Below, in pieces: positions 1 through 34,565 of a stretch of DNA of 34,565 nucleotides. Numbering within the stretch: the stretch's first letter is position 1; each line of letters starts with the position of its first letter. The DNA comes from Oscillospiraceae bacterium (lineage in GTDB: Bacteria > Bacillota > Clostridia > UBA1381), in contig JAFLUB010000030.1 of the NCBI GenBank assembly GCA_022509025.1, positions 1-34,565 on the forward strand, read 5' to 3'. The notes beneath the pieces are model-generated. The model ran no database searches. It was not told the origin of the DNA and saw only the letters and a list, made by a program, of their open reading frames with translations. A program made the position numbers and the translations under genes.

Positions 1-9
1 ATGGCGTGC

Positions 10-210
10 GTTAGCCTCCCTGCAACGCGCCTTTGGCGCTTTGGAGGGAGGTGGCATTTTAGAGCGACAGCGAAAAAATGACGGAGGGTCCCTGCGCAAT
101 TCTAAATATTAAATCCCGTTAATAAGACTTGCCGTCATTAGACCCTCCACCACGCTTCGCGCGGTCCCCCGCCCTCCAAAAATCCTTCGGATTGTTGCAG
201 GGAGGCTCAC
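10..210. repeat. MITE-like imperfect inverted repeat
   Basis: The outer arms (about 10-25 and 194-210) are near-perfect reverse complements built around GCCTCCCTGCAAC. Inside them a GGAGGG block and a GACGGAGGGTC block recur in inverted order, and small hairpins (GCGCC/GGCGC on the left, AATCC/GGATT on the right) sit at equivalent places in the two arms. No transposase is encoded. This is the layout of a small non-autonomous palindromic repeat of the kind scattered through clostridial genomes. It lies just upstream of the first prophage gene and otherwise accounts for the first ~210 bases. Confidence 0.6.
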
Positions 211-263
211 CGTCAAACTACAATTTATCGGAATCAGATTTTAATGAAAGGAGGATTTATAAC

Positions 264-506
264 GTGATATACAAAAATGACAGTAATTTGGCGCTGATGG
301 CGATGGAACGAAGCAGAACGGGAAATTACGGCGACTATATAGAAGAAAAACCGATTATAGAGAAGTGTCCCGTTTGCGGCTCAGATGTGGAAGTCGTATA
401 CGGCTTAGGGCAGGAAATCAAGGAATTTTACCGCGTAGATGATGACATAATCGGATGTAATTTATACGTTGAGAAGATAAATGAATACGGGTTGAAAACA
501 GCGTAA
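264..506 (+). CDS. Small phage-type CxxC protein, unknown function
   Basis: This encodes 80 residues from a GTG at 264, chosen because AAAGGAGG at 247-254 sits at proper distance. The longer reading frame beginning at 129 would translate the inverted repeat and is unlikely. A CPVCGS motif in the middle and a later lone cysteine suggest half of a small zinc ribbon. I do not recognise a named family. It lies 19 bases ahead of the replication-type gene, in the same direction, as is usual for early phage genes, so a DNA- or RNA-binding accessory role is an inference from context only. Confidence 0.55.
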   Translation: MIYKNDSNLALMAMERSRTGNYGDYIEEKPIIEKCPVCGSDVEVVYGLGQEIKEFYRVDDDIIGCNLYVEKINEYGLKTA

Positions 507-525
507 AAGGATAGGAGGATGAAAA

Positions 526-1350
526 ATGAACAGTAACGGAATACCATGGTTTCCGCTTGACACGCACCTCGATGAGAAGTTTGAGTTGATTGAAGCGGAA
601 TTCGGATTGACAGGGTTTGCGGTTATCGTTAAGCTATTTCAGAGAATTTACGGAGGACAGGGATATTACTGCGAGTGGACAAACGATGTGGCTTTGCTAT
701 TCGGCAGAAACTTAGACTTTAAACCTAATAACAGTATTTTGACGAAAATAATAAATGCTGCGATAAGCCGGGGGCTATTTGACAAGGAGCTTTATGATAA
801 ATACCATATTCTGACTTCAAAGAGTATTCAGAGAAGGTATTTCGATGCTGTCAGCCGGCGTAAAAATATCGGAGTGAAAAAAGAATATCTGCTGATTCCT
901 GTTGACCGTATTTTAAAAAATGTCAACATTTCAGAAAAAAATGCTGACACTTGTGAACAGAGAAGAGAAGAGAATAGAAAAGAAGAGAAAATGAGAAAAG
1001 AGGATACAAAAGTATCAGCCTCTGCCGTTCCTCAAAGCATTATTGATTTATATAATCAAAACATTGCACCCATGACTCCTGTCGTGCTTCATAGTATGGA
1101 AGGGTGGCTCAAAATAATTGACGCTGACGTAATGGAATATGCGATAAAGGAAGCAGCCGGATATAACAGGCGGACGTGGAAGTATATTGAGGCGATACTG
1201 CGTAGTCATTCGGATGCGGGACGCACAACGCTTGACGCAGTACAGGACGCGGCGAAAAAGTATAGAAAAAATGATATGAATCTGAGCGTCAGTGAGAGTA
1301 TTAATATCGATTACGATGAACTTGAAAAAATAATGCTCGGGAAGATGTAA
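526..1350 (+). CDS. Phage replication protein, DUF4373 plus DnaD-like domain
   Basis: The N-terminal ~120 residues begin with the IPWFPLD pattern followed by EAEFGLTGFAVIVKLFQRIY, typical of the DUF4373 (Lin1244/Lin1753-like) domain of Firmicute phage replication proteins. A charged low-complexity linker around residues 145-165 leads to a C-terminal DnaD-like segment (about 168-240) that includes YNRRTWKYIEAILRS. Such two-domain proteins are thought to bind phage origins and help load the helicase. The start follows GGAGG, and the gene is 32 bases ahead of the ArpU-type regulator. No helicase loader or SSB gene remains nearby, which fits a deleted prophage. Confidence 0.8.
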   Translation: MNSNGIPWFPLDTHLDEKFELIEAEFGLTGFAVIVKLFQRIYGGQGYYCEWTNDVALLFGRNLDFKPNNSILTKIINAAISRGLFDKELYDKYHILTSKSIQRRYFDAVSRRKNIGVKKEYLLIPVDRILKNVNISEKNADTCEQRREENRKEEKMRKEDTKVSASAVPQSIIDLYNQNIAPMTPVVLHSMEGWLKIIDADVMEYAIKEAAGYNRRTWKYIEAILRSHSDAGRTTLDAVQDAAKKYRKNDMNLSVSESINIDYDELEKIMLGKM

Positions 1351-1382
1351 TATATGCGAGAAAATGAAGGGAGGAGAAAAAA

Positions 1383-1802
1383 TTGACAAAGGAAAAACTT
1401 GAGCAATACCGCTCTATTGTGAACGAAATGGATGAATTGCGCGACAGGCTGAATGATAATATGGTATCTGACACTGTAACAGGCTCGGATACTCAGTTCC
1501 CCTATATAAAGCATACCATATCTATCAGCGGCGTTGTGGAAAATGAAAAGAACAATGCGGATATGAGGCTATACAACGCGCTTCAGATACAAAAGCAGAT
1601 GATTGACGTTTTTATATCCAATATAGAGGACAGCGAAACACGCAGAATTTTCAGATACCGCTACATAGAGGGAAACAGTAAGCCGTCATGGCAGTGGATC
1701 GCGTTTAAAATCGGACACCATGATGAACAGTATCCGAGAAGAAAACATAATCGGTTTCTTAAAATGATAAACACGACGAACATGACAAAAAATGCGTGTT
1801 AG
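1383..1802 (+). CDS. ArpU/DUF1492-type phage late transcription regulator
   Basis: This encodes 139 residues from a TTG start with GGGAGGAG just upstream. The C-terminal half (RRIFRYRYIEGNSKPSWQWIAFKIG and the basic stretch after it) resembles a sigma region-4-like helix-turn-helix, as in the ArpU, RinA and DUF1492 proteins that precede the terminase genes in Firmicute phages. The protein ends in MTKNAC. In an intact phage the terminase small subunit would follow. Here a truncated toxin gene follows immediately, with its apparent GTG start overlapping this stop, so this is the last intact early gene before a deletion or recombination junction. Confidence 0.7.
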   Translation: MTKEKLEQYRSIVNEMDELRDRLNDNMVSDTVTGSDTQFPYIKHTISISGVVENEKNNADMRLYNALQIQKQMIDVFISNIEDSETRRIFRYRYIEGNSKPSWQWIAFKIGHHDEQYPRRKHNRFLKMINTTNMTKNAC

Positions 1803-3273
1803 AATCTGAGATACAAAACGGAACCCGTTTTGTCGGTGATATGGGTTTCAGAAACGCCGGTCAGATGATGGGTTCGGCAGGCATGGCTGATGTGACGGGA
1901 ATCTCCGATATTGCTCAAGGCGCCGGAAACGCGTTAAAAATGGCAACAGCAGGAACACAAATAGGTAGTTTTGCATCAAAAGCCGCATCAATAGCTCCAA
2001 AACTAAGCGAAGTCACAGACACAGGTATAAAAGGAAAGATTATAAACAGTGCAGTAGATAAAATAAATGGAATGTCTGTAGGAAAGGTGGCAAAATTTTT
2101 AAACCCTTTTGATAATCCAACCACCCTACTCATGGGAGCAACATCAGCTCAGGATAAGTTTGACGCATTGAAGCAAATGGGGTATGACAACAAAAAAGCA
2201 ATGACAAACGCAATATTTACAGGGTATGTAAATGTTGTTACTGAAAAAATGGGCTATGACGGTACTTTAAAATCAATGTTTCTTCTAAAGGGGAATCCGA
2301 TTACCGGCAGTAGTTCTGCATCCAAATTAAGGAATTTAGGAAATGTGTTAAAAGGATATATGTCATCAAATACAAGTGAAGCATTGGAAGAGGTATATGC
2401 CTTAGGATTAGAGCGTTTTGGTGAATTTATACAGGGTATAGGTTATGTTGATAAGGAAGGAAAAATAAGGCAAAGAAAGTTTTTCGGAAAAGACGGCGTT
2501 ATTGATATAAGCGCAAGGCGATGTTTGAAATCCTTAAAAGGGAAAAGCAGACTGCAAATGACAGTGATATAATATACCCGGAAGAAAGTAACGGATTAAT
2601 AGATGTCCGCAAGGTCATAGAAGAAAACACAGGTGGATACGGATTTATACCGGATGCTGAATTTGCTGCAATAGAGGATACAGATATCCATAGCTTCATT
2701 CCGTATTCTGATTTGTCTATGAGCGAAGATATATACAGACCTGTATTTATACCGAATGCAGCAGGCTTAGCGCAAGCAGAATATGGACAGGTAGGTCGTG
2801 GTATCAACGAGAATGCCGTTGACAAAGCTACGGAAAGTGGTATAATAACTTCAACAAAAACATTATCTGATGATACATCACAGTTAAATTATATAGAAAC
2901 AGGATACAAAGGCGGGACGACCTCACATCACAGTATTGAACAAAATATTCCTATCATATCTAAATCGTATAATTATACGAATGGATATTTTGGGGAAATC
3001 AGTCCAAGTACCGGTAACAGAACGAGAAATATTTTCTCAAATAACAATCTTTCAACGGCAAAAGATTTTTATAATAAAATAGCATTAGGCGGTAAAGAGC
3101 AAATATATTCTAATAATCTAAAAATAACAAGTATGTCAGATGGCACAATAATTAGTTTTCGTGTAAAATCCTATTCTGACGGAACGCCAGTAGTAGAGAT
3201 AAACATAAAACGTAGCACAAATACCGGTGGTATAAAACAGCAAAAAATACATTTTGTAGGGAGTGATAATTGA
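1796..3273 (+). pseudogene. 5'-truncated, frameshifted polymorphic toxin of phage head-protein type
   Basis: Two overlapping frames read as one broken protein. Frame one (1796-2572) has no ribosome binding site; its GTG start only overlaps the preceding stop. It carries Gly/Ala/Ser-rich helical sequence and a segment (SAQDKFDALKQMGYDNKKAM and on) like the central region of very large phage minor-head or polymorphic-toxin proteins. Losing one A near 2515 would explain the switch to the frame read from about 2506, where the protein continues as AMFEILKREK. The last ~110 residues, ending in KIHFVGSDN, look like a variable C-terminal toxin tip. Its stop overlaps the next gene's ATG by one base, as in toxin-immunity pairs. 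The toxin activity is not identified. Confidence 0.55.
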
Positions 3274-3845
3274 TGAAAACAATAGATGTTCGATTTGACG
3301 ATAACACAATAGCTGCATTGAAAAACATAATAGGCAGGAATGTAAAAAAATACAAATGCGATCCTCCTGTAGTTGATTCAACCGTATATGGTATTATAGG
3401 CATATTTATAGATGATAAAGTCTATAAATTGACAAATTTCTGTGAAGTTCTAGATTATTATGGACAGCCCGAAGATGTTGCAGTTTTTAGATTTGCTTTA
3501 TCAAATAAAGACGAGATAAAAACTTGCTTGCTGGAAGGTGAAATGATAGATACACCGATAGAAAGTTTAATTAAAGAAATTCATGTCATAAATGAGAATC
3601 AAAGATTATTTTATAAAGAACAACAAACATACAATGTGTGGCTAACAAGAGGACTTATTTTTATCCTTGCTGATGGAAGTGAAATATCATTTGAAAAAGA
3701 TATATGGTTTTCTGAATTTATTGAAACTCAACGCGGTCATAAACTGATATCTAAATTCTCGTCGGTCAACATTTTTCTTGAAGGATGGGAAGATTGCGAA
3801 GGATACAGAACTGAATGCTCGCGTGAAGCTACTATTATAAAATAA
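3273..3845 (+). CDS. Probable immunity protein for the upstream toxin
   Basis: This encodes 190 residues from the ATG at 3273, which shares a base with the toxin stop (TGATGA). The protein is soluble and acidic, without signal peptide or membrane segment. Its C-terminal half has the alternating pattern of beta strands (GLIFILADGSEISFEKDIWF, then FSEFI and a late EGWEDC) common among small immunity proteins of polymorphic toxins. I recognise no named family. The role rests on its position and translational coupling. It is intact while the toxin is broken, so it may persist as an orphan immunity gene protecting against a related toxin. Confidence 0.5.
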   Translation: MKTIDVRFDDNTIAALKNIIGRNVKKYKCDPPVVDSTVYGIIGIFIDDKVYKLTNFCEVLDYYGQPEDVAVFRFALSNKDEIKTCLLEGEMIDTPIESLIKEIHVINENQRLFYKEQQTYNVWLTRGLIFILADGSEISFEKDIWFSEFIETQRGHKLISKFSSVNIFLEGWEDCEGYRTECSREATIIK

Positions 3846-3934
3846 ACACAAGGGGACGGTTAGACCACTGAAAAAGTGGCATTACTGATTGTACATTTTG
3901 TGCATATAACAGAGGTGTTTTTCATCTAAATATA

Positions 3935-3963
3935 TTGAAACCTTATCAATATAATGGTATAAT
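3935..3963 (+). promoter_or_regulatory. Sigma-A promoter of the stalk-domain gene
   Basis: TTGAAA at 3935-3940 and TATAAT at 3958-3963 are separated by exactly 17 bases, and TGG precedes the -10 hexamer. The gene starts 33 bases downstream, so the secreted stalk protein has its own promoter and is not part of the phage late transcript. Confidence 0.7.
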
Positions 3964-3996
3964 AATCAAAATACTATAAAAGCGGGAGAGAGTTTT

Positions 3997-5472
3997 ATGA
4001 AAAAAATGATAAAGAAAATAATCAGTTCGTTATGTGCCGTCTCTATACTTTTATCAGTGGCAGCAATGCCGTCATATGCTGATGACAATATAAAGGTTTT
4101 TTTAGATGGCAGTGAAATTCAGTTCGATGTTCCGCCGCAAATAATTGATGATTATACTATGGTTCCTATGAGGGCGATATTTGAGGCATTAGGATATTAT
4201 GTTGAATGGGATCAAGAGTCTCAAATAGTTATGGCAGTAAATTTTCAGAATGATACTGCCATCATATTAGATTGTGAGAATAGCGCTATATGTGTATGCC
4301 CTGCCAGTGAGGCTATGGAAGCTATGTTATCTGAGGAAACTGTAGAGGAATTTGTAGATAAATACGTAGAAATATTAGAGCAAAAAATACCTATCATAGA
4401 CGGAAGAACTCTTGTTCCTGTCAGAGTAATATCAGAATCCAGCGGCTGTGATGTACAATGGAATGGTAATACAAGAAGTGTATATATAACGTCTGCGCCG
4501 GAACAGCAAGATGAAACTTTGTTTTTTGATGAGTTTACAGGAATCCCGGCTCCTAACGCGAACCCTATAAAAAAAGAGTATATGCAGCCTGAAATACAGG
4601 GATATTATACATATATATATGATTATAACAATTCCGAACTGACAAATGAAAAAATAGTAGATTATATGAAAACACTGGAAGAATATGAATTTTACCTGGA
4701 TCAGGACTGTGCGAAAGAAACAGGCGCAATACTATATTCTTATAACAATTATGAGGGTATTATTACGTTTTCCAGTGATGATACGATAACCAGAATCATT
4801 GTATCAATCAGAACGAAAGCGCCTACTGTTTCTTATTATGCTGAATACAAAGATGTGCCTGATTTAAGCTCTGTTGTTTCGGAGTATAAATTCATAAACA
4901 AAAAGATTGACAGATCACAGGTTACGTATCAGTATAGTTATTTAAACCAATCATTAGATCCGATGCAGAACTATATTGATTTGTTAAAAAATTCAGGATT
5001 TATAGACATTACCAACAATAATTACAACGGCATGACTTTTACTAACAAAAATGTATCAGTAAATCTTTTTGCTGATGATACAACAAAGATTATTCATGTA
5101 ACAATTGATCAGTTAGTAGAAATTCCGACAAATAATTCAAGCCAATATACACCGCCGTCTGATACTCAACAGAACTATCCGTCCGGAGGTCAAACGGAAA
5201 GTGAATATAACAAAGGAACAAATCATTTCCAAAACTATTATACAGACGAGGATATTGAAGGTCAGAGGAGAGCGGCTTATGAAAGTGAACTGGCTGCTAT
5301 AAATGCAAAATATGATGCTATGATTAAAGGGACGCAGGAAGCATTTCAGAAAATCCCAGGTTATAAATCCAGTCAGGCAATTTCAATTTTTGCTCGGCAG
5401 GAGATAGAGTACAAGAGACAGCGTGACGAAGAAATTGCCATATTGAAGGCTAAATACGGTTACGATGAATAA
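3997..5472 (+). CDS. Secreted stalk-domain protein (copper amine oxidase N-terminal-like)
   Basis: A signal peptide (basic start, hydrophobic core, SYA cleavage site near residue 28) is followed by two short repeats of the copper-amine-oxidase N-terminal 'stalk' type at about residues 31-80 and 128-165. Each contains the hallmark VP-MR / VPVR core followed by a W. The middle has no recognised domain. A Ser/Thr/Pro/Gln-rich stretch near 385-410 leads to a charged coiled coil to the end (AAYESELAAINAKYDAMIKG). No oxidase catalytic domain is present. Clostridia use such modules in surface proteins. It has its own promoter and terminator and is probably a lysogenic-conversion type cargo or a chromosomal insertion between the two prophage pieces. 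Confidence 0.7.
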   Translation: MKKMIKKIISSLCAVSILLSVAAMPSYADDNIKVFLDGSEIQFDVPPQIIDDYTMVPMRAIFEALGYYVEWDQESQIVMAVNFQNDTAIILDCENSAICVCPASEAMEAMLSEETVEEFVDKYVEILEQKIPIIDGRTLVPVRVISESSGCDVQWNGNTRSVYITSAPEQQDETLFFDEFTGIPAPNANPIKKEYMQPEIQGYYTYIYDYNNSELTNEKIVDYMKTLEEYEFYLDQDCAKETGAILYSYNNYEGIITFSSDDTITRIIVSIRTKAPTVSYYAEYKDVPDLSSVVSEYKFINKKIDRSQVTYQYSYLNQSLDPMQNYIDLLKNSGFIDITNNNYNGMTFTNKNVSVNLFADDTTKIIHVTIDQLVEIPTNNSSQYTPPSDTQQNYPSGGQTESEYNKGTNHFQNYYTDEDIEGQRRAAYESELAAINAKYDAMIKGTQEAFQKIPGYKSSQAISIFARQEIEYKRQRDEEIAILKAKYGYDE

Positions 5473-5549
5473 AGTATGTCACAAGATGGGGAGGAACACA
5501 ATGGGTTGTTATTAATCAAATAAAAAAAGTAATAACAGAAAAATAAAAG

Positions 5550-5587
5550 CACGTTCAAAACATACGGTTTTGGACGTGTTTTTTCTT
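5550..5587 (+). terminator. Intrinsic terminator after the stalk-domain gene
   Basis: Arms at 5550-5561 and 5567-5578 pair over 12 bases with one G-T wobble around a 5-base loop, followed directly by six T. The second ArpU 3' end begins only a few bases later. Confidence 0.8.
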
Positions 5588-5590
5588 GTC

Positions 5591-5647
5591 CGAAAATTTA
5601 ATCAAAAAATTTTAAATTTGACGAAAATGACGAAAAATGTGTGTTAG
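5591..5647 (+). pseudogene. 3' end remnant of a second ArpU/DUF1492-type gene
   Basis: These 18 codons before a TAG read RKFNQKILNLTKMTKNVC. They align with the end of the intact regulator at 1383-1802 (…KMINTTNMTKNAC), and the DNA similarity continues a few bases past both stops (GTGTTAGAAT). It has no 5' part: the preceding sequence is the terminator of the stalk gene. The next ORF begins with the HTH normally found in the first terminase gene, the proper phage order, so this is the relic of a second, diverged prophage copy or a recombination scar. Confidence 0.65.
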
Positions 5648-5706
5648 AATTTAATATGTAAACAGGAAAACATTGTTATATGGCGGTCGGATAGGAGGTG
5701 ATACGG

Positions 5707-6879
5707 GTGAGACTGACGGACGATGAAAGAAAACAGATTGCGGCTGATTACATGAAATGTGAAAATTACAGCGCTGTGGCGAAGGAATACGGAGTGAGCC
5801 GTACGACTGTGAGAAGCGCAGTAAAGCGTTACAGTGAGGCTTGCTCAAGGTTACCGCCGGAAATTGCGGAAGCTGCGGAAAGCGCGGACGATGCAAAGGC
5901 AGAAACGGGGAAAGTGGACAAAGCACAATGCGAAGCCGGGAATGCGGAAAATCCAAAAGGCGAAAACATGAAAGAGAAAAGTGAGAATAGCGGCATTAAA
6001 AGCAGCATACAAACTCAGCTTGATAAAAAGGTGGAGAATGTGGCAACAGGAGAGGACGCTCTCTGTACAAGCACCTATAATACCGCTCCAGGACAATGCT
6101 CTTTTGCTCATGGCAGCGATAATAAAGCCCTTGCTTTTCAATTTAAAATCGGACATATGGCGACAGAGGGAACAGCCGGCAATATGGCATATGAACATAG
6201 TGGCGACGCGTTTATTGTAGGTAACGGAGGAAGCTCCACAGGCGGTCAACATAATGCCTTCCGTGTTGCGTATGACGGTAACGCGTATGCGGGAAAAGCA
6301 ATGAACTCCACAGGCGCGGACTATGCCGAGTTCTTTGAATGGCTTGACAAAAACGCTGATAACGCTGACAGGCGCGGATTGTTCGTTACGCTTGACGGTG
6401 ACAAGATACGAATTGCAAATAAAGATGATGATTATATTCTCGGTATCGTATCAGCTGCGCCGGGCATGGTCGGAAACAACTATGCTGATACATGGCAGGG
6501 TATGTGGGAAACGGATATCTTCGGAGCGGTAAAGACGCACACGGTACATCATGACGCGGTATATGAGGAGAAAGAAGTAACCAATCCTGAAACGGGCGAG
6601 ACTACTGAGGAGCAGGTGCTTGTGCGTGAGGCGTATGATGCGGAAGAGCCGATTGTAAATCCGGATTACAACCCTGACGAGGAATACATACCGCGTGAGA
6701 AACGTCCCGAGTGGGGTATTGTCGGTATGATGGGACAGCTTGTAGTGATTGACGACGGCACTTGCGAAGTTAACGGATACTGTGCGCCATCAGACGGCGG
6801 CATCGCAACATCGGCAGAAAAGGGCTACAGAGTCATTGCAAGGTTGGATGAAACACATATTAAGGTGATGTTCATATAA
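5707..6879 (+). CDS. Chimeric ORF: terminase-small-like HTH fused to tail peptidase G2 domain
   Basis: The start is taken as GTG 5707, because AGGAGG at 5693-5698 lies too close to the GTG at 5698. Residues 1-45 (LTDDERKQIAADYM, then YSAVAKEYGVSRTTVRSAVK) form a helix-turn-helix like the N-terminus of terminase small subunits. Residues ~50-95 are an Ala/Glu/Lys-rich linker. From about 96 on the sequence is tail-protein-like and ends in a peptidase G2 autoproteolytic (IMC) domain with the GADYAEFFEW hallmark near residue 205. An HTH has no reason to join a tail spike. The simplest reading is one in-frame deletion that removed portal, capsid and most tail genes, leaving an open but probably non-functional fusion. 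Confidence 0.7.
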   Translation: MRLTDDERKQIAADYMKCENYSAVAKEYGVSRTTVRSAVKRYSEACSRLPPEIAEAAESADDAKAETGKVDKAQCEAGNAENPKGENMKEKSENSGIKSSIQTQLDKKVENVATGEDALCTSTYNTAPGQCSFAHGSDNKALAFQFKIGHMATEGTAGNMAYEHSGDAFIVGNGGSSTGGQHNAFRVAYDGNAYAGKAMNSTGADYAEFFEWLDKNADNADRRGLFVTLDGDKIRIANKDDDYILGIVSAAPGMVGNNYADTWQGMWETDIFGAVKTHTVHHDAVYEEKEVTNPETGETTEEQVLVREAYDAEEPIVNPDYNPDEEYIPREKRPEWGIVGMMGQLVVIDDGTCEVNGYCAPSDGGIATSAEKGYRVIARLDETHIKVMFI

Positions 6880-6886
6880 TATAGTA

Positions 6887-7177
6887 ACGTAAGCATTCGC
6901 TCTGCGAATGCTTACGTCAGACTGTCGACAAATTGCCCAGACCGCGCAATATCACAATCTACAATATCAAGGTGTTTTTTATACTAAGTAAATTTAACAG
7001 CGGTATTTTATCGAAAAACACCGCTGTTATGCGCTTTTCACGAAAATAAGCCTTACCGTACCCACGTACGCCGACAGGCTAATTTTCGTAAAATCTGACC
7101 TAATTTGTCAAAGTCTGCTCAGTGTGTAGACTTTGTCTACACACTGACGTAAGCATCCGTTCTGCGAATGCTTACGT
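6887..7177 (+). repeat. Array of five hairpins between tail and holin genes
   Basis: This 328-base gap holds no gene but is densely structured. H1 (6887-6900 with 6904-6917) is a perfect 14-bp stem. H2 is 6996-7004 with 7020-7028. H3 is 7040-7053 with 7076-7089, with one mismatch. H4 (7120-7131 with 7135-7146) is a perfect 12-bp stem. H5 (7147-7177) is a near copy of H1. Bases 6971-6979 can also pair with 7014-7022, which would compete with H2. None has a good T-run. It could be a processed late-mRNA leader for the lysis genes or a small hairpin-ended insertion. Confidence 0.6.
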
Positions 7178-7207
7178 TACAACGAAGTCAAACAAGGAGG
7201 GATAAAA

Positions 7208-7618
7208 ATGGACAAGATTTTTAATGCAATAAGCATAATCGGCGGCATAGTCGGCGGTTTATGTGTCAATATATTCGGTGGCTGGGATGCTATGCTATGG
7301 GCGCTTGCCATATGCATGGTACTCGATTATTTTTCAGGTATAATCAAAGCCGTATACAACAAAGAATTATCAAGTGAGATAGGATTTAAAGGGTTACTGC
7401 GCAAGGTTGCAATCCTTATAGTTGTGGCATTGTCACATGTGGTACAGACATTTGTCGGTGAAAAGATACCGATAAGGGAAATTGTGATTGTATTCTATGT
7501 AGTGAACGAGGGGATTTCAATTCTTGAAAATGCTGCTGTGGTATATCCGAAAACACCTGAAAAGCTAAAGGAGATACTACTGCAATTACGAGGTGATAAC
7601 GATGACAGCATTTCCTGA
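7208..7618 (+). CDS. Phage holin, TcdE/Cph1 (holin_4_1) type
   Basis: This encodes 136 residues preceded by AAGGAGGG. Three hydrophobic segments (about residues 8-24, 28-46 and 62-80, with a further amphipathic stretch near 92-108) and the motif ALAICMVLDYFSGIIKA match the Bacteriophage_holin family 4, which includes the clostridial TcdE-like holins. The C-terminal tail is charged. It would open the cytoplasmic membrane for the endolysin encoded next, whose start overlaps this stop by 17 bases, so the two form a lysis cassette. Confidence 0.85.
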   Translation: MDKIFNAISIIGGIVGGLCVNIFGGWDAMLWALAICMVLDYFSGIIKAVYNKELSSEIGFKGLLRKVAILIVVALSHVVQTFVGEKIPIREIVIVFYVVNEGISILENAAVVYPKTPEKLKEILLQLRGDNDDSIS

Positions 7619-8879
7619 ATACACATTATCCGACAGTGCAATAAAAGATATCGCTGAATGTATAACAGGCGAAACGGGCGGGGCGGATATCCTCGCCTGC
7701 CGCCAGGAGGCAAGTCAGATGTGCAACCTGAATGAAATCACATACGGAAGACAAGCGACAGAAGCGGATATCCTGAAAACACTTCATGGCGGTTGGTATT
7801 CCAAAAACAGCTGGGGAAAAGGCGTGACGCAAACAGCGATTGACGCGGTAAAATTCGTTATGGTTATGGGAAACCGCGTTCTGCCGCGATATGTGACAGA
7901 GCATGACTGGTTTCCGAATGATATAATAAATCCTAAGGCGAGGAACAAATACAATGTCGGTGATGATGTTGAAAATAAATATGACTCAAAATACCAATTT
8001 TACACATTCTTCGGCGCGAATAAAGACGGTGATATAGCCGGATATTTCAAGAAGGATTATGAGAAATACAAGGACGATGTTCCGTACGGAGGTGAAACTA
8101 TGGCAAATGCAATTGATAAGGTGATTGAGATAGCCGAAGATGAAGTAGGATATCTTGAAAAGAGATCAGACAGTCAGCTTGACGACAAGACTGCGAATGT
8201 AGGCAGCAGCAACTACACCAAATACTGGCGCGATATTGCACCGGAGTATCAGGGTGAGCCTTGGTGCGCGGGATTTATAACGTGGGTATTTGTAAAAGCG
8301 TTCGGTAAGGATATGGCTGAAAAGCTTTTGAAGCATTACCCGTATGTATATTGTCCGACAATGGCGGATTTATTTACGCTCCATGCAAATCCCATGCGCG
8401 GCGATATCGTTATATTCTACCGCAACGGAGAATTTGTGCATACGGGAATAGTAACGAGCGTAAACGGTGATTATTTCACCACTGTTGAAGGAAACACTTC
8501 GGGAGGCAGTACGATAATAGAGAACGGCGGCGGAGTATATAAAAAGGGATACTACAACTCTAACCTGCCGGGAACAAAGTTCTGCCGTCCTGATTACAGC
8601 ATTATAGAAATGGAGGATTTAACTATGACACAGTATGAAGAATTGAAACAGGAAATCAAAACTTTAAAAGAAGAAAATCAAAGATTGATGGACACGGTGG
8701 AAAGCACGTTTGTCTATAACTACAATGACGAAAACATCCCTGACTGGGCGCGCCCGGCTTTAAAGGCGGCTATGGATTCGGGCGCTGTACGGGGTGACGA
8801 AAAGGGACAGCTGCACCTCAACTACAAGGACTTGCGCACAATCGTGCGTGAATACAGATGCGGATTGTATGACAAATAA
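7602..8879 (+). CDS. Modular phage endolysin with CHAP domain
   Basis: This encodes 425 residues from ATG 7602, with AGGTGAT upstream inside the holin gene. The N-terminal ~160 residues resemble cell-wall-hydrolase (SleB-like) regions of clostridial phage lysins. A CHAP amidase/endopeptidase domain follows at about 170-315, with catalytic Cys212 (EPWCAGF), His270 (FVHTG) and a VEGN motif near 286-288. A coiled coil (EELKQEIKTLKEENQRLM) then joins a C-terminal WARPALKAAMDSGAVRGD segment, probably cell-wall binding. Strong internal ribosome binding sites precede in-frame ATGs at 8100 and 8625, exactly between domains, so shorter products are likely. Confidence 0.85.
   Translation: MTAFPEYTLSDSAIKDIAECITGETGGADILACRQEASQMCNLNEITYGRQATEADILKTLHGGWYSKNSWGKGVTQTAIDAVKFVMVMGNRVLPRYVTEHDWFPNDIINPKARNKYNVGDDVENKYDSKYQFYTFFGANKDGDIAGYFKKDYEKYKDDVPYGGETMANAIDKVIEIAEDEVGYLEKRSDSQLDDKTANVGSSNYTKYWRDIAPEYQGEPWCAGFITWVFVKAFGKDMAEKLLKHYPYVYCPTMADLFTLHANPMRGDIVIFYRNGEFVHTGIVTSVNGDYFTTVEGNTSGGSTIIENGGGVYKKGYYNSNLPGTKFCRPDYSIIEMEDLTMTQYEELKQEIKTLKEENQRLMDTVESTFVYNYNDENIPDWARPALKAAMDSGAVRGDEKGQLHLNYKDLRTIVREYRCGLYDK
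8088..8102 (+). promoter_or_regulatory. Internal ribosome binding site and start for a CHAP-only product
   Basis: GGAGGTGA at 8088-8095 lies 7 bases ahead of an in-frame ATG at 8100. Initiation here would give 259 residues: the CHAP domain, coiled coil and wall-binding part without the N-terminal hydrolase-like domain. The Shine-Dalgarno match is better than that of the gene's own start. Confidence 0.55.
8612..8627 (+). promoter_or_regulatory. Internal ribosome binding site and start for the C-terminal domain alone
   Basis: GGAGG at 8612-8616 lies 8 bases ahead of an in-frame ATG at 8625 (MTQYEELK). The product would be 84 residues: the coiled coil and the putative wall-binding domain. Separately translated binding domains that oligomerise with the full lysin are known for clostridial phage endolysins. 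The use of this start is inferred. Confidence 0.5.
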
Positions 8880-8950
8880 TTCGGGATTAAAATAATTCCC
8901 ATTTTGAGATATATTCCATATTATATAATATAGATTATTGAAAGTAATGA

Positions 8951-9116
8951 TTAACGTGATAACTCACGTTAATAGGATTTAATTGCCCGTGCGAGTTTTT
9001 TCTCGCAAAGCTTCGAAAAACGCACATGGGCATAATATCCATTTAACGCTTTATCTGCCCACGATAAGGATGTTAAAAATTTTATTAAAATTTGTGGGCA
9101 GAAAGGCTATGGATAT
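8951..9116 (+). promoter_or_regulatory. Pseudoknotted leader element, copy A
   Basis: About 166 bases at roughly 85% identity to 13410-13574. Pairings are P1 8951-8959/8964-8972; P2 8984-8993/9021-9032 with a two-base bulge, enclosing or competing with hairpin 8991-8995/9002-9006; P3 9035-9042/9109-9116; P5 9043-9048/9071-9076; P4 9054-9062/9094-9102. P4 and P5 interleave, forming a pseudoknot closed by P3. AGAAAGG lies between P4 and P3, and a tiny ORF (ATG 9109 to TAA 9132) begins inside P3 and overlaps the start of the next gene. TATAAT-like sequence lies ~20 bases upstream, so this is probably 5' UTR. It matches no riboswitch class I know. Confidence 0.6.
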
Positions 9117-9121
9117 TTATT

Positions 9122-9607
9122 ATGGAATATAACAGAGCAGCGGCAGTGGCGTATGCCAAACGATGGGCATACGGCAGAAACCCCGCCTATTATGATTTTT
9201 CGGATTTGGGAGGCGACTGCACCAATTTTGCATCGCAGTGTATTTATGCAGGAAGCGGTATCATGAACTACACGCCTGTTTACGGTTGGTATTATATTTC
9301 TCTGAACGACCGCGCTCCCGCATGGACGGGAGTTGAAGAGCTTTACCGATTCCTGACAACAAATCGCGGACCCGGACCGCGCGCGATATTGACGGATTTA
9401 TCCCAGATACAAAACGGCGATATAATCCAGCTGCGGTTTGGTGAAAATAAACGTTTCGACCATTCTCCGGTAGTGGTTGACGCCGGAAACAGAACGCCCG
9501 GTAGTATTTTAGTTGCGGCGCATTCCTATGACGTGGACTGCCGTCCGCTTGCATCGTACAGGTATCTCGGGATTCGTCCGCTCCATATAACAAATGTCGG
9601 GGAATAA
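9122..9607 (+). CDS. Amidase_6-type (putative amidase domain) cell-wall protein
   Basis: This encodes 161 residues from ATG 9122. The whole protein matches the putative amidase (amidase_6) domain: RAAAVAYAKRWAYGRNPAYYDF, then the catalytic-Cys motif GGDCTNFASQC near residue 35, the His motif FDHSPVV near 115 and a late AHSYD. These are papain-like cysteine hydrolases that act on peptide or cell-wall amide bonds. There is no signal peptide, so export through the holin or a cytoplasmic role is possible. It follows the endolysin at 240 bases, with the structured leader between them and a terminator after it, so it is a separate unit. A longer TTG start at 9092 would lie within the leader and is less likely. 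Confidence 0.8.
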   Translation: MEYNRAAAVAYAKRWAYGRNPAYYDFSDLGGDCTNFASQCIYAGSGIMNYTPVYGWYYISLNDRAPAWTGVEELYRFLTTNRGPGPRAILTDLSQIQNGDIIQLRFGENKRFDHSPVVVDAGNRTPGSILVAAHSYDVDCRPLASYRYLGIRPLHITNVGE

Positions 9608-9651
9608 AGAGTATGTTTGGCGCTATGGAGAAATTAAAGAAGGGCATAAAC

Positions 9652-9686
9652 AAGGGTTTGGAACAATTTCCAAACCCTTATTTTAT
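9652..9686 (+). terminator. Intrinsic terminator after the amidase gene
   Basis: A 12-bp stem (9652-9663 with 9668-9679) with a 4-base loop is followed by ATTTTATTA. It marks the right end of the prophage-like lysis region. Confidence 0.75.
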
Positions 9687-9795
9687 TATCCGAAATATCT
9701 CTTTAAAAGACCTTCAGGGTCATTAATATATAATAATTTTTTTGTCAATTTGCGCGCGGCGTATTTTTTATCTGTTCGCAGTCCGGCAAAATACG

Positions 9796-9824
9796 TTGCA
9801 ATGCGCATTTATATATGGTATAAT
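9796..9824 (+). promoter_or_regulatory. Promoter of the SH3b lipoprotein gene
   Basis: TTGCAA at 9796-9801 and TATAAT at 9819-9824 are separated by 17 bases, with TGG before the -10 hexamer, 29 bases upstream of the start codon. Confidence 0.7.
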
Positions 9825-9853
9825 TCATATAAAAAAGGAAGGATGACAAAAAA

Positions 9854-10645
9854 ATGAAAAAAACAATAACTATAATACTTGTATCTGTTATGGCTGTATC
9901 GGCACTGGTGGGATGCTCACGGGAGGCGGCAGAACCAACGGAAGCTCCGGTGGAATATGTGACCAAATACGTGACAAACACTGATAAGCTCGATATACGG
10001 GAGCAGCCATCCAACGATGCGTCAATAATATGCAGCATAGACAAAAATGCGCCTGTCAGCTTTGTCGAGGATTCTCAGAACGGTTATTCCAAAGTAGTAT
10101 ACAACGGAGTTACGGGATATGCATTAGCATCATATCTTACGAAGCAGGAGCCTGAACCTGCGGACGAAGCAGTGGCGGCAATAAACACTGTTCAAAGTAA
10201 TGATTCCGTACATAGCAAGCCGGCTCCGCCGCCGGCAAATAACGGCGGTACCTCTTCCATAATAAGCAACAGAAGCGACAGCGAAATAGAAGACTACATC
10301 ACATCGTATGTTCGTCCGTTATACAATGAGGTAAACAGTAATCTTAATAGTTATTCCGCATCAGTTTCCAACGGTGTTAAATATTGGCATGACGGTAAAG
10401 GATACATAAAAAAAGAATTTCCATCCTCAGTAAATAACTACGGCTATACAAGAGAGTATTATTATGATACGGACAGTGGAAGAATTGCTTTCGCATTTAT
10501 TTACAGCGGTACTACAGAATATAGATTATATTTCCGTACAAATCAGTTGGTGCGTTTTATAGCTCCTAACGGTGACGTGATGAACAACCCTAAATCTGCG
10601 GAGGCTCTGACGATGGGTGAATATGTGATTTCCGAAGCGTATTAA
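9854..10645 (+). CDS. Lipoprotein with SH3b domain
   Basis: This encodes 263 residues. A lipoprotein signal ends in the lipobox LVGC with Cys21. A bacterial SH3 domain follows at about residues 38-96 (TDKLDIREQPSNDASII … VTGYALASYL), then a Pro/Asn-rich linker (~105-150) and an unrecognised C-terminal region rich in Tyr and Ser. It is anchored outside the membrane, and SH3b domains usually bind peptidoglycan peptides. It is transcribed alone, with a promoter at 9796 and a terminator at 10687. The C-terminal function is unknown. Confidence 0.8.
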   Translation: MKKTITIILVSVMAVSALVGCSREAAEPTEAPVEYVTKYVTNTDKLDIREQPSNDASIICSIDKNAPVSFVEDSQNGYSKVVYNGVTGYALASYLTKQEPEPADEAVAAINTVQSNDSVHSKPAPPPANNGGTSSIISNRSDSEIEDYITSYVRPLYNEVNSNLNSYSASVSNGVKYWHDGKGYIKKEFPSSVNNYGYTREYYYDTDSGRIAFAFIYSGTTEYRLYFRTNQLVRFIAPNGDVMNNPKSAEALTMGEYVISEAY

Positions 10646-10686
10646 AGAGGAAACACGATATATATATTAAAGAAAAAAATTACTAG

Positions 10687-10719
10687 GCGGCGGAGTAAAA
10701 TCTGCCGCTTTTTTATTTT
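10687..10719 (+). terminator. Intrinsic terminator after the lipoprotein gene
   Basis: GCGGCGGA (10687-10694) pairs with TCTGCCGC (10701-10708), followed by six T and further AT-rich sequence. Confidence 0.75.
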
Positions 10720-10803
10720 CTGATTTTGATGATTTTACACGCTTTTAAAGTGTATAAAATAAAGAAAGTACAAGAACAGTACAAGTCAGGCGGCGGAAAG
10801 GCG

Positions 10804-10840
10804 CAAAAAAAGAGCCTGTCTGTTTTTGGACAAGCTCTTA
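10804..10840 (-). terminator. Terminator of the rubrerythrin gene
   Basis: Read on the minus strand, AAGAGC-TTGTCC pairs imperfectly with the later CAGACAG-GCTCTT around an A-rich loop, and a run of T follows (the A-run at 10805-10811 on the plus strand). It lies about 40 bases past the stop codon. Confidence 0.65.
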
Positions 10841-10880
10841 TAAAGTACTTTATTTCATTAGGTTTTATCAGGATTTAGGC

Positions 10881-11432
10881 TTAACCGAAATATCTCTTTA
10901 AAAGACCCTCAAAGCCCTTGCCGTGTCTCGCTTCATCCTTTGCCATTTCATGAACAGTGTCATGGATTGCGTCGTAGTTTAATTCCTTAGCTCTCTTTGC
11001 AAGGTCTAACTTACCTGCTGTTGCGCCGCACTCAGCCTCAGCTCTTAATTCTAAGTTCTTCTTTGTGGACGGAGTTACAACCTCGCCTAAAAGCTCAGCA
11101 AACTTTGCAGCGTGCTCAGCCTCTTCAAGAGCGGCTCTCATATAGAACTCGCCGATTTCAGGATAGCCTTCTCTGATAGCCTGACGGCTCATAGCTATGT
11201 ACATACCAACCTCTGTGCACTCGCCTTCAAAGTTAGCCTTTAATCCTTCATATACATCAGCCTCAACCTTATCCTTTGCGCCTACGCCGATAACGTGCTC
11301 ACAAACGAAATTAAGAGAACCCTCCTGCATTACTGTGAACTTTGAGCCAGGAACGCCGCACTGTGGACATTTTTCAGGTGGCTCGTTACCCTCATGAACA
11401 TAACCACATACGGGACATACATACTTTGCCAT
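10881..11432 (-). CDS. Reverse rubrerythrin (N-terminal rubredoxin, C-terminal diiron domain)
   Basis: This encodes 183 residues. The order is reversed relative to classical rubrerythrin: a rubredoxin-like centre comes first (Cys6, Cys9, Cys22, Cys25), then a four-helix ferritin-like diiron domain (about 50-183) with the expected Glu and ExxH pairs ([31 protein letters not shown]). In clostridia such proteins reduce hydrogen peroxide and oxygen with electrons from NADH through a rubredoxin oxidoreductase, and protect the anaerobe. It has a consensus promoter and its own terminator, so it is monocistronic. Peroxide-responsive control by PerR is typical for the family, but I see no clear PerR box. 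Confidence 0.9.
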
Positions 11433-11474
11433 AATTTTTTCCTCCCTGATTTTAAATATAATTTTAACTCTGTA

Positions 11475-11503
11475 ATTATAACATTTCTTACTATGTTTGT
11501 CAA
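11475..11503 (-). promoter_or_regulatory. Strong promoter of the rubrerythrin gene
   Basis: On the minus strand TTGACA (11503-11498) and TATAAT (11480-11475) are both perfect consensus with a 17-base spacer. It predicts high expression, as is usual for rubrerythrins. Confidence 0.8.
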
Positions 11504-11536
11504 TATCGTTAGATACCGATATACAACAAATACGCG

Positions 11537-12376
11537 TCAGATAACAGCAAATAAAATTCCGCTTATAATAACTGCAGCACAGATAAGCTTATACAAAGTC
11601 CTTTGTTCTTTAAACACAAGTCTGCCGCCTATAATAGTAATCATAACCGAACATTGCTTTATAAGCGTCATTGCGACAACTGTGCTGTCCGGGTCGGCGC
11701 AGGCAATAAAAAGAGCCTTGTCGCCTATAACAAACAATACGCTGAGTAGTATAATCCAGTAATTTTTACACAGCGCGCGCCAGTCGATTTTTGTCCTTGT
11801 GAAAATCATATACCCAAAATACAGGATAAGCAAAAAGAACATATACCAGAACTGAAGCTGACCGCTGTTCATATGCTGCATGAGCATTTTATCGAGAAGC
11901 TCTGATACCGCGTTACCCAAGCATGATATCAGCACAAGAAATATGTATATGGATTTTGTTTTTTCATCCTTTCCCTTGCCGCCAAGATTGACGAATAAAA
12001 GCCCCGCAAGCACAAGCAGCATTCCTATAGCCTTGTGCGGGGTGAGCGTTTCCTGGAGCACTATCATACCGAGCGCCGTAGCGAAAATCACGCGCGACAT
12101 ATCCATAATCCCGTAAAATCCTATAGGCAGCTTTTTTATCGCCCTGAAACCGCATATCCACGCTATAAATATTATTACGGATTTTATCATTATAAAGCCT
12201 ATATAATGAAAGTCTGTCGAAAGCGCGTTTTTCGTCTCCGGCAGAACGAAAAGAAAGCTTATTACCGTGTAGAAAAACAGTACCTCCATGGCAGAGTTTT
12301 TCTCCATTGCCTTTTTCTTTATAATATCTCTTATACCCTTTAATACCCCGTAAAGGCATACGAGTCCTATCCACAT
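11537..12376 (-). CDS. EamA/DMT-family transporter
   Basis: This encodes 279 residues with about ten hydrophobic segments arranged as two repeats of roughly 135 residues, the architecture of the EamA drug/metabolite transporter superfamily. Conserved features include the segment [28 protein letters not shown] closing the first repeat and a similar [21 protein letters not shown] closing the second. It is a cytoplasmic-membrane exporter of a small metabolite; the substrate cannot be read from the sequence. It is transcribed toward the rubrerythrin gene, whose promoter lies just past its stop. Confidence 0.85.
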
Positions 12377-12440
12377 TTTTATTCAACCCCGTTTAAATAT
12401 AATAAAACCGTGCAAGATGCAACGAGAATTTTTCCCAAAC

Positions 12441-13043
12441 TTAATCTTCCCATGGGCGGATTCTGTATGTCACGCCAATTCGTTTACAGATTGCCGCGCA
12501 CTTCTCTTCCTCGTCCTCGGTGAGAGTTGTGGAGACGGTTGAAAGAATAACCTCTTTAACGTAATTCTTCACATTCTCCGCAAACTTTAGCATCGCGTCA
12601 AATGACTCTATCCCGAACTTACTCCGTGTAAGCTCTAAATAACGCTCTTTGTTAGGAGTGTTGAGACTTATTGATACTATGTCAATAAGTCCCTCAAACA
12701 TCGGCGCGGTATTTTTTTCGTGAATAAGGTCACTGAGACCGTTCGTGTTTATCCGTATCGTTTTATTGTACTTTTCTTTTATAAAACGGCAGACCTCAAG
12801 AACATCGTCAAGACGCTCTGTCGGCTCACCGAATCCGCAGAATACGACCTCTCCGTATTTATTTATATCAAATTTCTCAAATTCTGCCTTTACTTCATCC
12901 ACGCTTGGTTCTCTCTGAAGCCACAGACTGCCGGAATTATTCATTTCATCACGCGTCTGACGCAGGCAGAACGTGCATGCGCAAGGGCATTTGTTTGTCA
13001 TGTTTACATATAAATTATTGTGTACCTCATACAGTATTACCAT
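12441..13043 (-). CDS. Radical SAM protein, TatD-associated type
   Basis: This encodes 200 residues. The start is taken at the internal ATG 13043 because GGAGGT (13056-13051 on the minus strand) lies 7 bases ahead of it; the ATG at 13058 overlaps that site. The 4Fe-4S cluster motif CxxxCxxC is Cys19, Cys23, Cys26 (CPCACTFC). VVFCGFGEPTERL supplies the GGE-like SAM contact, followed by RINTNG and VSISLNTPN. The short length and the ending match the 'TatD-linked radical SAM' family (TIGR04038 type), often next to tatD. No tatD is in this window. The substrate is unknown. Confidence 0.8.
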   Translation of the reverse strand: MVILYEVHNNLYVNMTNKCPCACTFCLRQTRDEMNNSGSLWLQREPSVDEVKAEFEKFDINKYGEVVFCGFGEPTERLDDVLEVCRFIKEKYNKTIRINTNGLSDLIHEKNTAPMFEGLIDIVSISLNTPNKERYLELTRSKFGIESFDAMLKFAENVKNYVKEVILSTVSTTLTEDEEEKCAAICKRIGVTYRIRPWED

Positions 13044-13087
13044 AATAGTTACCTCCATTTCGCCACCTTATAGCGGTACAAATTTTA

Positions 13088-13285
13088 ACGTGGAAAAGGC
13101 TGGTCGCAAATTACATTTGCTGCTCGCCCATGCAACCTGGAACCAAGCAGATTTCCCTTTTGGGGAACACCGACATATGCTGTCCGAAAAAGGGTGAGAT
13201 GAGCTGTTTATTGTGGAACAACGAGGTTCCGGGGCACCCACACGCAATTTGTTAATTGCGTATGTGGGTCGGGTTCTTCTTTTTC
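13088..13285 (+). ncRNA. Candidate structured ~200-nt noncoding RNA
   Basis: No credible ORF lies here, but pairing is extensive: GCAAAT/ATTTGC at the 5' side, CCTGGAACC (from about 13134) with GGTTCCGGG (about 13226), CCCTTTT with AAAAGGG enclosing GACA/TGTC, and a closing terminator hairpin 13237-13249/13254-13268 followed by a T-rich run. The 5' and 3' ends are also partly complementary. The rod shape, length and lone position recall 6S RNA, but I cannot match the conserved 6S bubble with certainty. SRP RNA, tmRNA and RNase P signatures are absent. It diverges from the radical SAM gene. Confidence 0.45.
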
Positions 13286-13330
13286 GCGTTAACGTATACT
13301 ATTCTATCATACTTTCCCTGAACAGTCAAA

Positions 13331-13376
13331 AAAAATCACGAATATTTTACAAAATATAGTGATTTTTATTTTCTTT
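13331..13376 (+). terminator. AT-rich hairpin with T-run upstream of the arabinofuranosidase unit
   Basis: Paired arms 13331-13339/13359-13367 and 13342-13348/13351-13357 make a long hairpin followed by TATTTTCTTTTAT. It may be a backup terminator for the ncRNA upstream. A -10-like TGGTAGAAT (hexamer at 13382-13387) follows and could be the promoter of the leader and the arabinofuranosidase gene. Confidence 0.5.
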
Positions 13377-13409
13377 TATGGTAGAATGAATTTATCTGCA
13401 TGAAAGGAA

Positions 13410-13574
13410 TTAACGTGACAAGTCACGTTAATCAGATTTAATTGCCTGTGCGAGTATTTTCTCGCAGGCTTTGAAAATCGCACATGGGTAAAATATCCAT
13501 TTAACGCCTTGTCTGCCCACGATAAGTGCGTTAAGATTTTCATTACTATTTGTGGGCAGAAAGGCTATGGATAT
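13410..13574 (+). promoter_or_regulatory. Pseudoknotted leader element, copy B
   Basis: This is the second copy of the element at 8951-9116. Pairings are P1 13410-13418/13423-13431; P2 13443-13452/13479-13490; P3 13493-13500/13567-13574; P5 13501-13507/13528-13534 (7 bp, one more than in copy A); P4 13512-13520/13552-13560. P2 changes between copies (TGCCC/GGGCA against TGCCT/GGGTA) keep pairing through G-T wobbles. A five-codon ORF (ATG 13567, MDILS) ends in TGA overlapping the arabinofuranosidase ATG as ATGA. It lies ~23 bases past a -10-like hexamer, so it should be transcribed as a 5' UTR. Confidence 0.6.
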
Positions 13575-13580
13575 TTTATC

Positions 13581-15896
13581 ATGAATAAAATCACAATTAC
13601 AGATAACAAAAAAGCGTCCATGGACGACTTTTACGGAATATTTTTCGAGGATATAAACCACGCCGCGGACGGAGGACTTTACGGAGAAATGATACGCAAC
13701 AGAGCGTTTGAATTTTCACCGATGGATAACCAGTCATATCACGCGCTCACGGCATGGAAAAGAATAGAAGAAGGCGGCGCGCGCGTCAGCGCATACGTTT
13801 CAAATACAAATCCTTTTTCAAAGAAAAACCCGAACTATCTCGTGCTTGAAATCCGGGACGCGGGAGAGAGAGCGGGTATTAAAAACCTGGGCTTCAACTG
13901 CGGACTCGCGGTAAAGGAAAACGCTGAATATATCTTTTCATGCTACGCAAGAGCGGATAAATCTTGCAGCGTAACTGTGTCAATAGATGACGCGTACGGA
14001 AAAAGCATTGCCGCAAAGGAGCTTAATATCGAATCAACAGAATGGAAGAAATATTCATTCACACTAACTGCCTCCGAAACAAACTCCACTTCGGTACTCG
14101 CAATCACAGCGAAAACGGCATGTAAATTCTGTCTTGATTTTGTGTCACTGTTCCCGACAGAAACCTTCAAGTCACGCGAAAACGGCATGAGAAAAGACAT
14201 TGCCGAAATGCTTGCGAATCTCACGCCTAAATTTATGCGTTTCCCGGGCGGATGTCTTATTCATGACGGCACTCTTAACGCGGATGACAGAAACTCAATG
14301 TACCGCTGGAAGAACACCGTGGGAGACATAACGGAGCGTCCCGCGCGCCGTAATAACTGGCGGTATAATCAGTCATTGGGACTCGGTTATTATGAGTATT
14401 TCCTGTTCTGTGAGGACATAGGAGCGAAACCTTTACCTGTTCTTCCCGCAGGCTATAATCCGCATATGGAGCAGGCGGCGCCGCTTGATGAGATGCAGGA
14501 ATGGATAGATGACGCGCTCGACCTTATTGAATTCGCAAACGGCGACACCTCAACAAAATGGGGAAAATTAAGAGCGGATATGGGACACAGCGAACCGTTC
14601 GGACTTGAATATCTCGCGATAGGAAACGAGGAAGTCGGACAGGGTTTCTGGGACAGATATAATTTGTTCCATAAAGCGATTCGCGAAAAGCACCCGGAAA
14701 TAAAATTGATAAATTCTGCCGGACCGTTCCCGTCAGGCGGCGAATTTGAGCGCGGACATAATAACGCGCGCAAAAACGGTTCCGACTTTGTGGACGAGCA
14801 TTATTACACTTCCCCCGAATGGCTGCTTGCGAACCACCACCGTTATGATAATTATCCTGACAGTCCGAAAATATTTTTGGGTGAATACGCGTCATGGGGC
14901 AACACGTATTATAACGCGCTTATTGAAGCGGCGTATATGACCGGACTTGAAAATAACGCTCACGCTGTCGGACTGGCGTGCTATGCTCCGCTGCTGGCAA
15001 ATGCTGACTATGTGAACTGGCAGCCGGACATGATATGGTTTGATAATCACCGCGTATACGGCAGCGCAAACTATTACGTGCAGAAAATGTTTATGAACAA
15101 TACCGGAAACACATTGCTTGAAACAGAAACCGAGGGACTCAGTAACAGCATAACTCTTGGTTCTCCTGTCATTTCAGGCGATATTGAGCTTGAAGCGGAC
15201 AGATGCAGCGCCGATTTTTATGATATCAAAATAACAGATATGGTAAGCGGTGACGTTAAGAAATTTGACTCACTTTCCTTTAAAAACGGCGGAAAGGTTA
15301 AGCTTGACACGGTTTCTTCAGAGCATTATAAGGTTGAGTTCACCGCAAAGCGCGCTTTCGGCGATACGGGTTTCAGGCTGATATTCGGAAAGACTGACGA
15401 AAAGAATTTAATACAGTGGTTTATCGGCGGCTGGCAGAATCAGGACACGGAAGTGAACGCACAAGTTGACGGACGCGGCTCATGCCTTGACCATAACATT
15501 TTCTCAGTTATGACAGGACGTGATTATAAGCTATGCCTTGAAATTAACGGGCGTGAAATAACGACCTTCATCAACGGTAAAACAGCAAACACAGCTGTTG
15601 ACAGACAGCCTGTGATGGAGGAATTGTATTATACCGCAAGCTGTGATGAAGAGAATATATACATAAAGGCGGTTAATGTGCGCGATACCGATGTTACGGC
15701 GCAGATTTGCGTGGAAGCTGTGGAAAAAATCTCGGCAACTGTAACAGAGCTTTCGGGGTATAACATGGACGATATGAACGACTTCGATAACCCTGAAAAG
15801 GTATCACCGAAAACAAAAACGCTTACCGCTGATGGGAATACATTTGATTATACTTTCCCGCCGCAAAGCGTTACGGTGTTTACAGTGAAAAGATAA
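13581..15896 (+). CDS. Alpha-L-arabinofuranosidase, GH51 type
   Basis: This encodes 771 residues from ATG 13581; upstream in-frame starts fall inside the leader RNA. The family start (ASMDDFYGIFFEDINHAADGG) is followed by a carbohydrate-binding-like beta domain (~60-190), a TIM barrel (~200-530) with acid/base Glu350 (GNEEVG) and nucleophile Glu435 (IFLGEYASWG), a beta insertion resembling a concanavalin/LamG-like module (~590-690) and a C-terminal beta domain. GH51 enzymes release arabinose from arabinan and arabinoxylan oligosaccharides. There is no signal peptide, so it probably acts in the cytoplasm on imported oligomers. No transporter or sugar kinase neighbours it. Confidence 0.88.
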   Translation: MNKITITDNKKASMDDFYGIFFEDINHAADGGLYGEMIRNRAFEFSPMDNQSYHALTAWKRIEEGGARVSAYVSNTNPFSKKNPNYLVLEIRDAGERAGIKNLGFNCGLAVKENAEYIFSCYARADKSCSVTVSIDDAYGKSIAAKELNIESTEWKKYSFTLTASETNSTSVLAITAKTACKFCLDFVSLFPTETFKSRENGMRKDIAEMLANLTPKFMRFPGGCLIHDGTLNADDRNSMYRWKNTVGDITERPARRNNWRYNQSLGLGYYEYFLFCEDIGAKPLPVLPAGYNPHMEQAAPLDEMQEWIDDALDLIEFANGDTSTKWGKLRADMGHSEPFGLEYLAIGNEEVGQGFWDRYNLFHKAIREKHPEIKLINSAGPFPSGGEFERGHNNARKNGSDFVDEHYYTSPEWLLANHHRYDNYPDSPKIFLGEYASWGNTYYNALIEAAYMTGLENNAHAVGLACYAPLLANADYVNWQPDMIWFDNHRVYGSANYYVQKMFMNNTGNTLLETETEGLSNSITLGSPVISGDIELEADRCSADFYDIKITDMVSGDVKKFDSLSFKNGGKVKLDTVSSEHYKVEFTAKRAFGDTGFRLIFGKTDEKNLIQWFIGGWQNQDTEVNAQVDGRGSCLDHNIFSVMTGRDYKLCLEINGREITTFINGKTANTAVDRQPVMEELYYTASCDEENIYIKAVNVRDTDVTAQICVEAVEKISATVTELSGYNMDDMNDFDNPEKVSPKTKTLTADGNTFDYTFPPQSVTVFTVKR

Positions 15897-15935
15897 AGAA
15901 AAATGAGCACGGTGACGGACACTGTTAAGACAGTA
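15897..15935 (+). repeat. Left arm of a ~39-bp inverted repeat
   Basis: The sequence from 15897, starting right after the arabinofuranosidase stop, is nearly the reverse complement of 17099-17139. The shared core is GACGGACACTGTTAAGACAG and the AAAAATGAGCA outside it also matches. The arms enclose about 1.2 kb with a GNAT gene and gene remnants, as the ends of an insertion would. The small internal hairpin ACTGT/ACAGT recalls REP-like ends. Confidence 0.6.
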
Positions 15936-16090
15936 ACAATTAGTTTTTCTGAAAACAGCATAGTTTTAAGCTATAAATAATAGTTTTGACCTTTCATTGA
16001 AAGTATTGATGTCCGGAATGAAGTCATTAGAGAAATAGGATAACTGATATTTGCGACACAGTGACCAATATGAATTTAAAAGGGAATATG

Positions 16091-16612
16091 ATGATAAGAA
16101 AACTGAAGCGGAAAGATTTCGATAGCGTTTTTCAAATTATTGAGGCAAGCTTTCCGGAAGATGAATACAGAACATATGATGAACAAAAAGCTTTGTTGGA
16201 TAATAAAGCATATGAAGTTTACACAGTACTAAATTACGATGATAATACAATAAAGGCTTTTATTGCAGTTTGGGAATTTGATTCTTTTGTATTTATTGAG
16301 CATTTTGCAGTAAATCCAACACATAGGAATAATGGTGTTGGCAGCGAATTTTTGAGGAAGTTTGTTCGCATGCAAGAGAAAATAGTCTGCCTTGAGGTAG
16401 AGCCTCCGGATAATGAAATAGCTTCCCGAAGAATCGGATTTTATGAGCGCAATAATTTCTTTCTCAACAAATACCCGTATACACAACCACCGATTTCAAC
16501 AGGAAGAAATCCTGTTCCTCTTCTGATTATGACCTATGGGCGATATATCAACAACATGGAATTTGATAAAATAAAAAAAGAGATATTCACTAAAGTATAT
16601 AAACAAAGTTAA
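16091..16612 (+). CDS. GNAT-family N-acetyltransferase
   Basis: This encodes 173 residues. The start is one of two adjacent ATGs (16088 or 16091) after AAAAGGG; the longer GTG start at 16061 lacks a binding site. The GNAT fold is shown by FVFIEHFAVNPTHRNNGVGSEFL, where the acetyl-CoA pyrophosphate loop reads RNNGVG near residue 87, and by a later GFYERNNFF. The end (PVPLLIMTYG) is common in acetyltransferases of clostridia. The acceptor is unknown. It is the only intact gene between the inverted-repeat arms and is AT-richer than its flanks, so it was probably acquired with that segment. Confidence 0.8.
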   Translation: MIRKLKRKDFDSVFQIIEASFPEDEYRTYDEQKALLDNKAYEVYTVLNYDDNTIKAFIAVWEFDSFVFIEHFAVNPTHRNNGVGSEFLRKFVRMQEKIVCLEVEPPDNEIASRRIGFYERNNFFLNKYPYTQPPISTGRNPVPLLIMTYGRYINNMEFDKIKKEIFTKVYKQS

Positions 16613-16637
16613 ACAATAAATTCCTGTTTGTGACACA

Positions 16638-16921
16638 GAAAAAATTTTAAAACAGGATTTATAATCAAATATGCTGATAAGACCAGCGAATTATACATAA
16701 AGGCTTGTAATATAGCAAAAGAAGCATACAAATTTTTTAAAGATAATTTCCCTTTAACAGATATGCACGTTATCTGCTGTTATATTCGATTATATGAATA
16801 TCTTATTGAAGCCGGCAGGACAGATTTATTCGATATGGAAGATTTTAAAAACAAATTGACTGAGCAAGTAAGTAATAATAAGGGGCTGCCCGATTTAGCG
16901 CAGACCATAGAAAGGCATTGA
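16638..16921 (+). pseudogene. 5'-truncated gene remnant, unknown family
   Basis: An open frame from about 16638 to TGA 16921 has no usable start codon or ribosome binding site. It reads KYADKTSELYIKACNIAK, then YKFFKDNFPLTDMHVICC and on to GLPDLAQTIERH. The composition is that of a real, mainly helical protein. A stretch like its last codons (GGGGCTG … GATTTAGCG) recurs at 23457, where the frame reads GLTDLA. I recognise no family. It is probably the C-terminal relic of a gene broken during the rearrangement of this segment. Confidence 0.4.
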
Positions 16922-16972
16922 ATCAGCATAAAGCCTGAATTTTTAGATTATTTTAAATAGTTCTTAATGTGG

Positions 16973-16999
16973 AATTTCGCAATATTTTGCGAAATTCTT
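16973..16999. repeat. Perfect hairpin in the remnant region
   Basis: GAATTTCGCAA and TTGCGAAATTC form an 11-bp stem with a 4-base loop. It has no clear T-run of terminator length, lies downstream of the gene remnant, and could have been its weak terminator. Confidence 0.4.
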
Positions 17000-17037
17000 C
17001 GTTCCGTCCGTTCTGCATCTAAATTCATTCAGCCTCA

Positions 17038-17068
17038 AAGTGGGTGTTGCTTAACGCAACACCCACTT
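17038..17068. terminator. 13-bp perfect hairpin between convergent genes
   Basis: Arms 17038-17050 and 17056-17068 pair perfectly around TTAAC. Only short T stretches follow on either strand. Position between convergent transcripts suggests a bidirectional terminator. Confidence 0.45.
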
Positions 17069-17098
17069 CTTAATCCTGTCTGACAGACAATTCACCGT

Positions 17099-17139
17099 AC
17101 TGTCTTAACAGTGTCCGTCAAATGCTCATTTTTTATTAT
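17099..17139 (-). repeat. Right arm of the ~39-bp inverted repeat
   Basis: Reverse-complement partner of 15897-15935. It ends exactly at the stop codon of the ABC ATPase gene, just as the left arm begins exactly after the arabinofuranosidase stop. No obvious target-site duplication can be separated from the shared AT-rich sequence. Confidence 0.6.
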
Positions 17140-17912
17140 TAATTTCCGCATTCAATACTAATCTCATTGAACACCGTTAAATAATCGCTTATTGATTTAT
17201 TCTTCTTTTCCTCGCCGCTCACGTCCATGATAATACCGCCGTCATGCATCATGATTGCGCGAGTGCCGTACTCAACGGCATAGCGCAGATTATGCGTTAC
17301 CATAAGTGTGGTTATATTCTTCTCACGAACTATTTTTTCCGTAAGCATCATAACCGTATCCGAAGATTTCGGGTCAAGCGCCGCCGTGTGCTCGTCAAGA
17401 AGCAGCAAATCGGGACGTATCATAGTCGCCATGATAAGCGCCAATGCCTGTCTTTGTCCGCCCGAAAGCGAACCGGCAGGAGTTGATAGTCTGTTCTCGA
17501 GACCCATGCCCAACAGCTCAAGCTGTGAGCAGTAAAAATCCTTGCGCTGTCTGTTAAGACCGAACGACAGACCGTACATCTTACCCTTATTATCTGCGAT
17601 AGACATATTCTCCCAGATAGTCATGGACGGACAAGTACCCATCGATGGGTTCTGAAAAACTCTGCCGATTTTCTTCGCGCGTTTGAAATTCTTCATGCCG
17701 CTCAGATTAGCACTATCAAGTATAACAGAACCGCTGTCCGCAGCCACGTCACCGGAAATGATATTGAGCATTGTGGTCTTACCGGAACCGTTGGAACCGA
17801 TAACACCGACAAACTCACCATCGTTAATAGTCAGATTGAAGCCGGAAAAAAGCACCTTTTCATCAATAGTACCCTGATTAAAGGTTTTATTTATGTTTGA
17901 AAGCTCAAGCAT
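17139..17912 (-). CDS. ABC importer ATP-binding protein
   Basis: This encodes 257 residues with Walker A GSNGSGKTT (~38-46), signature LSGGQRQ (~146), Walker B LLLLDEHTAALDP (~170) and a switch His in VTHNLRYAVEYG. The DEHTAALDP variant, with His where most have Pro, is usual in the ATPases that partner ABC_sub_bind binding proteins (putative tryptophan/tyrosine-type importers). Its start overlaps the permease gene's 3' end by 8 bases, so the three genes form one operon read leftward. It acts at the cytoplasmic face of the permease. Confidence 0.88.
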   Translation of the reverse strand: MLELSNINKTFNQGTIDEKVLFSGFNLTINDGEFVGVIGSNGSGKTTMLNIISGDVAADSGSVILDSANLSGMKNFKRAKKIGRVFQNPSMGTCPSMTIWENMSIADNKGKMYGLSFGLNRQRKDFYCSQLELLGMGLENRLSTPAGSLSGGQRQALALIMATMIRPDLLLLDEHTAALDPKSSDTVMMLTEKIVREKNITTLMVTHNLRYAVEYGTRAIMMHDGGIIMDVSGEEKKNKSISDYLTVFNEISIECGN

Positions 17913-18807
17913 CTTTTTTCACCCCGGCTTTCTTCTTTTTAAGTACAAACTCGTTTATAACAAGCGTTAAAATAAACAGAACAGTTATCATAAGGTTTGT
18001 GTTCTGCGAAGGCAGACCCGCCGCGAGTGCAACGGAAATACATGCCTTATACACAATCATACCGAGCAATACGCCCGTTGTGATACGCAGGAATCTTATC
18101 TTCTTGAACACGGTCGTGCCGATAATAACCGCCGCGAGACCCATAACGACCGTACCCGTACCTGAGCCGACATTGAACGCTCTGCCGTACTGACAGTATA
18201 CCGCGCCTGCAAGCGATACAAGTCCGTTCGCGATTGCAAGGCCGATTATCTTTATCGTGCCCGGGTTCTTCGCGAGTGTCACGACAAGCCCCTCGTTATC
18301 TCCGACACTGCGGAGAAGAAAACCGGACTTTGTGCGCATATACCAGTCAAGAGCGAACTTCGCAACGAGCGCGATAACGAGTATCACGCTGAGCTTCGAA
18401 TACATCGCCATGTGACCGTTTCCGAACAGGAACGAAGTCTCGGAGAAAATAGTCGTTGAGTCCATGCTCAGAAAGTCTGACGCCTTTCCGACTATTCCGT
18501 AGTTTATGGAATACAGAGCGGTCATCGTCAGAATACCGCACAACAAATTCCTTATTTTCAGCTTGACATTAAACAGCCCCGTGAACATACCCGCGACGCT
18601 TCCCGCCGCAAACGCGGCGATAAGCGCGAGCCACGGGCTCAGTCCGTGATTTATCATTACAAAGCATACCGCAATTCCCAAAGGGAATGTACCGTCAACC
18701 GACAAGTCAGGGAAGTCGAGAATGGTATAGGTGATATACACACCCATCGCCATAATTCCGTATATAAGTCCCTGCTCGAGTATGCCTATTATAAGTCCTT
18801 CAATCAT
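17905..18807 (-). CDS. ABC importer permease, LivH-like
   Basis: This encodes 300 residues with 8-9 membrane segments. The pattern (GVYITYTILDFPDLSVDGTFPLG near the start, KSGFLLRSVGDNEGLVVTLAKNPG in the middle) is that of the branched-chain-type permease that accompanies ABC_sub_bind proteins. It is a single permease gene, so the transporter is likely a homodimer. It overlaps the binding-protein gene by 4 bases (ATGA) and the ATPase gene by 8, indicating translational coupling. Confidence 0.88.
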   Translation of the reverse strand: MIEGLIIGILEQGLIYGIMAMGVYITYTILDFPDLSVDGTFPLGIAVCFVMINHGLSPWLALIAAFAAGSVAGMFTGLFNVKLKIRNLLCGILTMTALYSINYGIVGKASDFLSMDSTTIFSETSFLFGNGHMAMYSKLSVILVIALVAKFALDWYMRTKSGFLLRSVGDNEGLVVTLAKNPGTIKIIGLAIANGLVSLAGAVYCQYGRAFNVGSGTGTVVMGLAAVIIGTTVFKKIRFLRITTGVLLGMIVYKACISVALAAGLPSQNTNLMITVLFILTLVINEFVLKKKKAGVKKDA

Positions 18808-19805
18808 GACTCTGACGGAGTGTTCTTAACCTCTGCTCTGTCGGATATCGACTGCGGGATTGTTACTCCGATACTTGCTGCCGCGTCTGTGTTGATTGTA
18901 ATCTTGCTCTCTGTTAGAGTCTCGTAAGGAATTGTTTTTATATCCTCACCCTTCAATACTCTTGCAGCCATGATACCTGCCTTTTTACCAAGGTCGATGT
19001 AGTCAATACCTGCTGATGCGATACAACCGTTTCCTACCTGCTCCTCTTCGCTGCCGAATACAGGGATATTAGCCGCGTTAGCCTTCTCAAGAAGTACAGG
19101 GAGGTTTGCAACAACAGTGTTGTCTGTCATATTTGAAATACAGTCAACCTGAGAAACGAGTAAATCAACTGCCTGCGGGATTTCCGCCGCGTTTGTGATA
19201 CCCATATCAACAAGCTCAAAGCCGTACTCGCCGACCTTTTCCTTGTAGCTCTCTATAGTTGAAACTGAGTTAGCCTCGCTTGTTGTGTATAGAATACCAA
19301 TCTTCTTTGCCTCAGGAAGCATCTCTCTTATAAGCTTTAGCTGCTCCTCTACCGGTAGCATATCGCTCACACCTGTGATACCTTCCATTGCTTCTGTTGC
19401 ACTTAGAGCAAGGTTAGCCGCAATCGGGTCTGAAACCGCGTTGAAGATTACAGGCACTTTAGACTCAAATGCCGCGTTATAGCAAGCCTGCGCTGACGGT
19501 GTCGCGATACCGCAGACAAGGTCCATTCCCTGTGAAATAAACTGCTGAGCAATCTGGGTGTTTGTAGCATCATCAGCCTTAGCGCTCTGCTCTGTTATGT
19601 CGTATGCAATGCCTTCTTCGTCCAGTCCCTGTTTGAAGCCTTCGCGGCAGTTGTCAAGTGACGGATGGTCTGCATACTGCAAAACACCTATCTTATATGT
19701 CTTTTCCGCGTCAGTGTTGCCGGTGCTGTTTGACGCACAGCCCGCCATTGTTGCCGCGCATAAAAGCGCCGCCGTTCCCATTGCCAATACCTTTTTCAAA
19801 TTCAT
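18804..19805 (-). CDS. ABC importer substrate-binding lipoprotein (ABC_sub_bind family)
   Basis: The start is set at ATG 19805, 9 bases after AAAGGA, rather than the TTG at 19814. A lipoprotein signal ends in the lipobox MAGC, giving an anchored lipoprotein. The mature part has the two-lobe fold of the ABC_sub_bind family (YKIGVLQYADHPSLDNCREGF, GIATPSAQACYNA, IPVFGSEEEQV). Members with this operon layout are implicated in tryptophan or other aromatic amino-acid uptake in Firmicutes. The ligand here is not proven. The gene is first in the operon, after a promoter and a leader hairpin. Confidence 0.85.
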   Translation of the reverse strand: MNLKKVLAMGTAALLCAATMAGCASNSTGNTDAEKTYKIGVLQYADHPSLDNCREGFKQGLDEEGIAYDITEQSAKADDATNTQIAQQFISQGMDLVCGIATPSAQACYNAAFESKVPVIFNAVSDPIAANLALSATEAMEGITGVSDMLPVEEQLKLIREMLPEAKKIGILYTTSEANSVSTIESYKEKVGEYGFELVDMGITNAAEIPQAVDLLVSQVDCISNMTDNTVVANLPVLLEKANAANIPVFGSEEEQVGNGCIASAGIDYIDLGKKAGIMAARVLKGEDIKTIPYETLTESKITINTDAAASIGVTIPQSISDRAEVKNTPSES

Positions 19806-19842
19806 TTTTCTCAAATCCTTTCTTTTCTAAGCTAAAACAGAA

Positions 19843-19872
19843 GCCCTCATAGACAGATAAGACTATGAGGGC
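19843..19872 (-). terminator. Leader hairpin (possible attenuator) of the ABC importer operon
   Basis: GCCCTCATAG and CTATGAGGGC pair perfectly over 10 bases around a 10-base loop, with TTCTGTTTT following on the minus strand. It sits in the ~120-base leader between the promoter and the first gene, where a terminator only makes sense as attenuation. No T-box consensus or Trp-rich leader peptide is visible. Confidence 0.55.
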
Positions 19873-19930
19873 ATAAATATACTTAATTAAATAACCATAC
19901 TCTGTTCTAAACTCATCTAATCTAAATGCT

Positions 19931-19959
19931 ATTATACTAATAAAGATGTATATTGTCAA
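19931..19959 (-). promoter_or_regulatory. Promoter of the ABC importer operon
   Basis: On the minus strand TTGACA (19959-19954) and TATAAT (19936-19931) are perfect consensus with 17 bases between. It lies directly past the stop of the ThyX-like gene. Confidence 0.8.
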
Positions 19960-19966
19960 TAGTAAA

Positions 19967-20617
19967 TTACTCTGTTTCGTCAATAAAAATCAGCTCCTTG
20001 GCATACGGCAGAGTTCTCGCCCATGCTATAAACGACTGCGACCACTCGCTGAGCTTATGAAAACGGCGCTGACCCTTTGAGCACATCGCAAGAAGATTTT
20101 CATATGACATTGTAACCGTTCTCGTCTGCTGCCACGAAGAGGGCAGCCATCTGATAAGCTCCTTCCAATAGTCCTTGTCCTTCGTCTCTAAATATTTTAC
20201 CCGCATATTCTCAAGAAATTCAATATGCTTATTTATAGCGTCACCGAGCTTCACGCCGTCATAGTCAAGGTCAGGGTTGTAGTCGTCAATTTCAAAGCAC
20301 TCGGCTGTGATAGGAGTAGACGCTATCTTGTGCATGGTCGAGGTGCTGTTCGCAACCGTGCCGACCTTGTAGGTATCAAACTCCTTCCACCAGTAAAGCG
20401 GACCCGTTATATCCACCGACACGAAAATCTGGCGCATGAACTTCCTGTGTTCGCTGCCTGACTTTATAAGCCTTTTGGCAAGTCCCAAGTCATTTTCACC
20501 GATTACAACGCGTCCGTTTTCCTCGGTTGTATCGTTTTTCGCCCATGATTCAAGCGGATTACGCATACCTCTTAGTGCGCTTTTGAAGCCGTAAACTTCG
20601 GTATTTTCAAATTTCAT
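19967..20617 (-). CDS. ThyX-like fold protein lacking the RHR motif
   Basis: This encodes 216 residues. The layout resembles flavin-dependent thymidylate synthase ThyX: an EHRKFMRQIFVSVDITGPLYWW segment in the place of ThyX's EHxxFxFxI helix, and LPSSWQQTRTVTMSYENLLAMC in the place of the LPxxxxTxxxxTxNxREL segment. However, the defining RHRxxSxNExS signature is replaced by DTYKVGTVANSTSTMHK, so ThyX catalysis is not expected. The assignment is by pattern only and remains tentative. Its ATG overlaps the stop of the ABC-F gene by one base (TAATG), so the two are co-translated. Function unknown. Confidence 0.5.
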   Translation of the reverse strand: MKFENTEVYGFKSALRGMRNPLESWAKNDTTEENGRVVIGENDLGLAKRLIKSGSEHRKFMRQIFVSVDITGPLYWWKEFDTYKVGTVANSTSTMHKIASTPITAECFEIDDYNPDLDYDGVKLGDAINKHIEFLENMRVKYLETKDKDYWKELIRWLPSSWQQTRTVTMSYENLLAMCSKGQRRFHKLSEWSQSFIAWARTLPYAKELIFIDETE

Positions 20618-22230
20618 TATACCTTACCCTCCTTGCGCATTTCTATATATTCATCAAACGTACACATCCTGTCAATAATAGTGCCGTCCTCTTTTATATC
20701 AATAATTCTGTTCGCGATTGTGTTCACAAACTCATGGTCATGCGATGCGAAAATCACGTTACCCTTGAACGCTTTAAGACCGTTGTTGACTGCCGTGATT
20801 GATTCAAGGTCAAGATGGTTTGTCGGCTGGTCAAGGATAAGCACGTTTGAGCCGTAAAGCATCATGCGCGACAGCATACATCGCACCTTTTCTCCTCCCG
20901 ATAATACCTGTACCTGCTTGAACACATCATCACCGGAGAACAGCATTCTGCCTAAGAAACCGCGGATATAGCTTTCGTTCTGGGTTTCAAATCCCTCCGC
21001 GCTGTATTGACGGAGCCAGTCAACAAGGTTTAATTCACAGCCGTCAAAATACTTTGAGTTGTCCTTCGGGAAATAGCTCTGCGATGTGCTTACGCCCCAT
21101 TTAACCGTTCCCTCGTCCGGCTCGCTTTCAAGCGCGAGTATCTGCATCAGAGCCGTTACGGCAAGCTCGTTTTCGCCGATAATTGCGATTTTATCATCGT
21201 GATTCATTGTGAATGAAATTCCGTTTAATAGCTTCTCACCGTCAACTGTTTTTGAAACGCCGTCCACGGTAAGCAGGTCGCGTCCCGCCTCTCTGTCCAT
21301 CTCAAAACCGACAAACGGATAACGTCTTGACGATGCCGGCAGCTCCTCAACAGTGAGCTTATCAAGCATCTTCTTACGGCTTGTCGCCTGCTTTGATTTT
21401 GACTTGTTCGCGGAGAAACGCTGAATAAACGTCTGCAATTCCTTGATTTTCTCCTCAGCCTTTTTATTCTGCTGCTTTATGAGCCGCTCCATCATCTGAC
21501 TTGACTCGTACCAGAACTCGTAGTTGCCGACATACATCTTTATTTTTGAGTAATCTATGTCAACAATATGCGTGCAGACAATATTAAGGAAATATCTGTC
21601 ATGAGAAACGACTATGACTGTACCCTCATAGTCGAGCAGGAAGTCCTCAAGCCATTCAATCGCCTGCAAATCAAGATGGTTTGTCGGCTCGTCCAGAAGG
21701 ATTATGTCAGGATTTCCGAAAAGCGCCTGTGCAAGCAGCACCTTCACCTTGTCGTTACCGTCAAGAGAAGCCATGTCTGAGTATAGAATGCTTTCGTCAA
21801 GACCAAGACCCTGAATAAGCTTTGAAGCGTCCGATTCCGCTTCCCAGCCGTCCATCTCGGCAAACTCCGCTTCAAGGTCTGCCGCTTTCAGTCCGTCCTC
21901 GTCGGAAAAGTCCTCTTTCATATATAGCGCGTCTTTCTCTTTCATGATGTCATAGAGACGCTTGTTGCCCATGATAACCGTGTCAAGCACAGTGTACTCG
22001 TCGTATGCGAAATGGTCCTGTTTCAGAACTGACATACGGCAGTTCGGGTCGATTGACACCTCGCCCGATGTGGAGTCAAGCTCCCCTGAAAGGATTTTCA
22101 AAAATGTCGATTTACCCGCGCCGTTTGCGCCGATAACGCCGTAGCAGTTACCGGGCGTGAATTTTAAGTTAACGTCTGAAAACAGGTTCTGCCCGCTGAA
22201 ATTCAGACTCAGATTTGTTACTGTAATCAT
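20617..22230 (-). CDS. ABC-F family ribosome-associated ATPase (YkpA/YbiT-like)
   Basis: This encodes 537 residues with two ABC domains and no membrane segment. Domain 1 has Walker A GANGAGKST (~36) and Walker B IILLDEPTNHLD; its signature is reduced (MASLDGNDKVK). The inter-domain linker is long and charged (~240-310), as in translation-factor ABC-F proteins that enter the ribosomal E site. In domain 2 Walker A reads GENELAVTAL instead of GxxGxGKS/T, and Walker B reads LDQPTNHLD with Gln for the catalytic Glu; the signature LSGGEK is intact. Domain 2 may therefore bind but not hydrolyse ATP. Confidence 0.85.
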   Translation of the reverse strand: MITVTNLSLNFSGQNLFSDVNLKFTPGNCYGVIGANGAGKSTFLKILSGELDSTSGEVSIDPNCRMSVLKQDHFAYDEYTVLDTVIMGNKRLYDIMKEKDALYMKEDFSDEDGLKAADLEAEFAEMDGWEAESDASKLIQGLGLDESILYSDMASLDGNDKVKVLLAQALFGNPDIILLDEPTNHLDLQAIEWLEDFLLDYEGTVIVVSHDRYFLNIVCTHIVDIDYSKIKMYVGNYEFWYESSQMMERLIKQQNKKAEEKIKELQTFIQRFSANKSKSKQATSRKKMLDKLTVEELPASSRRYPFVGFEMDREAGRDLLTVDGVSKTVDGEKLLNGISFTMNHDDKIAIIGENELAVTALMQILALESEPDEGTVKWGVSTSQSYFPKDNSKYFDGCELNLVDWLRQYSAEGFETQNESYIRGFLGRMLFSGDDVFKQVQVLSGGEKVRCMLSRMMLYGSNVLILDQPTNHLDLESITAVNNGLKAFKGNVIFASHDHEFVNTIANRIIDIKEDGTIIDRMCTFDEYIEMRKEGKV

Positions 22231-22265
22231 GAATTTTTTCTCCTGAATATTGATTTTATTCCTTA

Positions 22266-22294
22266 ATTATACTATAATATCACTATAAATGCAA
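22266..22294 (-). promoter_or_regulatory. Promoter of the ABC-F/ThyX-like operon
   Basis: On the minus strand TTGCAT (22294-22289) and TATAAT (22271-22266) are separated by 17 bases, 36 bases ahead of the start codon. Confidence 0.65.
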
Positions 22295-22419
22295 GAAGAA
22301 ACGTGACCCGGAATAAAAGGAATTTGTCAGTATGTAGTTTGTTGATATACTGAATTTGATGTTCGTAGGAGCATCGTCCCCTACAACGGTTGGCATCTGA
22401 TTATTTCACACGCAGACAA

Positions 22420-22459
22420 ATTCTAATTTGTGAACAGAAAGGCTATGGTGATTATTATG
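22420..22459 (+). promoter_or_regulatory. Degenerate 3' end of the leader element (copy C)
   Basis: The bases from AATTTGTG through CAGAAAGGCTATGG to the ATG at 22457 match the last ~40 bases of the elements at 8951 and 13410, but the upstream pseudoknot halves are absent. Here the upstream ATG (22445) is in frame with endonuclease IV. Either a decayed copy or a shared initiation context. Confidence 0.4.
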
Positions 22460-23290
22460 TTAAATATAGGCTGTCATTTATCAGCGTCAAAGGGATATCT
22501 GCACATGGGCGAGGAAGCGAAAAGCATAGGCGCGAACACATTCCAGTTTTTCACGCGCAATCCGCGCGGAGGTAAGGCAAAGGATATTGATGAAAACGAT
22601 GTTAAAGCGTTTCTGGAATTTATGAAAGATAATAATTTTTCCCAAATTCTCGCGCACGCGCCGTATACGCTTAACGCATGTTCTGCTAAGCCTGAGACTC
22701 GCGAATTTGCGCTGAACACCATGAAAGACGACCTTATGCGTATGGAATACACGCCTCATCAGCTTTATAATTTCCATCCCGGCAGCCATGTCGGACAGGG
22801 CGCGGAGGTTGGTATCGACCTTATTATAAAGCAGCTTAACGCCGTGCTTTGGGAGGATATGACTACAACCGTGCTTCTTGAAACAATGGCGGGCAAGGGC
22901 AGTGAAATAGGCCGCTCTTTCGAGGAGCTCAAAACTATTATTGACGGTGTGAAGCTTCAGGAAAAGATGGGTGTGTGCCTTGATACCTGTCATGTGTATG
23001 ACGCAGGCTATGATATTGTAAATAATCTTGACGGCGTGCTGGAGGATTTTGATAGAATTATCGGGCTTGACCGACTTAAGGCGATTCATGTTAATGACAG
23101 TAAAAATCCGTTTGAAAGCCATAAGGACAGGCATGAAAAGATAGGTGAGGGAAGCATCGGATTTCAGACAATGGTGAATATAATCAACCACCCGAGATTG
23201 CAGGGTATTCCGTTCCTGTTGGAAACACCGAATGAAATTGACGGATATGCAAATGAAATTAAAATGTTAAGAGACGCGTATAAGGGATAA
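22457..23290 (+). CDS. nfo: Endonuclease IV (AP endonuclease)
   Basis: This encodes 277 residues; the family start is [13 protein letters not shown]. It is a TIM-barrel enzyme with three zinc ions whose ligand motifs are all visible: [55 protein letters not shown] and the closing LLETP. It cleaves DNA 5' to abasic sites in base-excision repair. The preceding in-frame ATG at 22445 would add four residues. Both lie downstream of an AAAGG motif at non-optimal distance, the same context as in the two leader elements. A terminator follows and it is transcribed alone. Confidence 0.93.
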
Positions 23291-23301
23291 AGCAAAAAAG
23301 G

Positions 23302-23337
23302 GAACTGCCATAAAAATCATGGTAGTTTCTTTTTTTG
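23302..23337 (+). terminator. Intrinsic terminator after nfo
   Basis: A ten-base stem (23302-23311 with 23319-23329, one wobble) around an A-rich loop is followed by seven T. Confidence 0.75.
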
Positions 23338-23456
23338 TAAACTCTCAAATAACCAGGGGGCTGTTACGTTAAGAAACAGCTCTAATCACCTCATATTTTA
23401 TTTAGTTAAAGGTATAACCATACACACATATAACTGTTTCGGAATAATATATATTG

Positions 23457-23525
23457 AGGGGCTGACTGATTTAGCGTACGCCGTCGGGCGAGTTTTGTCC
23501 GTTCTGTATCTGAATTCAATCATCC
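23457..23525 (+). repeat. Dispersed repeat related to 16900-17033
   Basis: Two blocks, AGGGGCTG…GATTTAGCG and GTCCGTTCTG…ATCT…AATTCA, occur here and around 16900-16920 and 17006-17033 in the same order and orientation. The first block encodes GL(T/P)DLA in both, so it may be the end of a shared lost gene. Here the blocks are close together; at the other site about 90 bases separate them. The rest of the 23338-23560 gap shows nothing I can identify. Confidence 0.45.
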
Positions 23526-23561
23526 CCTTCTTTACAGAAAAATCCGAGGGGAGTGAAGATT

Positions 23562-23816
23562 ATGTATGTAGTAGTAGGTTCTGCGACAGCTGCCGAAAGA
23601 GTAAAAAAGGCGGCGGAAAGGGTTGTCGGATTTCCCGCGTATGTGGTGCATACGCCTGCGGCTATTCATCATAGCGGCTGTTCCTATTCCGTGCGTCTTG
23701 ATGACCGCGCGCTCAATGAAGTTAAAACAATATTATATGATAACGGAATATCTTTTAAGGGGATTTATATAGAGGAAACTGAAAAAGGGGAGCGTGTTTA
23801 CCATGCTGTATCTTGA
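23562..23816 (+). CDS. DUF3343 family protein (putative Se/S carrier-like)
   Basis: This encodes 84 residues; the start is ATG 23562 after GAGGGGAG. The family pattern (MYVVVGSATAAERVKKAA near the start, a lone Cys in HHSGCSYSVRL and a late GISFKGIYIEE) matches DUF3343, small proteins proposed to carry sulfur or selenium and often paired with a desulfurase. Here the next gene, a class V aminotransferase, overlaps its 3' end by 14 bases. The single conserved cysteine is the likely carrier residue (inference). Confidence 0.75.
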   Translation: MYVVVGSATAAERVKKAAERVVGFPAYVVHTPAAIHHSGCSYSVRLDDRALNEVKTILYDNGISFKGIYIEETEKGERVYHAVS

Positions 23817-24924
23817 TAACGCGGCAACGACAGTGAGAAAGCCGCTTGCGGTTTATGCCAAGCTTATGAAAAGCACAATAGCAGGGAGCGGAAACGCGGG
23901 CAGAGGCGCTCATAAGAAAAGTATGGACGCGGTCCGCGCGATGGTTGACACACAGGATTTGATTGCTGAGCTTTTTAATATCCAAAATCCGCAGAATATT
24001 ATATTTATGCAGAATGCGACTTACGCGCTGAACACGGCTATTTTCGGAACGGTAAGAGATTGCTCTCATATTGTTGTGACGGCTATGGATCATAACAGCG
24101 TACTGCGCCCGGCATATCTTTTAGGTAACTACACAGTGGTTGATGCCGATAAGACCGGATATGTGCGCGCGGAAGATGTCGAAAACGCAATCAGGGAAGA
24201 TACAGCGCTTATTGTCTGCACGCACGCGTCAAACGTCTGCGGAACGGTTCAGCCTGTATACGAGATAGGGCGCATAGCAAAAAAACACGGGATACCGTTT
24301 CTTGTAGACACAGCACAAACAGCAGGTTGTACCGTGATTGACGCGGAGAAAATGAACGCGGACATGATAGCATTCTCAGGTCACAAGGGACTTATGGGGC
24401 CTTTGGGAACGGGCGGACTTTATGTCAGAAATCCCGAAAAGCTGTATCCTCTGGTTGTGGGAGGAACAGGCAGTAATTCGGAGAGTATTGTTCAGCCTGA
24501 GTTTATGCCCGATAAGTTCCATAGCGGCACAATGAATATTCCCGCGATAGCGGCGCTTTCGAGCGGCGTGAAGTATGTAATGAAGCGGGGAGTAAATGCA
24601 ATCAGAGATTACGAGCATGGACTGGCAATGAGGTTCAGAGAAAATCTGCTTAACATGGAAAATGTAACGGTTTACGGCAGTGGCACCGGTGTTGCCACAG
24701 TCGCGTTTAATGTAGGGGAGCTTGACAGCGGCGAGGTTTTTGAACGGCTTATGGGACGCGTTGCCGTACGCGCCGGATATCACTGCGCGCCGTTGGCGCA
24801 CAGAGCTATAGGCACAAGCGACAGAGGCGCTGTTCGTGCATCCTTCGGTGTTTTTAACACTCAGCACGATGTCAGCAAAATGACAGATTATATTTATCAT
24901 ATAAGCAGGGATTTAAAGGGATAG
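23803..24924 (+). CDS. Cysteine desulfurase-like class V aminotransferase
   Basis: This encodes 373 residues from ATG 23803. The fold type I PLP enzyme motifs are LDNAATTVRKP at the start, HASNVCGTVQP, VDTAQTAG, PLP-lysine Lys195 in SGHKGLMGPLGTGGLY, and the mobile-loop Cys328 in RAGYHCAPLAH. It fits the EF2568-type desulfurase subgroup (TIGR01977 type), which in Firmicutes accompanies DUF3343 and selenium-handling genes. It would remove sulfur (or selenium) from cysteine and pass it to the small upstream partner. No selD or molybdenum hydroxylase gene is in the window, so selenium use is unproven. Confidence 0.85.
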   Translation: MLYLDNAATTVRKPLAVYAKLMKSTIAGSGNAGRGAHKKSMDAVRAMVDTQDLIAELFNIQNPQNIIFMQNATYALNTAIFGTVRDCSHIVVTAMDHNSVLRPAYLLGNYTVVDADKTGYVRAEDVENAIREDTALIVCTHASNVCGTVQPVYEIGRIAKKHGIPFLVDTAQTAGCTVIDAEKMNADMIAFSGHKGLMGPLGTGGLYVRNPEKLYPLVVGGTGSNSESIVQPEFMPDKFHSGTMNIPAIAALSSGVKYVMKRGVNAIRDYEHGLAMRFRENLLNMENVTVYGSGTGVATVAFNVGELDSGEVFERLMGRVAVRAGYHCAPLAHRAIGTSDRGAVRASFGVFNTQHDVSKMTDYIYHISRDLKG

Positions 24925-24982
24925 AGCAATCTGTCCCGTACATAAATGTACAGAAGAATAACAGAATATTTTAAAAAAAGTA

Positions 24983-25011
24983 TTGACAAATACTATTCAT
25001 TCTGATATAAT
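24983..25011 (+). promoter_or_regulatory. Promoter of the tRNA cluster
   Basis: TTGACA at 24983-24988 and TATAAT at 25006-25011, both perfect, with a 17-base spacer, 40 bases upstream of tRNA-Gly. Confidence 0.85.
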
Positions 25012-25051
25012 AATGCAAGTCGGTTGCCAGAAAAACCGATTGACAGTTTAT

Positions 25052-25125
<74 letters not shown>

Positions 25126-25133
25126 ATATTTAT

Positions 25134-25210
25134 GTGTCTGTAGCTCAGTTGGATAGAGCAATTGCCTTCTAAGCAATGGGCCGGGGGTTCGAATCCCTCC
25201 AGACACGCCA
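25134..25210 (+). tRNA. tRNA-Arg (anticodon TCT)
   Basis: Acceptor GTGTCTG/CAGACAC, anticodon loop CTTCTAA on an ATTGC/GCAAT stem, T loop TTCGAAT, encoded CCA. Confidence 0.95.
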
Positions 25211-25278
25211 GAACATTTTTTGTTTTCAGAGAAAAATGTTAAGTGGGAGTTTTAAAATTGCTGCCACCAATATAGTAT

Positions 25279-25356
25279 GGTGGGTATAGTTCAGCTGGTT
25301 AGAGCGTCAGTTTGTGGCACTGAATGTCGTGGGTTCGAATCCCACTACCCACCCCA
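25279..25356 (+). tRNA. tRNA-His (anticodon GTG)
   Basis: Anticodon loop TTGTGGC on a TCAGT/ACTGA stem. The acceptor GTGGGTA/TACCCAC carries the extra 5' G (G-1) at 25279 opposite C73, the histidine identity feature, and CCA is encoded. Confidence 0.95.
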
Positions 25357-25402
25357 TTTTTTTTTGCAATATGCATATTGTATATGAAGTAAGTGATAGC
25401 AT

Positions 25403-25478
25403 GGGGATATAGCCAAGTCGGTAAGGCACCGGATTTTGATTCCGGCATGCGTAGGTTCGAGTCCTGCTATCCCTGCCA
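25403..25478 (+). tRNA. tRNA-Gln (anticodon TTG)
   Basis: Acceptor GGGGATA/TATCCCT with a G-T first pair, anticodon loop TTTTGAT on CCGGA/TCCGG, T loop TTCGAGT, encoded CCA. Confidence 0.93.
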
Positions 25479-25487
25479 TTTTTATAC

Positions 25488-25563
25488 GGGCCATTAGCTC
25501 AGTCGGCAGAGCACTTGACTTTTAATCAAGTTGTCCGGGGTTCGAATCTCCGATGGCTCACCA
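25488..25563 (+). tRNA. tRNA-Lys (anticodon TTT)
   Basis: Acceptor GGGCCAT/ATGGCTC, anticodon loop CTTTTAA on CTTGA/TCAAG, T loop TTCGAAT, encoded CCA. Last of the cluster. The integrase gene of a mobile element ends 110 bases away, so the 3' end of this tRNA is the likely attachment site. Confidence 0.95.
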
Positions 25564-25568
25564 GTGAG

Positions 25569-25618
25569 AAAGTCTTGAAAACGTAGTTATTATGCGGTTT
25601 TCAAGACTTTTTCTTTTG
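25569..25618 (+). terminator. Terminator of the tRNA cluster
   Basis: A perfect 14-bp stem (25569-25582 with 25597-25610) is followed by TTCTTTTG. A tandem TGTCCTTTA occurs just after it (about 25634-25652), a possible integrase arm-site pair between the tRNA and the integrase stop. Confidence 0.8.
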
Positions 25619-25672
25619 TCTGATTTTCGCATTTGTCCTTTAATTGTCCTTTATTTGTATATTACGCGTATA

Positions 25673-26830
25673 TTACCGTAACTTGAAATTATTTGCCACA
25701 GCTTCCGATGCCATTGCCTGCGCCTTGGAAAACGCGTGGGCATAGATGTTTAGAGTTGTACTTGCTTCGCTGTGTCCCATACAAGCCTGTACCGTCTTTA
25801 CGCTTGCTCCTGCGTCTATCATTAAAGATGCGCATAGATGTCTAAACGAGTGTGGAACAACGTATTTTAGTCCTTCGCGTTCGCAAAATCTATGTAACCA
25901 TTCATTCGGTGCTAACGGTGAGATAACACTTCCATCCTCTCGTTTGAATACGAAATCGTTATCCTGCCACTTTGTACCTAAACGCTCCTTTTCCTGTTCG
26001 TAGAAAGCTTGTAGTCGTTTGAGATATGTAAATATTTCCTCCCCGAGTTTTAGGCTTCTGTTTGAAGTCGCTGTCTTTGGTGTATCAAGTGTTGCTCCCT
26101 TTGCCGTAATATGATATAGAGCCTTGTTTATGGTTATGATATGATTTTCAAAATCTATATCATTCCACGTTAGACCGCACATCTCGCCACGTCTGAAGCC
26201 GCTGTAAATCATGAGAATAAAATAGCACTGATACATAATCGGTGCGTTTTGAGTAAGGCGGTCAATGAAAAGCTGCGCTTCCTCTAAGGTGTACATTTCT
26301 CTTGTTACTTTCTTTACAGGCGGAATATTTGCGTTGGCGCACGGATTGTTTGATAACATATCAAGGCTTATCGCATAGTTTAGTATCGAGGATACAAACG
26401 ACACATAATTTTTGACGGTTTTAGCGCACAACGGCTTGTGTTTGCTGTTTCCGTTTGAAAGAGTTTGAATAAGCTCGTGAATTATCCTTCTGTTGATTTT
26501 GTCAAGCCTCAAATGACCGATTTCCTCATTTATACGTTTGAGTTTGTTACCCATAGTATCAACTGTGGTCATTTTTAAATGCTTTTCGGCGTATTCTTTC
26601 TTCCAACGCTCCATAAACTCCGAAAATTTCATTGCCGAAGTCATAAAACCGTTCATACAAGCGTCCTCGAACATAACAGCTTGACGGTTTAATTCCTTTT
26701 CAATCTGTTTTGCTGTCATTCCGGCTTTCGGTTTCCATGACTTTGTACGGATAACCTGTCTGTTATTTGAATCGTAGCCACAGCTAACGCGTATCTGATA
26801 GCTGTCGCCTCTTTGTCTAATGGTTGCCAC
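25673..26830 (-). CDS. int: Tyrosine integrase of an integrative mobilizable element
   Basis: This encodes 385 residues from GTG 26830 after AAAGGAG. An N-terminal arm-binding segment (ATIRQRGDSYQIRVSCGYD) and SAM-like core-binding domain (~65-170) precede the catalytic domain with Arg in SGFRRGEMCGLTW, HSFRHLCAS (H-x-x-R), GH in QACMGHSEAS and the Tyr nucleophile in LNIYAH. It resembles the Tn916/phage group of Firmicute integrases. It points at the 3' end of tRNA-Lys, the likely target. An excisionase candidate is the HTH gene at 29893. Confidence 0.92.
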   Translation of the reverse strand: MATIRQRGDSYQIRVSCGYDSNNRQVIRTKSWKPKAGMTAKQIEKELNRQAVMFEDACMNGFMTSAMKFSEFMERWKKEYAEKHLKMTTVDTMGNKLKRINEEIGHLRLDKINRRIIHELIQTLSNGNSKHKPLCAKTVKNYVSFVSSILNYAISLDMLSNNPCANANIPPVKKVTREMYTLEEAQLFIDRLTQNAPIMYQCYFILMIYSGFRRGEMCGLTWNDIDFENHIITINKALYHITAKGATLDTPKTATSNRSLKLGEEIFTYLKRLQAFYEQEKERLGTKWQDNDFVFKREDGSVISPLAPNEWLHRFCEREGLKYVVPHSFRHLCASLMIDAGASVKTVQACMGHSEASTTLNIYAHAFSKAQAMASEAVANNFKLR

Positions 26831-26925
26831 TGTATAAAATCTCCTTTCAATATTTTATCCGTGACATACCCCTCTGTATCTTCATTATAACGCCGACACA
26901 GAGGGCAGTCAACATAATTTTTCAT
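26716..26925 (-). CDS. Possible small ORF overlapping relaxase stop and integrase start
   Basis: A 69-residue frame starts with an ATGA overlap at the relaxase stop, preceded by GGAGAG, and runs 115 bases into the integrase gene in another frame. It begins MKNYVDCPLCRRYN with one CxxC pair. The stop-start coupling argues for translation; the long overlap argues that only the first part is meaningful. The function is unknown and the call is weak. Confidence 0.3.
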   Translation of the reverse strand: MKNYVDCPLCRRYNEDTEGYVTDKILKGDFIQWQPLDKEATAIRYALAVATIQITDRLSVQSHGNRKPE

Positions 26926-28106
26926 CTCTCCATATCTCTGTCCCGTTTTTTGGACTTTTGTATAAAGTTCTCCCACATATCGCGGAGATTGAATTTATCA
27001 ATAAACTCGAACAACTTATCTATTAGCGTCTGTAACCTCTGTATTTCTTGTTTGAGCTTATTTATATTAAGCTGTCCGCGAAGACTTCTCAATTCGGATA
27101 TTTCCTTTTTCTGCTCCGATACAGTCTGCTTCAGTGAAGTATTTTCATTCTCAAGCACCTTTATATGTGACTTTAAGGAATTATTGGTATTCTTGTAGCT
27201 ATAATACTTCTTTGCTGTATTAAGCAGGGTGTAATAATCATCTTTTTTGAGTTTGACTTTATCCGAGAACATTACATTTTCAACCTGAATTTTATCAAGG
27301 TCTTTTATTTTCACAGCTTTTCCTGATAGCTTTTCAAGTTCCGACTGCTTATCATTGATTTTATTGTCAAGGTTAGATAAGTGTTCTGACCTCTCTGCTA
27401 TCTGTTCCTCAATCTCTGCAACTTCCTCCATTCGCTTTTGTAGCTTGTATTCCTCGACAGATAGGTTGCTACGATGTATGCCTTTTGTTTCGTGTTCAAG
27501 CCCGTGTTCGGTCATACAATCCGCAAGACGCTGTTTTTCTCTGTCCACCCACAGTTTGGAACAGGTGTTTAGCTTGCCCTCACTTTTAAATCCCTGCTGC
27601 TCCAATGCCTTTGAAAGAGAATTTTTTGTAGATAAACCTCGTTTGTTCTCCGTTGCGACAGGAATAAAATCAATATGTAGGTGCGGTGTCGCTTCGTCCA
27701 TATGAATAACAGCGTTAAATATATGAATGTGTGGATTTTCCTTTGCGAATTTATTGTAGAACTCATTAAGGATAACAGCGGCTTGCTCTCCGTCCTCTGT
27801 TCCGACTGCCGTATCTTTCATATCGCCTATTTGGAAGATGACCTCATAAAACAGCTTTTCCTGCTTGGATAATCGTATATGCTCATAATAATCAGGAATA
27901 CGTCTGTCCTTGCGTTTCTGCTTGGCGTTGTAGTCTGATAACGGCTTGTCGAATAATTCGTGATAGGCTTCGTGAATATCCTGTTTACACAGGATTATAT
28001 TATCTTTCGTGCGGTCTTGATTAACATTGGCGGCGTAGAAGTCGCGGTTATTATGTCTGATACTTCCTTTGCCGATAATTCCGCTAATGCTTTTTGGGGT
28101 ACTCAT
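26922..28106 (-). CDS. mobV: MobV-type (Pre/Mob) relaxase
   Basis: This encodes 394 residues. The N-terminal relaxase domain has an early IRHNNRDFYAANVNQDR segment and the metal-binding HMDEATPHLHIDF signature (His135, His142, His144), which defines MobV/Pre_Mob proteins. The C-terminal half (~215-390) is a long coiled coil. It nicks oriT and leads the strand to a conjugation machine supplied by another element; no transfer genes are visible here. A palindrome ~50 bases upstream of its start is the probable oriT. Confidence 0.9.
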   Translation of the reverse strand: MSTPKSISGIIGKGSIRHNNRDFYAANVNQDRTKDNIILCKQDIHEAYHELFDKPLSDYNAKQKRKDRRIPDYYEHIRLSKQEKLFYEVIFQIGDMKDTAVGTEDGEQAAVILNEFYNKFAKENPHIHIFNAVIHMDEATPHLHIDFIPVATENKRGLSTKNSLSKALEQQGFKSEGKLNTCSKLWVDREKQRLADCMTEHGLEHETKGIHRSNLSVEEYKLQKRMEEVAEIEEQIAERSEHLSNLDNKINDKQSELEKLSGKAVKIKDLDKIQVENVMFSDKVKLKKDDYYTLLNTAKKYYSYKNTNNSLKSHIKVLENENTSLKQTVSEQKKEISELRSLRGQLNINKLKQEIQRLQTLIDKLFEFIDKFNLRDMWENFIQKSKKRDRDMER

Positions 28107-28131
28107 TGTGTCACCTCCTGTGATGTATTTT

Positions 28132-28190
28132 TTGCACCGAATAGGTGCGGTTGTGTTACTTTTGTCAAAAGTAACGCAAAGACGCTTTTG
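28132..28190. other. Candidate oriT of the mobilizable element
   Basis: Immediately upstream of the relaxase start lie a small GCACC/GGTGC hairpin (about 28132-28148) and a perfect 9-bp palindrome, GTTACTTTT (28155-28163) and AAAAGTAAC (28167-28175), around GTC. MobV oriT sites are typically short inverted repeats next to the mob gene. The nick site is not identified. Confidence 0.5.
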
Positions 28191-28386
28191 TCATAATTCC
28201 TGCGGACTTACAACAAAACCTTGCGCTCTTGCAGAGGGCTTCATCACTTTTGCTTCGCAAAAGCCGCCTTCGGCGTCCGCCCCTCTTGGCGGTGAGTGTC
28301 AGCAGATTTTCGTTATACTCAAATCCCACTGTAAACAGTGGTCGCCCCTCTTGGCGATGCGATTTCCGACAACGCACTGTGTTGTC

Positions 28387-28500
28387 GGCTTACACACCGT
28401 TACACGCTATTACACGCGACTTTAAAAATCGGCGTGTAGGCGTGTAAACCGCATAGATACTATGCTTTCGGTGTGTAGAACGCGTGTTTTACACGCGTTC
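28387..28500. other. Iteron-like repeats and palindromes, candidate element origin
   Basis: TACAC-starting 10-base units begin at 28391, 28401 and 28411. After an AT-rich spacer, GGCGTGTA occurs twice in tandem (28431-28446), the inverted form of the same core. GTGTGTA at 28471 and a perfect palindrome with arms 28479-28487 and 28491-28499 over the primase stop codon extend the set, and a GCATAG/CTATGC hairpin (28451-28465) lies between. About eight copies of the core TACACGC/GCGTGTA next to a primase suggest a replication origin. Between this and oriT (28190-28386) are only short GC-rich hairpins and a repeated CGCCCCTCTTGGCG. Confidence 0.5.
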
Positions 28501-29889
28501 AATAATGTTCGGTATATATTTTACATATATACCGCGAAATCCTCGCACCCTCCGTCCGTTGCTGCTCGGAATATTGCAAGTATATTTGATGTTATACTTA
28601 CCTTGATTGCTCTTGAGCCAATTTACAAAGGTTTCACGCTTTAGACTTGAAAGAGCATTTGCGTTGCACCAACTGCAATATGCTTCATATATGTCAGTAC
28701 AAGATGCCTGATATTCATTGCCAAAAACGATGACACTGTCATCTCGCAAGAACTCAATAGCATTACAATTATCAGACATCATATCAGCAACATTCTGTTT
28801 CGACTTCTCGGATATTGTAAAGCAATAATTATTACTTATTAGCCTTTGAAGCCCTGCGAACATCCAACTGAAAATTTTGTCCTTTTCCGCAATCATCTTG
28901 TCAGCAATGTAGCGGTCAATTATCCTGTCCGTTGGTATCGGCTTTGTTGTAAGAATAATAAGTCGGCGTCTGAAACCGTCCGTCCTGTCATACAAAGCTT
29001 TTGGCGAGCCGTTACCAAAGCATAAAAACCTTGCATACAATTCCGCTTGAAATGACTGCTGCCCTTTAATCTCAATGTCAACAGGTGTTTCCGCTGTGAT
29101 AAGATTTTTAATGTAGCCTGTCGAGGACAAGGCTTCAAGCTGCATATCATCATCTATCATCAATAGCTTGTTCTGCAAATTCGCTCTTGCAAATCTGTCA
29201 GCTTCAAGGCGGTGCAGCTTGCTCTCAATCATACTATCGCCGAATATGTGTTTCATCACAACACCTATTCTTGATTTACCCTCGCCGCCGTTGCCGATAA
29301 TAAACAGCATAGCCTGACCCCTTGTTGAGGGTATCAGGCAATAGCCGAGATACTCCTGCAAGGTTATAATGTCCTCATCATCAAGCATATCACGCAGGAA
29401 TTTCAGAAAAACTATCGGCTCGGTCTGATTTTGCTTGTAGCGAACATTCAGACGATTTACACAAAACCGCTTTTCGGGGATAAACCGTCCGCTTGTTTTT
29501 AATATTCCGTTCAGCAGATGTATTTCATCGGAACAGGTAATCAGCTTGTCGGTATGGCAATACAGCTTCAGTGCGTCCGTCAAAGACTTAACCTTTCGCG
29601 CAAGACTTGTACTGATGTGAGGTATAAGCATATTTCCGATCTGTGCCGATACCTTATCAAGCGTAGTTTCACCATCCACCGTAATGAATTTATTATCTAT
29701 ATACTTCATTGGATAAAACTCTGTAAACTCCTTGCAGAACAAGACCTCGTTTATAACACCTTTGTCAGACAGCCACTCCGGCGTGTCTAAGCTTGGCTTG
29801 TAACTCATTGAATAACCTCCTTTCACTTTTGATAAATAGTTTTCGTTCTTCTTTGCTTCCGCTTGATTTATTGTCTTAAATACACTCAT
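28489..29889 (-). CDS. P4-type DNA primase/helicase (D5-like) of the mobile element
   Basis: This encodes 466 residues from an ATG preceded by GGAGGTTAG. A D5_N-like region (~60-200) is followed by a superfamily 3 helicase/ATPase core with Walker A LFIIGNGGEGKSRIG (~195) and Walker B LLMIDDDMQLE (~238), a sensor-like NGSPKALYDRTDGFRRRLI motif (~290), and a C-terminal winged region (~400-466). It is shorter than full P4 alpha proteins and lacks the N-terminal primase catalytic domain, so it is probably a replicative helicase/initiator. Many integrative mobilizable elements replicate autonomously with such a protein. Iteron-like repeats lie at its 3' end. Confidence 0.85.
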   Translation of the reverse strand: MSVFKTINQAEAKKNENYLSKVKGGYSMSYKPSLDTPEWLSDKGVINEVLFCKEFTEFYPMKYIDNKFITVDGETTLDKVSAQIGNMLIPHISTSLARKVKSLTDALKLYCHTDKLITCSDEIHLLNGILKTSGRFIPEKRFCVNRLNVRYKQNQTEPIVFLKFLRDMLDDEDIITLQEYLGYCLIPSTRGQAMLFIIGNGGEGKSRIGVVMKHIFGDSMIESKLHRLEADRFARANLQNKLLMIDDDMQLEALSSTGYIKNLITAETPVDIEIKGQQSFQAELYARFLCFGNGSPKALYDRTDGFRRRLIILTTKPIPTDRIIDRYIADKMIAEKDKIFSWMFAGLQRLISNNYCFTISEKSKQNVADMMSDNCNAIEFLRDDSVIVFGNEYQASCTDIYEAYCSWCNANALSSLKRETFVNWLKSNQGKYNIKYTCNIPSSNGRRVRGFRGIYVKYIPNIIERV

Positions 29890-29892
29890 AAT

Positions 29893-30174
29893 CTAACCTC
29901 CGAAATATTCTAACAAGGCGGCTTTTGAAACGAGTATCTTTCCTCGCTTGCCTGCGCCTGTACGAATATACGGCAGCTTACCCTGTGCGATTAGCTGTCT
30001 GACGGTGTGTTCTGACAAGCCGTTGACAGCTTCCGCACATTCCTTGATTGTGAGCAGCTCGATTTTCTCGGTAGCTTTTGGCTCTGTCGGAGCCTTGTTT
30101 TCATCATCAACGGCTATGTTGTTGATGAAAACGGTTATTTGTGTTAATAAGTTTTGTTTTTCCTTTAGTGTCAT
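29893..30174 (-). CDS. Excisionase-family helix-turn-helix protein
   Basis: This encodes 93 residues. The C-terminal half (ELLTIKECAEAVNGLSEHTVRQLIAQGKLPYIRTG, then GKILVSKAALLEYF) is the MerR-like winged HTH of the excisionase/AlpA family. The N-terminal third is a linker. It is 3 bases ahead of the primase gene and should be co-transcribed with it. It could be the element's Xis or a regulator of the replication genes and may bind the nearby repeats; the sequence does not decide between these. Confidence 0.8.
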   Translation of the reverse strand: MTLKEKQNLLTQITVFINNIAVDDENKAPTEPKATEKIELLTIKECAEAVNGLSEHTVRQLIAQGKLPYIRTGAGKRGKILVSKAALLEYFGG

Positions 30175-30292
30175 AAAGACTCCTTTCTCTCAAAAATGAG
30201 TGTTGTCAATTTTTACCATAGCGCTTGGTGTGATTAAGATAACACATCATTTTTTTCAATGCAATAGATTACAAATGGCTTTATATAAAAGA

Positions 30293-30329
30293 CTTTTAGT
30301 TTGACTAAAAGATGATTTTATGATAAAAT
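30293..30329 (+). promoter_or_regulatory. Promoter with overlapping palindromic operator
   Basis: TTGACT (30301-30306) and TAAAAT (30324-30329) have a 17-base spacer. A perfect inverted repeat CTTTTAGT-TTG-ACTAAAAG (30293-30311) covers the -35 box, which is the position of a repressor operator. It controls the + strand gene at 30365 and lies between divergent units. Confidence 0.65.
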
Positions 30330-30364
30330 ACTTTAAGTTAGAGAAAGGTGGTTTTCAGTAAGCT

Positions 30365-31408
30365 ATGATACAAATAGAAAATATTTCAGTTAAGCAAAAA
30401 TACAGTATATCACTGTGGTTTAATAAAGACTATACAAAAGAGAATATTATTTTTGGAGAGGAAGAAGCAAAGCAATCATTTTTTCGTAACGAAAATACGG
30501 ATGATTACGAAAAAGAGAATTCAAAAAGAAATTTTGGTACAATTATCGAGGACGGTCTTGCTTTCGCAGAAAGCGACAATTTACGCGCGGTAAGAAACGC
30601 CGTTGACGGTCTTGCCGAAGTCCTGAAGCAAGGTAGAGGAAAAGAGCAGATTGAGCCGTATAAGGTGGAATTGTTCAGGATATATAACGGCTCGGATAAT
30701 ATTTTAGAACAGTACGTCATTCTGAAGCTGTGGCACGAATTTATGGTAAAACACAAAGAGGAAAACAGCATAGTGAATACAATGCGCCGTAAACAGTGGG
30801 AGCAACTTGGTATTTACTACGGTGAGTTTGCTGATAAAATGCTTATGCCGTTTGAAAAGAAATTTACTTCTGCTGGTGATGTCAGGGAAAAAAGCGGACA
30901 AGCACGGATTGAAACACTTGCAACTGAAAAGACGGTTGAAGCCATCTACACCTTTGACGAAGATATTTTACCGCTGTATGTGCTGTATATGACGGAGCTT
31001 GCAAAACAAAGCAAGCATATCCGCACCTGTGAAATCTGCGGCAGAGAATTTGTTGCATCAAGAAAAGATACAAAGGTGTGCGGTGCAGAGTGTAAAAAAG
31101 TCAGACAGGCACAGTATAACACATCTCACAAAGAAAAAGTCAAAGATGATGCAGTTGACAAGATGTATCAGAATAACCGTGAAGGTTATGATAACTTTTC
31201 AAAAAAGCTCAAAAGGCTTGGTGTTGCTGATGACATAATTGAGGGATACGGAGAAGCGAAGTACGCCTTTCTTGACGAGGGCAAGAAGAAGCGCAAGGCT
31301 TATAGGGATAAAAAGCTGCCAAAGGGAGAATTGCTTGATTTTATCCGTACAGACAGAGTAAAACGTATGAAATTGGAAGGCGAGATTGAAACGAAAATAC
31401 AGAAGTAA
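30365..31408 (+). CDS. Mobile-element zinc-finger protein, DUF6076-like
   Basis: This encodes 347 residues, soluble. The middle holds a zinc finger of the form CEICGREFVASRKDTKVCGAEC followed by a conserved basic helix (KKVRQAQYNTSHKEKVKD) and more charged helices to the end. This combination resembles the DUF6076-type proteins common in Firmicute mobile elements; the assignment is by memory of the pattern. The N-terminal 200 residues show no known domain. A nucleic-acid-binding role is likely. It has its own operator-controlled promoter, divergent from the primase unit. Confidence 0.6.
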   Translation: MIQIENISVKQKYSISLWFNKDYTKENIIFGEEEAKQSFFRNENTDDYEKENSKRNFGTIIEDGLAFAESDNLRAVRNAVDGLAEVLKQGRGKEQIEPYKVELFRIYNGSDNILEQYVILKLWHEFMVKHKEENSIVNTMRRKQWEQLGIYYGEFADKMLMPFEKKFTSAGDVREKSGQARIETLATEKTVEAIYTFDEDILPLYVLYMTELAKQSKHIRTCEICGREFVASRKDTKVCGAECKKVRQAQYNTSHKEKVKDDAVDKMYQNNREGYDNFSKKLKRLGVADDIIEGYGEAKYAFLDEGKKKRKAYRDKKLPKGELLDFIRTDRVKRMKLEGEIETKIQK

Positions 31409-31437
31409 TTGAATTTTAGTTAATTATGTATTATAAT
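31409..31437 (+). promoter_or_regulatory. Promoter of the KAP NTPase gene
   Basis: TTGAAT at 31409-31414 and TATAAT at 31432-31437 with a 17-base spacer, starting right after the stop of the preceding gene and 71 bases ahead of the KAP start codon. The gene is therefore an independent unit. Confidence 0.65.
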
Positions 31438-31507
31438 ACTATGACAGAAAACTAATGTGTTGCGAAACTGATGAAAATGTATCGAAAATTAACAAAGGAG
31501 TAATTTA

Positions 31508-32986
31508 ATGAGAGAATTGGTGGACAAATTAAATAGACACAAGTTTATAAATTTTGTAAAGAATCTTATAATAAATTCAGATAACTATAAAAGAAACAGC
31601 GAATCAGATTCATATGTAATAGCATTGGATTCGGGTTGGGGAACAGGAAAGAGTTTTTTTATCGAACTCCTAAAAAATGATATAGAAAACACTGAAGCTA
31701 ATATAAGAATAGTTAAATATAACGCTTGGGAAAATGATTATTGTGAAAACGCATTTAATCCGTTATTTTATGATATTTTGAGCAATGAGACCTTTGAAAG
31801 TGAGGTTGATAGCAGTAATATAAAAGAATTGGGAAAAGCTATCATGTCAATCATAAAGGCATTTGGAAAAGATGTTGTTAAAACAGCTGGGTTAGAAAAT
31901 ACAGCTGAGGCAGTGTGTGCGTCCGGAGAAAAGTTGAAGGATTTTATGCTAAGAACCTTGCCTGAAATCAAGGAGTTAAAAGAGCAACGAGAGTCATTTG
32001 AAAAATTTAAAAGGCTATTAAAAGAAACAACAAATTGGTTTAACGACAGAAAACATAAACTTGTAATTATTATTGATGAACTTGACAGATGTAAACCGAC
32101 ATTTGCAATACAAACATTAGAGATTGTTAAACATATTTTTGATATTGAAAATTTAACCTTTATCTTTGCAATAGATATACAGCAGTTAAGTCATAGCGTG
32201 GAGTGTGTGTATGGGCAAGAGATAGATGCTACCGGCTACTTATGCAGATTTTTTGATTATATTGCTAAAATGCCGGCTTCTAACATTGTTCCGTACATTC
32301 AAAATACTATCAAAGATATAAAAAGTATACCTGATTTACAAACATATTCGTACAAAAATAGCAAAAACCGTTGTGAATTTAGAGAGGATATAGCCAATTT
32401 TATTATTGATTTATACGATGCTTTCGATTTATCTTTGAGGGAGCTGGATACTATTGTTCAAAGTTATAGAATTATGTTGGATAACTTTTTGTATAAATAT
32501 CAAATGGTGGGTGCGCATATAATATATCTTTTCTATTTGACGCTGAAATATAAAGAATCGGAATTGTTTAATGAATTGGTTGTTAATACACCTTCGGCTA
32601 TAAAAATTAATCAACATCCTAAAATAATGCAATTGGCAGAAAATAATTTTTGGATTGAGTTGGAAAAGTTATGTGAAAGTATATCATTAAAAGAAAAAAA
32701 GATTCACTATAGCTTATACAATGATAAGGGAGAATGCGATGCTGTGAAAGAATGGCATATTGATAGTGTTATAGGTAATAACATAAGAATCAAATATCTT
32801 ACAGGAGATTTCTACTCGTGGCGTATCACCAATCTCGAAATGTCTGAGAATGAAAGCGTAGATAAAATATTATTTTATCCAGACTTGCAAAATTGGGAAA
32901 GTATTAAAAACTATACATATAGAGAATATTTGCACAAACAATTAGAAATGTATAATTTTGTGCAAGAGGAAAAAGAAAGTGAATAA
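31508..32986 (+). CDS. KAP-family P-loop NTPase, candidate defence cargo
   Basis: This encodes 492 residues with AAAGGAG upstream. The KAP NTPase signature is clear: Walker A SGWGTGKSFF at residues 42-51, a KYNAWENDYCENAFNPLFYDI motif after the first strand pair, and Walker B LVIIIDELDRCKP at 185-197, then FIFAIDIQQLSHSV. Unlike classical KAP proteins it has no evident transmembrane insertion between Walker A and B, and its C-terminal ~150 residues (including a Tyr/Trp-rich end) match nothing I know. KAP NTPases include phage-exclusion PifA and parts of several anti-phage systems. Its low GC and place beside an integrase fit defence cargo; this is inference. Confidence 0.75.
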   Translation: MRELVDKLNRHKFINFVKNLIINSDNYKRNSESDSYVIALDSGWGTGKSFFIELLKNDIENTEANIRIVKYNAWENDYCENAFNPLFYDILSNETFESEVDSSNIKELGKAIMSIIKAFGKDVVKTAGLENTAEAVCASGEKLKDFMLRTLPEIKELKEQRESFEKFKRLLKETTNWFNDRKHKLVIIIDELDRCKPTFAIQTLEIVKHIFDIENLTFIFAIDIQQLSHSVECVYGQEIDATGYLCRFFDYIAKMPASNIVPYIQNTIKDIKSIPDLQTYSYKNSKNRCEFREDIANFIIDLYDAFDLSLRELDTIVQSYRIMLDNFLYKYQMVGAHIIYLFYLTLKYKESELFNELVVNTPSAIKINQHPKIMQLAENNFWIELEKLCESISLKEKKIHYSLYNDKGECDAVKEWHIDSVIGNNIRIKYLTGDFYSWRITNLEMSENESVDKILFYPDLQNWESIKNYTYREYLHKQLEMYNFVQEEKESE

Positions 32987-33061
32987 TGCGATATTAAATA
33001 TAACAATATTGATGCATTTACTGCTTGTTAAATTGAATAAATTGTATTTGGAGGTAAACAT

Positions 33062-33415
33062 ATGAAAAAATGGTATGATGAAGAATATGAGTTTAGCATC
33101 GAAGTTATAGATTTTTTGCGTGGCGACCATACGGAAAATTACTGTCGCAACGGTGAGGAAATTGGCGATACTTATTGCTGCACTTACGGATGCCCTGTGA
33201 ATAATGAGGGATATGGTATTTGCAGTAAAACAATGATGATGCTGTATCCTATTATGGAAGCGGTACGAAGCGGCGGTGATTTAGAGAATCTCGGAGGGGA
33301 TAGCAAATACAGCAAAACCATTGTCTGCCCTGACGGGTGCGTGATGTTCCGCTTGACTGCAAAGCCTCTCGGAAACTTGAATTTTCACAAGGGTGAATTT
33401 TGGAAAGAAGCATAA
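33062..33415 (+). CDS. TIGR04076-type cysteine-rich conserved protein
   Basis: This encodes 117 residues after TTGGAGG. Its pattern (NGEEIGDTY, CPVNNEGYGICSKTMMMLYP, MEAVRSGGDLENLGG, IVCPDGCVMFRLTAKP) is that of the TIGR04076 family of uncharacterised proteins. Six cysteines, several in pairs, suggest metal or cofactor binding. It is common in clostridial chromosomes next to acetyltransferase and regulator genes. It may lie beyond the mobile element. Confidence 0.7.
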   Translation: MKKWYDEEYEFSIEVIDFLRGDHTENYCRNGEEIGDTYCCTYGCPVNNEGYGICSKTMMMLYPIMEAVRSGGDLENLGGDSKYSKTIVCPDGCVMFRLTAKPLGNLNFHKGEFWKEA

Positions 33416-33479
33416 ACAAGTAATTCAGTAACTTCCTATTTATCAAGTAGGAAATCGAAATTTAAAGGAGGATATTATT

Positions 33480-33884
33480 GTGGAAATTATTTATAAAGAT
33501 ACACACGATTTTAATGAAAAAGAATTACAGGACTTGTTTTTGTCCGTCGAGTGGTCATCAGGACACTATCCTGATAAGTTAGTTGTTGCCATGAAAAATT
33601 TTAAAACTGTATATACTGCATGGGACAATGATAAACTTATCGGACTAATATGTGCTATGGACGATGGAATTATGACAGCCTATATACACTATTTGCTAGT
33701 TAATCCTGCTTATCAGAATTTAGGAATTGGCAAGCAGCTTGTAGAGAAAATGAAACGCAAATATAAAGATTATCTAAGAATTGTTATTGTAGCCTATAAT
33801 GATGAAATAGGTTTTTATGAATCCTGCGGATTTAAAAAGTCTAATGATGCAAGTCCGATGTTTATAACTACTTTATGGACGTAA
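33480..33884 (+). CDS. GNAT-family N-acetyltransferase
   Basis: This encodes 134 residues from GTG 33480 after AAAGGAGG. IHYLLVNPAYQNLGIGKQLVEKM carries the acetyl-CoA loop QNLGIG, with GFYESCGFKKS near the end. It is a compact single-domain acetyltransferase of the YitH/PanM-like size class; the substrate is unknown. It is one of two different GNAT genes in a row. Confidence 0.85.
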   Translation: MEIIYKDTHDFNEKELQDLFLSVEWSSGHYPDKLVVAMKNFKTVYTAWDNDKLIGLICAMDDGIMTAYIHYLLVNPAYQNLGIGKQLVEKMKRKYKDYLRIVIVAYNDEIGFYESCGFKKSNDASPMFITTLWT

Positions 33885-33932
33885 ATTACAGTTTATCAGG
33901 CGGAATAATCAGAATTCATATGGAGAGGTACT

Positions 33933-34433
33933 ATGGAAATATCATATAGAGTTGCAAGTATTGATGATTTAGATGATATTTTTCAGTTGGTTGAAAATGC
34001 TGTAAAACAAATGGAGCGTGACAACATTCATCAATGGGATAGTATTTACCCTACAAAAGAAGATTTCAGTAATGATATTAGGAAAAATGAATTATACATA
34101 GGTATCATCAATGAAAAAATTGTGGTTGTATATGCAATAAATAAAGAATGTGATGAACAATACAAAAACGGAGAATGGCAATATATCGGTGACAAATTTA
34201 ATATTATTCATAGATTGTGTGTTTCACCTGACTTTCAGAAAAAAGGCATTGCACACACAACATTGTCGCACATTGAAGTAGAATTAGTGTCACTTGGAAT
34301 AAAAGCTATACGGCTTGATGTATTCTGCGATAATCCGTATGCATTGAAATTGTATTCCAATAATGACTATCATCGAGTTGGTATTGCTAATTGGCGAAAA
34401 GGTAAATTTTTTTTAATGGAAAAACTACTATAA
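33933..34433 (+). CDS. GNAT-family N-acetyltransferase
   Basis: This encodes 166 residues after GGAGAGG. IHRLCVSPDFQKKGIAHTTLSHIE supplies the acetyl-CoA loop QKKGIA, followed by IRLDVFCDNPYALKLYSNNDYHRVG. It differs clearly from the upstream GNAT (different length and N-terminus), so this is no recent duplication. The substrate is unknown. Confidence 0.85.
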   Translation: MEISYRVASIDDLDDIFQLVENAVKQMERDNIHQWDSIYPTKEDFSNDIRKNELYIGIINEKIVVVYAINKECDEQYKNGEWQYIGDKFNIIHRLCVSPDFQKKGIAHTTLSHIEVELVSLGIKAIRLDVFCDNPYALKLYSNNDYHRVGIANWRKGKFFLMEKLL

Positions 34434-34477
34434 ATTTCTGTTTGTTAAGCAGAAAAATCGTGATTTGAGGAAATGAC

Positions 34478-34565
34478 ATGAATAAGAAAACAGAAGAATC
34501 AAGAATTGCGTACAATAAAATAGCATCTGAATATGATACGTCGAGAGAAGGACAATATACCAGAT
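34478..34565 (+). CDS. Start of a class I SAM-dependent methyltransferase (cut by window end)
   Basis: ATG 34478 follows TTTGAGGAAA. The 29 visible residues (MNKKTEESRIAYNKIASEYD and on, ending GQYTR) have the AYNKIAxEYD start typical of class I small-molecule methyltransferases in Firmicutes. The catalytic part is outside the window, so the assignment rests on the N-terminal pattern. Confidence 0.55.
   Translation, partial: MNKKTEESRIAYNKIASEYDTSREGQYTR

Follow-up and report, generated by a model that had tools for sequence, protein, structure and literature searches.

Two genes with unrelated products in a 34,565-nt stretch of Oscillospiraceae DNA (the window) are preceded by almost the same leader of ~166 nt, and the question raised by this locus is what kind of element would occupy both places. 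Copy 1 (8950–9117) lies before a gene encoding an Amidase_6 protein (ATG at 9122), and copy 2 (13409–13575) lies before a gene for a GH51-type arabinofuranosidase (ATG at 13581). Pfam assignments agree with the statement of the initial annotation that the genes are unrelated, and the identity of the copies, estimated there at about 85%, was 86% in a similarity search of the source genome. The stems that had been named (P1, P2, P3 and the interleaved P4 and P5) are all present in both window sequences.

Each copy begins with P1, a 10-bp hairpin (8950–8973 in copy 1, pairing 8950–8959 with 8964–8973; 13409–13432 in copy 2, pairing 13409–13418 with 13423–13432), and a native SD-like AAAGGA stands directly 5′ of P1 in copy 2 (13403–13408), assigned from the sequence and from the general pattern of the family. 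The linker GATTTAATT joins P1 to P2 in both copies. P2 (8985–9031, pairing 8985–8993 with 9021–9031; 13444–13489, pairing 13444–13452 with 13479–13489) is formed by GCCC (or GCCT) GTGCG and CGCACATGGG (C or T), with a bulged AT. The 9-bp P3 (AATATCCAT/ATGGATATT) closes the pseudoknot domain (9034–9117, pairing 9034–9042 with 9109–9117; 13492–13575, pairing 13492–13500 with 13567–13575). Inside it, P5 (9043–9055 with 9063–9076; 13501–13513 with 13521–13534) has the lengths given previously, 6 bp with a wobble in copy 1 and 7 bp in copy 2 (TTAACGC/GCGTTAA), and continues into an inner stem that was missed by the initial annotation (TTTATC or CTTGTC with GATAAG), so that TGCCCAC becomes a hairpin loop. 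This loop pairs with GTGGGCA farther 3′ to give P4 (TCTGCCCAC/GTGGGCAGA; 9056–9062 with 9094–9100, and 13514–13520 with 13552–13558). The conserved 3′ tail, GTGGGCAGAAAGGCTATGG (9094–9112; 13552–13570), includes an SD-like AGAAAGG (9100–9106; 13558–13564); P3 then ends in ATT, and the gene starts a few bases on. All of these features are on the plus strand and were assigned from the sequence, together with covariation for P1 and P2 of copy 1 (the latter across genera) and for P3 of both copies, with compensatory changes for P4 of both, and with the fold and Pfam for the elements as a whole. A further site in the window (22430–22448, plus strand) has the tail alone, with 2 mismatches, ahead of an ATG at 22457; the full covariance model gives it E 0.11 only.

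No sequence among 200 dinucleotide shuffles folded as well as either copy (copy 1, z −6.15; copy 2, z −8.35). The pseudoknot is absent from the minimum-energy folds of single copies because the folding program cannot show pseudoknots; in place of P5, these folds contain a long GCCTT/AAGGC hairpin. As the native fold, this hairpin was rejected: the P5 stem is kept in variants L011 (CATATC/GATATG) and L007 (CTTGTC/GACAAG), and L011 keeps it at the expense of the long hairpin, which is a possible alternative state. The opinion that the layout belongs to no known riboswitch class agrees with Rfam, in which none of 4227 families matched an element. At gathering thresholds, the window gave tRNAs only (five tRNA genes are clustered at 25052–25560), and L030, L204, L230 and L102 gave nothing. 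When copy 1 and the elements of L230 and L204 were scanned permissively, the result was nothing or weak matches (best E 0.017) that were far below gathering scores and not credible, and homology to a known Rfam family was rejected. A −10-like hexamer had also been reported before each copy. A promoter scan of 8850–13620 listed 22 promoter-like sites against 12.9 expected, some of them preceding copy 1 but none immediately preceding copy 2, and therefore the hexamers rest on inspection by eye.

The two window copies are members of a dispersed family that is far larger than the initial annotation reported. In a pattern search of the whole source assembly (2.49 Mb in 85 contigs, 87.6% complete), the 3′ tail occurs at 77 places with ≤2 mismatches, versus 1 place for the reversed control pattern; at ≤3 mismatches the numbers are 87 and 2, and several of the 3-mismatch places (L120, L122, L125 and L126) fall within coding sequence and appear fortuitous. 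A similarity search of the same genome identified at least 40 element matches (all 40 scored among 101 first-look candidates). Both the P2 motif and the pseudoknot hairpin are present in 52 of the 77 copies, and the remainder are shortened to pseudoknot and tail, P1 and tail, or the tail alone. Full copies that could be aligned (n = 33) have pairwise identities of 75–94% (mean 84%), and the tail is the best-conserved part of the element.

A second dispersed family was observed in the same genome. Its representative in the window is a leader at 13060–13300 (minus strand), before the minus-strand gene at 12441–13058; members are ~170–260 nt long and have TTAACGTG-like and CACGTTAA sequences at their ends, and a hairpin and GGAATGGAGG often come next, before the ATG. 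There are 45 matches in the source genome, and many of the 30 inspected are near start codons. In L006, L015, L023, L024, L037 and L104, the P1 loop of the element holds an extra hairpin, about 70 nt long and similar to the left part of this second family, and the two families seem, by sequence likeness, to nest within each other.

The position of the tail relative to start codons is highly regular. A start codon opening a reading frame lies ≤15 nt from the tail in 75 of the 77 own copies (67 ATG, 6 TTG and 2 GTG), and the two copies without one, L112 and L117, are both decayed. The distance is exactly 8 nt, which is 3 nt after P3, in 48 of the 77; spacing overall ranges from 2 to 15 nt. Among 124 copies from other genomes, 120 have a start within 11 nt and 65 have it at exactly 8 nt; the exceptions are the two inner copies of a tandem array in L204 and two copies whose start is 29 and 36 nt away. 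A stricter rule, requiring within 15 nt an ATG that opens a long frame, was satisfied by 67/77 own and 119/124 other copies, versus 0–13 of 75–77 own and 2–18 of 116–119 other positions shifted by 200–450 nt, and 4/77 and 5/124 on the opposite strand. The L204 array itself (1501–1925, minus strand) consists of three elements, the first internally shortened, each next copy beginning directly after the tail of the preceding one.

A further reading is that the element is translated, as an upstream ORF or an N-terminal extension. In many copies, P1 contains a GTG at a start-like distance from the upstream SD, and an ATG in the tail is in frame with the gene at the 8-nt spacing. We consider a coding leader extremely improbable and rejected it: stops close 96 of the 99 frames through 33 own copies, the spacing differs from 8 nt in 27 of the 75 own copies with a start, and P1 of some relatives lacks GTG at that place (L066).

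Comparison with relatives at three loci points to how this arrangement could have come about. At murG, cmk and aspS, the relatives have SD, spacer and ATG, whereas the source genome has SD, element and ATG. Upstream of murG in the source genome, the SD (aaaaggtggg) is followed by the element, tatat and ATG. In the other genomes, no element was found in the 80 nt upstream of murG in 29/29 with a match (31 were searched, one without a match), and the relatives have a purine-rich SD-like run a few bases before the start (e.g., aaagggtggataattatATG). At cmk and aspS, no element was found in the 90 nt upstream in 15/15 same-genus genomes in each case. In the source genome, aspS retains its promoter (TTGACA, TAAAAT) and its leader as far as the SD, and therefore the element should be transcribed with the gene. 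Model R1, a covariance model built solely from source-genome copies, detected nothing at E ≤ 1 in 45 empty loci (44 same-genus and 1 same-family). These alignments suggest that the element inserts into the spacer between SD and ATG and that the filled state is derived; the empty state is taken as ancestral because it was found in every relative compared.

By restoring the SD–ATG spacing, splicing would by itself render an insertion at this position neutral, and group I IStrons are described as splicing mobile elements, which provides a precedent (PMC4227781, on the portion of that account available). A very small intron is nonetheless very improbable here, since fixed nucleotides were not seen at the two junctions, no intron family, and with it no catalytic core, was matched in Rfam, and internally deleted copies still precede genes. 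No terminal repeats were found, P1 being a hairpin at the left end with no terminal-repeat pair, and inspection by eye showed no duplication next to full copies. Except for the purine-rich SD, the bases 5′ of P1 vary from copy to copy, with no fixed 4–5-base target word apparent by eye, and a derivative of IS200/IS605-type elements (including HEARO/IscB and PATE) was rejected on that basis. A Y1 transposase (PF01797) is encoded by 10/16 genomes of the genus, the source genome among them (5 matches), and an RVT_1 reverse transcriptase (PF00078) by 5/16, with none in the source genome as assembled (87.6% complete). We name no mobilizer because neither domain tracks copy number.

Conservation of the fold was assessed in two alignments. 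For A2, a P1-motif filter retained 36 own copies, of which 33 were used (L054, L093 and L118 were omitted as shortened or deviating in sequence); A3 combines L014 with the 48 copies that a filter of the same kind retained among the 124 from other genomes. Both alignments favor copies whose P1 is of the GTGA type and include related rows, which are counted more than once in the covariation counts below. In the 49 copies of A3 (48 distinct rows), 87.8% of cells are paired, versus 78.9% in shuffled and 33–44% in slid controls, and 24 of 46 pairs have changes on both sides versus 15.8 with shuffled partners. The bulk of this signal comes from P1, P2 and P3, and the two central pairs of P3 occur in seven dinucleotide combinations (AT/AT, TT/AA, CA/TG, TC/GA, TG/CA, CG/CG and CT/AG). 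In the 33 own copies, 96.3% of cells are paired versus 93.2% after shuffling, and changes on both sides occur in 9 pairs, a number reached by 2 of 500 shuffles. P4 and P5 vary little and have far less covariation than P1–P3. Over 188 rows, P4 forms 1077 of 1128 possible pairs (shuffled maximum 1071), a count that took the best GCCCAC-like word per row whether or not it lies in a real loop, so that some rows have no real pseudoknot. The initial annotation would have given up its reading if substitutions broke P4 and P5, and that outcome was not seen: double changes in P4 remain paired in 13/15 cells, but one-sided changes break pairing in 49/84. The fold of P1, P2 and P3 is thus supported by comparative data, and the P4/P5 pseudoknot less strongly.

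Homologues, which had been proposed as a further test, proved to be abundant. R1 gave full-length matches in 21 of 27 loci from other genomes (E 2.2e-35 to 3.6e-15), these 21 having been chosen beforehand as full-length and the other six as shortened forms. Among the six, L128 matched at E 2.5e-6, L189, L150 and L219 gave weak partial matches, and L136 and L140 gave no match at 0.01. Values near 0.001 were not counted as evidence because matches on the opposite strand reach E 0.001–0.008 (0.003 in the window). The scores of the window copies (8948–9117, 197 bits, E 2e-43; 13407–13575, 193 bits, E 1.6e-42) are high by construction because both (L014 and L001) are part of the model.

The distribution of the element outside the source genome is sporadic. 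Tail matches (≤2 mismatches) number 77 in the source genome versus 0–6 in 15 genomes of the same genus, and 52/101 genomes in a sample of relatives have at least one. At ≤1 mismatch, the tail is present in 21/391 genomes of the class and in 2/398 of the phylum (the source genome is included in all three samples). The tail was found in at least 83 stretches of sequence, and Ructibacterium gallinarum DSM 107454, a cultured carrier, has at least one exact copy of it; among the matches listed, titles are mostly those of Clostridia, Ruminococcus, Eubacterium and Oscillospiraceae assemblies, and many point to animal guts. Plasmids and annotated phage records gave no match, and no murG relative was found in viral contigs. 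A full-length copy is present in an 18-kb viral contig from IMG/VR (L344, 6895–7079, minus strand), where it lies behind GGAGG in a phage structural module, with a minor tail protein gene, itself preceded by a Dit gene, on one side and a gene that has no PHROG match on the other; a tail-fibre-like gene and an amidase gene lie beyond. This contig may be a prophage.

A burst of copies in one genome, sporadic occurrence elsewhere, modular deletions and tandem copies would suit a plain parasitic repeat of the MITE type that uses its hairpins for DNA transposition and is simply tolerated before genes, and many dispersed copies with insertions not common to relatives were indeed found (three sites compared). 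As a full explanation, this is improbable in view of the nearly invariant orientation and position relative to start codons, the tail as the best-conserved part, and base pairs kept across genera through changes in both partners; inspection by eye also revealed no shared target word or duplication. The initial annotation had offered a choice between a cis-regulatory RNA and a small mobile element with a translation-control region, and the mobile half is supported by the copies, the insertions compared with empty sites, the position at start codons and the covarying P1–P3. It had further proposed that copies away from genes would favor a mobile repeat. That test did not separate the readings, because the insertions are lineage-specific and yet almost no copy lies away from a start codon.

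If the element were instead an ordinary, vertically inherited riboswitch or protein-binding leader, the genes behind it would form one regulon. Pfam was run on 20 of the 75 own downstream genes, and 19 gave a match (L005 gave none at 1e-15). By our reading, the domains are those of an arginine repressor (argR), recN, aspS (aspartyl-tRNA synthetase), lgt, murG, dnaX, a clpC-type gene, trkA, queC, ilvD, spoVAD, asd (semialdehyde dehydrogenase), cmk, purC (SAICAR synthetase), a phosphoribosyltransferase gene, dnaN and ftsH, in addition to the GH51 and Amidase_6 genes. These functions are unrelated, and the set does not look like a single pathway; no coherent set of controlled genes was found among the 20 scanned. 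A conserved, covarying pseudoknotted leader does adjoin the RBS, as in a riboswitch, and some positions appear to be shared: spoVAD homologues in three further genomes also have the tail in front, and in same-genus genomes (L136, L140 and L142) the tail precedes a gene for a penicillin-binding protein of PBP1a-like type, identified by NCBIfam matches below the curated cut-off for the truncated frames of L136 and L140 and by sequence likeness for L142. The latter are perhaps old common insertions. Given the unrelated pathways, and the absence of the element from the murG, cmk and aspS sites in all relatives compared, we regard inheritance as the leader of one regulon as having little probability.

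We favor, with slightly better than even confidence, a mobile, structured translation-initiation cassette whose tail would act as the RBS and whose fold would gate it. In this model, a trans-acting factor would place the ~166-nt cassette, in sense orientation, between the SD of a gene and its start codon, and the cassette would be transcribed with the host gene as a piece of the 5′ leader. The native SD would then be stranded ~170 nt from the ATG, and initiation would shift to AGAAAGG in the element's own tail. This motif, which at the most frequent spacing lies 14 nt from the ATG, has complementarity to the canonical 16S rRNA 3′ end. Since the tail shares bases with the 3′ strand of P4 and extends into P3, formation of P3/P4 should control access of the 30S subunit, with the fold competing with the ribosome; candidate switching signals are a protein, a ligand, temperature and a ribosome at P1. 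Both translational control by the element and its movement are what we infer from these comparisons.

The tail is taken as the new RBS because copies reduced to the tail, or to the pseudoknot and tail, still precede genes and because the tail is the best-conserved part; probably, on this evidence, AGAAAGG has that role. Among own copies failing strict rules for P3 and the pseudoknot, 9/14 in the tail-only class and 3/4 in the pseudoknot class are 8 nt from the start (10/22 and 4/21 in other genomes, where spacing is looser), although the pairing rules are strict enough that some "tail only" copies (e.g., L032, L097, L100 and L116) do hold the pseudoknot hairpin. Several shortened own copies have no other visible SD. 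Several observations argue against the model: the distance of 14 nt from SD to ATG is longer than usual, the spacing between tail and ATG varies (2–15 nt in own copies), an SD-like motif persists beside P1, which would be unneeded if the tail alone worked, P4 and P5 covary far less than P1–P3, the single-copy minimum-energy folds have the GCCTT/AAGGC hairpin where P5 would be, and the comparisons revealed no mobilizing gene, terminal repeat or target duplication.

The persisting motif raises the alternative of a split RBS, in which the native SD would still be used, the folded P1–P2–P3 would bring it near the ATG, and only folded RNA would be translated. An SD-like motif occurs ≤14 nt 5′ of P1 in 32/42 own and 48/67 other hairpin matches, above the 8 and 4 of 42 and the 9 and 3 of 67 in two control windows, in counts that include hairpins other than P1 (terminators, e.g., L080 and L085). 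An RNA structure is thus flanked by SD and ATG, with P1 starting right after the SD and, in the majority of own copies (48/77), only 3 nt separating the end of P3 from the ATG. In the available parts of one account, T4 genes 25 and 38 are precedents, and the SD–ATG spacing at T4 split sites is 22–27 nt (PMC3014915). By analogy with these, a split site is conceivable here, and we consider it unlikely: by a count on the window copies, the folded element would leave ~18 unpaired nt separating the SD from the ATG, copies with only the tail or the pseudoknot and tail, some lacking an upstream SD, precede genes such as ftsH, and the SD beside P1 may be a relic of the insertion site. The cassette with its own RBS and the split site may both hold, in different states. 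In a subfamily (L068, L075, L158, L166 and L230), GCCTCCGGCGG follows P1, and its CCTCC could pair with the SD before P1 and so extend P1 over the SD.

Mobile elements bring promoters, terminators or introns. If the cassette model is true, a folded initiation region placed between SD and start would be a new way for a repeat family to control genes, and the family would provide a portable RBS switch of natural origin, open to comparison across dozens of insertions and empty sites. The model raises the question of what recognizes the SD–ATG spacer during insertion. Tentatively, and with more doubt than confidence, we suggest a class of mobile elements that recognizes the SD–ATG region itself, perhaps on mRNA or via the ribosome, installs a pseudoknotted switch with its own RBS, and, in spreading through a genome, would have rewired the translation of dozens of genes together, including the core genes dnaN, dnaX, murG, aspS and ftsH.

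Several known systems share individual traits with this element. Translational riboswitches such as preQ1 and SAM-II have pseudoknots that involve the RBS region; the element differs in having no Rfam match, in preceding genes of many pathways, and in having insertions not common to relatives. The omega RNAs of HEARO/IscB and the TnpB reRNAs of IS200/IS605 are dispersed structured RNAs linked to transposons, from which the element is set apart by the lack of an Rfam match and of a common 4–5-base 5′ target word by eye. A search of the open-access literature found no description of such an element, which does not prove its absence from print. By copy number and modularity, the nearest kind are small folded repeats such as BOX and RUP. 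BOX, RUP and SPRITE, which are MITE-like repeats, are likewise short, folded, co-transcribed and present in many copies per genome, and BOX is modular; as described in the portion of that source available, they are not tied to the SD–ATG spacer, whereas the present element is, in the sense direction, and unlike them it ends in an RBS-like tail and has a pseudoknotted fold that covaries across genera (PMC3049150). By position, the nearest kind are split ribosome-binding sites. T4 genes 25 and 38 and Escherichia coli thrS likewise have RNA structure between SD and ATG, and they are, as far as those partial accounts present them, single genes with native structures and no repeat family (PMC3014915 and PMC3936740). 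The open-access literature searched contained no described element that combines the traits of small repeats with those of split ribosome-binding sites.
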